From: Desulfovibrionaceae bacterium | GTDB taxonomy: Bacteria; Desulfobacterota; Desulfovibrionia; Desulfovibrionales; Desulfovibrionaceae | Assembly (NCBI GenBank): GCA_015709205.1 | Contig: JACCQO010000007.1 | Location: 1-61,885 of the forward strand | DNA: 61,885 bases | Direction: 5' to 3' | Shown: piece after piece, positions 1 through 61,885 of the stretch | Layout of the letters: each line of letters starts with the position of its first letter | Numbering within the stretch: the first letter of the stretch is position 1 | Made by a program: the position numbers and the translations under genes | Notes under the pieces: model-generated | Seen by the model: only the letters and a program-made list of their open reading frames with translations | What the model was told of the DNA's origin: nothing | Database searches by the model: none

Positions 1-56
1 CGAGGAGCGCGGGCTTTGAGACTGTTTTGCGGTAGGTCGGCGTTCCCTCCACCATT
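1..56 (+). ncRNA. Possible 3' end of a structured RNA (unidentified)
   Basis: The first 56 bases contain no convincing reading frame and end in CCCTCCACC(A), as the 3' strands of SRP RNA or tmRNA often do, with an intrinsic terminator about 35 bp further on. There is no tRNA-like T-arm (no GGTTCRA), which argues against tmRNA and tRNA; the 3' strand of an SRP RNA is the better guess. The body lies outside the window, so identity is not established. Confidence 0.25.
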
Positions 57-90
57 TTCACTGCCCGAACAGGGCCGTGCTGGACCAAGA

Positions 91-115
91 AACCCCGGAA
101 CTCCGGGGTTTTTTT
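91..115 (+). terminator. Intrinsic terminator
   Basis: An AACCCCGGA/TCCGGGGTT stem with a very short loop is followed directly by a T run on the plus strand. It would end a transcript entering from before base 1 and may also stop the minus-strand permease transcript ending at 214. Confidence 0.75.
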
Positions 116-213
116 GTTGGAATAGTGTCGACGTCGTCCCGTGCGGTCCACCGGCGGCCGGACTCAGGCGGGGACGTGGACAGCCCGCATGCTCCGCCCT
201 GCGCCGTCTCGAC

Positions 214-1569
214 CTAGAAGGGCCAGATCATGGGGATGACGACGACGCACATGACGAGACTGATGACCTGCAGCGGCCAGCCCGCCTTGAGGTAGTCCAT
301 GAAGTTGTAGTTGCCGGGACCGAGCACGATGGTGTTCGGCGGGGTGGCTATGGGGGTCAGGAAGCAGGCCGACGCGGACATGGCCACGCCCATGAGCAGC
401 GGCAGCGGGGACACGCCGCCCGCGATGGCGATGGGCAGGGCCAGGGGCGCCATGAGCGCGGCGGTGGCCGTGTTGGACATGAAGTTGGTCACCAGCATGG
501 TCAGGGCGCAGACCACGGTCATCAGCGCCATCGGGTCGGACACGCGGGAAACCACGGTCTCGGCGATGAAGGCGGCCGCACCGCTGGAGTCCAGCGCCGA
601 GGACATGGGCAGCATGCCCGCGAACAGGAAGATGGTCCGCCAATCCACGGCCCTGTAGCATTCCTTCATGGTCATGCAGCCGGTGATGACCACCAGGCAG
701 ACGCCGAGCATGGCGGCGGTGACCAGGGGCAGGAAGCCGGTGGCCATGGCCGCGACCACGAAGACGAACACGCCCACGGACCACCACATTTTTTCCGGAC
801 GCTGCACCGTGCGCACTTCGTCCTGGCCGTCGAATTCCTTGCACGCCTTGTCCTTGGGCAGGAAGCGCCTGCCGATGAGCGCGTAGTAGAGGATGCCCAC
901 GAGAAGCAGCAGGATGCCGAACTTGGCGAATTCGAAGAAGGCGAAGGGATGCAGGCCCGCGGTCGCGCCCATCTTGCCGATCACGGAGTTGATGATGCCG
1001 TTGGGCGGCGTGCCCACCAGGGTGATGGTGCCGCCCAGGGACGAGGCGAAGGCCACGGGCATGAGGATCTTGCCCGGAGCCACGCCCGACTTGACGCACA
1101 TGCCCAGGATCATGGGAATGGCCACTGCGATGGTGCCGGTGTTGGACAGGAACGCGGACAGGATGCCGATGACCAGCATGGACAGGAGCAGCAGCCGGGG
1201 CTCGCTGGAACCGGCCGTTCTTACCGTCCAGGCCCCGACCTTGCCGGCGAAGCCGGTGATGAAGGTGGATTCGCCGACGATGAACATGGCCATGAAGATG
1301 ACCACCCACTGGTTGCCGAATTCCGAAAAGGCCTTGGCGGCCGGGAGCACCTCGAACGTGGACAGGGCCACGGGAACGAGCATGGCCGTGATGGGCAGGG
1401 GGATGATTTCGGTGAAGAACAGGATCGCCGCGCCGCCGAGGACGGCCAGGGTAATGTACGCCTTGGTCGGGTCGGCGGATACGTTGGAGGCTTCTGCGGC
1501 AAAGCACACGCCGACGGTCGCGAGCAGGATCGCGACGGTCAATGGCGCCACTCTCGGGGCGTACTTCAT
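214..1569 (-). CDS. SLC13/DASS-type anion permease
   Basis: Polytopic inner-membrane permease of 451 aa, of the ArsB/NhaD and DASS (SLC13) group that moves di- or tricarboxylates, sulfate or related anions with sodium or protons. The diagnostic paired re-entrant motifs are present: an SNTGT stretch followed by GTPPNG in the first half, and SNTATA followed by ATPPNT in the second. The N-terminus is a hydrophobic segment ending FAAEA that could be a cleaved signal or TM1. Length suits the family. A GAGGAA ribosome site precedes the ATG. It lies 43 bp downstream of the SDR-fold gene and probably shares its transcript. Substrate cannot be read from the sequence; in sulfur-metabolising bacteria sulfate or a dicarboxylate are the obvious options. 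Confidence 0.88.
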   Translation of the reverse strand: MKYAPRVAPLTVAILLATVGVCFAAEASNVSADPTKAYITLAVLGGAAILFFTEIIPLPITAMLVPVALSTFEVLPAAKAFSEFGNQWVVIFMAMFIVGESTFITGFAGKVGAWTVRTAGSSEPRLLLLSMLVIGILSAFLSNTGTIAVAIPMILGMCVKSGVAPGKILMPVAFASSLGGTITLVGTPPNGIINSVIGKMGATAGLHPFAFFEFAKFGILLLLVGILYYALIGRRFLPKDKACKEFDGQDEVRTVQRPEKMWWSVGVFVFVVAAMATGFLPLVTAAMLGVCLVVITGCMTMKECYRAVDWRTIFLFAGMLPMSSALDSSGAAAFIAETVVSRVSDPMALMTVVCALTMLVTNFMSNTATAALMAPLALPIAIAGGVSPLPLLMGVAMSASACFLTPIATPPNTIVLGPGNYNFMDYLKAGWPLQVISLVMCVVVIPMIWPF

Positions 1570-1612
1570 AGGTTGTTCCTCGACGTCGTACGAGTTGCCC
1601 TACTTCTGGTGA

Positions 1613-2311
1613 TCAGGCCAGCCGCGCCCCGCCGTCGACCACCAGGGTGGTTCCGGTGGCGTACGGTGACTTCATCAAATGGACATAGGCCGCGGCCACT
1701 TCCTCCGGTGCGGCGACCCTGCCCAGGGGGAACCGTTGGGCCACGGCATCGACCGCCGGAGGCTTGGGCGCGACGAATCCGGGGCTCACGGCGTTGACCC
1801 GGACGGGCGCGAGCTCCACGGCCAGGGCGCGGCACAGCGCCTCGGTGGCGCAGTTGATCACGGCCATGGTCGAATGGTTCGGAAAGATGCGCTCCCCGGC
1901 GATGCCCGTGGTCAGGACGATGCTGCCGCCGGGGGCGATGTTGCGGTGGGCCTTCTGGATGAGCCGGTACGGGCCCCAGAATTTCGTCTCAAAGGCCTTC
2001 TTCGCCTGTTCCGCATCGGTTTCGGCAAAGGGCGCGGGCGCGATTTCCGGCCGCGTGCACAGCGCGAGATGGTCGAAGCCCCCGACCTCTTCCAGGGCCG
2101 CATCCGTCTGCGCGGCGGACGTCACGTCCAGAGCGACCGCTTCGATGTCGCGGCCGATGGCCGCGACCAGGGCGTCGTGCCGTTGCCCGGCGCTGCGCGA
2201 CGCGATGACCACGGCGGCGCCCTCCCCGGCCGCCCGCGCCGCGACGGCCAGGCCGATGCCGGAACCGCCGCCCACGACGACCACTCTTCTGCCCCGCAGG
2301 GAATCGTTCAT
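1613..2311 (-). CDS. SDR-fold protein lacking the YxxxK catalytic pair
   Basis: Rossmann-fold short-chain dehydrogenase/reductase family protein of 232 aa. A GGGSGIG dinucleotide-binding motif lies at residues 14-20 and the conserved PVRVNAVSPG segment at about 169-178. Aligning the active-site helix on ATEALCRALAVELA puts Met149 where the catalytic Tyr should be and Asn153 in place of the Lys, so standard SDR chemistry is unlikely; related SDR-like proteins without YxxxK exist, usually described only as SDR oxidoreductases. The start at 2311 is chosen over an in-frame ATG 69 bp upstream because a GGAG site precedes it and the upstream residues are unlike the family. It is followed by the anion permease. 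Confidence 0.8.
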   Translation of the reverse strand: MNDSLRGRRVVVVGGGSGIGLAVAARAAGEGAAVVIASRSAGQRHDALVAAIGRDIEAVALDVTSAAQTDAALEEVGGFDHLALCTRPEIAPAPFAETDAEQAKKAFETKFWGPYRLIQKAHRNIAPGGSIVLTTGIAGERIFPNHSTMAVINCATEALCRALAVELAPVRVNAVSPGFVAPKPPAVDAVAQRFPLGRVAAPEEVAAAYVHLMKSPYATGTTLVVDGGARLA

Positions 2312-2510
2312 GTTCTCCGCTCCGTTGCTCCCGAGGGCAATCCGCCGGGTGGGAGGAGGCCGTCCGTCCGGGCTCGGCATCTGGGTGCGCGCTTCCGCCT
2401 TCTACGACTGTACCGTGCCAGGAACACAGGCGAACGGCAATATGTCCTTCTCGTCTTTCCCCGTCGCGCCCTCGTCGCCCAAACGTCGCAATGGAATTCG
2501 TGGAGGTTAC

Positions 2511-2538
2511 TTGACAAAAGAGATCGATCAAGTAGCAT
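2511..2538 (+). promoter_or_regulatory. Sigma70-type promoter of the MBL-patatin cassette
   Basis: A perfect TTGACA -35 (2511-2516), a 16-bp spacer and a TAGCAT -10 (2533-2538) lie 36 bp before the first ATG of the cassette, inside a locally AT-richer patch. The -35 is unusually good for this window and suggests fairly strong, factor-independent transcription. Confidence 0.6.
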
Positions 2539-2574
2539 TCGAAAAGGTATATACGGCAGCACAAGGAGGAGGTC

Positions 2575-3168
2575 ATGCCATCTTCGGAGAGCCGTGTCCC
2601 CGTCGTTGTCGATAACGTGAAGCATCTTCCGGACTTTTCGATGACGCGCTGCACCTATCTCGTCATCCAGTCCCCCCTTCCCCTGCCCGACTGGTCGCTG
2701 GGCCTCGGCCCCGCTCGGATTCCCATCCTCATGCTCGGACTCAGCGCCGTCATCACCGGCCCGCCCGAGGGCGGCTCCGGCCTGTTCGATACGCCCGACG
2801 TCCTGCAGTCGCTGGTTGACCTCGTGGAGGGAAACGACGCGGGTCTTCTTTTCGACATGGAGGACCTGTGGATCCCCACCGGCTGCTTCCCAAGCGCGCA
2901 AGGGCCGGAACGCGGCTCCGTGTTCCGCATCGGTTGGGAGCTCTTCAGCCTCGCGTACGGGTTCCGGCAGGGCCTCGTTGAGCGGGAGTCCTTTGTCGCG
3001 CGCTGCGAAGAGCACCGGGAGACGGTCGTGTTCTCGGAGGCGGAGACCTGGGCCTTGCGGAGCTGGACCGAGGGCCTGATCGAGACGGCCCGGGAGCGGC
3101 ACCACCGGGAGGCCGAAAGCTATCTGGCGCGCCGGGATCGCGGGGCAAGCCCCGTACTGCCCGCCTGA
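2575..3168 (+). CDS. Unknown 197-aa protein, first gene of MBL-patatin cassette
   Basis: I do not recognise this family. The protein is soluble-looking, without signal peptide or clear membrane segment. The first half is hydrophobic and proline-rich (PLPLPDWSLGLG near residues 34-45) and the C-terminal third (from about 140) is a charged helical region. An exceptional AAGGAGGAGG ribosome site sits a few bases before the ATG, and a good promoter lies upstream. It is 12 bp from the metallo-beta-lactamase gene, so the two are almost certainly co-transcribed. Position and size would suit a regulator, adaptor or immunity-like partner for the two hydrolases, but that is inference from context only. 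Confidence 0.75.
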   Translation: MPSSESRVPVVVDNVKHLPDFSMTRCTYLVIQSPLPLPDWSLGLGPARIPILMLGLSAVITGPPEGGSGLFDTPDVLQSLVDLVEGNDAGLLFDMEDLWIPTGCFPSAQGPERGSVFRIGWELFSLAYGFRQGLVERESFVARCEEHRETVVFSEAETWALRSWTEGLIETARERHHREAESYLARRDRGASPVLPA

Positions 3169-3180
3169 GGGAGGAACGCC

Positions 3181-4224
3181 ATGGCGACCCTGTCCTTGAC
3201 CATGATCGACGTGGGCTGGGGGGATTCCCTGCTGCTGGAGTTCGAGAACGACGCCGGCGACGTCTCTTTCGGGCTTGTGGACTCCAACGACACCACGAGC
3301 CTGCGATCGAGCTACATCTACCTCAAGCGCTTCTTCGAGCGGCGCGACCTGTTCCGGAATCGCCCGCGCCTGTTCGATTTCGTCCTGCTTTCCCACGCCC
3401 ATGCGGACCACGCCCAGGGGGTGAAGGCCCTGATCCAGGAGTTCGGCACCGAGTGGTTCTGGTACCCGCGCTCCCTGAACTGGAGCGGCGCGGCATATCT
3501 CCTGGAGTACGCCAACCGGTCCGCAACCAGGTCCGGGGGCAGGATCGGGCGGCACCAGGCCGTGGACTCGGGCCACATGGCGCCCGCCATCCAGGGCACG
3601 CGGCTCGATTTTCTCTGGCCGGACAAGGGGTTCCTCGACCATGACAACGAGAACGAAAACTCGGTGATCCTGTCCCTGACCCTGGGCGACGTCGCGTTCG
3701 TGCTCACGGGCGACGCCGAGGCCGAGGCCTGGTCGCGCGTCGCGGGCAGGATTCCGGGCAACACCGCCGTGTTCAAGGTGCCGCACCACGGTTCCAGGAA
3801 CGGCTTTTTCGACGGCGGGGGCGCGCCGCTCTGGCTGGATGCGTGCCCGGCCAAAACGCAGTGCGGCATCAGCAGCCACATCCGTCCGTTTTCCCATCCC
3901 GACCGGTCCGTCGTGAAGCGCCTGGCCAAGCGCCGGGTGTTCAGGACCGACGAGCACGACCACGTCACGTTCACCACGAACGGTTCGAGCGTCGGCGTGA
4001 AGTATTCGCACAAGGGTACGGAGCGTTCGCGTCCGTCGCAGCGTGCGCGCATCCGTTGCGGCATGCGGCGAGCCTCGGGGCTCGTTCGCCGGGCGTCCGC
4101 ATGCGGAAACCAACAATGCCGGGAGGAGCAGACATGCAAGTGGAATCGGGGAATGCCGCGGCGTCCGAGAAGACGTGCGCGCAGGATGGCTTTTTGGGCG
4201 ACAAGCCCTTCTGCGACCTGGTGA
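3181..4224 (+). CDS. ComEC-like MBL-fold metallohydrolase
   Basis: Metallo-beta-lactamase-fold hydrolase resembling the soluble ComEC/Rec2-type domain. The metal motif HAHADH is at residues 72-77, a TGDAE segment supplies the next metal ligand near Asp178, and PHHGSRN is at 201-207; all are typical of ComEC-like MBL proteins, many of which cleave nucleic acids or phosphodiesters. No signal or membrane segment is visible. The fold seems complete by about residue 280. The last 65-70 residues are Arg-rich, low-complexity in appearance and overlap the patatin gene by 91 bp, so the tail looks like read-through after loss of an earlier stop, or a frameshift. It is preceded by GAGGGAGG and lies 12 bp after the unknown gene. 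Confidence 0.85.
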   Translation: MATLSLTMIDVGWGDSLLLEFENDAGDVSFGLVDSNDTTSLRSSYIYLKRFFERRDLFRNRPRLFDFVLLSHAHADHAQGVKALIQEFGTEWFWYPRSLNWSGAAYLLEYANRSATRSGGRIGRHQAVDSGHMAPAIQGTRLDFLWPDKGFLDHDNENENSVILSLTLGDVAFVLTGDAEAEAWSRVAGRIPGNTAVFKVPHHGSRNGFFDGGGAPLWLDACPAKTQCGISSHIRPFSHPDRSVVKRLAKRRVFRTDEHDHVTFTTNGSSVGVKYSHKGTERSRPSQRARIRCGMRRASGLVRRASACGNQQCREEQTCKWNRGMPRRPRRRARRMAFWATSPSATW

Positions 4225-5903
4225 TGAAGGGGGGCATCACCAGCGGCGTGGTCTACCCCCGCGCGATCCTCGAACTGGCCCGGAAATACCGGCTCAAGAG
4301 CATCGGCGGCACCTCGGCGGGGGCCATCGCCGCCGCCGCCGCCGCTGCCGCCGAGTACGCGCGGGAAAACGGCGGGTTCGAGCGCCTGGCGCAGATCCCG
4401 GAGGATATCTCCACGACCTTGCTGGACAAGTTTCAGCCCGTGGGCACGTTGCGTCCCCTCTTCGGCCTGCTCATGACCATGATGCGGTCGAAAGGCACGG
4501 CAGGCAAGGTGGTGCAGGGGCTGTGGGCGGTGACCCGGGGCTATGTGGGGAGCGTTGTCCTCGGGGCGGCTCCCGGTCTGGTCCTGGCGTTCTTCGGGGG
4601 GCGGGCCTGGGGGACGGGCTGGATGCTGCTCGGTCTGCTGCTGGCGCTCCTCGGTGCATTGCTCGCCGTGGGCCGGGCGCTCTGCAGGTCCGTCACGCGG
4701 GATCTGCCCGCCGCGAATTACGGCATCTGTTCGGGCATGACCACGGAGCCGGCCAAGGGGCCGGCGCTGACGGACTGGCTGGCGGACCAGATCGACTACA
4801 TCGCCGGGATGCCGAAGGACGGGGACGGATACGTGAAGCCGCTGACCTTCGGCGATCTGGCGGGGCACGGGGGGGGCATCGAGCTGGCCATGGTCACCAC
4901 CGATCTCGGCATGCGGCGCCCCTACAGGCTCCCCTTCACCGACCGCCTCCATTTCTTCAGCATGTCGGAGTTCCGCACGTTGTTCCCCGAGAGGATCGTG
5001 AAGTACATGGTGGCCAATACCGAGAGTGTGGAGGGCCACGGCGACCTCTGCTACATGCCCAGGGCGGAGGTGCTCCCCGTGGTCGTCGCCACGAGGATGA
5101 GCCTGAGCTTTCCGGGCCTGCTCCAGGCGGTGCCGCTCTACAAGCGGGATTTCACGCTGCTCGAGGAAGAGGAGCGGATGAAGCCCCGGAAGTGCCTTTT
5201 TTCCGACGGCGGCCTTTCCAGCAACTTCCCGATCCATTTTTTCGACAGTCTCTGGCCCACCCGGCCCACCTTCGGCATCAACCTGGTGCCGTGGGTGCGG
5301 GAACGCCACGGCGACGGCGAGGCCAGGCGCGTCGCCCTGCCCAGCGCGGCGCGCAGCGGCCGGCTGCTGCCCATCTACGGCATCACGGGCCTCGGCGACT
5401 TCCTGATGACCCTGCTCGACACAGCCAAGGATTGGCAGGACACCCTGCAGCGGGTGCTGCCCGGCTGCAGGGAGCGCGTGGTGCACATCGCCCTGGACGA
5501 GTCTCGGGAGGGCGGAATGAATCTCGCCATGTCGGCGGAGACCATCGCCCGCCTGACTGAACTGGGCGAACGGGCGGGCAGGACGTTCGTCGAGGAGTTC
5601 GATTTCGACGAGCACCGCTGGCGGCGCTTTTTGCTGGCCATGGCGCAGTTGGAGGAAAGCCTGGACCGCCTGGCGCAGAGTCATGACGAAACGCCGCTCT
5701 GTTCCGATAACTACTCGACTTTCTTGAACAGGTATGACGAACCGCTTTCCTACAAGCCGCAGTCCCCGGCATGGAGGGCGGCGGTGATCGCCCGCGCCGC
5801 GGATCTCGCCACGCTTGGCGGCGCCTGGCGACGGAAGCCGACCGTCCGGCAGGGCCGTGTGCCCAAGGCGGCCTGCGCCTTGCGCATCACGCCGAAGATG
5901 TAG
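4134..5903 (+). CDS. Patatin-like phospholipase with internal transmembrane hairpin
   Basis: Patatin-family lipid acyl hydrolase of 589 aa. Motifs in order are the oxyanion loop KGGITSG (about 32-38), the nucleophile elbow GTSAG with Ser61, and the catalytic Asp358 in SDGG, so the Ser-Asp dyad is intact. Between them (about 136-181) sit two hydrophobic stretches separated by a short Arg/Gly turn, predicting a membrane hairpin inserted into the patatin domain. The ATG at 4134 is chosen because GGGAGGAG precedes it and it begins just before the domain; the frame stays open 291 bp further upstream into the MBL gene without meaning. As third gene of the cassette it likely acts on membrane phospholipids; patatins are recurrent effectors in antiviral systems such as CBASS, but no sensor gene is recognised here. 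Confidence 0.88.
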   Translation: MQVESGNAAASEKTCAQDGFLGDKPFCDLVMKGGITSGVVYPRAILELARKYRLKSIGGTSAGAIAAAAAAAAEYARENGGFERLAQIPEDISTTLLDKFQPVGTLRPLFGLLMTMMRSKGTAGKVVQGLWAVTRGYVGSVVLGAAPGLVLAFFGGRAWGTGWMLLGLLLALLGALLAVGRALCRSVTRDLPAANYGICSGMTTEPAKGPALTDWLADQIDYIAGMPKDGDGYVKPLTFGDLAGHGGGIELAMVTTDLGMRRPYRLPFTDRLHFFSMSEFRTLFPERIVKYMVANTESVEGHGDLCYMPRAEVLPVVVATRMSLSFPGLLQAVPLYKRDFTLLEEEERMKPRKCLFSDGGLSSNFPIHFFDSLWPTRPTFGINLVPWVRERHGDGEARRVALPSAARSGRLLPIYGITGLGDFLMTLLDTAKDWQDTLQRVLPGCRERVVHIALDESREGGMNLAMSAETIARLTELGERAGRTFVEEFDFDEHRWRRFLLAMAQLEESLDRLAQSHDETPLCSDNYSTFLNRYDEPLSYKPQSPAWRAAVIARAADLATLGGAWRRKPTVRQGRVPKAACALRITPKM

Positions 5904-5940
5904 CGCCTCTTCCAAGTCGCCGTCGTGCTCGGTGACGCGA

Positions 5941-5977
5941 CAAGGCCCGGGCTCCCCTGCGGAGAGCCCGGGCCTTG
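5941..5977 (+). terminator. Strong hairpin after patatin gene
   Basis: A perfect 14-bp inverted repeat (5941-5954 with 5964-5977, 9-nt loop) lies between two convergent genes. There is no T run on either strand, so it may act as a Rho-assisted or bidirectional terminator, or protect the mRNA 3' end. Confidence 0.5.
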
Positions 5978-6009
5978 TCGGCCGGAGGCGCGGCGGTCGG
6001 CGCTCGCGC

Positions 6010-6222
6010 CTACCCGATCATGGCCCGGGCCCTGTCCAGTTGCGAGGGGAACAGATCCCCGGGCACCTTTTCCCGGCCCATGGCCTTGCAGACCTTGTAG
6101 CGGGCGCAGTCCTGGAAGTCTCCCTGACAGTATTTCTTCTTCATTATGTCCGCAGTTGCCGGTTTGCTGGCCATCTTGTCATTGAAGAAGACACACTTTT
6201 GAATCATTTCGCAGTTCGGCAT
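6010..6222 (-). CDS. Small cysteine-rich conserved hypothetical protein (70 aa)
   Basis: Soluble 70-residue protein with five cysteines (4, 10, 32, 39, 45) arranged C-N5-C-N21-C-N6-C-N5-C, a KKKYCQGD motif and a conserved-looking KVPGDLFP segment near the end. Small Cys-rich proteins of this kind recur in Desulfovibrio-like genomes as conserved hypotheticals and may bind a metal or Fe-S centre, but the function is unknown. The start at 6222 follows GGGAGA; the frame is open further upstream but that part is compositionally unlike a protein. It converges on the patatin gene across the hairpin at 5941-5977. Confidence 0.75.
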   Translation of the reverse strand: MPNCEMIQKCVFFNDKMASKPATADIMKKKYCQGDFQDCARYKVCKAMGREKVPGDLFPSQLDRARAMIG

Positions 6223-6541
6223 GAAATTCTCCCATCTTTTGGTAGTATTGAAACGTCGATCCTCTGCGGCATTGTCCCCTGAATAGCAGCATGCGACCAG
6301 AGTACCATTATTTTTCCGTGTACCGTGCCGGCGTCGGCCGGCCGACGCCCTTGCCCGGGGTCCGGGCTTTCGGGCTCCGCCATGGCGACGGATTTTCGAC
6401 ACGGGCGGGCCGCGTGACCGAGAATCAGCTCTCTGCGACACATAACATATTTATTATAATTAATTTTTATGGTGTCGAGCGGCATGGCTCGGTTCTTGCT
6501 TTTCTCCGGAAAAGGAAAAACTCGCCTACCGGGAGGGAACG
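6223..6541 (+). other. 319-bp intergenic region with palindrome and -10 box
   Basis: Divergent region between the Cys-rich gene (minus) and the 117-aa gene (plus). It holds a perfect 20-bp palindrome, GGCGTCGGCC/GGCCGACGCC, at 6330-6349. An AT-rich patch at 6440-6470 contains a perfect TATAAT (6455-6460) about 80 bp before the downstream ATG. No convincing -35 is found 16-18 bp upstream of it, so activator dependence is possible. No gene is seen. Confidence 0.5.
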
Positions 6542-6895
6542 ATGAAGTCCGAGACCAGCAAGAACGAATTCGTGGAATTCAACGAGATAATCGGCAAGCT
6601 GCGCGACACCCTGCGGGTGGAGGTGCTCTCCGAGATCAAGAGCAACGGGATGCGCGAATCCATGATCGGCGAATACAAGGCCCTGGCCAACGCCGCGGGG
6701 ACGCTCATCGCCATGCTGCAGAAGTACGATTTCCCCGAACTGCTGCACGGCGCCGATTCCAAGGCCTACGAGGAGATCATGCGCAAGCTGAGCCTGTCCG
6801 GCATCCGCTGCCACATCCTGGTGGAGGCCTCGCGTTCCGCGGACCAGGAGGCCGTGCTGGCCATGGCTACGCCCATGTCCCAGCGCCTCAACTGA
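6542..6895 (+). CDS. Hypothetical 117-aa protein
   Basis: Not recognised. The sequence reads as an all-helical soluble protein, acidic, with no signal peptide or membrane segment and a single Cys near residue 84. GGGAGGG precedes the ATG at good spacing, a TATAAT box lies upstream and an intrinsic terminator lies 39 bp downstream, so it looks like a genuine monocistronic gene. Nothing in the neighbours indicates a role. Confidence 0.7.
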   Translation: MKSETSKNEFVEFNEIIGKLRDTLRVEVLSEIKSNGMRESMIGEYKALANAAGTLIAMLQKYDFPELLHGADSKAYEEIMRKLSLSGIRCHILVEASRSADQEAVLAMATPMSQRLN

Positions 6896-6933
6896 CGCGG
6901 GGCGGTCGTCCCCGCGTCCTGCGACGCCGCCAC

Positions 6934-6960
6934 GGCCCCGCTTCGGCGGGGCCTTCTAGT
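6934..6960 (+). terminator. Intrinsic terminator
   Basis: GGCCCCGC-TTCG-GCGGGGCC forms an 8-bp GC stem with a stable UUCG tetraloop, followed by TTCTAGTT. It ends the 117-aa gene transcript. Confidence 0.75.
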
Positions 6961-7292
6961 TGGGGTGCCCTTTCGTTCCGCGCGGTTTCGCCCGGGGCGC
7001 AGGACCTGCTGGCCCCCGCCGGGAGCCCGCTTCCGTCCCCCCGCGCGTCCTCAAGAAATTCGCGCAACGGCCGATAAGCACGATGTCCGACTTCCTGATC
7101 GGCCGCGCCCCGCCTGCAACAAGCCCTGTCTTCCGGGGCGCGGCCCTGTTCCGTCCCTCTACCGCGTCCGGCGGGCCCGCCGGGAACCACCGGCATGCAT
7201 ATATTGAAATGTCCGCAACCCGGGGCTATCGTCATTCCGGCACACGGCACCCTGCCCCGCCCACGCGGGAGCGGGACAACCTTGGAGACGCC
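6961..7292 (+). other. Leader region of lipase gene with long inverted repeat
   Basis: About 330 bp without a supported gene between a terminator and the lipase start. It contains a perfect 12-bp inverted repeat, GGCCGCGCCCCG (7101-7112) with its complement at 7134-7145, enclosing a 21-nt loop. It has no T run, so it is more likely an RNA structure or protein site than a terminator. No clear promoter was found. Confidence 0.35.
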
Positions 7293-8273
7293 ATGGCCGT
7301 ACTGGCCGTCCTTTTTGCGGGCATCGCCTTCTGCGCGGTGTTCACCAATCTCGTGTACTGGTACGAGGCCCTTTCCGCGCACGAACCCGACGCGTTGCGG
7401 GCCAAGTTCCGGCGCGCCCTGCTGCCGTGGGCCCTGGTGCGCATCGTGCGCACGGGGCTGACGCAGCTCGCCGTGTTCTGCCTCTGGCCCCTGGCCCCGT
7501 TCTTCCACCATCCGCCCTCCCGAGCGCCGTACCGCGTCCGGGGTAACGGGCTTGCCCAAGGTGGAGACGGCCCGGGGCCCGTGCTCCTGGTGCACGGCCT
7601 CTACCACAACCCCAGCGCGTGGTTTTTGACCATCGGCCGCCTGCGCCGGGCCGGATTCGCGGTGCATACCTCCTGGTACTGGTCCTTTGCCACGGATTTC
7701 GAAGCCCTGCGTGACCAGCTCGCGCGGGACGTGGAAACCCTGCACGCGCGCTACGGCCGCCCCGTGGCCCTGGTGGGCCACAGCCTGGGCGGGCTGCTGA
7801 TCCGTTCCTACATGGCCTCGCCCGCGAGCCGTGCGGACGACGGCGTGTGCCGCGTGGCCACGGTGGTGACCCTGGGCGCGCCGCACCAGGGCAGCAAGCT
7901 GGCCGCCCTGGCCGTGGGGCGGCTGGGCCGCTCGCTGATCTGGCGCGGTGCTCTGGTGCGCGCCCTGGAGGCCCGGGACAGGCCGCCCTGCGCCCCGGCC
8001 CTGAGCCTGTATTCGCCCATCGACAACATGGTCTTTCCCCAGGAGGGGCTGCGCATCCGCGCGCCCGGCTGGCAGGAGGCCGAAACCGCGCCCCTGGACC
8101 ACGTGGCCATGCTCTTCCACACCGCCACCCTGCGCCGGGCCACGCGGTTTCTCGCGGAGCACGCGGCCCAGGGCCACGGTGCGACGGCGGATCCGGCCGC
8201 GGCGGACGAGACCGATCACGAGGACGCGCAGGCCGAAACGACCGGCGAGCCCCTGCTGCATTCGCACGACTAG
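7293..8273 (+). CDS. Alpha/beta-hydrolase fold lipase/esterase, membrane-anchored
   Basis: Putative lipase of 326 aa. The N-terminus has hydrophobic stretches (about 1-20 and 50-70) that probably anchor it in the inner membrane. The alpha/beta-hydrolase domain follows, with the oxyanion motif LLVHGLYHN, the nucleophile elbow GHSLGG, a probable acid in SPIDNMV and a His in LDHVAML, i.e. a complete Ser-Asp-His triad. The start ATG is placed at 7293 behind TTGGAGA; the frame is open for 111 codons upstream but those residues are not protein-like. The C-terminal 35 residues are acidic and rich in Ala/Thr. It stands alone, bounded by terminators. The natural lipid substrate is unknown. Confidence 0.82.
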   Translation: MAVLAVLFAGIAFCAVFTNLVYWYEALSAHEPDALRAKFRRALLPWALVRIVRTGLTQLAVFCLWPLAPFFHHPPSRAPYRVRGNGLAQGGDGPGPVLLVHGLYHNPSAWFLTIGRLRRAGFAVHTSWYWSFATDFEALRDQLARDVETLHARYGRPVALVGHSLGGLLIRSYMASPASRADDGVCRVATVVTLGAPHQGSKLAALAVGRLGRSLIWRGALVRALEARDRPPCAPALSLYSPIDNMVFPQEGLRIRAPGWQEAETAPLDHVAMLFHTATLRRATRFLAEHAAQGHGATADPAAADETDHEDAQAETTGEPLLHSHD

Positions 8274-8287
8274 CGGTGCGCCGTGCC

Positions 8288-8341
8288 CGGCGCTGCATGC
8301 GGAGACGGCGCTGCATGCGGAGACGGCGCGGCATGCGGAGA
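8288..8341 (+). repeat. Three tandem 18-bp repeats
   Basis: Three consecutive copies of CGGCGCTGCATGCGGAGA; the third differs at one base (CGG for CTG). They lie between the lipase stop codon and its terminator. The 18-bp period keeps a reading frame, but no gene here is supported. Probably slippage or unequal-crossover expansion. Confidence 0.85.
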
Positions 8342-8351
8342 CGGCGATGGG

Positions 8352-8390
8352 ACGCGGGTGACGGCAAGACCGTCGCCCGCGTTTCCTTTT
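8352..8390 (+). terminator. Intrinsic terminator of lipase gene
   Basis: A 13-bp stem (8352-8364 with 8370-8382, one G-U pair) with a CAAGA loop is followed by TTCCTTTTC. It separates the lipase from the convergent glycosyltransferase genes. Confidence 0.8.
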
Positions 8391-8414
8391 CGAGGGAAAG
8401 GGAAAGAAGGGAGG

Positions 8415-9695
8415 CTATTGCGGATCGAGGCCCAGGGCGCGGCGGTACAGGGGCAGGTAGCCCCGCGCCATGCGCCGGTAGGTGAAGCGCGTCGCGCCCG
8501 TGGCCCGGGCCGTCTCGCCCAGGCGCCGCGCCAGGGCGGGGTCGGCCAGCAGGGTCGCGGCCGCCTCGGCCAGGGCCGCGCGGTCGCCGGGCGCGGCCAG
8601 CAGGCCGGTTTCGCCGTGGCGCACCTGCTCGGGCACGCCGCCCACCGCGCTGGCGGCCACGGGCAGGCCACAGGCCATGGCCTCCAGGATCACCAGCGGG
8701 TGGTTGTCGGCCAGGCTCGGGTACACGAGCACGTCGGCGGCCAGGAAGAGGTCGCGCAGCCGCGCGCCCTTCAGGTACGGCAGCCGCAGCACGCGTCCGT
8801 CGAACTTCACGCGGTCGCCACCCGCGAACACGGCCACGGCCCGGGGCACGCGCGCGGCGATGCGCTCGAAGATGCGCGGCCAGCCCGGCCCGTCCTTGAA
8901 GGCCGCGCGCTCGCCGCCGTGGGCCAGGAACAGGACCGCGCGCGCGGTGGGCGCGATGCCCAGCCCGTGGCGCGCCGCCGTGCGCTGCGCGCTGCGCGCT
9001 GCCGAAGCGGCGGGCGTTGGGTCGCTGGGCGTTGGAGCGGGCTCCGGCGCATCCCACTCCACGCCGTTGGGCACCACGTGGCAGCCCAGGTCCGGGAAGA
9101 CCTGGCGGACCATGCGCGCCAGCCAGCCGGAGGGGGCCGCGAGCACGGGCCGCGTCGCGCGTACGGCCGCGCGCAGTCGCTCTTGCGCGGCCGGGGCGTC
9201 GGGAAAGTTCAGGGGGCACGGGGCGGTGCAGCCGTCCCGCCAGCCGGGGCAGTCCAGGGGGTGGATGCAGCCGCCCGTGAGCAGCCGCGCGTCGTGCAGG
9301 GTGAGCAACGGCCGCGCGGAGGGCGGCAGCGCCGCGCGCGCGGCCGTCAGGCTCGCGGTCCAGTCCGCCGTGGCGTGCAGGTGCAGGACGCCCTGAGGCT
9401 CGGCCCCTGCGTGAGTCTCGGCTTTGGGCGTGCCCAGCGCGTGCCGCGCGGCTTCGGTCACGTTGCACGGCGCACCATACGCAACGCCGGACGCGGCCTC
9501 GGAGCCGTCGGCGCGTTCGAAGGTCCGTTGCGGCACGCACCCCAGCTCGGCCAAGCCGCGCGCCAGCAGGTCGGCCACGCGCGCCGCGCCGCCGCGCCCG
9601 GCCAGCAAGGAATGGAGCACCACGCGCAATCCGGCGGGGATTCCCGGTGCGTTCGCGCTTTCCGGACGTTCCGCGCCGCGCGCCGCATCAGGCAT
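8415..9695 (-). CDS. Glycosyltransferase family 4
   Basis: GT-B-fold glycosyltransferase (GT4 type) of 426 aa, acting at the cytoplasmic face on lipid-linked or surface glycans. The C-terminal nucleotide-sugar domain shows the family signature: an ADVLVYPSLADN segment followed by HPLVILEAMACGLPV (Glu in EAMACG) and GGVPEQV...GETGLL. The N-terminal domain has an HSLLAGRGGAARVA glycine-rich loop, and a Cys-containing GGCIHPLDCPGW segment characteristic of some GT4 enzymes. Its start overlaps the end of the upstream glycosyltransferase gene by 8 bp, so the two are translationally coupled. Sugar donor and acceptor cannot be read from sequence. Confidence 0.88.
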   Translation of the reverse strand: MPDAARGAERPESANAPGIPAGLRVVLHSLLAGRGGAARVADLLARGLAELGCVPQRTFERADGSEAASGVAYGAPCNVTEAARHALGTPKAETHAGAEPQGVLHLHATADWTASLTAARAALPPSARPLLTLHDARLLTGGCIHPLDCPGWRDGCTAPCPLNFPDAPAAQERLRAAVRATRPVLAAPSGWLARMVRQVFPDLGCHVVPNGVEWDAPEPAPTPSDPTPAASAARSAQRTAARHGLGIAPTARAVLFLAHGGERAAFKDGPGWPRIFERIAARVPRAVAVFAGGDRVKFDGRVLRLPYLKGARLRDLFLAADVLVYPSLADNHPLVILEAMACGLPVAASAVGGVPEQVRHGETGLLAAPGDRAALAEAAATLLADPALARRLGETARATGATRFTYRRMARGYLPLYRRALGLDPQ

Positions 9696-11508
9696 CGGAT
9701 TTTCCCGTTCCCGTCTTTTCGCCCGCAGCCTCCCGTGCGTCCCGCGCCTCTCGGCCGCCGGTGGCGTCCTTCCCGCCCTGCCCGGCCAGCTCCAGCAAAT
9801 CGTGCTTCAGGCACCAGAGCACCAGGACCAGGGCCGCGTCCGCGTTCAGGCCGAACTCCTCGTTCTCGGCCAGCCGCGCGGCCAGATCCACCGCGCCCAG
9901 GGGGCGCCGGGCCAGGACCAGGGCCGCGCGCACCGCGCGTTCGTCCACCACCGTGTCGATGCCCGCGTAGATCAGCAGGTGTTCCTGGCCGCGATAGACC
10001 GCGTCGCCCGCGCGGCTGCGCACCACGGGCGGGTTGCGCCGCGCGCCGTCGCCGTCCGCCGTGCTCCGCTCGGCGCGGGAACGCGCGTCGTGTCGTCCGG
10101 AATCCACCGCGCCCTCGCCCACCGGTTGCGAGACGTAGCCGCCGAACACGCGGCCGTAGGGCACGTGCAACGGATGGGCCACGTCGCGCAGCAGCGCGGC
10201 GTCCACGGGCCGTTCCCAGGCCGCCTCCCACTCGCGCTGGCAGGCGCGCACCACGTGCTCCCAGGTGAAGGCGGCCAGCACGCGTTCGCGCGCGGCGCGG
10301 CCCATGGCGCGGCGCTCCTCGGGCGCGGCCAGCAGCCGGGCCAGGGCCGCGGCCATGGACGGCACGTCCACCGCAGTGCGCTGGGCCAGGAGCAGGTGGT
10401 ACTGGTTGTCGAACCAGACGCGCGAAAGCAGGTCCACGTCCGGGGTGCGCGCCGGGGCCAGGGTCGGCAGGAGCAGGCCCGTGACGCCGTGCTCCACCAG
10501 GTCGCGGTACCCGTCGTAGTCCGACGCGATGGTCGGCAGCCCCATGAGTCCGGCTTCCAGCACCGCCAGGCCGAAGGTCTCCTGGACGTTGTCCACGGGC
10601 GAGAGGAACACGTCGGCGCAGGCGAACAGGGCGCGCTTTTCGGCCTCGTCCGGGCTCGGCGTCACGTGGAAGGCCAAGCCCATGTTCCGGGCCAGTTCCT
10701 CCAGGGTGCGGTAGTGCCGTTCGCCCGGGCGCACGTATCCGGCCAGCTCCAGGCGCACGGCCGCGCGGTCGGTCCCGGCGGCGAAGAGCCGCTGCACGGC
10801 GCGCAGCACGGGCAGCACGTCCATCTTGGAAAAATGCGAGATGCGCCCGAACACGAGCACGACCAGGGTTCCCTCGGCCATGTTCCGCTCGCTGCGCAGT
10901 GCGGCGCGTTCCTCCGGAGAGGCCGGGGCCATGCATGCCGGGTCCACGCCCAGGGGCACGCGGGCCACGCGCGGCGGGGCGAAGCGCCGGGCGTCGAGCC
11001 CATACCCCTCGGTCAGCGCGGCGAACCATTCGTGGAGCACGCCCTGGGCCGTGCGCGAGGTGGCCAGGATCACGTCGCGCTCCGTGGACCCGGGCCAGAG
11101 GTGCGCGAGCAGGCTCTCGGCGTAGCGCGCGTAGCTCAGGGAATGCGTGACCGAGGTGATCGGGAAGATTTCCGGGGCCAGGGCGTTGCGCAGCCGGGCC
11201 AGGTGCGGCGGGTGGTTCACGCAGTCCGAGAGGTGGAAGCAGTGGTGGCCGCCCTCGGCCAGCTTGCGGGGCAGCTCCAGCCGCGAAAACGCGCCGATGC
11301 GCGTCGCGTCGAACCCCGGGTGGCGTTGGGCGATGGCCCGGCGCAGGGCCTCGGCCGCGCCCGTGTCGGGCAGGAAGAAATGGTACGCGTCGAACGGATC
11401 GAGCCGCAGCAGCGCGTCCAGAAAGCCCTGGTTGGCCACGCTGCGGCCCATGATCTCGCCGTCCTCGTAGAACGGGTCCAGGGTCGCCCATATCCTGTTG
11501 TTCCGCAT
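9688..11508 (-). CDS. Glycosyltransferase family 4 with C-terminal extension
   Basis: A 606-aa protein whose first two thirds are a GT4-type glycosyltransferase: VFGRISHFSKMD and the donor-site run ADVFLSPVDNVQETFGLAVLEAG, then GLPTIASDYDGYRDLV and GVTGLLLP. Residues from about 450 onward form an extra region of some 150 aa with an Arg/Asp-rich linker and a helical, leucine-rich end, ending in a Gly/Lys/Glu-rich tail; I cannot assign it. It is first in a two-gene minus-strand operon, and its 3' end overlaps the next glycosyltransferase. The pair probably builds one surface or lipopolysaccharide glycan. Its 275-bp upstream region faces the divergent diguanylate cyclase gene. Confidence 0.85.
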   Translation of the reverse strand: MRNNRIWATLDPFYEDGEIMGRSVANQGFLDALLRLDPFDAYHFFLPDTGAAEALRRAIAQRHPGFDATRIGAFSRLELPRKLAEGGHHCFHLSDCVNHPPHLARLRNALAPEIFPITSVTHSLSYARYAESLLAHLWPGSTERDVILATSRTAQGVLHEWFAALTEGYGLDARRFAPPRVARVPLGVDPACMAPASPEERAALRSERNMAEGTLVVLVFGRISHFSKMDVLPVLRAVQRLFAAGTDRAAVRLELAGYVRPGERHYRTLEELARNMGLAFHVTPSPDEAEKRALFACADVFLSPVDNVQETFGLAVLEAGLMGLPTIASDYDGYRDLVEHGVTGLLLPTLAPARTPDVDLLSRVWFDNQYHLLLAQRTAVDVPSMAAALARLLAAPEERRAMGRAARERVLAAFTWEHVVRACQREWEAAWERPVDAALLRDVAHPLHVPYGRVFGGYVSQPVGEGAVDSGRHDARSRAERSTADGDGARRNPPVVRSRAGDAVYRGQEHLLIYAGIDTVVDERAVRAALVLARRPLGAVDLAARLAENEEFGLNADAALVLVLWCLKHDLLELAGQGGKDATGGREARDAREAAGEKTGTGKSDA

Positions 11509-11784
11509 CGTTGCCCATAGGACACCGATTGGCCCCCGGTGTCAATACGCACGCGGCCTGCGCCGGTTCCGCCGCGGGCGGGCAAAAAATTCCGGAACCG
11601 AATTTGCAATATCTGAACCGGACGGCCCGCCGCGGAGCGCGGGGGCGCACGGCCGCAAAGCGCCAAATGGCGTGGATGCGCGGTCCGCGGGCCGTCCGTG
11701 GCGAGGCCCGCCGTGGCCGTGCGGCAAAGCGGGCGCCGGAGCTTTCTTCCGGGCCTGCGTGAAGAAGTGCAAAGGAGCGAAATC

Positions 11785-13299
11785 GTGCGGAAGCAGACCA
11801 CCGATGTGATGATCGGTCTGGGACTGGAGCGGGGGGACCGCGACGTCTTGCAGCAACTCGCAGGGCCGGGGCTGGAACTGCTCCATTGGCCCTTTTCCAA
11901 GATTCCGGCCATCGAAAGCCTGGAGCGCGAGGAGCCGTTTCTGCTCTGGCTGCCCTACTCGGCCTGGGCCCGGCTGGACAAGCGCCGCCGGAGCGAGGTG
12001 GCCGGACTGGCGGGCACGGAGAAGGCGCTGATCCTGGGGCCGGAGCTCGGCAATGCCGAACTGCGGGAAATCCTGGCCCTGGGCTGGCCCACGGTGCAGG
12101 GCTCGCCCCTGGACCGCACCGCCGCGTCCCGCGTGCTCGACCGCGCCTTGGAACAGCGCAACCTTTACGCCGACATCCTGACCATGACCGAGGATATCCT
12201 CCTTGAGCGCGAACTCCTGGAGCGCAAGAACGCGCACCTGGACTTCCTCAACCGCTTCCTGGGGCATGCGGCCCAGAGCCGTTGCCCGGCGGACATCCTG
12301 GACTTGGCGCGCGAGGACCTGGGCATGATTCTGCCCACGACCCTGGTGCACGGCATTTTTTGGCCCGATGCAATGGGCATGGGCGCGCGCGACGCCGGGG
12401 ACGCCGAGCTCTTTCTTTCCCGCGGGCTGGGCCCAGGGGCCCGGGTGCGCTGGACCGAGGCCCTGTTGCGCGCCGCGGGGCGCGTGACCGGCACCGTGGT
12501 GACGCGCCATCGGATCACCCAGTTGCAGGGGCCCGACGAACCCCACGCGGACCTCTCGCCCGAGGACGGCCGCGTGGTCTTCCTGCCCGTGTCCGGCGGC
12601 AGCGAGCCCCTGGGCTGCGTGGCCCTTGTGTCGCGCACGGACTTCTCTTTCGCCCGCGACCGGGTGGACCTGCTCCGCAGCGCCCTGAACCACCTGGGCC
12701 TGGCCCTGCACAACGCCTTTCTCTTCCGCGCCCTGAAGCGTCGCGCGGACACCGACGGGCTTACCGGCCTCTACAACCGCGCGCACTTCGACCAGCGGCT
12801 GTGCGAGGAACTGGATCGGCACCGCCGCCTGACCGGGGATCTGACCATCATGATGATGGATTTGGATCATTTCAAGACGATCAACGACACGCGCGGCCAC
12901 CTGGTCGGCGACCAGGTCCTGCGCGAGGTGGGCCGGGTGATCCTGGACACGGTGCGTTCCACGGACTATGCCGCGCGCTACGGTGGCGAGGAATTCGCCG
13001 TGCTGCTGCCGCACACGGGCAGCCGCCAGGGGCTGACCCTGGCCGAGCGGCTGCGCGAAGCCGTCGCCGACCTGCGCGTGGGCACGGAATTCGGGCCGCA
13101 GTCCGTGACCGCGTCCATCGGCCTGGCCACGTCCACGCCGTCGCTGCCGCTGGAGGCCGCGGCCCTGCTGGACCGCGCGGACCGCGCCCTGTACCGGGCC
13201 AAGGACGCCGGCCGCAACCAGGTGCGGGCCTGCCTGTGGAACGGCGGCGGCGAGCTGCCCGCGCGCGCCTTCGACCAGGGCGACCGGCTGCACGCCTGA
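11785..13299 (+). CDS. GGDEF diguanylate cyclase with GAF-like sensor
   Basis: Cytoplasmic diguanylate cyclase (504 aa) that makes cyclic di-GMP from GTP. Residues 1-125 look like a degenerate receiver-type domain, about 140-320 a GAF-like sensor preceded by a helical linker, and about 330-490 the GGDEF domain. The active-site motif is GGEEF at 400-404, and RSTD at 391-394 is a good inhibitory I-site, so product feedback is expected. The GTG at 11785 is taken as start because AAAGGAG lies 7 nt upstream; the open frame before it is not protein-like. It is divergent from the glycosyltransferases, which could be c-di-GMP-linked surface functions (inference). Confidence 0.9.
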   Translation: MRKQTTDVMIGLGLERGDRDVLQQLAGPGLELLHWPFSKIPAIESLEREEPFLLWLPYSAWARLDKRRRSEVAGLAGTEKALILGPELGNAELREILALGWPTVQGSPLDRTAASRVLDRALEQRNLYADILTMTEDILLERELLERKNAHLDFLNRFLGHAAQSRCPADILDLAREDLGMILPTTLVHGIFWPDAMGMGARDAGDAELFLSRGLGPGARVRWTEALLRAAGRVTGTVVTRHRITQLQGPDEPHADLSPEDGRVVFLPVSGGSEPLGCVALVSRTDFSFARDRVDLLRSALNHLGLALHNAFLFRALKRRADTDGLTGLYNRAHFDQRLCEELDRHRRLTGDLTIMMMDLDHFKTINDTRGHLVGDQVLREVGRVILDTVRSTDYAARYGGEEFAVLLPHTGSRQGLTLAERLREAVADLRVGTEFGPQSVTASIGLATSTPSLPLEAAALLDRADRALYRAKDAGRNQVRACLWNGGGELPARAFDQGDRLHA

Positions 13300-13339
13300 C
13301 CGGCCGCACTTGACCGGCCGCGCGCTTTGCGCCACTATC

Positions 13340-13368
13340 GGCTCCCCGTGCCATCGGGGAGCCTTTTT
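13340..13368 (+). terminator. Intrinsic terminator of diguanylate cyclase gene
   Basis: GGCTCCCC (13340-13347) pairs with GGGGAGCC (13356-13363), followed by TTTTT. Confidence 0.85.
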
Positions 13369-13434
13369 CGGCCGCGCGGCCGGGCTGGCCCCGCGCCGCC
13401 GCCCTCCCCATTTCCCGGCGCAAGGACAAAAACG

Positions 13435-14130
13435 ATGAACGAATCCCTCTGGCTCGCCTTCGCCGCCCTGGATCTGGTGCTGGTGGTGGCAGTCTTCCGC
13501 TTTTTCGGCCGCGTGGGCCTCTACGGCCTGATCGTCTTCAACCTGATCGTCTGCAACATCCAGGTGCTCAAGACCGTGGAGCTCTTCGGCGTGACCACGA
13601 CCCTGGGCAACGTGCTCTACGCCAGCGTCTTCCTTTCCACGGACATCCTCGGCGAGTTCTACGGCAAGGAGGAGGCCCGGCGCGGCGTGCTCCTGGGCTT
13701 CGTCATCCTGGTCATGACCACCGTCTACATGCAGATCGCCCTGCAGTTCGCGCCCGCGGCCGACGACTTCGCCCAGCCGCACCTGATGGCCATCTTCGGG
13801 TTCTTCCCGCGCGTGGCCCTGGCCAGCCTGGCCGCCTACCTGATCTCCCAGTTCCACGACGTGTGGGCCTTCCACGCCCTCAAGGACCGCTTCGGCGGCC
13901 GCCACCTGTGGCTGCGCAACTGCGGCTCCACCCTGGTCAGCCAGACCCTGGACACCCTGGTCTTCTGCACCGTCGCCTTCTGGGGCGTGTTCGAGCCGCC
14001 CCTGTTCCTGGAGATCATGGCAACGACCCTGGGCATGAAGGCCTTCATGGCCCTGCTGGACACGCCGTTCATTTATTGGGCCCGCCGCGTGCACAAGGCC
14101 GCGGCCGCCATCGACGGCAGCCACGCCTAG
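13435..14130 (+). CDS. Queuosine precursor transporter (YhhQ/VUT family)
   Basis: Inner-membrane protein of 231 aa with about six hydrophobic segments, of the YhhQ/QPTR (vitamin uptake, VUT) family that imports queuosine precursors such as preQ0/preQ1 or queuine. Family marks are the FLSTDILGEFYGKEEARR stretch after TM2 and the C-terminal SQTLDTLVFC and LDTPFIYWARR segments. The ATG at 13435 follows CAAGGA. It lies between two terminators, so it is probably monocistronic. I looked for a preQ1-type aptamer in the short leader and saw none. Confidence 0.9.
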   Translation: MNESLWLAFAALDLVLVVAVFRFFGRVGLYGLIVFNLIVCNIQVLKTVELFGVTTTLGNVLYASVFLSTDILGEFYGKEEARRGVLLGFVILVMTTVYMQIALQFAPAADDFAQPHLMAIFGFFPRVALASLAAYLISQFHDVWAFHALKDRFGGRHLWLRNCGSTLVSQTLDTLVFCTVAFWGVFEPPLFLEIMATTLGMKAFMALLDTPFIYWARRVHKAAAAIDGSHA

Positions 14131-14150
14131 CCCCTCCGGTGCAAACGTTC

Positions 14151-14192
14151 CGCGCCCCGTGTCCGGCCGTCGCCGGGCGCGGGGCTTTTTTT
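14151..14192 (+). terminator. Intrinsic terminator
   Basis: A GC-rich stem (GCGCCCCG with CGCGGGGC and an inner TCCGGC/GCCGGG helix) is followed by a seven-T run, just after the queuosine transporter. Confidence 0.8.
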
Positions 14193-14265
14193 CGGCTACC
14201 CGGCCCTGCGCGTCGATGTCCGCCGCCCATTGCCGGGGACGGTCCGTGTCGGCTAGGATTTCCCC

Positions 14266-15012
14266 ATGCGCACCTTCTCTTCCGCCTGGGGCGTTTGCCG
14301 CGCCCTGCGTCGTCGGGCGCGTCGTGTTTCCGCGTTCGTCCCGGCCACCGTCCTGCTCGCCTGCCTGTTGGCGGCCGCGCTGTCCGGCCCGTCCCCAGCC
14401 GCGCGCCGGAACGCGCGCGACGAAGGGATGTTCGCGGCCGCGCCCCAGGCGGACTACGCCGGGTCCGCGGCCTGCCGCGACTGCCACGAACGCGAGTACG
14501 CGCACTGGTCCGGCGGAACCAAGGCCCGGTTCGTGCGTCGCGCCGATGCGCCGCCGCCGCCGGGGGACCCGTCGGGCGACGTTTGGCGGGACATCGACTG
14601 GACGCGCGCGCCTGTGGACCGGGAGCGCGTCCTGCTGGTCGTGGGGCTGCGGCGCAGGCTGGCCTTCGTGGCCCGCGGCTGGACGGTCTTCGGCCAGGAG
14701 TACCGGCTGGACACGCACACCTGGCAGCCGCGCAAGGGCTGGCGCGGCCAGGACTACCGCATGCGCTGCGGCCCGTGCCATCTTACCGGCGTGGACCGCG
14801 ACGGCTTGGCCTTCCGGGAACTCGGCGTGGGTTGCGAAGCCTGCCACGGTCCGGGCGGCCGCCACTGCGCGAGCGCGGCGGCCGCCGACATCGGTGTGCC
14901 GGGCCGCGCCGGGAGCGACCCGGCCCTGGCCACCTGCTGCCGCTGCCACAACGACCGCAATCGGCACGACCGGGCCATTCAGGGCTGGGCCGGGCCCTAT
15001 CATCCGCTCTGA
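14266..15012 (+). CDS. Tetraheme c-type cytochrome, periplasmic
   Basis: Secreted multiheme cytochrome of 248 aa. A long positively charged N-region precedes a hydrophobic core (about 22-46) forming a Sec-type signal. Four CxxCH haem sites follow: Cys70-His74, Cys168-His172, Cys190-His194 and Cys224-His228. The opening YAGSAACRDCH and the GVGCEACHGPG segment are typical of the cytochrome c554-like multiheme group that carries periplasmic electrons or handles nitrogen or sulfur oxyanions. The gap between haems 1 and 2 (about 95 residues) is long for a tetraheme protein. AGGA precedes the ATG. The gene is alone; no partner quinol oxidoreductase is nearby. Confidence 0.85.
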   Translation: MRTFSSAWGVCRALRRRARRVSAFVPATVLLACLLAAALSGPSPAARRNARDEGMFAAAPQADYAGSAACRDCHEREYAHWSGGTKARFVRRADAPPPPGDPSGDVWRDIDWTRAPVDRERVLLVVGLRRRLAFVARGWTVFGQEYRLDTHTWQPRKGWRGQDYRMRCGPCHLTGVDRDGLAFRELGVGCEACHGPGGRHCASAAAADIGVPGRAGSDPALATCCRCHNDRNRHDRAIQGWAGPYHPL

Positions 15013-15060
15013 CTCCGGCCGACGTCGAGTCCGCTTTTTGGCGAAATCGGCCTGAACCGC

Positions 15061-15088
15061 GTGGTCCGGCCCGTTCGGGCCGGACCAC
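15061..15088 (+). terminator. Perfect hairpin after cytochrome gene
   Basis: GTGGTCCGGCCC-GTTC-GGGCCGGACCAC is a 12-bp perfect stem with a 4-nt loop, 48 bp after the cytochrome stop. No T run follows, so it may be a Rho-assisted terminator or an mRNA-stabilising structure. Confidence 0.5.
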
Positions 15089-15214
15089 GGTGCGCGCTGC
15101 CCTGCCTGGCCCTCCATTTCCTGCCTCCGCGTAGCACCACGGCCGCCCGGCATGCGTGGCCGTGCGAACTGTTCTCGCCATTGTGTCCCCGTCGAGGCGC
15201 ACCGGTTCTTTCAT

Positions 15215-15530
15215 CTTGAAATAATCTATTTTAATTTTGATATGTTGCGATGAAATTGTATGGCAATAATATTTTTATATGTCATTTCATGATATTGCCT
15301 GCGATGCTTCGATATATTTATTTGATATATTTGAATTTAACAATGCTGCATATCGTCCTTTTCTCCTGGGCTCAGTGTGAGTTCAGATGCGGGCATTCCA
15401 CTGTTCTGCACGCGGGGCGGCTTTTTTTTTGTTCTTTGATGATCAACTATAATATTTTGATATAAAATAGTAATTGACGAAAAATCCCGGCATTTCGTGC
15501 CACAAAACACCAGACATCTGCTGACTTATG
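15215..15530. other. AT-rich island in a GC-rich genome
   Basis: About 300 bp of conspicuously AT-rich DNA, unlike everything else in the window, in the 648-bp gap before the TRAP operon. It contains interleaved inverted repeats (ATGAAAT 15250-15256 with ATTTCAT 15284-15290; GGCAATA 15262-15268 with TATTGCC 15293-15299), two copies of GATATATTT (15311 and 15324) and a ten-T run near 15421. A 71-codon open frame at 15250-15465 has no ribosome site and is probably accidental. It may be an upstream regulatory region or bent DNA, or a remnant of foreign DNA. Confidence 0.5.
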
Positions 15531-15532
15531 TA

Positions 15533-15562
15533 TTGACGTCGGACTTCTGCCGGAATAACAAT
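15533..15562 (+). promoter_or_regulatory. Candidate sigma70 promoter of TRAP operon
   Basis: TTGACG (15533-15538), an 18-bp spacer and AACAAT (15557-15562), about 100 bp before the dctP ATG. It is moderate in quality; a second TTGACG at 15474 lacks a matching -10. The GntR/FCD regulator at 20960-21682 is the likely controller. Confidence 0.4.
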
Positions 15563-15660
15563 GATGTCACGGATTGCGAACGCCTGGAGGAACATGTTCG
15601 CGCCGTATCGGCAGCACCAGTGTGCGTCCTGGTAACCTTCAGCCTTAAGAGGAGAGCGGA

Positions 15661-16644
15661 ATGAAGAAAATTTTCAGCGTCTGCACCATGGTCGCCCTGT
15701 TGGTCCTGGGGCTCGGCGCGCCGGCTCAGGCCGCGGAGACCTACAAAATCAAACTGGGGCACACCGGCGCCCCCTCCCACCACTACCAGAAGATCTGCAC
15801 TATGTTCGCGGAGAAGGTGAAGGAGCGCACCCACGGCGGCGTGGAGATCGCCGTGTTCCCGGCCGACCAGCTCGGCAAGCAGCTCGAGTCCGTGGAAGGC
15901 ACCATGCTCGGCACCCACGACATGGTCCTGACCTCCGACACCGTGTTGTCCAACTGGGTGCCGGACATGGGCATTCTCAACCTGCCCTTCCTGTTCAACG
16001 ACAACTGGGACGTGCGCAAGATACTGGACGGCCCGGTGGGCGAGAAACTGGCCAAGCAGCTCGAGCCCCACGGCGCCGTGGTCATCGGCTGGTGGGAGAA
16101 CGGCATGCGCCACATCACCAACTCCAAGCGCCCCATCGCCACGCCCGATGACCTCAAGGGGCTGAAGATCCGCGTGCCCGAGGGCGAGGTCTTCGTGGAG
16201 ACCTTCAAGGCCCTGGGCGCCGGTCCCACGGTCATCTCCTTCGGCGAGCTCTATTCCGCCCTGCAGCTCGGCACCGTGGACGGCCAGGAGAACCCGCCCG
16301 CGCATATCCTGACCCAGAAGTTCTACGAGGTGCAGAAGTACGTTTCCCGCACCGCGCACATCCACCTCTCCTCCCCGCTGATCATGAACAAGGCCCTGCT
16401 CGACGGCATGCCCGCCGAATACCGCAAGGCCATCGTGGACACGGCCATGGAGATGGGCAAGGTGCACACCCAGATGGTCGAGGACCTGGAGAAGACGCAG
16501 TGGGACGAGGTCAAGGCCCACGGCATGCAGATTCTCGACGTGGACAAGAAGCCCTTCCGCGAGAAGGTCAAGCCCGTGATCGAGAAGTACAAGAAGAAGC
16601 TCAACGGTGCGATCATCGACGAGATCATCGCGACCCTGCAGTAG
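15661..16644 (+). CDS. dctP: TRAP transporter periplasmic solute-binding protein DctP
   Basis: Periplasmic binding protein of 327 aa that delivers an organic acid to the DctQM permease. Residues 1-24 form a Sec signal ending AQA-AE. The mature protein carries the DctP signature LKGLKIRVPEG (its Arg normally pairs with the substrate carboxylate) and the SFGELYSALQLGTVDGQENP block. AAGAGGAGAG precedes the ATG. It is first of a five-gene operon whose second gene is a tartrate/D-malate-type dehydrogenase, so the ligand is probably a 2-hydroxy-dicarboxylate (inference). A very stable hairpin follows the gene. Confidence 0.93.
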   Translation: MKKIFSVCTMVALLVLGLGAPAQAAETYKIKLGHTGAPSHHYQKICTMFAEKVKERTHGGVEIAVFPADQLGKQLESVEGTMLGTHDMVLTSDTVLSNWVPDMGILNLPFLFNDNWDVRKILDGPVGEKLAKQLEPHGAVVIGWWENGMRHITNSKRPIATPDDLKGLKIRVPEGEVFVETFKALGAGPTVISFGELYSALQLGTVDGQENPPAHILTQKFYEVQKYVSRTAHIHLSSPLIMNKALLDGMPAEYRKAIVDTAMEMGKVHTQMVEDLEKTQWDEVKAHGMQILDVDKKPFREKVKPVIEKYKKKLNGAIIDEIIATLQ

Positions 16645-16654
16645 GCATCACCGC

Positions 16655-16687
16655 CGCCGCCCCCGGGGATCGGCCCCGGGGGCGGCG
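16655..16687 (+). promoter_or_regulatory. Intercistronic hairpin after dctP
   Basis: A 14-bp perfect GC stem (16655-16668 with 16674-16687, loop ATCGG) starts 10 bp after the dctP stop and lacks a T run. Such structures behind binding-protein genes usually protect the upstream mRNA, giving more binding protein than permease. Confidence 0.55.
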
Positions 16688-16780
16688 CGCCGGGGCCCGG
16701 GGCCCCTCCGCCGGGCTCGGTGGATTCCCCGCTCGGCATAAGCAGCAAAGCCCGGCGAAGCCGCCGGAAGGACAAGGATC

Positions 16781-17857
16781 ATGGAGTACCGCATAGCCAT
16801 CATTCCCGGAGACGGTGTCGGCGACGAAATTTCCAAGGAGGCGGAGCGCGTCCTGAACGCGGCCGCGGACAAGTTCGGCTTCAAGGCCACAACGGAATGG
16901 TTCGACTGGGGGTGCGACCGCTACCTGGAAAAGGGGCGGCTCATGCCCAAGGACGGCCTCGACATCCTCAAGCCCTTCGATGCCATCTTCCTGGGCTGCG
17001 TCGGCGACGAACGCAAGGTCCCGGACCACATTTCCCTGACCCTGCTCCTGGACATCCGCAAGGGATTCAAGCAGTACGCCAACCTGCGGCCCATCCGCCT
17101 CTACCCCGGCGTGCCCACCCCGATCCGCACGGCCACGCCCGAGACCGTGGACTTCGTGGTCATCCGCGAGAACAACGAGGGCGAGTACAGCGGCACGGGC
17201 GCGTTCTTCCGGCCCGACGAGCCCGAAGGCTTCGCCATCCAGAACTCCATCTTTTCCCGCGCGGGCACCGAGCGCGTCATGCGCTATTCCTTCGACCTGG
17301 CCGAAAAGCGCAAGGCCGCGGGCTACAAGGGCATGGTCACCAACTGCACCAAGTCCAACGCCCTGAACTATTCCATGGTCTTCTGGGACAAGATCTACGC
17401 CGAGGTGGCCGCCGAGCATCCGGACATCGCCACGGACAAGGCCCTGGTGGACGCCATGACCATGTGGATGGTCAAGAAACCCGAATGGTTCGACGTCGTC
17501 GTGGCCTCCAACCTCTTCGGCGACATCATCACCGACCTGGGCTCCATGCTCCAGGGCGGCATGGGACTGGCCGCGGGCGGCAACATCAACCCCGAGCGCG
17601 AGTTCCCCTCCATGTTCGAGCCCATCCACGGCTCCGCGCCCAAGTACCAGGGCCAGAACGTGGTCAACCCCCTGGCCTCCATCGAATCCGTGCGCATGAT
17701 GCTCGACTTCCTGGGCCAGGAGGCCGCGGCCGATGCCATCGGCGACGCCATCAAGGCCGTGCTCGCCAAGGGCGAGGTCCGCACCAGGGATCTGGGCGGC
17801 TCCGCGGGCACCCGCGAGATGGGCGAGGCCGTGACCGCCGCGCTGCTCAAGGACTGA
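16781..17857 (+). CDS. Isocitrate/isopropylmalate-family dehydrogenase (tartrate/D-malate type)
   Basis: NAD-dependent beta-decarboxylating dehydrogenase of 358 aa, one full-length domain. It starts with the IIPGDGVGDE motif, has the substrate-side LRPIRLYPGV arginines, VIRENNEGEYSG, the catalytic Tyr/Lys region with TNCTKSNALNYS, and the metal site GDIITDLGSMLQGG. The VPDHISL segment and the lack of LeuB-specific features favour the tartrate dehydrogenase/D-malate dehydrogenase branch over isopropylmalate or isocitrate dehydrogenase. It sits between dctP and dctQ, so it probably oxidises the imported acid. Exact substrate is not settled by sequence. Confidence 0.82.
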   Translation: MEYRIAIIPGDGVGDEISKEAERVLNAAADKFGFKATTEWFDWGCDRYLEKGRLMPKDGLDILKPFDAIFLGCVGDERKVPDHISLTLLLDIRKGFKQYANLRPIRLYPGVPTPIRTATPETVDFVVIRENNEGEYSGTGAFFRPDEPEGFAIQNSIFSRAGTERVMRYSFDLAEKRKAAGYKGMVTNCTKSNALNYSMVFWDKIYAEVAAEHPDIATDKALVDAMTMWMVKKPEWFDVVVASNLFGDIITDLGSMLQGGMGLAAGGNINPEREFPSMFEPIHGSAPKYQGQNVVNPLASIESVRMMLDFLGQEAAADAIGDAIKAVLAKGEVRTRDLGGSAGTREMGEAVTAALLKD

Positions 17858-17911
17858 CGCGCCAAGAACGCGGGGCCGCCCCGGCGGCCCCGCAGACCCA
17901 AGGGGACGGAC

Positions 17912-18388
17912 ATGCGCTTTCTGCAGACCCTCAACGAACTGGTCAAGAGCCTGACCGCCGTGTTCCTGGGCCTGATGACCATCCTGGTCATCGTCCAGGT
18001 CTTCTACCGCTACGTGCTGGACCACCCGCTTTCCGAAAGCCAGGAGTTGTCCATCTACGCCATGGTCTACGTGGTCATGCTCGGCTGCACCATCGCCGTG
18101 CGCAACAAGACGCACATCGCCGTGGGCTTCTTCGTGGACCTCTTGCCCGCGCGCGTGGGCATCGTCGCGCGGCAGGTCAGCTACGGCATCATGCTCGCCT
18201 TCTTCGGCGTGCTCATGGTCCAGGGGTGGAAGCTGACCGTGCGCTCCATGCTCCAGAACTCGCCCTCCACGGGGCTTCCCGTGGGCTACGTGGCCTTCTC
18301 CATCCCGCTGTGCGCCGCCATCTCCATGCTCTACATCGTCGAGCACATGGTGCGCGACGCACGCCAGGCCAGGGAGACGGGAAAGTGA
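17912..18388 (+). CDS. dctQ: TRAP transporter small permease DctQ
   Basis: Inner-membrane protein of 158 aa with four hydrophobic segments, the small subunit of the TRAP symporter. It shows the family features FYRYVLDHPLSESQELS after TM1 and a charged MVRDARQ end. AAGGGGACGG precedes the ATG. It lies 54 bp after the dehydrogenase gene and 73 bp before dctM. Confidence 0.9.
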   Translation: MRFLQTLNELVKSLTAVFLGLMTILVIVQVFYRYVLDHPLSESQELSIYAMVYVVMLGCTIAVRNKTHIAVGFFVDLLPARVGIVARQVSYGIMLAFFGVLMVQGWKLTVRSMLQNSPSTGLPVGYVAFSIPLCAAISMLYIVEHMVRDARQARETGK

Positions 18389-18461
18389 CGCGGCGCACGG
18401 CCGCCTTTCGCTTCACGCACGCCGCCGCGCACGCGGTCGGCGTCAGGACAAAGGATTCAGC

Positions 18462-19724
18462 ATGGTAGGCACCCTGTTCGTCGGCTTCTTCGCCCTGCTC
18501 GTGCTGGGCGTGCCCATCGCCATCGCCCTGGGCGTGGCCTCGCTTACGGCCCTGTACTTCGGCAGCCACGTGCCCTTTCTCATCCTGCCGCAAAAGATCT
18601 TCAACGGCGTCAACAGCTTTCCCTTCATGGCCATCCCGCTCTTCCTGCTTGCGGGCAACATCATGGCCGAGGCCAAGATCTCGGACAAGCTGGTCGGCCT
18701 GGCTTCGCTCCTGGTGGGCAAGTACCCCGGGGGACTTGCGCACATGACCACGGGCGCGTCGGCCTTCTTCGGGGCCATTTCGGGCTCGGCCCCGGCCACC
18801 ACCGCGGCCATCGGCTCGATCATGATCCCCTCCATGGTCAAGCGCGGCTACAGCAAGTCCTACTCCGCGGCCGTGGTCGCGGCCTCGGGCGCCCTGGGCC
18901 TGATCATCCCGCCCAGCCTGACCATGGTCGTCTTCGGCGTCATCGCGGGCGCCTCCATCGGCGACATGTTCATCTGCGGCATCCTGCCCGGCGTCCTGCT
19001 GGCCATGGCGATCATCGGCCTGAACTACATCATCGCCCGCAAGAAGGGCTTCGCCCGCGAGGAAACCTTGCGCGGCCGCGACATGGGCAAGGTGCTCAAG
19101 GATTCCATCCTGGCCATGTTCATGCCGCTGATCATCCTCGGCGGCATCTATTCCGGGGCCTTCACGGCCACGGAATCCGCGGCCGTGGCCTGTCTCTACG
19201 GCGTGCTCATCGGCATGTTCGTCTACCGCACGCTGAAGATCCGCTCGCTCTACACCATCCTCAAGAGCACGGCCGAGAACTCGGCCCTGATCATGTTCCT
19301 CATGGGCACGGCCAACCTCTTCGGCTTCATCATCACCGCCGAGCAGGTGCCCCAGCACCTGGCCGAACTGATGCTCGGCTTCACCAGCAACCAGACCGTG
19401 ATCATGCTCATCGTCCTGGTCATGCTCCTGGTCATCGGCACCTTCCTGGACAACGTGGCCGCGCTGGTGCTCTTCGTGCCGACCATGATCGGCGTCATCG
19501 ACGCCATGCACATCAACGTCGTCTATTTCGGCGTGTTCACGATCATCGCGCTGGCCGTGGGCCAGTTCACCCCGCCCGTGGGGCTGAACCTGTTCATCGC
19601 CTGCAACATCGCCGGGGAGAAGTTCGAGGTCATCGTCAAGGACATCATCCCCTACCTCCTGATCTACGTGGTGATGCTCGTGATCTTCGCCTTCGTTCCC
19701 GAAATCCTGACCCTGTTCATCTGA
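18462..19724 (+). CDS. dctM: TRAP transporter large permease DctM
   Basis: Inner-membrane channel subunit of 420 aa, about twelve hydrophobic segments, of the DctM/ion-transporter superfamily. Hallmarks are FPFMAIPLFLLAGNIM, the GAISGSAPATTAAIGSIMIP loop, GLIIPPS and, near the end, GQFTPPVGLNLF. With DctP and DctQ it forms a complete sodium-driven TRAP system. The asparaginase gene begins 41 bp downstream. Confidence 0.94.
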   Translation: MVGTLFVGFFALLVLGVPIAIALGVASLTALYFGSHVPFLILPQKIFNGVNSFPFMAIPLFLLAGNIMAEAKISDKLVGLASLLVGKYPGGLAHMTTGASAFFGAISGSAPATTAAIGSIMIPSMVKRGYSKSYSAAVVAASGALGLIIPPSLTMVVFGVIAGASIGDMFICGILPGVLLAMAIIGLNYIIARKKGFAREETLRGRDMGKVLKDSILAMFMPLIILGGIYSGAFTATESAAVACLYGVLIGMFVYRTLKIRSLYTILKSTAENSALIMFLMGTANLFGFIITAEQVPQHLAELMLGFTSNQTVIMLIVLVMLLVIGTFLDNVAALVLFVPTMIGVIDAMHINVVYFGVFTIIALAVGQFTPPVGLNLFIACNIAGEKFEVIVKDIIPYLLIYVVMLVIFAFVPEILTLFI

Positions 19725-19765
19725 CGCAACGCATTGACGCATCATTTTGCATGGAGCGCACGACA

Positions 19766-20746
19766 ATGAAGAAAATCGTCGTTTTGACCACCGGCGGCAC
19801 CATCGCCAGCAAGCCCAGCGCGGCTACCGGTCTCTACACCTCCGGAGCCATGACCGCGGAGGAACTGATCGACACGAAGAAGCTCGGCCTGGACGTTGCC
19901 GTGGAGATGGAGACCGTGTTCCAGATTCCGAGCAACGGCATGACCTTCGAGCGGCTCATGGTCCTGCGTTCGCGGATCATCGAGCGGTTGCGCGACGACG
20001 ACGTGCTCGGCGTGGTCGTGACCCACGGCACGGACACCCTGGAGGAATCCTCCTACTTCCTGGATCTGACCCTGGACACGATCCGCCCCGTGGTCATGAC
20101 CGGCTCGCAGCGCACGCCCGGCGAGGAAGGCACGGACGCCTACACCAACATCCGCGACGCCATCGTGGTCGCGGCCAGCCCGGACTGCCGCGATCTCGGG
20201 GTGCTGCTGCTCTTCAACGAGGGCATCTACGCGGCCAAGCACGTGAAGAAGATGCACGCCTTCAACATCCACGCCTTCACGGCCTTCGGCTTCGGCATGC
20301 TCGGCTACGTGGACAAGGGGCGGGCCTATCTGGAGCAGCGGCCCGTGCGCCGCGAGTTCCTGCCCGTGGAGGAAGGGGATTTTCCGCGCGTGGAGATCGT
20401 CAAGGCCAGCCTGGGCAGCGACGGGGCCATGGTGGACCACGCCGTGGCCGCGGGCGCGGCCGGGCTGGTGCTGGAGGGGCTCGGCCGCGGCCACGTGACG
20501 CCGGAGTTCGTGGACTCCGTGAGCCGCGCCGTGGACGCGGGCGTGCGCGTGGTGCTGACCACCACCTGCGAGATGGGCCGCGTGCACCCGGTCTACGACT
20601 TCGCGGGCGGGGTCAAGGATTTGCAGTCGCGCGGCGTGATCGCCGGACACGACTACGACAGCCGCAAGGCGCGCATCAAGCTGACCGTGCTGCTGGCCGC
20701 GGGCATCGAATCCCCCGCCGCCCTGCAGCAGGCCTTCCTGAACTAG
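19766..20746 (+). CDS. L-asparaginase family amidohydrolase
   Basis: Asparaginase (326 aa) hydrolysing L-asparagine, or a related amide, to aspartate and ammonia. Both active-site boxes are intact: TTGGTIAS at the start and THGTDTLEES in the middle, with GSQRTPGEEGTDAY following. No signal peptide, so it is cytoplasmic. The ATG at 19766 is preferred over the in-frame ATG 15 bp upstream, since only the former has a GGAG at correct spacing. As last gene of the TRAP operon it could act on an imported amide, or supply aspartate. Confidence 0.9.
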   Translation: MKKIVVLTTGGTIASKPSAATGLYTSGAMTAEELIDTKKLGLDVAVEMETVFQIPSNGMTFERLMVLRSRIIERLRDDDVLGVVVTHGTDTLEESSYFLDLTLDTIRPVVMTGSQRTPGEEGTDAYTNIRDAIVVAASPDCRDLGVLLLFNEGIYAAKHVKKMHAFNIHAFTAFGFGMLGYVDKGRAYLEQRPVRREFLPVEEGDFPRVEIVKASLGSDGAMVDHAVAAGAAGLVLEGLGRGHVTPEFVDSVSRAVDAGVRVVLTTTCEMGRVHPVYDFAGGVKDLQSRGVIAGHDYDSRKARIKLTVLLAAGIESPAALQQAFLN

Positions 20747-20774
20747 GGCCAACTCCCCGTGGCCCGCCCGGACA

Positions 20775-20810
20775 GCCGCGCCGCCGGTCTTGTCGCCCCG
20801 GCGGCGCGGC
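20775..20810 (+). terminator. GC hairpin after TRAP operon
   Basis: A 13-bp perfect stem (20775-20787 with 20798-20810), 28 bp after the asparaginase stop, without a T run. It probably works together with the terminator at 20892. Confidence 0.45.
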
Positions 20811-20891
20811 CCTAGGCAGTACCGGGCCGCCCGAATCCCATGCGGGCGCGCCCGTCCCGCGACCCCGTCCCCATCCGGGGCCGCAATCCGC

Positions 20892-20919
20892 AAAAAGCCT
20901 CCCGCAAGGGAGGCTTTTT
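20892..20919. terminator. Bidirectional intrinsic terminator
   Basis: AAAAAGCCTCCC-GCAA-GGGAGGCTTTTT is symmetric, with T runs on both strands. It serves both the TRAP operon and the convergent GntR gene. Confidence 0.9.
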
Positions 20920-20959
20920 CATGGCCGTCGGCCGGAAGAACCGGCACGTTGCGCTGCGC

Positions 20960-21682
20960 CTAGTCGTAGGTCAGGCAGGTCTCCCAGCTCTTGGAGCTGA
21001 CCTGGATGGCCGCGAGCACGCCTTCGGCGTCCTTCTCGCGCAGGGCCTTGAAGATGGCCTTGTGGTCCTTGAGGGCCACGTCGGGCAGCGTGCGCATGGA
21101 GGTTTCGATGGAGGCGTCGAAGAGTTCCATCATGGTTTCGCCGATGCGGATGATCAACGGGTTGTGGGTGGCGTGCAGAATGGCCTTGTGAAAGGCCAGG
21201 TCGTGGCGCGAGGTCTGCTCGTTGCGGCGCAGGGCCTGCTCCATGACGTCGATGGTCCGCTGGATGCGCGCCAGGTCCTCGTCCGTGGCCCGCTCCAGGG
21301 CCATGAGCGTGTAGGCGGGCTCGAACATCTTGCGCAGGTCGAAGAGGTCCTGGGTGATGCCCTTGGCCAGGATCATCTGGAAGACCATGGAGTTGAGGGC
21401 GTCTTCAGAGGGGTGCTGGCGGATGCGCGTGCCCTGCCCGCGCTTGACCTCCACGATGCCCATGGCCTGGAGCATCTTGATGGCCTCGCGCACGCTGGAT
21501 TTGCCCACCCCGAGGTTGCGGGTCAGCTCCGCCTCGGACGGAATGAAGTCGCCGGGCTTGAGCTCGTCGTTGATCAGCGCCTGCTTGATGCGTTCGATGA
21601 CCAACAGGACCACGGAGCCCTTCTTCAAGGGCGTGGTCAAGGAATTTCCAAAGGAATTCGGTGTCTTTCTTATTATCGACAT
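20960..21682 (-). CDS. GntR/FadR-family (FCD) transcriptional regulator
   Basis: DNA-binding regulator of 240 aa. Residues about 22-90 form a GntR winged helix: IERIKQALINDELKPGDFIP then SEAELTRNLGVGKSSVREAI and GIVEVKRGQGTRI. Residues about 100-235 are an all-helical FCD ligand domain with the metal/ligand His and Asp pattern (DLAFHKAIL...HNPLI, then a late DHKAI His). Such regulators respond to organic acids. The start at 21682 begins the family-like sequence; its ribosome site is weak. It is convergent with the TRAP operon, which it probably controls by its imported acid (inference). Confidence 0.9.
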   Translation of the reverse strand: MSIIRKTPNSFGNSLTTPLKKGSVVLLVIERIKQALINDELKPGDFIPSEAELTRNLGVGKSSVREAIKMLQAMGIVEVKRGQGTRIRQHPSEDALNSMVFQMILAKGITQDLFDLRKMFEPAYTLMALERATDEDLARIQRTIDVMEQALRRNEQTSRHDLAFHKAILHATHNPLIIRIGETMMELFDASIETSMRTLPDVALKDHKAIFKALREKDAEGVLAAIQVSSKSWETCLTYD

Positions 21683-21802
21683 GAGGGCGTTTCCCGCGCC
21701 GGGTTGCTGTCCGCGGTGCGGCGGCCGGGGCCGCCTTGCCGTGGACCGGGGAAAAAAAGTGCGCGTCCGCCCCTGCGGGAGGAACCGGACACGATTCGAT
21801 AA

Positions 21803-21832
21803 AACATACGTTCCAACCCATGAATTTGTCAA
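21803..21832 (-). promoter_or_regulatory. Sigma70 promoter of the GntR gene
   Basis: On the minus strand a perfect TTGACA (21832-21827), an 18-bp spacer and TATGTT (21808-21803) lie about 120 bp before the regulator's ATG. Confidence 0.6.
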
Positions 21833-21926
21833 TGGATCGGCCGCCCTTGCCGGGGCCTGGCCAGGGGGAGCTGCGCGGTGCGAAAAAACAGGGCGAAGTC
21901 GGGGAAGGAACGGCGGCGGCGCGTGA

Positions 21927-23351
21927 TCAGAAGAGCAGCGCCGAGGCCAGGCTGAGGAAGATGAGGAAGCCGCAGCTGTCCGTGAGCATGGTCAGGAAGA
22001 TGGTCGAGGCCTGGGCCGGGTCGCGGCCAAGAACCTTGAGCACCACCGGAATGGTGGCCCCGGCCAAGGCGCCGAGGGCCATGTCCAGACACATGGCCAG
22101 CCCCATGACCCCGGCCACGCGCTGGTTGCCGAGCACGGCCATGGCCACGCCGAAGACCACCAGGCCCATGAACAGCCCGGTGGCCAGGCCGATGCGCACC
22201 TCGCGCAGCACGGCGCTGCGCGCACGGGCCAGGTCGTAGCGCTCCATGGCGAAGAGACGGATGATCACGGCCAGGGACTGCTGGCCGGTGTTGCCCGCCT
22301 GGTTGGAGACGATGCCCATGAGCGAGGCCAGGATGGCCATCTGGGCGATGGTGCCCTCGAACATGTGCACCACCAACGCGGCCAGGCACGAGGTGCCCAG
22401 GTTGAAGACCAGCCACGGCGCGCGCTGCAGCACGGACCGCTTCCACGGCGTGTCCACGGTCTCGTCCTGACCTGCGCCGACCATGCCGAGCATGTCCTCG
22501 CTGGCCTCTTCGTGGATGATGTCGATGACGTCGTCGTGGGTGACCATGCCGAGCAGGCGGCCGTCGTAGTCCACCACGGGCAGGGCCAGAAAGTTGTAGT
22601 GCGAGAGCTGGTGGGCGACCTCCTCCTTGTCCACGTCGAAGAGCACGGTGATCAGGCTCTGGTCGCGCACCAGGTCCTTGAGGATCGAGCCGGGGCGCGC
22701 CAGGAGGATGTCGCGCAGGCTCATCACGCCCACGAGGCGTTCGACCTCGTCGATGAGGTAGGCGTAGTAGGGAATCTCCTTGTCCTCGATCTCGCGGCGG
22801 ATGATCTTGATGGCCTGGTCCGCGGTGAGCCCCTGGTCCAGGACCACGATCTGCGAGTTCATGATGCCGCCGGCCGTGTCCGGATCGTAGCGCATCAGGT
22901 CCGTGATCTCGGCGGCGTCGCTGCGCGTCACGCCGCGCAGCAGCCGCTGCTGGTCCGCGGGGTCCAGCTCGTCCAGCAGGTCGGCGGCCTCGTCCGGCGG
23001 CATGTCCGAAAGGATCGTCGCGGCCACGGAGGTGTCCAGGCTCTTGAGCAGCTCGGCGCGGGCGCGGTCCTCCATCTCGGCGATGGACTCGGCGGCCTCT
23101 TCCACAGGCATGGCGTGGACTGCCTCGATCTGCTGCTCCAGGGGGAGCGATTCGAGGTGGTCGGCCATGTCCGCGGGGTGCGGCGTCTCGGACTCGGGCT
23201 TGGCAAGACTCGGATCGGCGCCGTCGTCCGGCATACCGGGCGCAACGGAGTCCCCCGTCGTCCCGGCGGCTTCGGCGGGCCCCTGGGGTCCGTTGCCGAG
23301 TTCCCCCTCCAGGGGGCCGACGTTGCGCTGTTCCTTGTCCTGATCGGTCAT
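21927..23351 (-). CDS. mgtE: Magnesium transporter MgtE
   Basis: MgtE-type Mg2+ channel of 474 aa. Residues about 50-165 are the MgtE N domain (superhelical, with the MPPDEAADLLDEL-type repeats), about 170-300 a CBS pair ending in THDDVIDIIHEEASED, and about 320-474 five membrane helices. The pore signature is intact: SNQAGNTGQQ, and the conserved Asp in LTDSCGF. The first 45 residues are an acidic, disordered extension. The start at 23351 is preferred over the in-frame ATG 21 bp upstream, but neither has a good ribosome site. Mg2+ binding to the cytoplasmic domains normally gates the channel. Confidence 0.93.
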   Translation of the reverse strand: MTDQDKEQRNVGPLEGELGNGPQGPAEAAGTTGDSVAPGMPDDGADPSLAKPESETPHPADMADHLESLPLEQQIEAVHAMPVEEAAESIAEMEDRARAELLKSLDTSVAATILSDMPPDEAADLLDELDPADQQRLLRGVTRSDAAEITDLMRYDPDTAGGIMNSQIVVLDQGLTADQAIKIIRREIEDKEIPYYAYLIDEVERLVGVMSLRDILLARPGSILKDLVRDQSLITVLFDVDKEEVAHQLSHYNFLALPVVDYDGRLLGMVTHDDVIDIIHEEASEDMLGMVGAGQDETVDTPWKRSVLQRAPWLVFNLGTSCLAALVVHMFEGTIAQMAILASLMGIVSNQAGNTGQQSLAVIIRLFAMERYDLARARSAVLREVRIGLATGLFMGLVVFGVAMAVLGNQRVAGVMGLAMCLDMALGALAGATIPVVLKVLGRDPAQASTIFLTMLTDSCGFLIFLSLASALLF

Positions 23352-23503
23352 GGCGACTGGTATTAGCCCCATATCGGGTGCGAGGTCAAAGAGGATATTT
23401 ATCGCGGACGCGTGACGCCGAGGTTACGTGATAAAATTCCCAAGCGGGGAAAATTGTGGAAAAAGGTTGAGCACCGCCACGGAACGGCTTAGGCTCACCG
23501 TCC

Positions 23504-24385
23504 ATGTCGGCATCGTACTTCGAGACCTTCTTCACGGGCGCGGCCCGAGCGCACCTGGAACGGGCCATCGAGCTGGCCCTGGACGAGGACGGCCGCGACC
23601 TGACCTCCGAAGCCCTGTTCGCTCCCGGGGACATCCTCGACGCGCGCATCGTGGCCAAGCAGTCCTGCGTGGCCGCCGGGCTCCCCATCCTGGACTTGGT
23701 CCTGGCGCGCTGCGCCGAACGCGGTTCCTACGACCTGCGCCTCTTCACGGCCGACGGCGAACGCGTGGCCCGGGGCTCGGTGGTCGCCACCCTGCGCGGC
23801 CCGGCCGCTCCCCTGCTCAAGGCCGAACGCGTGCTGCTCAACTTCCTGACCCATCTTTCGGGCATCGCCACGCTCACCGCAACCTACGTGGAACGCATCG
23901 CGGGCACGGGCGCGCGGCTCCTGGACACGCGCAAGACCCTGCCGGGGCTGCGCTATCCGGAAAAGTACGCCGTGCGCATGGGCGGCGGCACGAACCACCG
24001 CGTGAATCTCGAAGCGATGCTCATGCTCAAGGACAACCACGTGGACCGCGCCGGGTCCATCACCCGCGCCGTGGCCACGGTGCGCGCCGCACTTTCGCCC
24101 TGCCCGCCCATCGAGGTGGAATGCCGCACCGAGGCCGAGGTGCGCGAGGCCGCGGCCTGCGGCGTGGACCGCATCATGCTCGACAACATGGAGACGTCCG
24201 CCCTGCGTTCGGCCCTGGCCCTGGTGCCGGAGCACATCGAGACCGAGGTCAGCGGCAACGTGACCCTGGAGACCATCCGCGCCGTGGCCGAGGCCGGGCC
24301 CGACTTCATCTCCGTGGGCCGCATCACCCATTCGGCCCCGTCCGCGGACTTCAGCATGCAGATCGTAGGCGTGACGGTCCCGTAG
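23504..24385 (+). CDS. nadC: Nicotinate-nucleotide diphosphorylase (carboxylating) NadC
   Basis: Quinolinate phosphoribosyltransferase of 293 aa: quinolinate plus PRPP to nicotinate mononucleotide and CO2, in de novo NAD synthesis. Family marks are LNFLTHLSGIAT, LLDTRKTLPGLR, a GGGTNHR run, MLKDNH, and EVECRTEAE followed by IMLDNM and the VSGNVTLETI barrel end. Complete length. It opens the nadC-nadA-nadB group, 36 bp before nadA. The ribosome site is weak. Confidence 0.95.
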   Translation: MSASYFETFFTGAARAHLERAIELALDEDGRDLTSEALFAPGDILDARIVAKQSCVAAGLPILDLVLARCAERGSYDLRLFTADGERVARGSVVATLRGPAAPLLKAERVLLNFLTHLSGIATLTATYVERIAGTGARLLDTRKTLPGLRYPEKYAVRMGGGTNHRVNLEAMLMLKDNHVDRAGSITRAVATVRAALSPCPPIEVECRTEAEVREAAACGVDRIMLDNMETSALRSALALVPEHIETEVSGNVTLETIRAVAEAGPDFISVGRITHSAPSADFSMQIVGVTVP

Positions 24386-24421
24386 CCTGCCGCGCCTTTC
24401 TTCTTTTGAGGTATACGACGA

Positions 24422-25486
24422 ATGACCAAAAATAGCGAATCCAACGCGGCCGCGCGCAACATCCCGGAGCGCATCGACGCGCTGCGCAAGGCCTTCGGGA
24501 GCGATCTGGCCATCCTGGCCCACCACTACCAGACCGACGCGGTCATCCGCCATGCGGACCTGCGCGGCGACTCCCTGGAACTCTCGCGCCGCGTGCCCGA
24601 GCTTTCGGCGCGGCACATCGTGTTCTGCGGCGTGTTCTTCATGGCCGAATCCGCGGCCCTGCTCGCGTCCGGGGGGCAGGAATCGCACATCCCCGACCCC
24701 GCGGCGGGCTGCGTGATGAGCCAGATGGCCCCGCACCGGCTGCTGGAGGCGGTCTACGCGCGCGTCACGGCCTCGGGCCGACGCGTGGTGCCCCTGGCCT
24801 ACGTGAACACCTCCGCGGCCGTGAAGGCCGTGGTCGGCCGCCACGGCGGCGCGGTGTGCACCTCGGCCAACGCCGCGACCATGCTGCGCTGGGCCCTGGA
24901 GCGCGGCGACGCCGTGCTCTTCCTGCCGGACAGGAACCTGGCCGCGAACACGGCCGACGCCATCGGCCTGGACCCGGCCGAACGCCACGTGCTGGACGTG
25001 CGCGGCGGCGGGACGCGCGTGGACACGGCCGCGGCCGAGGGCGCGCGGCTGCTGGCCTATCCGGGCTGCTGCGCCGTGCACGCGCGCTTCAACGCCGCCC
25101 AGGTGGCCGCGGCGCGCAAGGCGCACCCCGGCTGTTCGATCATCGTGCACCCGGAATGCGCGCCCGAGGTGGTCCGCGCCGTGGACGCCAGCGGCTCCAC
25201 CTCCGCGATCATCCGCCACGTGGCCCAGGCCCCGGACGGCGCCACCGTGATCGTGGGCACGGAGATCAACCTGGTGCGCCGGCTGGCCGCCGAGCAGGCG
25301 GGCCGCGTCACCGTGCTGCCCCTGGCCGAGTCCGGCTGCTCGAACATGGCGCGGATCACGGAAACCAACCTGCTCGCGCTGCTCGAGGCGCTGCGCGGCG
25401 GCCGGGCCGAACCGGTCCGCGTGGCCCCGGACACCGTGCGCCATGCGCGCGCCGCCCTGGAGCGCATGCTCGAGGCCTGTTCCTAG
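24422..25486 (+). CDS. nadA: Quinolinate synthase NadA
   Basis: Fe-S enzyme of 354 aa that condenses iminoaspartate with dihydroxyacetone phosphate to quinolinate. The N-terminal AHHYQTDAV, the FCGVFFMAES segment (first cluster Cys), YPGCCAVHARF and the later SGCSNM (other cluster cysteines), VHPECAPEVV and GTEINLV are in family order. Ends at normal length. GAGG precedes the ATG. Middle gene of the NAD operon. Confidence 0.95.
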   Translation: MTKNSESNAAARNIPERIDALRKAFGSDLAILAHHYQTDAVIRHADLRGDSLELSRRVPELSARHIVFCGVFFMAESAALLASGGQESHIPDPAAGCVMSQMAPHRLLEAVYARVTASGRRVVPLAYVNTSAAVKAVVGRHGGAVCTSANAATMLRWALERGDAVLFLPDRNLAANTADAIGLDPAERHVLDVRGGGTRVDTAAAEGARLLAYPGCCAVHARFNAAQVAAARKAHPGCSIIVHPECAPEVVRAVDASGSTSAIIRHVAQAPDGATVIVGTEINLVRRLAAEQAGRVTVLPLAESGCSNMARITETNLLALLEALRGGRAEPVRVAPDTVRHARAALERMLEACS

Positions 25487-25567
25487 ACTTTCCCGCCGCA
25501 AATCGCCGTCGCACCCGGCCACCGCGTCCGGGCCCGGCAAGAGCGCGGCCGAACCAACGAGCGAATC

Positions 25568-27154
25568 ATGAACGACGACCGACTTTCCACACAGGTACTG
25601 GTCATCGGCTCCGGCATTGCCGGGTGCACCGCGGCCCTGGCCCTGGCCGACCACGGCTGCGACGTCACCCTGCTCACCGCGGGCGATGCCCTGGACACGG
25701 GCAACACGGCCCTGGCCCAGGGCGGCATCATCTTCAAGGCCCATCACGGCGACCCCTCGCAGCTGGAAAAGGACATCCTCGTAGCGGGCTGGAAGCACAA
25801 CTACCGCCGCGCCGTGCGCCAGCTGTGCCGCAAGGGCCCGGAGGTGGTGGACGAGGTCCTGGTGCGCCGTCTGGGCGTGCCCTTCACGCGGACCACGGAC
25901 GAGCACGAGTGGGACCTGACCATGGAGGGCGGGCACAAGACTCCGCGCATCCTGCACTGCGCCGACTACACGGGCCGCGCGATCATGGACGGACTCATGG
26001 CCGCCGTGGCCGCCGCGCCGAATATCCGCGTGCTCACCCGGCGCACGGCCGTGGACCTGATCACCAGCCACCACCAGGCCCGTTCCCTGGAGTTCAAGTA
26101 CCACGTGGAGAACCAGTGCTGCGGAGCCTACGTGTTCAACGAGGACTGCACGGAGGTGGAGACCATCCTGGCGGACTGCACCGTGCTGGCCACGGGCGGC
26201 ATCGGCCAGATCTACCTGCACTCCACGAACACCTCCTCGTCCATCGGCTCGGGCGTGACCATGGCCTACCGCGCGGGCGCGCGCGTGCTCAACGCCGAGT
26301 ACGTGCAGTTCCATCCCACGGCCCTGTACCACCGTTCGGACCGCCGCTTCCTGATCACCGAGGCTGTGCGCGGCGAGGGCGGCAAACTGGTCAACGCCAA
26401 GGGCGAGCCCTTCATGCTGCGCTACGACCCGCGCGGCGACCTGGCCCCGCGCGACATCGTGGCCCGGGCCATCGTGGAGGAGATGCTGGCCACGGACGAG
26501 CCCTGCGTGTACCTGGACGCGGCCAACTACGTGCAGCACGACCTGGAGCAGCGCTTCCCCACGGTCTTCAACAAGTGCATCTCCCTGGGCATCGACATCC
26601 GCAAGGATCCCATCCCCGTGGTTCCGGCGGCGCACTACTTCTGCGGCGGCGTGCTCGTGGACGGGCGCGGCCGCACCACCCTGGACCGCCTCTACTGCGT
26701 GGGCGAGACCAGCTGCACCGGCGTGCACGGGGCCAACCGGCTGGCCTCCACCTCCTTGCTGGAGGGGTTGCTCTGGGGCCACTGCGCCGGGCAGGACGCG
26801 GCGCGCCGCCTGGGCGCGGGCATGCGCCAGAACCGCCGCCTGGCCGAGTCCATACCGGCCTGGGAGCACCCCGGCGAGGAACGCAACGAGGATCCCGCGC
26901 TCATCGCCCAGGACTGGGCCACCATCCGGCACACCATGTGGAACTACGTGGGCATCACCCGGACCACGCCGCGCCTGGCGCGCGCCCACGACGACCTGCG
27001 CGGGCTCTGGAAGCATCTGGTGGACTTCTACAAGCGCACCCCGCTCTCCAAGCCGATCATCGATCTCTTCCACGGCAGCCACACCGCCTACATCGTGACC
27101 ATGGCCGCCATGCGCAACAAGAAGTCCCTGGGCTGTCACTATCGCGTGGACTGA
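25568..27154 (+). CDS. nadB: L-aspartate oxidase NadB
   Basis: FAD enzyme of 528 aa that oxidises L-aspartate to iminoaspartate, supplying NadA. The N-terminal VIGSGIAGCTAALAL is the FAD loop; ALAQGGI, the active-site EYVQFHPTAL and RGEGG, the PVVPAAHYFCGGV segment and GETSCTGVHGANRLAS all fit. The helical C-terminal domain is complete. In anaerobes fumarate rather than oxygen is the likely electron acceptor. The 81-bp gap from nadA has no terminator, so the operon continues through it. Confidence 0.95.
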   Translation: MNDDRLSTQVLVIGSGIAGCTAALALADHGCDVTLLTAGDALDTGNTALAQGGIIFKAHHGDPSQLEKDILVAGWKHNYRRAVRQLCRKGPEVVDEVLVRRLGVPFTRTTDEHEWDLTMEGGHKTPRILHCADYTGRAIMDGLMAAVAAAPNIRVLTRRTAVDLITSHHQARSLEFKYHVENQCCGAYVFNEDCTEVETILADCTVLATGGIGQIYLHSTNTSSSIGSGVTMAYRAGARVLNAEYVQFHPTALYHRSDRRFLITEAVRGEGGKLVNAKGEPFMLRYDPRGDLAPRDIVARAIVEEMLATDEPCVYLDAANYVQHDLEQRFPTVFNKCISLGIDIRKDPIPVVPAAHYFCGGVLVDGRGRTTLDRLYCVGETSCTGVHGANRLASTSLLEGLLWGHCAGQDAARRLGAGMRQNRRLAESIPAWEHPGEERNEDPALIAQDWATIRHTMWNYVGITRTTPRLARAHDDLRGLWKHLVDFYKRTPLSKPIIDLFHGSHTAYIVTMAAMRNKKSLGCHYRVD

Positions 27155-27214
27155 CGCGTTCCGAAGTCCCTGGCCGTCATCTCCGCGCGGGCAAACCGGC
27201 AAGGAGTGAAGACC

Positions 27215-28108
27215 ATGTGCAAGACGGTTTCTTCCATCGGCTCATCCCGGGGCGTGCAGCAGCCGGAGCCGCAGGAGATCGAACTGGAGACGCTGGCGAA
27301 CCTCAGCGGCGCCGAGCTCCAGGAGAAGATGCAGGGCACCTTTCTCCGGCAGACCGCGCGGGAAGAGAAAACCGGCACCGCGTACATGACGGAGTCGGAG
27401 GATGGCCTCTTTCTCGACCTGCAGTTGGCAGACCCGAACGAGGAGCTGCGGCTGGGCGTGATCCGACTGGACGACGTGCAGACCGTTTCCGAGGGCCACG
27501 GCACCGTCCTGGACGGAACCACGAACTACCTGATGACCGGCCCCTTTTCCGGGTGCAGCTTCTTCCTGCTGCGCATCGGGGACACCGACCAGGCCTTCCA
27601 CGTTCCCGAGGCGCAGACTTCCAAGCCGCTCATGGAACGGCTCGTTCCCTATCACATGGTCGCCGACGCCATCGTCCAGGCCTCGGGCGACACGGACCTG
27701 GCGGCCCTGGTCGATGCGTATCTGGAGCGCAACCCCGAATCCAAGGTCACGGAGCTCAAGGCCACGGACCGCGAAGCGTATGTCCGCAACGGCCTGGCCC
27801 TGATGGTCAAGGACAATCTCCAGGCTTTGTCGGACCATGCGTTCACGTTCCAGGGCTACACCCATGGCCGGGGCTACACCCCCGACCAGTCGGATCCCTT
27901 TTGGGGCTCGGCCATGCTCGTGCGCGAATCGGGCCGTTGGAACATGTTGGAGCAAAGCGCCCAGATCGGCGTGAACGAGGAGACCGGCAAGCAGAAAATT
28001 TCGAACATCCAGGTGGACCGGACGGCCCTTAATCCGCCCGATACGCTGCTCAGGCTCCGGGAACTCGCGGGTCTCGTGGCGCCCGCGCCGTTGGGCGATC
28101 TTCTCTGA
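27215..28108 (+). CDS. Unknown protein with CNF1/BLF1-like Thr-Cys-His signature (paralogue A)
   Basis: I do not recognise a named family. The 297-aa soluble protein has no signal or membrane segment. At residues 104-114 it reads NYLMTGPFSGC and His129 follows in QAFHV. The spacing Thr108-Cys114 (6) equals Thr88-Cys94 of the BLF1 toxin, and Cys114-His129 (15) equals Cys866-His881 of CNF1, both glutamine deamidases with an SGC motif. A second conserved block (about 200-245: WGSAML, GRW-MLEQSA) follows. Residues 20-130 align without gaps to the convergent gene at 28251-29150, 64 of 111 identical by my count. The start has AAGGAG 8 nt upstream; a GTG 9 bp earlier is rejected. It lies 60 bp after nadB. 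Deamidase activity is inference. Confidence 0.75.
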   Translation: MCKTVSSIGSSRGVQQPEPQEIELETLANLSGAELQEKMQGTFLRQTAREEKTGTAYMTESEDGLFLDLQLADPNEELRLGVIRLDDVQTVSEGHGTVLDGTTNYLMTGPFSGCSFFLLRIGDTDQAFHVPEAQTSKPLMERLVPYHMVADAIVQASGDTDLAALVDAYLERNPESKVTELKATDREAYVRNGLALMVKDNLQALSDHAFTFQGYTHGRGYTPDQSDPFWGSAMLVRESGRWNMLEQSAQIGVNEETGKQKISNIQVDRTALNPPDTLLRLRELAGLVAPAPLGDLL

Positions 28109-28183
28109 GAACGACGGGGCCGAAGAAAATTGACCCGGCGCGGCGGAACGCGCGCCGGATCGCGCGCGAAATCGGACAAAATG

Positions 28184-28220
28184 ACGGCGCTCCCGGAGAC
28201 CTCCGGGAGCGCCGTTGTTC
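28184..28220. terminator. Terminator between the two convergent paralogues
   Basis: A perfect 15-bp inverted repeat (28184-28198 with 28201-28215) is followed by TTGTTC on the plus strand and CATTTTG on the minus strand, so it can end both paralogue transcripts. Confidence 0.7.
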
Positions 28221-28250
28221 GTGGCGTGGTTCGTCCCTGGGGACGACGCG

Positions 28251-29150
28251 TCAGACGAAGGCGTCCAGGGGCGGTTTCTTTACCAATCCGGCAAGTTCCT
28301 TGAGTTTCGTCAGCAGGTCCGGCGGATCGAGGATCGTTCGCTGCGCGCTGATATCCCGCACCAGGAGCTTGTTTTCGACGTCGTCCGAATGCTGCAGCAG
28401 GGCGCTCTGCTCCAGCATGATCCAGCGCCCGGCGTCGCGTGCGAGCATGGCCGATCCCCAGTAGGCCATGCCGCCCTCTTTCATGTCGTATCCCTTGCCC
28501 CGGGAATAGGCGTCGGACGTGAATGCATGGCCGGACACGGCCGAAATATTCTCCCAGACCATCAGGGCCAGGCCGTATTCGACGCACTCCCGGCTGTTCC
28601 GGTCCTTGAACTTCGCCATGCCGCGTTCGGAATGGTTCGCGAGATAGGCGGTGACCACGGACGCGAGGTCCTCGTCGCCGGATGCCGCCAGGAGGGCCCG
28701 GGAGACCGGAAGAAAGCGTTCGAGCTTTTCCGGCAGTTTTCTGTTGGGGGCGGCGGCCTTGATGTGGAAGGCCTGGTCGGTCTGCCCGATGCGCAGCAGG
28801 AAAAAGCTGCACCCGGAAAACGGCGGGGTTATCAAATAGTTCGTGTGCCGCCCCAGGGCGACGCCGCCGCCCTCGGGCAGGGTCTGGACGTTGTCCAGGC
28901 GCATCGCGCCCTTGGGCGGCTTCTCGTTGGGGCCGTGCAGTTCCAGGTCGAGAATCAGATCGTTGTCGTTTTCGGTCAGATAAGCGGTTCCCTTGGGTTC
29001 CTTCCACACGGATTGGCGGACGAAATTCTCCCGCATGATGCCGAGCAGCTCGGACGAATCCGGGTTCGCCAGCGTCTTGAGTTCGATCTCCACCGGCTTC
29101 GGGGGCTGCGCGCCGTCCGAGCCGAGAACGGGGGAAACGCTGAGGCCCAT
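28251..29150 (-). CDS. Unknown protein with CNF1/BLF1-like Thr-Cys-His signature (paralogue B)
   Basis: A 299-aa paralogue of the gene at 27215-28108, pointing towards it. It keeps Thr108, Cys114 (NYLITPPFSGC) and His129 (QAFHI) at the same positions, and the C-terminal YWGSAML and GRWIMLEQSA block. Conservation is highest around Cys114 (ten identical residues from PFSGC onward) and falls off elsewhere, as expected if this region is the active site. No secretion signal is visible. GGGAGA precedes the ATG. It lies 36 bp downstream of a secreted Cys-rich protein gene on the same strand and is probably co-transcribed with it. Function is unknown; a papain-like or toxin-type glutamine deamidase is my hypothesis. 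Confidence 0.75.
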   Translation of the reverse strand: MGLSVSPVLGSDGAQPPKPVEIELKTLANPDSSELLGIMRENFVRQSVWKEPKGTAYLTENDNDLILDLELHGPNEKPPKGAMRLDNVQTLPEGGGVALGRHTNYLITPPFSGCSFFLLRIGQTDQAFHIKAAAPNRKLPEKLERFLPVSRALLAASGDEDLASVVTAYLANHSERGMAKFKDRNSRECVEYGLALMVWENISAVSGHAFTSDAYSRGKGYDMKEGGMAYWGSAMLARDAGRWIMLEQSALLQHSDDVENKLLVRDISAQRTILDPPDLLTKLKELAGLVKKPPLDAFV

Positions 29151-29186
29151 GCCGTCTCCCTGGCGGTCACCCCGCCGGGTTGTTCG

Positions 29187-29573
29187 TCAGTAGCATCCGT
29201 TCATGGGCGCGCCGACGCACCTGCCGGCCGGTTCGTTCCACTTCTGGCAATCGTACTGGCACTTGGGCGTCTGCCAACCGGGGCAATTGAAGGAGCGTTC
29301 GCCGGGATCGCCGGCCTTCCTGCAGCTGTTGAAGGCCTCGGAGCAGGCGATCTGGGCCGCCTTGTCGCGCGTCTTTCCCGTGCAGGCCTGATAATCCGCG
29401 ACGCACGTGGCGAAGGCCGCGCCGAAGCTCTGCTCGCAGCACTGGGCGCAGGCGCCCTCCCCGTCCGGACAGCCGGAGATGCAGCGCTTGTAGGTGCCCG
29501 TTTCGGCAAGGGCGAGGGAACCGGCCAGGACCAGGGCGGACAAGAAGATGCATACCGAAAATGTCGTCTTCAT
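29187..29573 (-). CDS. Secreted 14-cysteine protein
   Basis: Exported protein of 128 aa, family not recognised. Residues 1-22 form a Sec signal (ending ALA-ETG). The mature part has 14 cysteines, an even number, in pairs such as CISGC, CAQCC and CQYDC, suggesting several disulfides in the periplasm or outside. The ATG at 29573 is chosen because AAGGAGG stands 8 nt upstream; the longer open frame lacks sense. A candidate -10 (GATAAT on the minus strand, 29704-29709) lies about 130 bp upstream. It is followed after 36 bp by the SGC-motif paralogue B, which may be functionally linked. Confidence 0.8.
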   Translation of the reverse strand: MKTTFSVCIFLSALVLAGSLALAETGTYKRCISGCPDGEGACAQCCEQSFGAAFATCVADYQACTGKTRDKAAQIACSEAFNSCRKAGDPGERSFNCPGWQTPKCQYDCQKWNEPAGRCVGAPMNGCY

Positions 29574-29768
29574 GCGCACAGCCTCCTTCAGTGATGTGTG
29601 CGAGATCGCCAACGACGTTGGCGGTGACGGTTCACGAGGCCAGGAAAAGCAAATGCCGTTCCACCGTGTGCGGGGCAAGGACGACGGCGAATCGTTCCGC
29701 ACTATTATCCCCCATTTCGAGGGAAAAGACCAGGGGCCGGCGCGGTATGGGGAGGCCTGGGCGGGCGC

Positions 29769-29996
29769 TCAGGCCGCGTCGGCGTCGCGCCGGGCCGCCT
29801 TTTCCAGGTCGGTGAGCAGGTCGGCGAGGTCCAGGCCGTAGCGTTCGGCCACGGCGCGCACGGTCTCGAACAGGGCGTTGCAGAGCAGGCACTCTCCGGC
29901 CTGCGCGTCCCGGGCGCGGAACACGTCCTGGGTGGAGGGATACGCGGCCGCCAGGTCGAGCAGCGTGGCTTCGGGGCTGATCAGTTTTTCGGGCAC
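29769..29996 (-). CDS. DUF1858-like protein
   Basis: A 75-aa helical protein resembling the DUF1858 domain (the N-terminal part of RIC/ScdA di-iron repair proteins and hybrid-cluster-associated proteins): TLLDLAAAYPSTQDVF, then a CLLC motif (Cys36 and Cys39), and the Tyr-Gly-Leu-Asp-Leu-x-x-Leu-Leu end. In the family a Cys motif at this place binds a cofactor or thiol. GTG start at 29996 with GGAGGAG upstream. It is the last gene of the selenium/sulfur cluster, 43 bp after the kinase-like gene. Confidence 0.7.
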   Translation of the reverse strand: MPEKLISPEATLLDLAAAYPSTQDVFRARDAQAGECLLCNALFETVRAVAERYGLDLADLLTDLEKAARRDADAA

Positions 29997-30039
29997 GCTC
30001 GCACTCCTCCGTCGATATGCCGTTGCGTTTCCGCCGGGT

Positions 30040-30945
30040 TCACAAGGGCTCCTCGGCCAGCACGCGGTCCAGGGCCTCGGGGATGCGCGCCACGATCTCC
30101 GCCACCTGGGTGGCGGGCGTGGGCGCGGCCAGGGCCCCTGCCACGCGGTTGACCCGCGCGGCCAGCCGCGCGGCGCGGGCCACGTCCGGCTCGGAGCCGC
30201 GGGCCCGGAGCGCGGCCAGCAGCGCCGCGGCCAGCCCGGTCAGGGTGTCGCCCGTGCCGCCCATGGCCTCCATGGCCTCCACGCTGGGTTCGGCCACCGT
30301 GGCCAGCACGCCGTCCCGGTCCACCACGTGGTCCGTGGCCCCCTTGACCAGGAGCAGCCGCGCCGCGTCGCCGTGGGCATAGGCCTGCCGCGCCAGCTCG
30401 GGTACGCGCGTCTCGTCGTGGAGGATGAAGCCGCGCGTGTAGAAGGGGTGCGGGGCCTCGGCGTCGGCCAGAAAGGCCAGTTCCCCGGCGTCCGGGGTGA
30501 AGAGGTCGTAGGACTGGGCCTGGCCGCTCATTTTGGCCGCGTACATGAACCCGGCGTCGGCCACCAGCAGGGGCGGCGCGGCCATGGCCTGGGCCGCGAA
30601 GAGCACCCGGTTGTGCCAGTCCACGTCCGGCTGCAGGTAGTGGAAGACGAGCAGGGAAAAACCGCTCCGCGGCAGTCTGCGTTCCAGGTGGGCGTACAGG
30701 GCGCGGCTGCCCGCGCCCAGGCCCACGTCGCCCACGAGCAGCGCGTGCGGGGGCGCAAGGCCCAGGTGCGCGCACGCGGCGCAGGCCGCGGCCGCCAGGG
30801 CCGGGGTGCCGCGCAGCACGTCCACTTCGCGGCCGCCGATCGCGAGCGACAGGGATCGCGCGCCGTCGCGGCCCGCGCGCAGTTCCGCCGCGCCCTCGAA
30901 CACGGGCGCGTCGGGGTCCGGAACCGTGCCGATCAGTCCGAGCAT
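30040..30945 (-). CDS. NAD(P)H-hydrate dehydratase-like (ribokinase-fold) protein
   Basis: A 301-aa protein of the YjeF-C/NnrD carbohydrate-kinase-like group. The clearest mark is GGTGDTLTGLAAALLAA (about 220-236), the ATP-binding anion hole with the catalytic Asp; DLFTPDAGELAFL matches the LTP-x-x-x-E motif. The usual YjeF N-terminal epimerase domain is absent and the N-terminal half diverges, so it may have another substrate. Its start at 30945 overlaps the DUF3343 gene by 13 bp, which indicates coupling; an upstream in-frame start at 30990 is less likely. Why such an enzyme sits in a selenium/sulfur cluster is unclear. Confidence 0.72.
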   Translation of the reverse strand: MLGLIGTVPDPDAPVFEGAAELRAGRDGARSLSLAIGGREVDVLRGTPALAAAACAACAHLGLAPPHALLVGDVGLGAGSRALYAHLERRLPRSGFSLLVFHYLQPDVDWHNRVLFAAQAMAAPPLLVADAGFMYAAKMSGQAQSYDLFTPDAGELAFLADAEAPHPFYTRGFILHDETRVPELARQAYAHGDAARLLLVKGATDHVVDRDGVLATVAEPSVEAMEAMGGTGDTLTGLAAALLAALRARGSEPDVARAARLAARVNRVAGALAAPTPATQVAEIVARIPEALDRVLAEEPL

Positions 30946-31526
30946 CGGCGCACCATCTCGTCCCAGGCCAAGGCCAGGGCGTAGCCGCACAGGGTGTGCC
31001 CCACCGCGCGCGGGTCCGGGGCCTCGTCCAAGCGCATCCCCACCAGCCGCGCGGCCAGATAGGGCACGTCCGGGCAGCCGCCGCCGGAGACGTTGACCAC
31101 CACGCGCGTGGCCGTGTCCACGGTCAACTTCATGTTCGCGGCGCGAACCATGAGGTAGTCGCCCATGCGCTTGACGTGAAAGAGATCCACCGGGGCCAGG
31201 AGCGGCCCGGTCACGGGCACGCTCTGCAGGGGATCGAGCCCGGCCCCGGCGAGCAGGCGCAGGACGTGCAGCCGCTCCATGAGCGGGAACTCCACCACCA
31301 GGTCGCAGCCGGTGCGGATCTCGGGGGGCGGGCCCATGACGCGCACCGCATAGCCGGCCTCCTTGAGCAACCGCTCGGCCTGGATGACCTCGCTGGTGTT
31401 CTCGAAGACCAGCAACCCCCGATCCGCGCGCGCGGCGGAGGGTGTATCCCCGGCGGCCGCAGCCGGGCCGGGGGCGGCATCCCGCCCCCGGCCCGTCATG
31501 CGGCGCAGCAGTCCGGACAGGCCCAT
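30933..31526 (-). CDS. DUF3343 (putative Se/S carrier) protein with C-terminal extension
   Basis: A 197-aa protein. After a low-complexity N-terminus (about 1-38), residues 40-100 match DUF3343: LLVFENTSEVIQAERLLKEAGY, then MGPPPEIRTGCDLVVEFP with the Cys that is thought to carry selenium or sulfur. DUF3343 proteins are often about 80 aa and accompany YedE and YedF; here a further 85 residues (with SGGGCPDVPYLA and a late CGYALALAWDEM) are fused, which I cannot assign. The start at 31526 lies just after the yedF stop. It is third in the yedE-led operon and may hand Se or S from YedF onward (inference). Confidence 0.75.
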   Translation of the reverse strand: MGLSGLLRRMTGRGRDAAPGPAAAAGDTPSAARADRGLLVFENTSEVIQAERLLKEAGYAVRVMGPPPEIRTGCDLVVEFPLMERLHVLRLLAGAGLDPLQSVPVTGPLLAPVDLFHVKRMGDYLMVRAANMKLTVDTATRVVVNVSGGGCPDVPYLAARLVGMRLDEAPDPRAVGHTLCGYALALAWDEMVRRCSD

Positions 31527-31534
31527 GGCCCGCC

Positions 31535-31753
31535 CTACTCCTTGGAGAGGTTCAGGGTGTATTCGCCGCCCGATTCCTCCACCGAATCCACGTTCCAGCC
31601 GCGCCCCTGGGCGGCGCGGGCCACGTTTTCCTTGGAGGCTTCGGTATCCACGATGACCACGATCCGGCCGGAACCGGCCGCGGCGATGGCGGCCAGGGTG
31701 TCCAGCACCGGCTGGGGGCACGAAAGCCCGCGCGCGTCAACAGTCTGGCTCAT
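31535..31753 (-). CDS. yedF: TusA/YedF (SirA-like) sulfur carrier
   Basis: A 72-aa TusA-family protein with the CPQP motif (VDARGLSCPQPVL) whose Cys accepts persulfide or perselenide. The two-layer sandwich ends normally, without the extra DUF2892 or C-terminal YedF domain. It lies 18 bp after yedE and 8 bp before the DUF3343 gene, so it is the carrier partner of the YedE permease. The symbol reflects context rather than a resolved TusA/YedF distinction. Confidence 0.85.
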   Translation of the reverse strand: MSQTVDARGLSCPQPVLDTLAAIAAAGSGRIVVIVDTEASKENVARAAQGRGWNVDSVEESGGEYTLNLSKE

Positions 31754-31771
31754 AGCATCCTCTCCTCGGCC

Positions 31772-32854
31772 CTAGGCCTTTTTGCGCATGGTGAAGCCGA
31801 TGAACAGGCACACGAGCATGCCGATGACCACGGCGAGCGCGCCGTTGGGGCCGAGCCCCTTGGGCGAGCTGGCCAGCCCGAAGTTGTGCGCAAAGGCTGC
31901 GCCCACGATCATGCCCACCACGAAAACGGCCGCATCGCCGTCGCCCTCGCCGGCCATGAAGAGCTGGCGGCCCGGGCAGCCGCCCGCCAGGGCAAAGGCC
32001 AGCCCGGCCAGGACCATGCCCGCGAAGTTCCAAAAGTACAGGGTGTGGGCCACGGGTTGGCCCTCGATGCCCACCTTGGTCTGGCCCAGGACCAGGTTGA
32101 CCAGCAGGGCCGCGGCGAACAGGGCGAAGAGCCCCTTGAGCAGGTGCGTCTGCCGGAAGAGGATCAGGTCGCGGAATGCGCCCACGGTGCAGAACCGGCT
32201 GCGCTGGGCGATGAAGCCCACCAGCAGGCCGACCAGGAGCGAGGCCGCCAGGGGCGCGTGCATGGCGCCCGGTCCCTTGAGGCTGTAGAAGAGCACCCCG
32301 CTCTTGTCCGCGCCCTCGGCCTGGGGGTTGAGCAGAAGCAGCAGGAGCAGCCCGGCCATGATCAGCGGCAGGAGCAGCCCCACCGACGTGTAGGTCTTCT
32401 GGGCCCGGCCCAGGTTGTAGCCGGACTTGAAGAACAGCGTGCCCAGCCAAATGCCCACGACCAGCCCGGCGATGCCGAAGATGGCGTTGAGGTCGCCCCC
32501 GGCCAGGCGCAGCAGCGCGCGCCACGGGCAGCCCAGGAAGACCAGCGCGCCGATCATGGCGAAGACGCCGAGCACGAAGCGCACGATGGGCGCGGAACCG
32601 GCCCTGGGCCGGAAGTCGCGCGTGAAGAGCGCCGCGCCCAGCGCGCCGAGCACGAAGCCCATGATTTCCGGCCTGAGATACTGCACCACCGCCGCCCGGT
32701 GCATGCCCAGCGCGCCGCTCACGTCGCGCTCGAAACAGGCCACGCAGATGCCCATGTTGCCGGGGTTGCCCCAATACTGCAGGAACGGTGCGAGCACCCC
32801 GATGACCAGTCCCACGGTCACGATTCCCCAGCCGGTCGCAAAAAAGTTTTTCAT
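31772..32854 (-). CDS. yedE: YedE-family selenium/thiosulfate-type membrane transporter
   Basis: Polytopic membrane protein (360 aa, about ten segments) of the YeeE/YedE superfamily, selenium-associated YedE branch. Conserved cysteines occur in internal-repeat motifs: GICVACFERD near the start, FLGCPWRALLRLAGGD, RSRFCTVGAFRDL, and AGGCPGRQLFMAGEGD. The second and fourth match the C-P-x-R type gates through which YeeE passes thiosulfate. Together with yedF and DUF3343 it forms a set that comparative genomics links to selenium metabolism. It heads a five-gene minus-strand operon. A window-local selenoprotein candidate (58884-59921) fits this. Confidence 0.88.
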   Translation of the reverse strand: MKNFFATGWGIVTVGLVIGVLAPFLQYWGNPGNMGICVACFERDVSGALGMHRAAVVQYLRPEIMGFVLGALGAALFTRDFRPRAGSAPIVRFVLGVFAMIGALVFLGCPWRALLRLAGGDLNAIFGIAGLVVGIWLGTLFFKSGYNLGRAQKTYTSVGLLLPLIMAGLLLLLLLNPQAEGADKSGVLFYSLKGPGAMHAPLAASLLVGLLVGFIAQRSRFCTVGAFRDLILFRQTHLLKGLFALFAAALLVNLVLGQTKVGIEGQPVAHTLYFWNFAGMVLAGLAFALAGGCPGRQLFMAGEGDGDAAVFVVGMIVGAAFAHNFGLASSPKGLGPNGALAVVIGMLVCLFIGFTMRKKA

Positions 32855-33186
32855 GCGCCCTCCCTACGTTAGCCGGTGTCAAAAGGTGATCAAGAACTAT
32901 AGAAACTATTACAATTATCTATGAGCACCCTACAGAGGGGAACCCGATCCGGCAAATTGATTGTTATGATTGATGGACGGATGACGTATAAAGACACCCT
33001 TTAGGGAAGGGGTTCTCGGCCGACTTTGAAAAGGGAGGGAAAAATTTGCGCCGGACGGCGCTAAAAGCCGGATGGAGGGTGAAGGCCGCCGCGGACGACT
33101 CCCAAAGGAGGCGGACAAAAAAAGGACGGACCCGAACATATCGGGCCCGTCCTGTCGGCGCTTGGCGAGTGTTTGGGGTCCTGTCG
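32855..33186. other. 332-bp gap between yedE and secF
   Basis: It holds the yedE leader (minus strand) in an AT-rich stretch around 32885-32990 and the secF terminator at 33115-33152. On the minus strand a TATAGT lies near 32896-32901 but without a convincing -35. No gene or riboswitch was recognised. Confidence 0.4.
33115..33152 (-). terminator. Intrinsic terminator of sec operon
   Basis: On the minus strand a 12-bp stem, GGACGGGCCCGA with TCGGGTCCGTCC (one G-U pair), is followed by a seven-T run (33123-33117), 35 bp after secF. Confidence 0.85.
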
Positions 33187-34266
33187 CTAGGCGGTCGTCT
33201 CGGCCGGGGCGCACTCCTCTTCCTCGATGGTGGGCTTGAAGCCCAACAGGATGGTGCCGGCCACGAAGATGGAGGAGTAGGTGCCCACGGCCACGCCCAC
33301 GAGCATGGCCAGGGCGAAGTCGTGGATCACGCCGCCGCCGAAGAAGTAGAGGGCGGCGACCGCGAGCAGTGTGGTGCCCGAGGTCAGCAGCGTACGCGAG
33401 AGGGTCTGGTTGATGGACCGGTTGATGGTCTCGGCCAGGCTCTTGTACTTCTTGGCGCGCAGGTTCTCGCGGATGCGGTCGTAGACGATGATCGTGTCGT
33501 TGAGCGAGTAGCCGACGATGGTCAGCAGCGCGGCCACGATGGTCAGGTCGAACTCCTTGTTCAACAGGGAGAACACGCCCACGGTGATGGTCACGTCGTG
33601 CACCAGGGCCACGACCGCGCCGAGGGCGTAGTTGAGCTTGAGTTTCCAGCACAGGGCTATCGTGATCAACAGCGCCGCCACGGTGAGCAGGCCGGTCTCC
33701 ACGCCCACCAGGCCCAGGAGGTAGACGCCCAGCGACAGGGCTCCGGCCATGAGCGCCGCGGCCCACCAGCGCTGTTCGAACCGGCCGGAGATGTAGATGG
33801 CGATGAGCAGCACGGCGTAGAACAGGGCCTCCAGGGCCTTGGCGCGCAGGTCGGCGCCAACCTTGGGGCCGACCATCTCCAGCCGCTGGATCTCGTGCCC
33901 GGCGTCGGGCATGGACGTGCCCAGGGCGTCGTTGACGCGCTGGCGCACGGTGGTGGAGTCCAGGCCGCTGGCGGCCGGGATGCGCACCAGATACTCGTTG
34001 GAGCCCTCCAGGCCGAAGCGCTGCACGACCATGTCCGGCAACTGGGCGGTTTCCAGCCCCTTGCGAAAGTCCTTGAGGTCGACTTCCTTCTGGAACTTGA
34101 CCTGGACCATCATGCCGCCGGCGAAGTCGATGCCGTAGCGCGGGCCGCCCTTGACCAGCAGCGAGGCCACGCCGATGAGGATGAGCAGGGCCGAGCCGAC
34201 GAGGCAGGCCTTGCGGAAGCCCATGAAGTTGATGTTGACGTCGGGTTTGACGAAGGAAAGTCCCAT
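33187..34266 (-). CDS. secF: Protein translocase subunit SecF
   Basis: Inner-membrane SecF (359 aa), which with SecD uses the proton gradient to complete protein export through SecYEG. The start is followed by the family's NFMGFRKACL cytoplasmic segment and TM1, then the RYGIDFAGGMM motif, a periplasmic domain, and the helical bundle with GYSLNDTIIVYDRIREN (the proton-relay/Walker-like region) and FFGGGVIHDFALAMLVG. AGGAGG precedes the ATG. It lies 10 bp after secD. Confidence 0.95.
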   Translation of the reverse strand: MGLSFVKPDVNINFMGFRKACLVGSALLILIGVASLLVKGGPRYGIDFAGGMMVQVKFQKEVDLKDFRKGLETAQLPDMVVQRFGLEGSNEYLVRIPAASGLDSTTVRQRVNDALGTSMPDAGHEIQRLEMVGPKVGADLRAKALEALFYAVLLIAIYISGRFEQRWWAAALMAGALSLGVYLLGLVGVETGLLTVAALLITIALCWKLKLNYALGAVVALVHDVTITVGVFSLLNKEFDLTIVAALLTIVGYSLNDTIIVYDRIRENLRAKKYKSLAETINRSINQTLSRTLLTSGTTLLAVAALYFFGGGVIHDFALAMLVGVAVGTYSSIFVAGTILLGFKPTIEEEECAPAETTA

Positions 34267-34276
34267 GCGTGGCCTC

Positions 34277-35851
<1,575 letters not shown>

Positions 35852-36143
35852 TGTCACTCCTCTACGTTGCTGTCCGTGTCATTTCGCGACCGGGACCGTT
35901 TCCGTCGTGCGGGCGGGCCCGCGGATCGCATCTGGCGCGATGGCGGCCCCGAGACCGGCCCGAGGGAAGGGGATCGGCGGGCCGAGGGGCCCGCAAGGCG
36001 CGGCGTGCAAGGCATGCGCGCCGTGGAACCGATCCGCCGGGGTGTACGCCCGCCATGGAAAAAACGCAAGCGCCACGGCCGTTCCCGCCATGCGGCGGAC
36101 CCGGCCGGACGCTTGCCGAAGGTTCGGCGGAGAAACGGCCGGG
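35852..36143 (-). other. 292-bp gap between yajC and secD
   Basis: This is unusually long for a yajC-secD junction. It is GC-rich and holds no supported gene and no clear terminator; a separate secD promoter is possible but I could not identify one. Confidence 0.3.
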
Positions 36144-36497
36144 CTAGTCGGCCTTCTTGTCGCCCTTGAGCTTTTCCGGGGCGGCTTCGAGCTTGCCGGC
36201 CACATAGGCGCGGTTGATCTTCACCTGCACGTTGTCGGCCAGTTCCACGGTGAGCACGTCGCCGTCCACGTCCACGATGCGGCCGTAGAACCCGCCGCCC
36301 GTGAGGATGTAGTGTCCGCGTCCCAGAGCGGACAGGGATTCCTTGTGCTGTTTGGCCTTCTTCTGCTGCGGGCGGATGAGCAGGAAGTAGAAGATGGCGA
36401 ACATGATGATCAGCGGCAGGAAACCGATGAGGGGATTGCCGGCCTCGCCGCCCTGTGCGCCCGTCGCCATGGCGTGGGCCACGTCTTCAAAGAACAT
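36144..36497 (-). CDS. yajC: Preprotein translocase subunit YajC
   Basis: Single-span membrane protein of 117 aa associated with SecDF. The TM (about 25-45) leads into FLLIRPQQKKAKQHKE, the family signature, followed by a small cytoplasmic domain with LGRGHYILTGGGFYGRIVDVDGD. AAGGAGG lies 5 nt before the ATG. First gene of the sec group. Confidence 0.94.
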   Translation of the reverse strand: MFFEDVAHAMATGAQGGEAGNPLIGFLPLIIMFAIFYFLLIRPQQKKAKQHKESLSALGRGHYILTGGGFYGRIVDVDGDVLTVELADNVQVKINRAYVAGKLEAAPEKLKGDKKAD

Positions 36498-36798
36498 GAT
36501 GCCTCCTTGGGGTCGTGATGCTGTTCAAGTCTGTCCCCGCCCGCGCGGGCGCGGCGGGGGAACGGTCCTAGTCGCCGGGCATGCCGAAACGCCGGGCCGA
36601 AGCCCGACGCGGGGAACGGCGTCGCCCGGAGGTGCTCCCTTTTATGTAGGAATGGGCGTTCTTGTCCACCTCTGTCTTGCCGTCCCCGGCGCGGAATCTC
36701 CGGTGGCCCGGAGCGCCCATCCGGCGGGGCTGCCTCCCTCTACAGGGGCGCGCGGACGATTTCAAGTGCGCACGGAGCCCGATCGGAGGCGGCGGCGT
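36498..36798. other. 301-bp gap upstream of yajC
   Basis: This gap lies downstream of the esterase gene and upstream of yajC, both on the minus strand. It is GC-rich with several imperfect inverted repeats and a short T/A patch (CTTTTATG around 36639-36646). No gene is supported and no clear promoter was found. Confidence 0.3.
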
Positions 36799-37617
36799 TC
36801 AGGGCGTCGCGGGCCCGCCCTGCCCGCGCGTCCGCAGCACCTCGTCCACGAACTCCACGGCCAGGTTGTGGACGAGCTCGCGCGTTTCGCGGTGCGTGGT
36901 GAGCATGTGGTGGCCGGTGACGGTCTCGCGGATGTGCACGAGCGCCATGCGCCGGTGTTCGCTGGACACGCGGCGCAGGATCTCCCAGGCGTTTTCCGGC
37001 GACGTGGTGCGGTCGTTGTCCGCGTGCACGGCCAGGATCGGGCAGCGCACCCGGCCCAGGTCGCGGCGCACGGCCTTGAGGCCGCAGAGAAAACTGTGCA
37101 GGGCGTCGAGCCCCACGGCACCGTCGTAGCCGCGCCAGGGCGCGACGGCCTCGTGTTCGGCGGGCCGGGGCCGCACGGGCCAGATCGGCCGCACGCGCCT
37201 GAGCAGCGGCACCAGGGGCAGCCGCCAGTCCTTCATGCGCGGCGGCAGGAGCGTGTAGACGAAGACCGGCGCGGCCAGGGTCATCAGTCCGGCCGGGGAG
37301 CAGCGTTCGGCGATGCGCAGCCCCAGGGAGCCGCCCATGGACATGCCGACGACCACGGCGCAGTCCACCTCGCGCTCCAGCTCCTCGAAACGCGCCTGGG
37401 CGAAATCCGCCCACTGCTCGAAGGTCGTGGCGTTCCAGTCCGCCACGCTGGTCCCGTGCCCGGGCAGCAGCGGGTTGCGGACCTCGTGTCCGGCCCCGGC
37501 CAGGACCTCGGCCAGGGGCTCCATCTCGAAGGGGGAGGACCCGAAGCCGTGCAGAAGCAGACAACCGGCCCGGCCCCCCGTCTTTCCATCGACCTCGCTT
37601 GGTGCTACACTGTGCAT
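36799..37617 (-). CDS. Alpha/beta-hydrolase carboxylesterase
   Basis: Esterase of 272 aa of the carboxylesterase/monoacylglycerol-lipase group. It has LLLHGFGSSPFEM (oxyanion), PLLPGHGTS, the nucleophile elbow GMSMGG, a late Asp in VHADNDRTTSP and His in a GHHML segment: a complete triad. No signal peptide, so probably cytoplasmic. The start at 37617 precedes the first family-like residues; it has no obvious ribosome site and the frame is open 165 bp further. It is divergent from the purine permease gene. Confidence 0.85.
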   Translation of the reverse strand: MHSVAPSEVDGKTGGRAGCLLLHGFGSSPFEMEPLAEVLAGAGHEVRNPLLPGHGTSVADWNATTFEQWADFAQARFEELEREVDCAVVVGMSMGGSLGLRIAERCSPAGLMTLAAPVFVYTLLPPRMKDWRLPLVPLLRRVRPIWPVRPRPAEHEAVAPWRGYDGAVGLDALHSFLCGLKAVRRDLGRVRCPILAVHADNDRTTSPENAWEILRRVSSEHRRMALVHIRETVTGHHMLTTHRETRELVHNLAVEFVDEVLRTRGQGGPATP

Positions 37618-37740
37618 TCCGCGATTTTGCCAAATCCGGCCCCCGCGCGCCAGGGGAAAGACGGCGGCGGTGCGCGCCGATCGGCGCTCGGACGGGACGG
37701 ACGACGAACCACAACGGGGCTCAACGAGCGAGGAAGATCC

Positions 37741-39051
37741 ATGGACGGCATCCTGGAGCGCATGTTCCGGCTCAAGGCGCACGGCACCACACCCATGCGC
37801 GAGGTCGTGGCCGGACTCACGACGTTCGCGACCATGTCCTATATCATCGTGGTCAATCCGAAGATCCTGGAGGCCGCGGGCATGCCCTTCGGCGCGGCCA
37901 TGACCGCGACCATCCTCTCCGCGTTCTTCGGCTCCCTGGCCATGGGGCTCTACGCCAACCGACCCTTCGCCCTGGCCCCCTACATGGGCGAGAACGCCTT
38001 CATCGCCTTCACCGTGGTCAAGGTCCTGGGCTATTCCTGGCAGACCGCCCTGGGCGCGGTCTTCGTGGGCGGCGTGCTGTTCACGTTCTTCACCCTCTTC
38101 GGGGTGCGCCGCTGGCTCATCGAGTCCATTCCCAGGAGCCTGAAGCTCTCCTTCATCGTGGGCATCGGCCTGTTCCTGACCTTCATCGGCCTGAACACCG
38201 TGGGGCTCGTGACCATGGGGGTGCCCGGCGCGCCCGTGAAGTTCGGCAACATCGCGGATCCGTCCGTGCTGCTGGCCGTGGCCGGAGTGGTGCTGATCAC
38301 CGTGCTCATGGCCCGCCGGGTGCCCGGCGCGCTGATCCTGGGCATCCTGATCGTCTCCGCGGCGGCCTACGCGCTGGGGGCCGCGCCCCTGCCGGATCGT
38401 CTGGTCGGCGCCCCGCCCTCGCCAGGGCCCGTGTTTCTACAGCTGGACATCCCCGGCGCCCTGACCTGGGGGTTCTTCTCGGTCATCCTGACCATCTTCG
38501 TCATGGATTTCGTGGACACCATGGGCTCGCTCTACGCCGTGTCCTTTCGCGGCGGGCTGCTGGACGAGAACGACGACCTGCCGAACATCGAGCGGCCCCT
38601 GCTGGTGGACGCCCTGGCCACGGTGGTCGGCGCGCTGCTGGGCACCACGACCACGGGCGTGTACATCGAGTCCGGCACGGGCATCGAGGCCGGCGGCCGC
38701 ACCGGGCTCACGGCCGTGACCACGGCCCTGCTCTTCCTGCTGGCCCTGTTCCTGGCCCCGCTCTTCGTGGCCGTGCCCCACTGCGCCTACGGCCCGTGCC
38801 TGATCATCGTGGGCATGCTCATGATGCGACCGTTCTCGGAAATGGAATTCGACGACCTCACCGAGGTCCTGCCCACCTTTTTGGTAGTCATTCTCATGAG
38901 TTTCACCTACAATCTGGGCATAGGCATGACCGCGGGATTCGCTTCCTATCCCATCGTCAAGACGCTCGGCGGAAAGGGGCGGGAGGTCAACGCCGGCATG
39001 TGGGTACTCTGCGCCGTCTCGGTGCTGTTCTTCGCCTTCTACCCGCATTAG
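37741..39051 (+). CDS. NCS2/AzgA-family purine permease
   Basis: Inner-membrane purine:proton symporter of 436 aa. The AzgA-branch signature GLTTFATMSYIIVVNP opens the protein; PYMGENAFIAFTVV and GTTTTGVYIESGTGIEAGGRTGLTAV (substrate-site Glu) follow. It likely takes up adenine, hypoxanthine or guanine. AGGAAG precedes the ATG. It starts a plus-strand group with apt and mtnP, consistent with purine salvage. No purine riboswitch was seen in the leader. Confidence 0.92.
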   Translation: MDGILERMFRLKAHGTTPMREVVAGLTTFATMSYIIVVNPKILEAAGMPFGAAMTATILSAFFGSLAMGLYANRPFALAPYMGENAFIAFTVVKVLGYSWQTALGAVFVGGVLFTFFTLFGVRRWLIESIPRSLKLSFIVGIGLFLTFIGLNTVGLVTMGVPGAPVKFGNIADPSVLLAVAGVVLITVLMARRVPGALILGILIVSAAAYALGAAPLPDRLVGAPPSPGPVFLQLDIPGALTWGFFSVILTIFVMDFVDTMGSLYAVSFRGGLLDENDDLPNIERPLLVDALATVVGALLGTTTTGVYIESGTGIEAGGRTGLTAVTTALLFLLALFLAPLFVAVPHCAYGPCLIIVGMLMMRPFSEMEFDDLTEVLPTFLVVILMSFTYNLGIGMTAGFASYPIVKTLGGKGREVNAGMWVLCAVSVLFFAFYPH

Positions 39052-39162
39052 CGGTCCGGCCCGGCGGCGCGCAAGGCCCGCCGGGCGCATCACGAACACG
39101 ATCCCGCGGCCCTGACCGGGCGGCGGCACGCAACGCAAGCAACAAGGGGGGTTATCACACCA

Positions 39163-40080
39163 ATGCGTCTGCTCACCCGATCCGATTTCGACGGCCTGGC
39201 CTGCGCGGTCCTTTTCAAGGACATGGGACTGCTCGACGAATGGAAGTTCGTGCATCCCAAGGACGTGCAGGACGGCAAGGTCAAGGTCACGGGGAACGAC
39301 ATCCTGGCCAACGTGCCCTATGCGCCCGGCTGCGGCATGTGGTTCGACCACCACGCCTCCGAGCAGGAGCGGCTGGCCTTCGACATCGAGTACCGCGGCG
39401 CTTCGGAGCCCGAAAAGAGCGCGGCGCGCGTGGTCTGGCGCTTCTTCGGCGGTCCGGACAAGTTCGGCGACCGCTTCGACGAGATGCTCGAATACGTGGA
39501 CCTCGTGGACAGCGGCGAACTGACCCGCGAGGAGATCCTGCACCCCACGGGCTGGATCCTGCTCGGCTTCATCATGGACCCGCGCACCGGCCTGGGCCGC
39601 TACCACGACTACCGCATCAGCAACTACCAGCTCATGGAAGACCTCATCGACCACTGCCGGGACATGTCCATCGAAGAGATCCTGGCCCTGCCCGACGTCA
39701 AGGAGCGCATCGCGCGCTACGAGGAGCAGGAAAAGAAGTTTCAGGCCATGATCGAAGCCAACACCACGGTACGCGGCGACGTCCTGGTGCTCGACCTGCG
39801 CGAGCAGGAGGAGATCTTCACCGGCAACCGGTTCCACATGTACGCCATGTATCCGGACGTGAACATTTCCATCCAGGTCATCTGGGGGCTGAAGAAGATG
39901 AACACGGTCTTCACCGTGGGCTATTCGGTGCTCAACCGCACCAGCGCCGTGGATGTGGGCAGCCTGATGCTCAAGTACGGCGGTGGCGGGCACAAGCAGG
40001 TGGGCACCTGTCAGGTCCCCAACGACCAGGCCGACCACGTGCTCGGCGAGCTCATTGCCGCGTGCAACGCCGGGGCCTGA
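39163..40080 (+). CDS. DHH/DHHA1-family phosphoesterase
   Basis: A 305-aa DHH-family phosphoesterase. It starts with TRSDFDGLACAV (Asp-rich metal site), has the name motif FDHHAS at about 62-67, and ends with a DHHA1 domain containing the GGGGHKQVGT substrate motif. Relatives degrade short oligonucleotides, pAp, cyclic dinucleotides or polyphosphate; with no CBS or membrane part, the substrate is open. AAGGGGGG precedes the ATG. It lies between the purine permease and apt. Confidence 0.88.
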   Translation: MRLLTRSDFDGLACAVLFKDMGLLDEWKFVHPKDVQDGKVKVTGNDILANVPYAPGCGMWFDHHASEQERLAFDIEYRGASEPEKSAARVVWRFFGGPDKFGDRFDEMLEYVDLVDSGELTREEILHPTGWILLGFIMDPRTGLGRYHDYRISNYQLMEDLIDHCRDMSIEEILALPDVKERIARYEEQEKKFQAMIEANTTVRGDVLVLDLREQEEIFTGNRFHMYAMYPDVNISIQVIWGLKKMNTVFTVGYSVLNRTSAVDVGSLMLKYGGGGHKQVGTCQVPNDQADHVLGELIAACNAGA

Positions 40081-40248
40081 CGCTGGCCTTGTTTTTCGCT
40101 GCGCGGGCGACGAAAGGTGCGCCGATGCAGGGGGTTGCGTTTGCAACGTTTTGACCGGCGGTCCGAATGCGTGTACCACACGCCCACGGACCGTTTTCTC
40201 TTTTCCGCGGCCGGCAGGCCGCAGCACAACCGCCAGGAGAACCCGAAC

Positions 40249-40761
40249 ATGGACCTCAGGTCTTTCATCCGTGACATTCCCGACTATCCAAAAAAGGGCA
40301 TCCTCTTCTTCGACATCACTCCCCTGTTGGGCGATGGCGCGGCCTTCCGCGAGGCCATCGACCAGTTGGCCGAGCGGTTCAAGGACTCCGGCGCGACCAA
40401 GGTCATCGCGGCCGAGGCGCGCGGCTTCATCTTCGGCGCGCCCCTGGCCTACAAGCTCGGCATCGGCTTCGTGCCCATTCGAAAAAAGGGCAAGCTGCCC
40501 TGGAAGACCACCGAGGTGACCTACGACCTGGAGTACGGCACCGACACCCTGCAGATGCACGTGGACGGCATCGACGCCGACGACAAGGTCCTGCTCATCG
40601 ACGACCTCCTGGCCACGGGCGGCACCATGGCGGGCATGCTCCAATTCGTGCGCAAAGCCGGGGCCTCGGTGGCGGGCATGGGCTTCGTCATCGAACTCGG
40701 CTTCCTCAAGGGCAAGGACAAGCTCGAAGGCGTGCCCTTCGAATGCCTTCTGAAACTCTAG
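40249..40761 (+). CDS. apt: Adenine phosphoribosyltransferase
   Basis: APRT of 170 aa: adenine plus PRPP to AMP. The start region IPDYPKKGILFFDITPLL, the EARGFIFGAPLAY segment and the PRPP loop VLLIDDLLATGGTM are all present. AGGAG precedes the ATG at 40249; the in-frame extension upstream is rejected. It lies 18 bp before mtnP and salvages the adenine that MtnP releases. Confidence 0.95.
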   Translation: MDLRSFIRDIPDYPKKGILFFDITPLLGDGAAFREAIDQLAERFKDSGATKVIAAEARGFIFGAPLAYKLGIGFVPIRKKGKLPWKTTEVTYDLEYGTDTLQMHVDGIDADDKVLLIDDLLATGGTMAGMLQFVRKAGASVAGMGFVIELGFLKGKDKLEGVPFECLLKL

Positions 40762-40779
40762 GACGGAGCCCCTCGTACC

Positions 40780-41526
40780 ATGAAGACCATCGGCATCATC
40801 GGCGGCAGCGGCCTGGAAGACCCGGATTTCTTCGAAAACCGCCGGGAACTGGACATTTCCACACCCTACGGGCCGCCTTCCTCGCCCCTCGTGGCCGGGA
40901 CCATCGCGGGCCACGACGTGATCCTGGTTTCGCGCCACGGCCGCGAGCACACCGTGCCGCCCACGCACGTGAACAACCGCGCGCACGTCTGGGCGCTCAG
41001 GGAGCTGGGCTGCGAGGGCGTGTTGGCCTCCACGGCCGTGGGCTCGCTGCGCCGGCGCATCGATCGCGGCCACCTGGTCGTGCCGGACCAGTTCATCGAC
41101 TTCACGCGCCGCCGCCCCGTGAGCTTCTACGAAGTCTACGAGCCGCACAAGCCCATGCACACGCCCATGGCCGACCCCTTCGACGCAGCCCTGCGCGCGC
41201 AGTTGGTGGAAAGCTGCCGCGAACTGGGGTTACCGCACCACGACGGCGGCACGGTCATCACCATCGAGGGATCGCGGTTTTCCACCCGTGCGGAATCGTT
41301 CATGTTCCGCGAATGGGGTGCGGACATCATCAACATGTCCACCGCGCCGGAGTGCATTCTGGCCAACGAGGCCGGGTTGCCCTACGCCGCCGTGGCCATG
41401 TCCACGGACTACGACTGCTGGAAGACCGACGAACCCCCGGTGACCTGGGAGGACGTGCTGCGCATCTTCCGGGAGAACGCCCTGCGCGTGACCACCCTGC
41501 TCGTGGCCGTGGTGGCCAAGCTCTAG
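40780..41526 (+). CDS. mtnP: S-methyl-5'-thioadenosine phosphorylase
   Basis: MTA phosphorylase (248 aa): methylthioadenosine plus phosphate to adenine and methylthioribose-1-phosphate. It has the N-terminal IGIIGGSGLED, SRHGREHTVPPTHVNNRA phosphate/ribose loop, and INMSTAPECILANEAGLPYAAVAMSTDYDCW. The two Asp in TDYDCW select 6-aminopurines, favouring MTA over inosine or guanosine. Co-transcribed with apt. Confidence 0.93.
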   Translation: MKTIGIIGGSGLEDPDFFENRRELDISTPYGPPSSPLVAGTIAGHDVILVSRHGREHTVPPTHVNNRAHVWALRELGCEGVLASTAVGSLRRRIDRGHLVVPDQFIDFTRRRPVSFYEVYEPHKPMHTPMADPFDAALRAQLVESCRELGLPHHDGGTVITIEGSRFSTRAESFMFREWGADIINMSTAPECILANEAGLPYAAVAMSTDYDCWKTDEPPVTWEDVLRIFRENALRVTTLLVAVVAKL

Positions 41527-41545
41527 GCCCTTCCCGACGAAATTC

Positions 41546-41586
41546 CGCCGCCGCCCGGGCCCATGCGGGCACGGGCGGCGCTTTTT
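41546..41586 (+). terminator. Intrinsic terminator after mtnP
   Basis: An imperfect GCCGCCGCCCG/CGGGCGGCG stem is followed by CTTTTTA. It separates apt-mtnP from the deaminase genes. Confidence 0.75.
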
Positions 41587-41619
41587 ATGGCCCGACCCGC
41601 CCGATTGCCGGAGGCGATC

Positions 41620-42969
41620 ATGTCCGAATCCGTTCCAGCGCCGACGCCCGAGTCCGTCCGGTCCTGCGACCTGCTCCTTAGCGCGCGTCACGTCGTCACC
41701 CAGGACGCCGAACGCCGCGTGCTGGACCACGCGGCCGTGGCCGTGGCCGGGGGGCGCGTGGCCGCCGCGGGGCCGCGCGCCGAGGTGGCGGCCGCCTGGA
41801 GGGCCGCGCGCACCCTGGACCTGGGCGAATCCATCCTCCTGCCCGGGCTGGTCAACGCGCACACCCACGCGCCCATGGCCCTGCTGCGCGGGCTCTCCGA
41901 CGACCTGCCGCTGCAGCGCTGGCTCACGGAGCACGTCTTTCCCGTGGAGCAGCACCACACCCCGGATTCGGTGCGCGCCGGGGCCATGCTCGCCTGCGCC
42001 GAGATGCTGCGCACCGGCTGCACCTGCTACGCGGACATGCACTTCTTTTCGGCGCAGTCGGCCGAGGCCGCCGTGGCCACGGGCATCCGCGCCGTGCCGG
42101 GCGAGGCCGTGTTCGGCTTTCCCACCCCGGCCTACGCCGATCCCGAGGCCGCGCTGGACGCGGCGCGCGCGGCGCACGAGCGCTTTCGCGGCCACCCGCG
42201 CATCCGCCCGGCCCTCGCGCCCCATGCGGAGTACACCACCACCCCGGAAATGCTGCAAAAATCCTTTGCCCTGGCCGAAGAGCTGGACGTGCCCTGGCTC
42301 TTCCACCTGGCCGAGACGCGCCGCGAGACCGGGGACTGCCTGGCCCGGCGCGGCATGCGCCCCACGGCCTATCTGGACTCCCTGGGCCTGCTCGGCCCGC
42401 GCGCCTGTCTGGCCCATTGCGTGGATATCTCCGAGGCCGAGGTGCGTCTGCTGGCCGAGCGCGGCGCGCGCGTGGCGCACTGCCCGGAGTCGAACATGAA
42501 GCTGGCCTCGGGCGTGGCCCCGGTCCCCGCGCTGCTCGCGGCGGGCGGCGTGGTCGGCCTGGGCACGGACGGCCCGGCCAGCAACAACAACCTCAACCTC
42601 TTCGGCGAGATGGCCTCCGCCTCCCTGGTGCACAAGGCCGTTTCCCTGGATCCCACGACCCTTGACGCCCAGACCGCCCTGGACCTGGCCACGCGCGGCT
42701 CGGCCGCGTGCGTGGGCTGGCCCGAACTCGGCCGCATCGAGGTCGGCGGACCGGCCGACCTCTGCGCCCTGGACCTGAACGTCCCCTGGATGCAGCCCTG
42801 CTACAACCCCGTGTCCCAGGTCGTGTACGCGGCCACGGGCGCGGAGGTGCGCTGCACCGTGGTGGCGGGCGAGGTGGTCTGGCTGGACGGGAAATTCACC
42901 ACCTTCGACTACCCGGCCCTGCTCCGGGAGCTCGAAAATTGGGCGAAATGGGTTCTAGAAAAAGTCTAG
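41620..42969 (+). CDS. 5'-methylthioadenosine/S-adenosylhomocysteine deaminase-type amidohydrolase (copy 1)
   Basis: Metal-dependent amidohydrolase of 449 aa. Metal ligands appear in order: VNAHTHAPM (HxH), HLAETR, the following LAHCVD His, and GTDGPASNNN (Asp). The CYADMHFF segment and SNMKLASG loop match the MtaD/SAH deaminase group, which converts MTA, SAH or adenosine to the inosine form. GGAGG precedes the ATG. It directly follows mtnP and precedes a second copy with a 20-bp gap. Confidence 0.9.
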   Translation: MSESVPAPTPESVRSCDLLLSARHVVTQDAERRVLDHAAVAVAGGRVAAAGPRAEVAAAWRAARTLDLGESILLPGLVNAHTHAPMALLRGLSDDLPLQRWLTEHVFPVEQHHTPDSVRAGAMLACAEMLRTGCTCYADMHFFSAQSAEAAVATGIRAVPGEAVFGFPTPAYADPEAALDAARAAHERFRGHPRIRPALAPHAEYTTTPEMLQKSFALAEELDVPWLFHLAETRRETGDCLARRGMRPTAYLDSLGLLGPRACLAHCVDISEAEVRLLAERGARVAHCPESNMKLASGVAPVPALLAAGGVVGLGTDGPASNNNLNLFGEMASASLVHKAVSLDPTTLDAQTALDLATRGSAACVGWPELGRIEVGGPADLCALDLNVPWMQPCYNPVSQVVYAATGAEVRCTVVAGEVVWLDGKFTTFDYPALLRELENWAKWVLEKV

Positions 42970-42989
42970 ATATTTTTTAACATATTGAT

Positions 42990-44444
42990 ATGACAGCATC
43001 GCATTGTGACACTCTGGTGAAGTGCGGCGTGCTCGTCCTGCAGGACGAACAGCGCACCGTCCTGCGCGACGCCGGGCTCGCCGTGGCCGACGGCAGGGTC
43101 TTGGCGGTCGGGCCATGGACAAAAATGCGCGACGTCTACGGCCCGGATGGAGATATTTCCGGGTCCTCCGGGGCCGCCGATTCTGTCGGGTCCCCGGAAT
43201 CCGCCCCACACGGACCGGTCGCACGCGAAGCGGCCGCGCCCGGTCCGAAACTCCTCGATCTCTCCGGCTGTCTCGTGCTGCCCGGACTGGTCAATGCGCA
43301 CACCCACGCGGCCATGACGCTCTTCCGCGGCCTGGGCGACGACCTGCCGCTGATGCGCTGGCTTACGGAGCGCATCTGGCCCCTGGAAAAAATCCTGACC
43401 CCGGAACTGGTGCACACCGGCGCGCTGCTGGCCTGCTGCGAGATGGCCGCCACGGGCACGACCTGCTACGCGGACATGTACGCCTTTTCCCGCCAGAGCG
43501 CGGCCGCCGCGCGCCGGGTGGGGCTGCGGGCCATGCCCGCGGACGGGCTGCTGACCTCGGCGACCCTCTCCTACCAGGGGCCCGAGGCGGGCCTGGAGCT
43601 GGCCGAAACGCTCATCGCCGAATTCCGGGACGATCCCCTGGTCCGGCCGGTGGTCATGGTCCACACCGTGCACACGGCCTCGGCCGAACTGATCGCGCGC
43701 TCCCACGAACTGGCCGTGGCTGCCGACGTGCCCTGGATGACGCATCTGGCCGAGAGCCGGAGCGAGATCGAGCGCACCCGGGCGCTGTACGACGGCGCCC
43801 GCCCCCTGGACGTGCTGGAACGGCTCGGCGCGCTGGACGAACGCACGGTGCTCGTGCACGGCGTGCGTCTTACGGATGCGGAGATCGACCGCACGGCGCG
43901 CGCCGGGGCCGCGGTGGTGCACAATCCGGTCTCCAACGCCAAGCTGGCCAACGGCATGGCCCCCACGGCGCGGCTGCTCGCGGCCGGGGTCGGCGTGGGC
44001 CTGGGCACGGACGGCGCGGCCAGCAACAACACCTTGAACATGTTCAAGGAAATGCGCATGGCCGCGCAGACGGCCAAGGTCCGCGACCTGGACCCCGAGG
44101 CGGTTTCGGCGCAGGCCGCCCTGGACATGGCCACCCTGGGCGGGGCGCGCTGCCTGCGCCGGCCCGGCCTGGGCACTCTGGCCCCGGGCGGCGCGGCGGA
44201 CCTCTGCGCCCTGGATCTGGCCGCGCCCGGCCTCGTGCCGCTCCACTCCCCGGTGTCCAACGCGGTCTACGCGGCCACGGGCGCGGAGGTGCGCCTGACC
44301 ATGGTCGCCGGACGCGTGGTCTACCGCGCCGACGCCTTCCCGCACAGCCCGTTTCCGGGCGTGGACTACCCGGCCCTGCTGGAGGAGGTGCGCGCCGTGC
44401 GCGCCTTCCTGCTCCGCCGTGCCGGGGTCGTCCCCACGGCCTGA
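42990..44444 (+). CDS. 5'-methylthioadenosine/S-adenosylhomocysteine deaminase-type amidohydrolase (copy 2)
   Basis: Second member of a tandem pair (484 aa). All metal residues are kept (VNAHTHAAM, HLAESRSE, the VHGVRL His, GTDGAASNN). It differs by about 38 extra residues at 49-86, Gly/Ser/Ala/Pro-rich, inserted between the first strands of the small beta domain. No ribosome site precedes the ATG: the 20-bp junction is AT-rich (a TATTTTTTAACATATTGAT-like run), so translation may depend on coupling to copy 1, or the start may be slightly different. The division of labour (for example SAH against MTA or guanine) cannot be read from sequence. Confidence 0.87.
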   Translation: MTASHCDTLVKCGVLVLQDEQRTVLRDAGLAVADGRVLAVGPWTKMRDVYGPDGDISGSSGAADSVGSPESAPHGPVAREAAAPGPKLLDLSGCLVLPGLVNAHTHAAMTLFRGLGDDLPLMRWLTERIWPLEKILTPELVHTGALLACCEMAATGTTCYADMYAFSRQSAAAARRVGLRAMPADGLLTSATLSYQGPEAGLELAETLIAEFRDDPLVRPVVMVHTVHTASAELIARSHELAVAADVPWMTHLAESRSEIERTRALYDGARPLDVLERLGALDERTVLVHGVRLTDAEIDRTARAGAAVVHNPVSNAKLANGMAPTARLLAAGVGVGLGTDGAASNNTLNMFKEMRMAAQTAKVRDLDPEAVSAQAALDMATLGGARCLRRPGLGTLAPGGAADLCALDLAAPGLVPLHSPVSNAVYAATGAEVRLTMVAGRVVYRADAFPHSPFPGVDYPALLEEVRAVRAFLLRRAGVVPTA

Positions 44445-44600
44445 AGCGGCGCCGCTCCCGGCCGCAACAGCCGGAAATTTCTTGCCCCTGGACACGACTT
44501 TGGCGATAGTGGGCGCGCCGTCCGCCGATCACCGCGCGGACCCGGCCCGTCCCGGCGGCGTCCGCCACAACAGGCACGCGCAGAGTGCCGTTGGCATGCC

Positions 44601-46028
44601 ATGCACCGGTTTCATCCCCTGCTCGCCCTTCAGCTCCGGGACCACCTCGGCATCTCCGGGGATCCGCCCGACGACCTGCGCGCCTTTCTGGACGCGGTCA
44701 ACCGCGCCTACGCGCGGCGCGACCAGGACCAGAACGAGCTCGAAGCCATTCTCGAACAACGCACGCGCGAACTGCTGACGGCCAACCAGGAGTTGCGCGC
44801 CCTGGTCGGGGATATGGAATCGCGCGTCAAGGAACGCACGCGGCTCTACGCCGAAGTCAACGATCGCCTTGTGCGCGAGGCGGCCCAGCGCAAGCGCGCC
44901 GAGGCCAAGTACCGGGGCATCTTCGAGAACTCCGCGGAAGGCATGTTCCAGAGCACCATGAACGGCAGGCTCGTGAGCGCCAATCCGGCCATGGCCCACA
45001 TGCTCGGCTACGCCACGCCCGAGGAGCTGATCTCCGCGGTCAACGACCTGGGAGCCGACCTCTACGCCCGGGCCGAGGACCGCGACCGCTACCTGGACGC
45101 CCTGCTGCGCGAAGGGCGCGTGGCCTCCTTCGAGGCCGAATTCCACCACAACGACGGCACGTTGCGCTGGGGCAGGCTCACGGCCGTGCTCGTGCGCGAC
45201 GCCGCGGACCGTCCGTTGCACATCGAGGGCACCTGCGCGGACGTGAGCGGCCGCAAGGAGTTCGAGCTGGCCTTGCGCGCAGCCAAGGAAAAGGCCGAGG
45301 AACTCAGCCGGTTGAAGTCCAACCTGCTCTCCATGGTCTCCCACGAGCTGCGCACGCCCCTGACCTCCATCCTCGGCTATTCCAAGATCATCACCCGGCA
45401 GTTCGACAAGGTCCTGCCCCTGTTGGGCGCCAACGCGGGGTCCATCCGCGCCACCGAGCGCATCCTGGCCAACCTCTCGATCATCCACGTGGAGGCCCGC
45501 CGCCTGACCGAGCTGATCAACAACGTGCTCGACCTGGCCAAGCTGGAATCGGGCAGCGTGGAATGGCGCATGGAATCCGTGTCCCTGGAGGAGGTCCTGG
45601 CCCACTCCCTGGACGCCACGCGGGTGCTCTTCCGCGAGCGCGGGTTGGCGCTCGACAGCGCCGTGGCCACGGACGTGCCCCCGGTCCTGGGCGACCGCGA
45701 CCGCCTCGTGCAGGTGTGCATCAACCTGCTCTCCAACGCGGCCAAGTTCTCGGACCAGGGCACGGTGCGTTGCTGCGTGACGCGCGAGGGCGGGATGGTC
45801 TGCGTCAGCGTGGCCGACCAGGGCGTGGGCATCCCCGGCGATGCGCTGGATTCGGTCTTCGCCAAGTTCAAGCAGGTGGACGACACCCTTACGGGCCGCC
45901 CGCGCGGCACCGGGCTGGGGCTGTCCATCTGCAAGGAGATCGTGGAGCAGCACGGCGGCTCCATTTCCGTACAATCCACGCCCGGCCTGGGCAGCACCTT
46001 CCGCGTCACCCTGCCCGTGCACCGCTAG
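44601..46028 (+). CDS. Soluble PAS-domain sensor histidine kinase
   Basis: Cytoplasmic hybrid-free histidine kinase (475 aa, no membrane segment). Residues about 36-100 form a coiled coil, 100-225 a PAS/PAC domain, 240-310 HisKA with the phosphoacceptor His248 in MVSHELRTPL, and 350-475 the ATPase domain with NLLSNAAKFS (N box), DQGVGIPGD (G1), FAKFKQVDD (F box) and GTGLGLSICKE (G2). No response regulator gene is adjacent, so its partner lies elsewhere. The 156-bp upstream gap shows no strong ribosome site. The signal sensed is unknown. Confidence 0.9.
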   Translation: MHRFHPLLALQLRDHLGISGDPPDDLRAFLDAVNRAYARRDQDQNELEAILEQRTRELLTANQELRALVGDMESRVKERTRLYAEVNDRLVREAAQRKRAEAKYRGIFENSAEGMFQSTMNGRLVSANPAMAHMLGYATPEELISAVNDLGADLYARAEDRDRYLDALLREGRVASFEAEFHHNDGTLRWGRLTAVLVRDAADRPLHIEGTCADVSGRKEFELALRAAKEKAEELSRLKSNLLSMVSHELRTPLTSILGYSKIITRQFDKVLPLLGANAGSIRATERILANLSIIHVEARRLTELINNVLDLAKLESGSVEWRMESVSLEEVLAHSLDATRVLFRERGLALDSAVATDVPPVLGDRDRLVQVCINLLSNAAKFSDQGTVRCCVTREGGMVCVSVADQGVGIPGDALDSVFAKFKQVDDTLTGRPRGTGLGLSICKEIVEQHGGSISVQSTPGLGSTFRVTLPVHR

Positions 46029-46105
46029 GCGGCGCGGGCCGCGCCGCGGCCCAGGGCGCAAAGGTCTCCATTGACCGCCGCGCCGCCGCCGGATAGGCAA
46101 TCCTC

Positions 46106-48154
46106 ATGCACATCCCCCTGCTTCACGAACTGGTGATCATCTTCGGCTTGGCCATCGGCGTGCTGCTGCTCTTTCACGCCCTGCGGCTGCCCGCCGTGGT
46201 CGGCTACCTCGCCACCGGCGCGCTGTGCGGCCCCTACGGCCTGGGATTGGTGGCCGACGTGCACGGCGTGGAGGTGCTGGCCGAGATCGGCGTGGTCCTG
46301 CTGCTCTTCACCATCGGCATGGAGCTGTCCATCCGCGAACTGGTGCGGTTGGGCAAGACCGTGCTCCTGGTCGGCGCGGCCCAGGTCGTGCTGACCATCG
46401 CCCTGGTGGCCGGTGTCTGCATGGCCCTGGGGGTGCCTTTCAACCATTCGGTCTTCTTCGGCTTCCTGGCCTCGCTGTCGAGCACGGCCATCGTCCTGAG
46501 CCTGCAGCAGGAGCGCGCCGAGACCGAGAGTCCGCAGGGCCGCGTGGCCCTGGCCGTGCTCATCTTCCAGGACCTGGCCATCGTGCCCCTGATGCTTGCG
46601 GTGCCGCTGTTGGCGGGCCGGGCCGAAGGCGGGGTGTCCCTGACCTCGCTGGGGCTCAAGACGGCGGGCATGCTCTGCGTGGTCTTCTTTCTGGCGCGTT
46701 GGGGCGGGCCCTGGCTCTTCCGCCGCGTGGTGCGCACGCGCAGCCGCGAGCTGCTGACGCTCACGGCCCTGGCCCTGTGCTTCGCCGTGGGCGTGCTCAC
46801 CGAGGCCGTGGGGCTCTCCATCTCCCTGGGAGCCTTCCTGGCCGGGCTGGTGGTCTCGGAATCCGAATACAGCCTGAGCGCCCTGGAGGACGTGCTGCCC
46901 CTGCGCAACGTCTTCGCCAGCCTGTTCTTCGTCTCCGTGGGCATGCTGCTCGACGTGGGCTACCTGGGCGCGCACCTGCCGTCCGTGCTCGCGGCCACCG
47001 CGGCCCTGCTCCTGCTCAAGGGGCTGGTGGTCGCCCTGCTGGCGCGGCTGGCGGGCTATCCCTCGCGCGTGGGCGCGCTGTCCGGACTGGCCCTGTGCCA
47101 GGTGGGCGAATTCTCGTTCGTGCTCGCCGGGGCCGGGCTGGCCCTGGGGCTCCTGGAGCCGCACCAGTACCAGTTCTTCCTGGCCGCGGCGGTGCTTTCC
47201 ATGGTCGCCACGCCGTTCCTCATCAATTATTCGGCCGCCATGGTGGACCGGCTGGCGCGGCTGCCCCTGGGTTGGGCCGCGCGCCTGGCGCGCCGCGAGG
47301 AGGAGCGTTCCGACGCGGAGGAGGACGGGCCGCGCGACCACCTGCTCATCGTGGGCTTCGGCTTCGGCGGCCGCGCCCTGGCGCGCGCGGCCCGGGCCGC
47401 GGGCATCGACTACCAGGTGGTGGAGCAGAACCCGGACACGGTTTCCGCCATGCGCGCCAAGGGCGAACCGATCCGCCACGGCGATGCGGGCTCGCGCCAC
47501 GTGCTGGGGCACGCGGGCGCGCAGCACGCGCGGGTGCTGGCGATCATGACGCCGGACCCGGCCGGGGTGCGGCGCATCGTGGCCGCGGCGCGCGAGGTGA
47601 ACCCCACGCTGCACATCCTGGCGCGCACGCGCTTCGTCAGCGAGATCGAGCCCCTGGCGGCCCTGGGCGCGGACGAGGTGGTGCCCGAGGAGTTCGAGAC
47701 CTCGGTGGAGATCTTTTCGCGCGTGCTGGCGCGTTACCTGGTTCCGGTGGAGCGCATCCTGGGCATGGCGGCCGAGGTGCGCGCCAAGGGCTACCGCGTG
47801 CTGCGCGGGGACGACCCCATGGCCCGCGCGGAAGGCAAAATCCGCGCGGACCTTGCGGGCGTGGACGTGTGCGCCTTCACGCTCGAGCCCGGCGCACCCC
47901 TGGACGGCAAGAGCCCGCGCGCGGCCGCGCTGCGCAAGGCGCACGGCGTGACCCTGGTGGCCGTGCGCCGCGACGGGGAACTGCACGCCAACCCGGACGC
48001 GGACTTCGTGCTCGGCCCGGGCGACGTGGCCTACGTGTTCGGCGAGCGCGCCGTGCTCGCCGCGCGGCGCGACCTGTTCGCAGCCCCCGGAGCATCCCCG
48101 GAGGGCGGCGCGGACGCGGGCGAAAAAAACGCATCGTCTCCCCAAACCCCTTGA
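46106..48154 (+). CDS. CPA2-family cation:proton antiporter (KefB/RosB-like) with RCK domains
   Basis: Inner-membrane antiporter or channel of 682 aa. Residues about 1-380 form a CPA2 exchanger with LLFTIGMELS, GFLASLSSTAIVLSLQ, VLIFQDLAIVPLML (ion-binding Asp) and LGAFLAGLVVSESEYS. About 405-530 is a TrkA-N/RCK domain with HLLIVGFGFGGRALARAA (nucleotide loop), and about 560-660 a TrkA-C domain. It likely moves K+ or Na+ against H+. The RCK part should gate it by nucleotides. It lies 77 bp after the kinase gene; the two may share a transcript. Confidence 0.92.
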   Translation: MHIPLLHELVIIFGLAIGVLLLFHALRLPAVVGYLATGALCGPYGLGLVADVHGVEVLAEIGVVLLLFTIGMELSIRELVRLGKTVLLVGAAQVVLTIALVAGVCMALGVPFNHSVFFGFLASLSSTAIVLSLQQERAETESPQGRVALAVLIFQDLAIVPLMLAVPLLAGRAEGGVSLTSLGLKTAGMLCVVFFLARWGGPWLFRRVVRTRSRELLTLTALALCFAVGVLTEAVGLSISLGAFLAGLVVSESEYSLSALEDVLPLRNVFASLFFVSVGMLLDVGYLGAHLPSVLAATAALLLLKGLVVALLARLAGYPSRVGALSGLALCQVGEFSFVLAGAGLALGLLEPHQYQFFLAAAVLSMVATPFLINYSAAMVDRLARLPLGWAARLARREEERSDAEEDGPRDHLLIVGFGFGGRALARAARAAGIDYQVVEQNPDTVSAMRAKGEPIRHGDAGSRHVLGHAGAQHARVLAIMTPDPAGVRRIVAAAREVNPTLHILARTRFVSEIEPLAALGADEVVPEEFETSVEIFSRVLARYLVPVERILGMAAEVRAKGYRVLRGDDPMARAEGKIRADLAGVDVCAFTLEPGAPLDGKSPRAAALRKAHGVTLVAVRRDGELHANPDADFVLGPGDVAYVFGERAVLAARRDLFAAPGASPEGGADAGEKNASSPQTP

Positions 48155-48223
48155 CAAGCGCGGCACGCCCGCCTATGAATCCCTCTCTTTTGCAGAAAAG
48201 AATGAATCCCGGAGGATTTTCTT

Positions 48224-48514
48224 ATGAGCGCTGCTGCCAATACCATGACTACGTTCGAGGGCGCCAAGGCCGCCGAGGGCGGGATGCTCTACAAGGGCAT
48301 GCTCTGCCAGCCGATCATCGACAAGTGCGAGGGCTGTGAACGCACCCGCGAGTTCGAGGGCGTCAACTACTGCACCAGCTATCCCCAGCCCGCCGCCAAG
48401 TGGGAACTGGGCGCCTGCAACTTCGCCACCCACGTCCGCGCCGAGGTCGAGGCCGCCGGCAAGGTCAAGATCAACCCCCTGAAGGCCTCCAAGCGCGCCG
48501 CCCGCGGCCGTTAG
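48224..48514 (+). CDS. PxxKW-family cysteine-rich protein
   Basis: Small soluble protein of 96 aa with five cysteines (28, 35, 38, 50, 65), including CEGC, and the name motif PAAKW at 56-60. This family occurs in sulfate reducers and relatives; its function is not known, and a metal or Fe-S site is plausible from the cysteines. The C-terminal 20 residues are basic. GGAGG lies 8 nt before the ATG and a strong terminator follows, so it is probably well expressed. Confidence 0.9.
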
Positions 48515-48534
48515 GCTTTCCTTCCGCACATCGG

Positions 48535-48568
48535 GAGGGGGAAGGGCGACCTTCCCCCTCTTTTTTTT
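48535..48568 (+). terminator. Strong intrinsic terminator
   Basis: An 11-bp stem (48535-48545 with 48550-48560) with GCGA tetraloop is followed by eight T. Confidence 0.93.
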
Positions 48569-48646
48569 CCGCGCCGGTCGTGGCATACCCGGGCTGCACC
48601 GGCCCGGCGGCCTTCGCCGCCCCCGCCGCAAGCCCCGGAGCGCCCC

Positions 48647-49891
48647 ATGCCTTCCCCCACTCCGTCCGCCACGTCCGCCTTGCTCGACCACATCGCCGCC
48701 CAGGGCAAAACCGTCGTCGAACTCCAGCGCGCCATGGTCGCCATTCCGGCCCTGGGCCCGGCCAACGGCGGCCCCGGCGAGCGCGAAAAGGCCGACTTTC
48801 TCATCGAGTACCTGAAATCGGCGGGAATCCCCGAGGTGTGGGAGATCGTCGCGCCGGACGAGCGCGTGCCCAGCGGCGGCCGCCCGTCCGTCGCGGCCCG
48901 CGTGCCCGGGGCCGACGGTTCGCGGACCTTCTGGATCATCTCGCACATCGACGTGGTGCCGGCCGGCGATCCGGACCTTTGGAACTCGGACCCCTTTGCC
49001 CTGCGCGTGGACGGCGACGTGCTCATCGGCCGCGGCGTGGAGGACAACCAGCAGGGCGTGGTCTCCTCGATCCTGTTGGCGCGCGGCCTCGTGGACCGGG
49101 GGCTGACCCCGCCCATGAACCTCGGGCTGCTCCTGGTGGCCGACGAGGAGACCGGCTCGCGCCACGGCCTGGACTACGTGGCCGAGCACCATCCCGAACT
49201 CTTCGGCCCGGACGACATGATCCTGGTGCCGGACTTCGGCGAGGACGGCGGCGCGCTCCTGGAGGTGGCCGAGAAGTCCATGCTCTGGCTGAAGATCACG
49301 GTCAACGGCAAGCAGTGCCACGCCTCGCGGCCGGACCAGGGCGTGAACACGCTCACGGCCTGCGCGGACCTGATCCTGCGGCTGCGCTCCCTGCACCGGA
49401 CCTTCGCCGCCGTCGACGAGCTCTTCGATCCGCCGCATTCCACCTTCGAGGCGACCATGAAGGAGGCCAACGTGCCCAACGTGAACACCATCCCGGGCCG
49501 GGACGTGTTCTACCTGGATTGCCGCGTGCTGCCGGAATACGACCTGGCCGAGGTGGAAGGCGCGGTGCGCGCCGTGGCCGACGGGGTGCAGGCCGACTAC
49601 GGCGTGCGCATCGACTTCTCCCCGGTGCAGCGCGAGCAGGCCGCGCCGCCCACGCCCCTGGACAGCGACCTGGTGCTGCGCCTCACCGACGCGGTGCGCG
49701 AGGTCTACGGCGTTGCGCCGCAGCCCAAGGGCATCGGCGGCGGCACCGTGGCCGCGTTCCTGCGCCGCCGCGGGCACATGGCCGTGGTCTGGGCCAACCT
49801 GCTGGACAACCCCCACCAGCCCAACGAGCGCGGCCGCATCAGCGCGGCCCTCGGCGACGCCCAGGTCATGGCTCGCGTGCTCTTCGCCTAG
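48647..49891 (+). CDS. M20-family metallopeptidase/deacylase
   Basis: Zinc-dependent hydrolase of 414 aa, of the ArgE/DapE/CPG2 group, acting on an acylated amino acid or dipeptide. Metal and catalytic residues are visible in [31 protein letters not shown] (catalytic Glu pair) and the Asp in VPDFGEDG; the dimerisation domain (about 215-330) has the [14 protein letters not shown] motif. The substrate is not deducible; DapE is possible, as dapF and dapA occur 10 kb away, but the segment is more like general M20 peptidases. GGAG precedes the ATG. mnmG begins 20 bp later. Confidence 0.87.
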
Positions 49892-49911
49892 CCTGCTTCG
49901 CGCTCGTCCCC

Positions 49912-51813
49912 ATGACCATGTCCGCAACTCCGCCGCGCAAGCCCGCCCCGCCCGCCCTCTTCGATCTCGTGGTCGTGGGCGCGGGCCACGCCGGGTGCGA
50001 GGCGGCCATGGCCGCCGCGCGCCTGGGGTTGGCCACCCTGCTGCTGACCATCAACGTGGACCGCATCGGGCACCTGTCCTGCAACCCGGCCATCGGTGGT
50101 CTGGCCAAGGGCCACATGGTCCGCGAGATCGACGCCCTGGGCGGAGTGATGGGGCTGTGGGCCGACGAGGCGGGTATTCAGTTCCGCCGGTTGAACACGC
50201 GCAAGGGCCCGGCCGTGCGCGCCACGCGCGCGCAGATCGACCGCGCCGCCTACCTCGTCGCGGTGCAGCGCGACGTCTTCGCCCAGCAGAACCTCTGGGT
50301 GCGCCAGGACACGGCCGAGGGCCTGATCCTGGAGCACGGCCGCGCCGCGGGCGTGCGCACGGCGCTGGGCGAGGAGCACCGCGCCCGGGCCGTGCTCCTG
50401 ACCACCGGCACCTTTTTGCGCGGGCTCATGCATATCGGGATGACAAACTTCCCGGGTGGCCGGTTGGGCGATCCGCCCGCCGTGGGCCTTTCCGCAAGCC
50501 TGGCCGAGGCCGGGCTTTCCCTGGGGCGGCTCAAGACCGGCACCACCCCCCGCCTGCTCAAGGACAGCGTGGATTTTTCCGTCATGGAGGTACAGCCCGG
50601 CGACGACCCGCCGCCGCGCTTCAGCGACCGGGGCGAGGGCCCGCGCCTGGCGCAGGTCCCCTGCCACCTGACCTGGACCAACGCGGCCACGCACGCGGCC
50701 ATCCGCGCCGGGTTCGGCCGCTCGCCGCTGTATTCCGGCGTGATCAAGGGCACGGGCGCGCGCTACTGCCCGTCCATCGAGGACAAGATCGCCCGTTTTC
50801 CGGACAAGGAACGCCATCAGATTTTCGTGGAACCCGAGGGGTTGGACAGCCCGGAGGTCTACCCCAACGGCATGCCCACGAGCCTGCCCCTGGACGTGCA
50901 GAAGGCCATGCTCGCGACCATCCCGGGGCTGGAGCGCGCCCAGATCGTACGCCCGGGCTACGCCATCGAGTACGACTTCGTCTTTCCCACGCAGCTTCAA
51001 GGAACCCTTGAAGCCCGCGCCGTGCCCGGGCTGTGGCTGGCCGGGCAGATCAACGGCACCTCGGGCTACGAGGAGGCAGCGGCCCAGGGGCTGTGGGCCG
51101 CGCTGAACGTGTTCTGCGCCCTGTCCGGCCGCGCGCCCTTCGCCCCGGGCCGCGACGCGGCCTACATGGCCGTGCTTGTGGACGACCTGGTGACCAAGGG
51201 CACCGAGGAGCCCTACCGGATGTTCACCTCCCGCGCCGAGCACCGGTTGCTGCTGCGCGAGGACAACGCCGCGCGGCGGCTCACGCCCCTGGGGCGCGAA
51301 CTGGGACTGGTGGACGACGCGCACTGGCGGCTCTACACCGAGCGCACCAAGGCCCTTGAAGAACTCCTTGAAGGATTGCACGCCGTGCAGGTCCGGCCCG
51401 ACGCGGCCACGCGCGACCGGCTCGCCGCCCTGGGCGCGCCGCCGCCGCCCAAGGCCGTGTCCGTGGCCGAGCTGCTGCGCCGCCCGGAGCTGGCCATCGA
51501 GGACTTGGCGCCCTTTCTCCCGGCCATCGCCGCCGCGTCCGAGGACGTGCGCCGCGAGGCCGAGACCGAGGTCAAGTATTCCGGCTACCTCAAGCGCCAG
51601 CAGGAACTGGTGGACCGTTCCGCGCACCTGGAGTCCCTGGCCCTGCCGTCCGATCTCGACTACGGGGCCGTGGCCGGGCTCTCGCGCGAGGTGCGCGAGA
51701 AGCTCGCGGCCCGGCGGCCCGAGACCCTGGGCCGGGCCGGACGCATCTCCGGCGTGACTCCGGCGGCCCTCTCCTGCATCCAGATTCATCTCAAGAAACT
51801 CGGCCTGTTGTGA
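49912..51813 (+). CDS. mnmG: tRNA uridine-5-carboxymethylaminomethyl synthesis enzyme MnmG
   Basis: FAD protein of 633 aa (GidA) that, with MnmE, modifies U34 of several tRNAs. It starts with the FAD loop [13 protein letters not shown], then [24 protein letters not shown], the [19 protein letters not shown] segment, [26 protein letters not shown] and the C-terminal helical MnmE-binding domain. The ATG at 49912 (or that at 49918) begins the family sequence; the ribosome site is poor. The frame is open far upstream through the M20 gene, without meaning. Confidence 0.95.
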
Positions 51814-51927
51814 CCGCGCCGCTTTTGGCCTTTGCCAACAGTCGGTTGTGCGTTATTGTAAGACCATAGCGACGTGAAGGGGGGCACGCAGACGCGCCGG
51901 GCGCACCGGCGCGAAGGAGCGCGGCTC

Positions 51928-52980
51928 ATGATCGCCTTCCTGAGCGAGGCCAAACAGCAGAAGCTCGACTTCGCCTTCCTCAATCAGGTCCGCGGCCACT
52001 TCGTGGACATGGGGTTGTCGCCCGACGTCATCGACGCCGTGATCCTGGTGTTCGCGTGCGCCCTGGCGCTGGGAGTGATCCTCTACGGCGTCAACCTGCT
52101 GCGCGGCCGCCTGTTCCCGCCGCCCCCGCCCGTGGGGACCATCGAAAATCCCGTGCACATGCGCGCCATCCTGACCGACGCCCTGGACCAGCGTTCCAAG
52201 GTGGAAGTGACCCTGCCCGACGAGGGCCCGCATTCCGTGCTGCCCTGTGCCCTGCTGGACGTGGACAGCGACCGGCTGGTGCTGGAATCCGTGCGCACCA
52301 CCCTCGGCGAGACCTGGGTCTCGCGCCCGGTCACGTGCTACTTCCGCGTTATGGGCTCCAAGAAGAACGCGGTGCACTACTCCTTCACCACTCCGGTGCT
52401 CTCCGTGGAGCGCACCGGGCCGGACACCCTGGAACTGGCCCTGGCCCGACCGGAAAAGCTGGAGATCCGCCAGAAGCGCTTTTTCCTGCGCCTGGAGCCG
52501 CCGCGCGAATACGTGCTGGCCTTCGCCCTGTGGCCGGAAAAGCTCAGCGAGAACGGCGTGTTCATGGAAAACGTCAAGGGCTGGGGCAAGCCCGAGCTCT
52601 TTCGCACGCCCAAGGTGGACGGCGGCGTGCTCCTGGACAACCTTTCGGCGGGGGGCATGCGCGTGTTCGTGGAGCGCCAGGCACTCAAGGACGTGACCAT
52701 CGACTTCAGCAAGGGCAAGCGGCTGTTCTGCCTGCTGGAGCTCTACGACCCGGAAACGGCCAAAAAGCTGCGCTTCTTCCTGCACGTGCGCGTGCAGTCC
52801 GCCTTTGACGACGGCAAGATGCTCGAGGTGGGGTTCAAGTACCTCTCGCACGGACGGCCGCGCCACGAGCCCAAGGGGTACGTGGAATGGCTGCCCGTGG
52901 GCGAGGACGGGCTGGACGAACTGGGCAACTGGATCCAGAAGCGGCACCTGGAACTCTACCGCGAAAAGGGGGTCGTCTGA
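51928..52980 (+). CDS. Membrane-anchored PilZ-domain protein
   Basis: A 350-aa protein with one membrane segment (about 34-57), followed by a YcgR-N-like beta domain (about 70-175) and a PilZ domain. The c-di-GMP-binding motifs are visible: RFFLR at 184-188 (RxxxR) and N-L-S-A-G-G at 238-243. It would couple c-di-GMP, made for example by the cyclase at 11785-13299, to motility or surface functions at the membrane. The ATG at 51928 has AAGGAG 8 nt upstream; the 18-codon extension before it is rejected. 144 bp separate it from corC. Confidence 0.83.
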   Translation: MIAFLSEAKQQKLDFAFLNQVRGHFVDMGLSPDVIDAVILVFACALALGVILYGVNLLRGRLFPPPPPVGTIENPVHMRAILTDALDQRSKVEVTLPDEGPHSVLPCALLDVDSDRLVLESVRTTLGETWVSRPVTCYFRVMGSKKNAVHYSFTTPVLSVERTGPDTLELALARPEKLEIRQKRFFLRLEPPREYVLAFALWPEKLSENGVFMENVKGWGKPELFRTPKVDGGVLLDNLSAGGMRVFVERQALKDVTIDFSKGKRLFCLLELYDPETAKKLRFFLHVRVQSAFDDGKMLEVGFKYLSHGRPRHEPKGYVEWLPVGEDGLDELGNWIQKRHLELYREKGVV

Positions 52981-53124
52981 TCGTAACAAAAAAAGGTTTG
53001 ATATTTACCGTCGTTTTTTTATTTTGGCCGCGAGGGCGAGGGATGTTCCCATGCCCAGCGCCCGAGCGAGCCCCCGGACCCGGCCGCATCCGGCGCTCAC
53101 GACACCCGAGCAAGGAGCACCGCC

Positions 53125-53940
53125 TTGGAAGAAGGCTCTGACAGTCACTTCTGGTCGAAACTTTCCAATCTTTTCCGCGCCAACAAGAACGAGGACGTCA
53201 TCCAGGAGGCCATCCAGGAGGCCAAGGAGGACGGAGAGCTGAAGCCCGACGAGGAGACCATGCTCCTCAACGTGCTGCGCCTGTCCGACCTGCAGGTCTC
53301 CGAGATCATGATTCCGCGCACGGACATGGTCTGCGCCGACGCCGACGACACCATCCCCGAGATCGTGGCCGGATTCGTCGAGTCCGGGCATTCGCGCATG
53401 CCCGTGTACCGCGACAACCGCGACAACATCATCGGCGTGGTCCACGCCAAGGACCTGCTCGTGGCCCTGGCGGGCGAGACGCCCGGCGCGCTGGAGCAGT
53501 ACACGCGCGAGGTCATGTTCGTGCCCGAGACCAAGAACGTCCTGGAGATGCTCCAGGAGTTCCGCGCGCGCCACGCGCACATGGCCATCGCCCTGGACGA
53601 ATACGGCGGCACCTCCGGGCTCGTGACCCTGGAGGACGTCATCGAGGAGATCGTGGGCGAGATAGAGGACGAGCACGACGAGCCCAGACCCGAGGAGATC
53701 CAGCCCCGGGACGACGGCACCGTTCTGCTCTCGGGCCGCGCCGCCCTGGACGACCTGGGCGAGGCCATGGGCCTCTTCCTGACCTCCGAACAGGTCGAGA
53801 CCATCGGCGGCTACCTCAGCGACATGGCCGGCCGCGTGCCCGCCGTGGGCGAATCCTTCGACGTCGCGGGCTTCACCCTCACGGTCACCGAGGCGGACTC
53901 CAAGCACATCGACTGGATCGTGGCCCAGAAGACGGCCTAG
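53125..53940 (+). CDS. corC: CorC/HlyC-type CBS-domain protein
   Basis: Cytosolic protein of 271 aa with two CBS domains (about 65-185) and a C-terminal CorC_HlyC domain (about 195-271), but no DUF21 membrane part, as in CorC of the Mg2+/Co2+ efflux group. Key motifs are SEIMIPRTDMV at the first CBS, SRMPVYRDNRDNIIGVVHAKDLL and ALDEYGGTSGLVTLEDVIEEIVGEI. The start is a TTG with AAGGAG 7 nt upstream. It is directly followed by lnt, an order seen in many proteobacteria. Confidence 0.9.
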   Translation: MEEGSDSHFWSKLSNLFRANKNEDVIQEAIQEAKEDGELKPDEETMLLNVLRLSDLQVSEIMIPRTDMVCADADDTIPEIVAGFVESGHSRMPVYRDNRDNIIGVVHAKDLLVALAGETPGALEQYTREVMFVPETKNVLEMLQEFRARHAHMAIALDEYGGTSGLVTLEDVIEEIVGEIEDEHDEPRPEEIQPRDDGTVLLSGRAALDDLGEAMGLFLTSEQVETIGGYLSDMAGRVPAVGESFDVAGFTLTVTEADSKHIDWIVAQKTA

Positions 53941-53952
53941 GCCGATGGCATT

Positions 53953-55536
53953 GTGACCTTTCTTCTGCCGTTTCTCTCCATCCTCGGCGCGTGGACCGGC
54001 TTCGCCAATCCCGTGCTCGCGCAGCTCCCGGCGGCGGCCCTGCTGCTGCCCGCCGGGCTGGCGGCCTATGCCGCGCGCGCGGCCACGACGCGGTGCGCCT
54101 TTTTCGGCGGCTGGCTGGCCGGCACCCTGGCTGCGGCAGGATGCCTCTACTGGATCGCCCTGCCCGTGCACGACTACGGCCACCTGGGCTGGTGGCTGGC
54201 CGGGGCCTGTCCCGTGGCCCTGGGCGCGTACGTGGGGCTCTACGCCGGGCTGTACTGCCTGGCCGCGCGCTGGGGGGCGCGCAGGCTCGGGCCGCTGGGC
54301 GCGGGGCTCTTTGCCGGAACGTCCTGGGCCCTGCTGGAATGGGTGCGCGGCTGGGCCTTCACGGGCTTTCCCTGGCTGGCGCTGCCCGCCTCCCTCGCGC
54401 CCTGGCCGCGCGCCATCGCCGTCCTGAATCTGGTGGGCGAGCACGGCACGACCTTCCTGCTGGCCACGGCCGCGTGCTGGCTGGTGCTGGGCCTGTTTCC
54501 GCCGCGCGTGGGCGGGGCGGTCCAGGCCGACCGGACGGGCCGGACTGGCCGGTCGGGCCACCTACGGCGGCCGCTGGCCGCCGCGCTGGCCCTGGCCGTC
54601 CTCGTGGTCGGCTACGGCCAGACCGATCTTTCCGCCCCTCCGCCCGAGGACGGACGTTTTGTGGCGGCCCTGGTGCAGGGCAACGTGGACCAGTCCCTGA
54701 AATGGGACCCCGCCTTCGTGGCCGGGACCATCGACCGCTACCGCACCCTGACCGAGGGCGCGCTGGAGCGGGGCGCGCAGTTCGCCGTGTGGCCGGAAAC
54801 GGCCATGCCCTTCTACCTCCAGGAGGTCAACGGCGAGAGCGCCGCGGTGCGCGAGACCGCGCGGCTGGCGAACATCCCCGTGCTCACGGGCGCGCCCGGC
54901 TACCGGCTGAACACCGGCGACGGCACCTATCTGCTCTACAACCGCGCCTACCTGCTCGATTCCCAGGGCCGCACGGCCGGGACCTACGACAAGGAGCACT
55001 TGGTGCCCTTCGGCGAGTACGTGCCCCTGGGCGAGTACCTGCCCTTTTTGACCAAGCTGGCCGAAGGGGCCGGGGACTTCGTGCCCGGGACCGCCGAACG
55101 GCCCCTGGCGGTGCGCGCCGGAGGCCCGGCGGGGGCCGATCTTGCCCTGGGCGTGCTCATCTGCTATGAAACGATCTTCACTGATTTGGCCCAGAAACGG
55201 GTGGAAAACGGGGCCAACGTCCTGGTGAACATTTCCAACGACGCCTGGTTCGGACGTTCCTCCGCGCCCGTGCAACACCTGCACCTTTCGGTGCTCCGGG
55301 CCATGGAACAGGGCCGGTGGCTCCTGCGCGGCACGAACACGGGCATCTCCGCGTTCATCGCCCCCACCGGGCGCATCGCGGCCCGCGGCGGGCTCTTCCG
55401 GGTCCAGACCGTGGTCCGCGAGGCGGCCGTCATTTCCGGCCACACCGTGTACCACCGCGTGCACGACTTCGTGGTTCCGGCCCTGTGGGTCCTGTGGGCG
55501 GCCTTCGCGGCCGCCGCCCCGCGCCGCCGGGCCTGA
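53953..55536 (+). CDS. lnt: Apolipoprotein N-acyltransferase Lnt
   Basis: Inner-membrane enzyme of 527 aa that adds the third acyl chain to lipoproteins. About seven N-terminal hydrophobic segments are followed by a nitrilase-like domain with the catalytic Glu-Lys-Cys: WPETAMPF, the Lys in YDKEHLVPFGEYVPL, and the Cys in LICYETIF. A last TM closes the protein. The start is GTG at 53953, 12 bp after the corC stop, with a weak ribosome site; translational coupling to corC is likely. Confidence 0.93.
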   Translation: MTFLLPFLSILGAWTGFANPVLAQLPAAALLLPAGLAAYAARAATTRCAFFGGWLAGTLAAAGCLYWIALPVHDYGHLGWWLAGACPVALGAYVGLYAGLYCLAARWGARRLGPLGAGLFAGTSWALLEWVRGWAFTGFPWLALPASLAPWPRAIAVLNLVGEHGTTFLLATAACWLVLGLFPPRVGGAVQADRTGRTGRSGHLRRPLAAALALAVLVVGYGQTDLSAPPPEDGRFVAALVQGNVDQSLKWDPAFVAGTIDRYRTLTEGALERGAQFAVWPETAMPFYLQEVNGESAAVRETARLANIPVLTGAPGYRLNTGDGTYLLYNRAYLLDSQGRTAGTYDKEHLVPFGEYVPLGEYLPFLTKLAEGAGDFVPGTAERPLAVRAGGPAGADLALGVLICYETIFTDLAQKRVENGANVLVNISNDAWFGRSSAPVQHLHLSVLRAMEQGRWLLRGTNTGISAFIAPTGRIAARGGLFRVQTVVREAAVISGHTVYHRVHDFVVPALWVLWAAFAAAAPRRRA

Positions 55537-55620
55537 CCGGCGCGCCGCGCGCGCCCGGATCGTGACCGGGTCGCGCCCGCCGCCGTCCTTTCGGCAACCC
55601 TCAACACCGAAGATGCGAAC

Positions 55621-56752
55621 GTGAAAGACAACAACCTGCTGCAGTATCCCGATTTGAAGACCCAATCGGTCCCCCTGCTCGAACAGTTCGAAACGCTCTG
55701 GGGGCGTCTTTGACCTCGCCGGAGCCAAGGCCCGTCTCGCGGCCATAGAGGAAAAGCTGGCCAGCCCCGGGGCCTGGGACAAGCCCGAGGCCCTGACCCC
55801 GACCCTGCGGGAAAAGAGCCGCCTCACCCACCGCGTGGAGCAGTGGGAGACCCTGCTCAAGGCCAAGACCGACCTGGACGAATGGCTGGAGATGGGCGCC
55901 GAGGACCCCAGCCCCGAGGTCCTCGAACCCCTGGCCGAGCAGGTCGGCGTGCTCGGGGAGTTGCTCGACGCCGTGGAGGTCGGGCTGCTGCTCTCCGCTC
56001 CCGAGGACAAGGCCCCGGCCATCCTCGAGGTGCACCCCGGCGCGGGCGGCACCGAGTCCCAGGATTGGGCCGAGATGCTCCTGCGCATGTACCGCCGCTG
56101 GGGCGAGAACCACGGGGCCGAGGTGGAGTTGCTGGACTACCTGCCCGGCGAAGAGGCGGGCATCAAGAGCGCGACGCTGCGCATCGAGGGCGTGAACACC
56201 TACGGGCTGCTCAAGTGCGAACGCGGCATCCACCGGTTGGTGCGCATCTCGCCCTACGACTCCTCGGGCCGTCGGCACACGTCCTTCGCCTCGGTGGACG
56301 TGTATCCGGACGCGGGCCAGGAGATCGTCATCGAGGTGCGCGAGGAGGACCTGCGCGTGGACACCTTCCGGTCCAGCGGCCCGGGCGGCCAGTCGGTGAA
56401 CACCACCAGCTCGGCCGTGCGCATCACGCACCTGCCCACGGGCATCGTGGCCCAGTGCCAGAACGAGAAGTCGCAGTTGCGCAACAAGGAGACCGCCCTG
56501 CGCATCCTCAAGGCGCGGCTCTACGAACTGGAGATCAAGCGGCGCGAGGAGGAACGGCAGGCCGAGTACGACGGCAAGGAAGCCATCGCCTGGGGCAGCC
56601 AGATCCGCTCCTACGTGCTGCAACCCTACCGGCTGGTCAAGGACCACCGGACCAAAACCGAGATCACGGACGTGGACGCCGTGCTGGACGGCGACCTGGA
56701 CAAGCTGATCCGGGACTTCCTCCTGCACCAACATGGGCAGAACAATGACTGA
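55621..56752 (+). CDS. prfB: Peptide chain release factor 2 (programmed +1 frameshift)
   Basis: RF2, terminating at UGA and UAA. The gene is split: codons 1-30 (GTG 55621 to CTT 55708) end at an in-frame TGA (55711-55713), and the remaining 346 codons lie in the +1 frame to 56752, giving about 376 aa as expected. The classical frameshift signal is present: a GGGGG Shine-Dalgarno-like run at 55700-55704, then CTT TGA C. The GGQ loop (SSGPGGQSVNTT) is intact. The stop-codon-reading tripeptide is SPY (SPYDSSGRRHTSF) where RF2 usually has SPF. Expression is autoregulated by RF2 level through UGA competition. Confidence 0.95.
55700..55714 (+). promoter_or_regulatory. prfB +1 frameshift site
   Basis: GGGGG, three bases, then CTT TGA C. 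Slippage of the Leu tRNA from CTT to TTT at the slow UGA produces full-length RF2. Confidence 0.93.
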
Positions 56753-57632
56753 CGGAACATTCGGCAACATCGATGCCCTGGCGGGCGAATTGCGCGCCCT
56801 GGGGCGGCTCATCGGCGAGGCTGCGGCCCCGGCCGCGGGCGCGGCCTGCGTCGGGGCGTCCGGCGTGCTGGCGCTGACGCGGCTGGTGCGCGGCATGGGC
56901 CCGGACGACTGGTTCGAGATGGCTTCGCGCAACGGCCTGTCCCAGTGGCTGGCCCTGCCCGTGGCCGAGCAGGACTTCCCCCTGCTCTCGCACCTCCTGG
57001 CCACCCTGGACGACCTGGCCTTCCGCACGGAGCACGACGCGCTCACCGGGCTGGCCAACGCGAACTTCTTTACACGCCGGTTGGAGAAGGAGCTGGACCG
57101 CGTGAACCGCGACGGGGCCGTGCTCAGCATGGCGCTGCTCTCCATCGACGACCTCGACGGCCTGACCGGGCGGTTCGGACCGGCCTGGGCCGAGCGGGTC
57201 TTCATGGAGCTGGCGCGGACCATGGGCCGCGTCAAGCGGCCCTACGACCTGGCCGCTCGGCTGGGCGAGAATCTCTTCGGCCTGATCCTGCCCGGAGCGC
57301 GCCCGCACAACGTTTGCGCCATGCTCGAACGCCTCCAGGCCGGGCTGGCCGCGTCCTTCGCCTGTTCAGGGGGCGACGGTTCCGGCAATGGCGGTTCCGG
57401 CAACGGCGATGCGACGGCGGGCGTGAGCTTCTGCGCCGGGCACACCACCTGCGTGGGCCGCATCAGCGGCAGGGCCTGCGATTTCCACGAGTTGGCGACC
57501 GCGGCCCTGACCCAGGCGCGCCGCAAGGGCGCAGGCTGCATCCAGGCCACGAAACTACCCGACGAATCCTTTTCGCCCCAGGCGACCATGGTGCACTCGG
57601 ACGAAAAGAAATTTCTTTTTTCAGGGATATAG
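56745..57632 (+). CDS. Degenerate GGDEF-domain protein
   Basis: A 295-aa soluble protein. After a helical N-terminal part (about 1-90), residues 95-200 match a GGDEF fold: EHDALTGLANANFFTRRLEKEL and MALLSIDDLDGLTGRFG correspond to the D-x-LT-x-L-x-N-R and metal-binding strands. The signature GGDEF position reads LGENL, so cyclase activity is unlikely. A Gly/Ser/Asn-rich linker sits near residues 205-220. The start at 56745 overlaps the prfB stop by 8 bp; a start at 56733 is possible. It is 8 bp before the ParA/MinD gene, so the two may form a functional pair. Confidence 0.78.
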   Translation: MTDGTFGNIDALAGELRALGRLIGEAAAPAAGAACVGASGVLALTRLVRGMGPDDWFEMASRNGLSQWLALPVAEQDFPLLSHLLATLDDLAFRTEHDALTGLANANFFTRRLEKELDRVNRDGAVLSMALLSIDDLDGLTGRFGPAWAERVFMELARTMGRVKRPYDLAARLGENLFGLILPGARPHNVCAMLERLQAGLAASFACSGGDGSGNGGSGNGDATAGVSFCAGHTTCVGRISGRACDFHELATAALTQARRKGAGCIQATKLPDESFSPQATMVHSDEKKFLFSGI

Positions 57633-57640
57633 GACCGAGC

Positions 57641-58459
57641 ATGGACAACAAGACTCTGAGCGTGGCCATCATGAGCGGCAAGGGCGGCGTGGGCAAGACC
57701 AACCTGGCCCTGAACCTCGGCTTCTGCCTGTTCAAGGGCAACCATCCCGTGGTGCTCATGGACTGCGACCTGGGGTTGGCCAACCTGGACGTGCTCCTGG
57801 GCCTGGCTCCGGACAAGAACCTTCAGGACGTCATCGACCACGACGTGCCGCCCGAGGACATTCTCGTGCCCATCGAGCCGGGCGGCTTCGACTTCCTGCC
57901 CGCGGCCTCCGGCGTGCCCGAACTCTTCGAGATGGACGAGGACATGCGCGCCCTGCTTCTTTCCAAGCTCCACCCGGTCTTCGCCGACCACCACTACCTC
58001 TTCATGGACCTGGGCGCGGGCATCAACCCCACGGTGCTCTCCTTCGCCTCCATGAGCCGCGTGCGCATCATTGTGGTCACGCCCGAGCCCACCTCGCTGA
58101 CCGACGGCTACGCGCTGATCAAGGTCCTGGCCACCCAGCGCGGAGTCAAGGACTTCCTTGTGGTCGTCAACCAGGTGGAATCCAAGGCCGAGGAGCAGCA
58201 GACGTTTTCGCGCCTGAACATGGCCTGCGAGAAGTTCCTGGGCTTCGGGCTCACGCTCCTGGGCTCCGTGCGCATGGACAAGGCCCTGCCCGAATCCGTG
58301 CGTCGCCAGGTGCCGCTGATGAAGCGCACGCCGGATTCGCCCGCGGGCAAGGACCTCTTCGCCCTTGCCAGGAAGCTCCATTCCCTGCGCGCCTCCCTGC
58401 TGCCCCAACTGGCCGGGGAACCCGTGCTCGTGAATTTTTCCAGTGGGACCCCCGACTGA
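57641..58459 (+). CDS. MinD/ParA-family ATPase (FlhG-like)
   Basis: Deviant Walker-A ATPase of 272 aa. MSGKGGVGKTN at about 10-20 has the signature lysine, then MDCDLGLANLDVLLG (switch I), MDLGAGINPTVL (Walker B), VVTPEPTSLTDGYALIK and VNQVES. The last two match the FlhG/YlxH (MinD-like) subgroup that sets flagellar number or positions other complexes. AGGA precedes the ATG. No flagellar gene is near, so the role is open. Confidence 0.88.
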   Translation: MDNKTLSVAIMSGKGGVGKTNLALNLGFCLFKGNHPVVLMDCDLGLANLDVLLGLAPDKNLQDVIDHDVPPEDILVPIEPGGFDFLPAASGVPELFEMDEDMRALLLSKLHPVFADHHYLFMDLGAGINPTVLSFASMSRVRIIVVTPEPTSLTDGYALIKVLATQRGVKDFLVVVNQVESKAEEQQTFSRLNMACEKFLGFGLTLLGSVRMDKALPESVRRQVPLMKRTPDSPAGKDLFALARKLHSLRASLLPQLAGEPVLVNFSSGTPD

Positions 58460-58463
58460 TCTC

Positions 58464-58498
58464 TTGACAGAAATCTCTTTATTTCTGCAAGGTACTAT
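58464..58498 (+). promoter_or_regulatory. HU gene promoter region with operator-like palindrome
   Basis: TTGACA at 58464-58469 and TACTAT at 58493-58498 are 23 bp apart, too far for a simple sigma70 promoter. Between them lies AGAAAT-N6-ATTTCT (58469-58486), an inverted repeat that could be a protein site or bend the DNA to bring the elements into register. Confidence 0.45.
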
Positions 58499-58561
58499 GC
58501 ATTGATGGTCAACTGTCATCAAGTTGACCGCTCTGCACCGCGAGCCGAAGGAGAAGGAACC

Positions 58562-58837
58562 ATGAACAAGAGCGAACTGATCAAGACGCTGGCCGAAACC
58601 AACGACATCCCCGCCGACGAGGCCTCGGTGATGGTCAATGTCTTCGTGGATGCCGTCAAAGAGGCCCTGCTCAACGGCGATCGCGTGGAGATCCGTGGTT
58701 TCGGCAGCTTCAAGATCAAGGACTACGGCGGCTACACCGGCCGCAACCCCAAGACCGGCGAAGTCGTCTCGGTCGAGCCCAAGCAGCTCCCGTTCTTCCG
58801 TGCGGGCAAGGAACTCAAGGAGTTCCTCAATTCCTAG
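58562..58837 (+). CDS. HU-family DNA-binding protein
   Basis: Histone-like protein of 91 aa, normal length for HU/IHF. MNKSELIKTLAE starts it, and the beta-arm signature RVEIRGFGSFKIKDYGGYTGRNPKTGE is followed by the conserved AGKELKEFLN end. A dimeric nucleoid protein that bends DNA. The ATG at 58562 has GAAGGA upstream; the longer frame from 58502 is rejected. Confidence 0.95.
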   Translation: MNKSELIKTLAETNDIPADEASVMVNVFVDAVKEALLNGDRVEIRGFGSFKIKDYGGYTGRNPKTGEVVSVEPKQLPFFRAGKELKEFLNS

Positions 58838-58883
58838 TCCGCAGTCCCGCCGACAGCGGACCGGCCGTGCGCCGCGCGCCTCC

Positions 58884-59921
58884 TTGCCGCACGTCGACAC
58901 ACCGCACGGCGCCCCGCAAGACGTCCCGCCGTTCCGCCGAGCCCCGACCTGCCCCGCGCAGACCTCCCCGGCATGGCGCATCCGCCCGGCCCGCCGTCAC
59001 CCGTCGTTGGCAGCGATCCTCTCGGCCCTCGCCCTGGGGGCCATGCTGCTCACGGGATGGCCCGGCGGGACCGGCTGGAGCCCTCGCGATGCCTGCCCCC
59101 GGGCCGCGGCCGCCGAGCGCGCGCCACGCCTGTCCATCGCCTTCACCGCGGCCACCGAGGGCGTCTACGCGCCCTGCCCCACCTGAGGCGGCAAGTCCTT
59201 CGGCGGGTTGGCCCGGCGGGCCAGCCTTCTGCGCACGCTCGTCGCCGATCCGGCGGCAGGGCCGACCACCTTTCTGCTGGCGGGCACCGAAGAACTGCTG
59301 CGCGCGGAATGGGACCCGCAGGACCATCTCACGCCGCACACGGCCGCGGCCCTGACCACGGCGTACAAGGCCATGGGATATAACGCGGTTTTCCTCGGCC
59401 CCAACGAATGCCGCTTGGCGGACTTGCACTTTGCCGAATTTCCGGGCAATTTTATCTGCCTCGGGCCACACCTCGCCACCCGCGTGCTCACGCGCGGCGG
59501 GGTTCGGCTGGGGCTCGTGCTCCTGCCGCCGCCGGCCGACGGAAAGGAACCCGACGCGGAAACGCTCCGGGCCGTGGCCCGCGAGGCACGCGCCCTGCGC
59601 TCCCGGGCGGATCTGGTCGCGGGCATCAGCTGCTGGGGCGAGGCCGCCGAACAGCACTACCTGGACACGCAGGAGCCCGTGTTCGACGTGCTCCTGGGGA
59701 GCGGTCCCGGCCCGGTGCGCGGGCGCATCGCGGCTCAGGGGCGGACCTTCTGGGTGCGTTCCTATTCCGAGGGCCGTGCGGTCATGGTCCTCAGGTTTTT
59801 CGAGCTGCCGCACGGCGCGGACTGGACCATGCGCCCCGGCGAAAACGTGGAACTGGACGTGCGCCGCCTGGGAAACGACGTTCCCGACGCGCCGGATATC
59901 GCCAAACTCTTTTCCAACTGA
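58884..59921 (+). CDS. Probable selenoprotein, UshA-like (CxxU), read through an in-frame TGA
   Basis: One frame runs through a single TGA at 59184-59186. Upstream it encodes a signal-like hydrophobic segment (SLAAILSALALGAMLLTGW) and then GVYAPCPT; downstream it continues GGKSFGGLARRASLL and some 230 well-formed residues to 59921. The TGA thus gives Cys-Pro-Thr-Sec, a CxxU redox motif, and an SECIS-like hairpin follows at the right distance. The sequence around it recalls the UshA-like (seleno)protein family, but the 5'-nucleotidase metal motifs are not seen. The start is uncertain: TTG 58884 is the only start codon upstream of the signal segment in this frame, without a ribosome site; TTG 59007 is an alternative. 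It would be exported. A nonsense mutation is the rival explanation. Confidence 0.72.
59205..59227 (+). promoter_or_regulatory. Candidate bacterial SECIS element
   Basis: A 10-bp stem (59205-59214 with 59218-59227, two G-U pairs) has a GGC apical loop beginning with G, 28 nt after the TGA. This meets the usual bacterial SECIS constraints for spacing, stem and a G at the loop start. Confidence 0.6.
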
Positions 59922-59987
59922 CTGCCGTCCGACGAGCTGCGCGCCTGCGAGCAGTTCGCTTGCGGGCAGTCCACGAACGAGCAGCCT

Positions 59988-60824
59988 ATGGATACGCCCT
60001 CTACGGTCCGCTTCCACAAGATGCACGGATGCGGCAACGACTTCATATTTTTCGATAACTCCACCCTCGGCGTGCGGCCGGAATGCATGGCCGACTGGGC
60101 CCGGGCCCTGTGCCCGCGCGCCTTTGCCGTGGGCGCGGACGGCCTGATCTTTCTGGAGCCCACCCCGGAGGCGGAGACCGCCTACCGTTGGCACTTCTTC
60201 AACGCCGACGGCTCGCGCGCCGAAATGTGCGGCAACGCCTCGCGCTGCGCCGCGCGGCTGGCCGTGGAGCTGGGACTGGCCGGGCCCGAGCACTCCTTCG
60301 GCACGGACGCCGGGCCCATCCAGGCGCGCGTGCTCGAGGGCGGCGTGGCCAAGGTCCAGCTCACCCCGCCCGAAGGGCTGGCCCTGGGCGAGGAATTGAC
60401 CGTTGACGGCACGCTCATGACGGTGCACTTCGTGAATACCGGAGTGCCCCACGCCGTGGTCGTGTGCGAGGACGTGGCCGCGGTGGACGTGGCTGCCAAG
60501 GGCGCGGCCATCCGCTACCACGAGCACTTCGCCCCGGCGGGCACCAATGCGAATTTCATCCAGGCCACGGCCCGGGATGCCCTGCTCCTGCGCACCTACG
60601 AGCGCGGCGTGGAGGGCGAAACCTACGCCTGCGGCACGGGCGCGGCGGCCTCCCTGGTGGTGGCCAACGCTTTGGGCCTCGTGGGCTCCAGCGCGCGCGT
60701 GACCACCTCGGGCGGCGAGGTGCTCACCGTGAGCCTGGAGAACGGCTCTGTGTTTCTGCAGGGCATGGCCGTGAAGGTCTACGAGGGAACGCTCGAACCG
60801 GCGATGTTCGGGCTGAGCATATAG
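59988..60824 (+). CDS. dapF: Diaminopimelate epimerase
   Basis: DapF of 278 aa converts LL- to meso-diaminopimelate for lysine and peptidoglycan. The N-terminal FHKMHGCGNDFI, FNADGSRAEMCGNASRC with catalytic Cys81, the PHAVV segment, the second half's ACGTGAAAS with the partner Cys and FLQGMAVKVYEG are intact. It lies 41 bp before dapA. Confidence 0.96.
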   Translation: MDTPSTVRFHKMHGCGNDFIFFDNSTLGVRPECMADWARALCPRAFAVGADGLIFLEPTPEAETAYRWHFFNADGSRAEMCGNASRCAARLAVELGLAGPEHSFGTDAGPIQARVLEGGVAKVQLTPPEGLALGEELTVDGTLMTVHFVNTGVPHAVVVCEDVAAVDVAAKGAAIRYHEHFAPAGTNANFIQATARDALLLRTYERGVEGETYACGTGAAASLVVANALGLVGSSARVTTSGGEVLTVSLENGSVFLQGMAVKVYEGTLEPAMFGLSI

Positions 60825-60864
60825 GGAACAGGGCCACGCCGGCCCAGACACACAGGAGGGCGCA

Positions 60865-61746
60865 ATGGAATTCAAGGGCGCGTACACGGCCCTGGTGACT
60901 CCGTTCACCAACGGCATCGTGGACGAGGAAGAGTACCGAGAACACATCGAGTGGCAGATCGAACAGGGCATCGACGGCCTGGTTCCCTGCGGCACCACGG
61001 GCGAGTCCGCCACGCTTTCGCACAAGGAGCACGCCGACGTGGTGCGCATCTGCGTCGAGCAGGTCAAGGGCCGCGTGCCCGTGCTCGCCGGCGCGGGCTC
61101 CAACAACACCGCCGAGTCCATCGAGCTGACCAAATTCGCCAAGCAGGTCGGGGCCGACGGCGTGCTGCTGATCACGCCCTACTACAACAAGCCCACGCAG
61201 GAAGGGTTGTACCAGCATTACAAGAAGCTGGCCGCCGAAGCGCCCATGCCGTTCATCATCTACAACGTGCCCAGCCGCACGGCGCTCAACCTCCTGCCCG
61301 AAACCCTGCAGCGCATGGCCGCGGACATCCCCGAGGTCGTGGGCGTAAAGGAGGCCACCGGCGACCTCAAGCAGGTGGCGCACATCCGCGAACTGTGCGG
61401 CCCGGACTTCCAGATCCTGTCCGGCGACGACTTCACGGTGCTGCCGCTCCTGTCCGTGGGCGGCTGCGGCGTCATCAGCGTGGTCTCCAACGTGGCTCCG
61501 GCGCTGGTCGCCGGGTTCTGCAAGGCCTGGGCCGAGGGCGACACGGCCAAGGCCCTGGAAGGCTTCCTGGCCTCCCTGCCCCTGTCGCGGGCCATGTTCC
61601 TGGAGACCAACCCCTCACCGGCCAAGGCCGCGCTCAAGCTCATGGGCCGCGTCAAGTCCGACGAGGTGCGCCTGCCCCTGGTGCGGATGTTCGAGAGCAA
61701 CGTCGAGGGCCTGAAGAAGATTCTCAAGGAATCAGGCCTGATCTAG
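60865..61746 (+). CDS. dapA: 4-hydroxy-tetrahydrodipicolinate synthase
   Basis: DapA (293 aa) condenses pyruvate with aspartate semialdehyde, the first step of the diaminopimelate branch. Thr44-Thr45 (PCGTTGES), Tyr133 (IYNVPSRT) and the Schiff-base Lys162 (GVKEATGD) are in place. GGAGG precedes the ATG. Last gene in the window, co-transcribed with dapF and followed by a terminator. Confidence 0.96.
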   Translation: MEFKGAYTALVTPFTNGIVDEEEYREHIEWQIEQGIDGLVPCGTTGESATLSHKEHADVVRICVEQVKGRVPVLAGAGSNNTAESIELTKFAKQVGADGVLLITPYYNKPTQEGLYQHYKKLAAEAPMPFIIYNVPSRTALNLLPETLQRMAADIPEVVGVKEATGDLKQVAHIRELCGPDFQILSGDDFTVLPLLSVGGCGVISVVSNVAPALVAGFCKAWAEGDTAKALEGFLASLPLSRAMFLETNPSPAKAALKLMGRVKSDEVRLPLVRMFESNVEGLKKILKESGLI

Positions 61747-61755
61747 ACGACTTCC

Positions 61756-61790
61756 AACGCGGCGGGGAGCCCGCCTCCCCGCCGCGTTTT
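61756..61790 (+). terminator. Intrinsic terminator of dap operon
   Basis: A 14-bp perfect stem (61756-61769 with 61775-61788) with CCCGC loop ends in TTTT. Confidence 0.88.
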
Positions 61791-61836
61791 CCCGCCGAAC
61801 TGCCGTGCCGCCCGTTGCGCACCCGGCGCGCCGCCC

Positions 61837-61885
61837 GGACACTCCGCCCGGACACTCCGCCCGGACACTCCGCCCGGACACTCCG
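61837..61885 (+). repeat. 13-bp tandem repeat at the window edge
   Basis: Three full copies of GGACACTCCGCCC (61837, 61850, 61863) and ten bases of a fourth, all identical, run to the last base of the window. The true copy number is therefore unknown. Confidence 0.9.

Follow-up and report, generated by a model that had tools for sequence, protein, structure and literature searches.

The window, a stretch of 61,885 nt from contig JACCQO010000007.1 of a Desulfovibrionaceae bacterium, contains on its forward strand (58884..59921) a new and divergent representative of a selenoprotein family that is already catalogued, with no known function found for it, and this gene, for an exported protein, almost certainly reads an internal TGA (59184-59186) as selenocysteine (Sec), as judged from the homologue TGA column and a scan of TGN codons. 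The frame 58884-59921 is open save for this TGA, which is preceded by the codons CCC TGC CCC ACC (Pro-Cys-Pro-Thr), and it ends at the TGA at 59919-59921; 58884 is a candidate start. Reading the internal TGA as Sec gives a 345-residue protein with the sequence Cys98-Pro-Thr-Sec101 (59175..59186), a CxxU motif identified by translation and homologue alignment. The preliminary description, made from the letters of the DNA, had proposed a selenoprotein hidden by an in-frame TGA, and this overall reading is supported by the family match, the homologue column, the Sec machinery of the genome and a hairpin at a fixed place behind the TGA.

The read-through protein matched NF049981 of NCBIfam, 'UshA-like (seleno)protein family 2' (UshA_like_Sel_2), at 236.8 bits against a curated cut-off of 140 bits, and the UshA-like (seleno)protein family named in the preliminary description was the right one. 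The match covers profile positions 1-261 of 262 and residues 83-343 of the protein (59130..59912), crosses Sec101, and is broken on the DNA by one TGA; the CxxU motif of the family is present as C98-P-T-U101. In Pfam, the window protein generated nothing relevant, with one sub-threshold match to a phage protein. As a table in a 2026 review lists NF049981 as 'UshA-like selenoprotein family 2' with CxxU (WP_420705249.1, 'GenBank annotated'; PMC13188914), the family is already known, and a COG0737 UshA-like CxU selenoprotein is found in lists of PMC2398784 and PMC9312934. Among the literature matches listed, which are a part of those found, NF049981 itself occurred within PMC13188914 only, and no title concerned the function of the family. 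The window protein shares with NF049981 a near full-length match above cut-off, the CxxU motif, and Sec or Cys at the TGA position, but it is a divergent copy, with a best identity of about 39% to the copies fetched and Ala at residue 90, where 68 of 74 copies have Asn. The related family NF041198 (UshA_like_PCGU) has Sec in a similar motif, but it matched the window protein weakly (residues 73-173, 29.1 bits, far under the cut-off of 275), its profile has 519 positions compared with 262 in NF049981, and the table in PMC13188914 gives it as CxU and the family of the window as CxxU.

Of 349 genomes in the window's class, 187 gave a match to NF049981, and in 181 of them it exceeded the cut-off. 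In a sample of the phylum, 6 of 395 genomes exceeded the cut-off, all six from the window's own taxonomic family; weaker relatives outside that family mostly contained one TGA among the matches listed. Alignment of the window locus, 30 loci from the class search and 40 chosen regions (74 copies in 71 loci) gave U in 68 copies and C in 6 at the TGA column, with no other residue, a ratio that is not a frequency since the 40 regions were hand-picked for genus breadth and for inclusion of Cys forms. A DNA pattern for the motif, in which TG was fixed but any third base of that codon was allowed, was scanned over a set with a single genome for each GTDB species. It recovered 80 copies in 75 loci, of which 74 had TGA, 6 had TGC, and none had TGG or TGT; BLASTP paired every one of the 80 with the window protein, none at worse than 6e-8. 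The two sets overlap, because the genome collections share members. The UGA of the window gene is thus aligned with Sec or Cys in its homologues, the pattern that the preliminary description had named as support. Two of the 74 copies (loci L069 and L090) keep the Sec-TGA and have no partner Cys of CxxU (PLRAU and PIKAU).

From the end of the preceding gene to the start of the NF049981 domain, the only in-frame ATG, GTG or TTG codons are TTG 58884, TTG 59007 and ATG 59043. TTG 58884, the most upstream of these and 46 bp past the preceding HU/IHF-family gene, is one candidate start; no clear Shine-Dalgarno sequence was seen ahead of it by eye. A basic stretch and a hydrophobic stretch lie N-terminal to the NF049981 domain and by eye resemble the leaders of homologues, the signal-peptide-like part being RIRPARRHPSLAAILSALALGAMLLTG...AAAAERA (58977..59117). 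The homologues listed carry hydrophobic leaders at their N-termini, upstream of the TGA. Without read-through, the ORF list yields a 237-aa piece from TTG 59208, just the fragment that the preliminary description had expected of ordinary gene calling, whereas coding continues through the TGA in its Cys-Pro-Thr-TGA context, as had also been described. That the TGA is a true stop, so that the gene is either dead or makes a short secreted peptide with an independent 237-aa protein behind it, would agree with this mechanical ORF call and with the window copy being one of eleven long end branches in the tree, but it is extremely improbable and was rejected on the TGA/Cys column and on the position of TTG 59208, which encodes Leu109 within the conserved GG-L-ARRA block (G107, G108, R111 and R112 are invariant in 74/74 aligned copies), so that a restart there would begin the protein mid-motif; the leaders upstream of the TGA in homologues also stand against it.

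The search for selA, selB, selC and selD that had been suggested as a check found selA (568.3 bits), selB (346.1 bits), selD (333.2 bits) and a tRNA-Sec (80.7 bits, gathering threshold 47; anticodon tca by ARAGORN) in the genome, every one above its cut-off. On contig C20, about 260 bp separate the selB match from the selC match. The same genome has one in-frame TGA each in selD and in one of two fdhA genes. Behind both of these TGAs it is possible to draw a hairpin with a G among the first two loop nucleotides, though the search required that G and chance alone often produces hairpins of this kind. The two formate dehydrogenase alpha genes, both above cut-off, are located at G000:C16:18980-21985 and G000:C12:17054-20056, one with the TGA and the other without it.

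A 10-bp hairpin with a G-initiated loop had been described 28 nt downstream of the TGA, and it is present at 59205..59227 on the forward strand, where 59205-59214 pairs with 59218-59227 around the loop GGC (59215-59217). Its use as support for a bacterial SECIS element held in one respect and failed in another. By generic rules for bSECIS elements, the window hairpin qualifies (loop GGC, 28 nt, 10 bp, -21.3 kcal/mol), but its local fold stability is ordinary (z = -0.29; 74 of 200 shuffles fold equally well or better), and for the window gene alone 5 of 40 shuffles were at least as stable. A loose form of the rule says little, since it accepts 73/73 Sec copies, 5/5 Cys copies and, when the Sec copies are shuffled synonymously, 91% of the shuffles. 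Rfam produced no meaningful match at the gene. The part that stood is the position of the hairpin. From 154 copies, 138 were distinct over the first 100 nt (126 Sec, 12 Cys) and 137 were long enough for a fixed-place test, in which at least six contiguous pairs and a GG or GU loop were required at a fixed spot and the expectation was taken from each gene's own synonymous codon use; this geometry was chosen after the loose-rule results had been seen. The hairpin was found in 115 of 125 distinct Sec copies (9.1 expected) and in 2 of 12 Cys copies (0.5 expected), a contrast for which the Fisher p of 2e-8 is only indicative because the sequences are related. No Sec copy with GC3 below 0.5 lacked it (23 of 23), and the first Arg of LARRA is encoded by CGG in 111 of 126 Sec copies, compared with 23% of the Arg codons further downstream in these genes.

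Covariation evidence for the hairpin was mixed. Among 69 distinct Sec copies, the covariation score was 0.158 versus 0.119 in shuffles (0/500 as high), and slid versions scored at most 0.095. Cells with changes on both sides numbered 24 versus 14.9 in shuffles (0/500), and a slide of -1 likewise gave 24; three pairs had changes on both sides, a number reached by 197 of 500 shuffles. Pairing fails between columns 24 and 42 in 32 of the 69 Sec copies and between columns 25 and 41 in 37 of them, and the inner six pairs are therefore the widely kept part of the 10-bp stem. As the copies are related, none of the hairpin and covariation numbers is a probability. What argues for a putative bSECIS element is the exact place and geometry of the hairpin across homologues, and not its generic stability.

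A tree was built from 111 rows, 103 of them different, with a midpoint root for drawing only. Its 11 Cys rows fall among the Sec rows as two groups with good support, one of 8 and the other of 3, and six intermediate sequences, which lie across the midpoint root from the rest, also have Sec. Sec is likely the older state, which on this branching would have been replaced twice by Cys. The window copy sits on its long end branch with 39% best identity to the rows of the tree. A Cys copy and a Sec copy lie close together at loci L116, L121, L145, L146 and L163 (Solidesulfovibrio), and also at L058, L081 and L082; such adjoining copies are a natural pair for comparing both versions. The idea that genomes with only Cys copies have no Sec machinery was tested with selA and failed, as the genomes G065-G067, with one stop-free copy each, carry selA. 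In all, selA was found in 23 of 24 genomes checked. As seven genomes of genus g18 without an NF049981 match in the class listing all carry selA, the gene for the UshA-like family 2 protein looks dispensable.

The selenoprotein gene belongs to a conserved cluster that also includes prfB, an HU/IHF gene and dapA. The order in the window is lnt, prfB, a gene for a GGDEF protein, a gene for a MinD-like ATPase, the HU/IHF-family gene (58562..58837), the selenoprotein gene, dapF (59988..60824) and dapA (60865..61746), the HU/IHF-family gene, dapF and dapA all being on the forward strand. Neighbours were counted for 153 other copies, from overlapping sets that include the six intermediate sequences. 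An HU/IHF gene was upstream in 123 of the 143 copies with at least 600 nt of flank, whereas dapA was found in 73 and dapF in 26 of the 103 copies with at least 1500 nt of downstream flank. prfB was upstream in at least 94 of 153 copies, many loci being too short to show it. The prfB gene of the window (release factor 2, 55621-56752) reads 30 codons from GTG 55621 and continues in the +1 frame, with the shift site CTT TGA C at 55708-55714 behind GGGGG at 55700-55704, which is the layout of the classic +1 programmed frameshift. Release factor 2 competes with Sec insertion at UGA; the proximity of prfB to the selenoprotein gene is probably just old synteny.

Family 2 appears to have the 5'-nucleotidase (UshA) fold with the metal-ligand residues mostly gone, a kinship drawn from profile comparison through an intermediate group. 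The members of this group are six loci found in the pattern scan (L125, L127, L135, L153, L158 and L161), and in their trimmed form they reach the cut-off of neither UshA-like family. Its profile matched solved nucleotidases (3ivd at 4.7e-24 and the 5'-nucleotidase 2z1a at 3.1e-22) and aligned with family 2 at an hhalign E of 1.9e-36. The profile of family 2 alone (A1, as distinct from A2, which includes the six intermediate sequences) reached nucleotidases weakly (E 0.0085), and family 2 against E. coli UshA alone gave an hhalign probability of 15.6. Through the intermediate group, the family of the window is colinear with the N-terminal part of E. coli UshA, but it is without most metal-ligand residues, and the window protein ends after about 266 domain residues and has a Cys-x-x-Sec loop added, which follows the first metal motif in the alignment with UshA.

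The metal ligands of E. coli UshA, which we take to be Asp41, His43, Asp84, Asn116, His217, His252 and Gln254, were compared in the alignment, where the UshA residues at all seven positions were confirmed. Among 105 family-2 rows, some of them identical, Asp41 is kept in 5, His43 in 4, His217 in 3, and His252 (Gly in 105) and Gln254 in 0; the Asn116 column has Pro in 68 of the 105 rows, among the residues listed, and the Asp84 and Asp120 columns are gapped in the UshA alignment, so that the ligand state is not readable there. From the Asp41 to the Gln254 column, the window protein has A, E, a gap (at Asp84), P, C, G and G, and in the six columns other than Asp84 no ligand of an active 5'-nucleotidase is kept.

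The roles of SelB and release factor 2 at UGA are established. In the proposed mechanism, which the comparison of homologues supports, SelB with Sec-tRNA would bind the hairpin 28 nt behind UGA 59184-59186, and Sec would be inserted at this UGA instead of termination by release factor 2, which would give the Cys-Pro-Thr-Sec motif. The product, a selenoprotein belonging to UshA-like (seleno)protein family 2, would be exported, with an estimated mature mass of roughly 29 kDa, and is predicted to fold like the N-terminal domain of UshA with most metal ligands gone; in it the Cys-x-x-Sec loop, positioned after the former first metal motif in sequence, would serve as the active site. We infer a metal-free fold with the Cys-x-x-Sec loop as its putative active site, the place of Sec with respect to the earlier metal centre being read from sequence. 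As the metal ligands are mostly lost and Cys-x-x-Sec is kept, the chemistry is probably redox rather than that of a phosphatase, and Cys-x-x-Sec may quite plausibly act as a periplasmic thiol/selenol redox pair. The Sec without Cys at L069 and L090 speaks against an obligatory Cys-Sec pair.

Alternatively, Sec could be inserted as a metal ligand or, together with Cys, as a metal-binding site. The 5'-nucleotidase fold family, to which profiles give the kinship, is metal-dependent, the alignment places the Sec loop behind the first metal motif, and the two copies that keep Sec without the Cys of CxxU also fit this explanation, but most of the UshA ligand positions are replaced in the counts given above, and we consider it rather unlikely. 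Improbable as well is a role of Sec as the nucleophile of a hydrolase or transferase, acting in the former phosphoester-binding pocket, or else on a substrate containing sulfur, in a manner recalling the related thiosulfohydrolase SoxB. Distant profile kinship to SoxB was seen when the intermediate sequences were included, TIGR04486 being matched by 7 of 64 A2 members (E up to 0.001) and the A2 profile hitting the SoxB chains 2wdc and 4uwq at about 6e-4, whereas A1 gave SoxB an E of 0.071 and SoxB is not among the window protein's own matches. SoxB needs its metal site, which is largely absent in family 2, and the window protein is shorter than SoxB.

Reading of the raw sequence thus uncovered a gene that, by comparison with homologues, encodes a selenoprotein, and that a mechanical ORF listing splits in two; the family to which it belongs is catalogued and common among genomes of the window's class. 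That Sec is retained while metal ligands have disappeared offers a specific hypothesis about the role of this family that can be tested. We tentatively propose that a dead 5'-nucleotidase fold may have become a metal-free periplasmic selenoenzyme, encoded beside HU/IHF and lysine-synthesis genes in much of Desulfovibrionales. If this is true, a metallophosphatase scaffold would have lost its metal centre and would carry a selenocysteine active site in its place.
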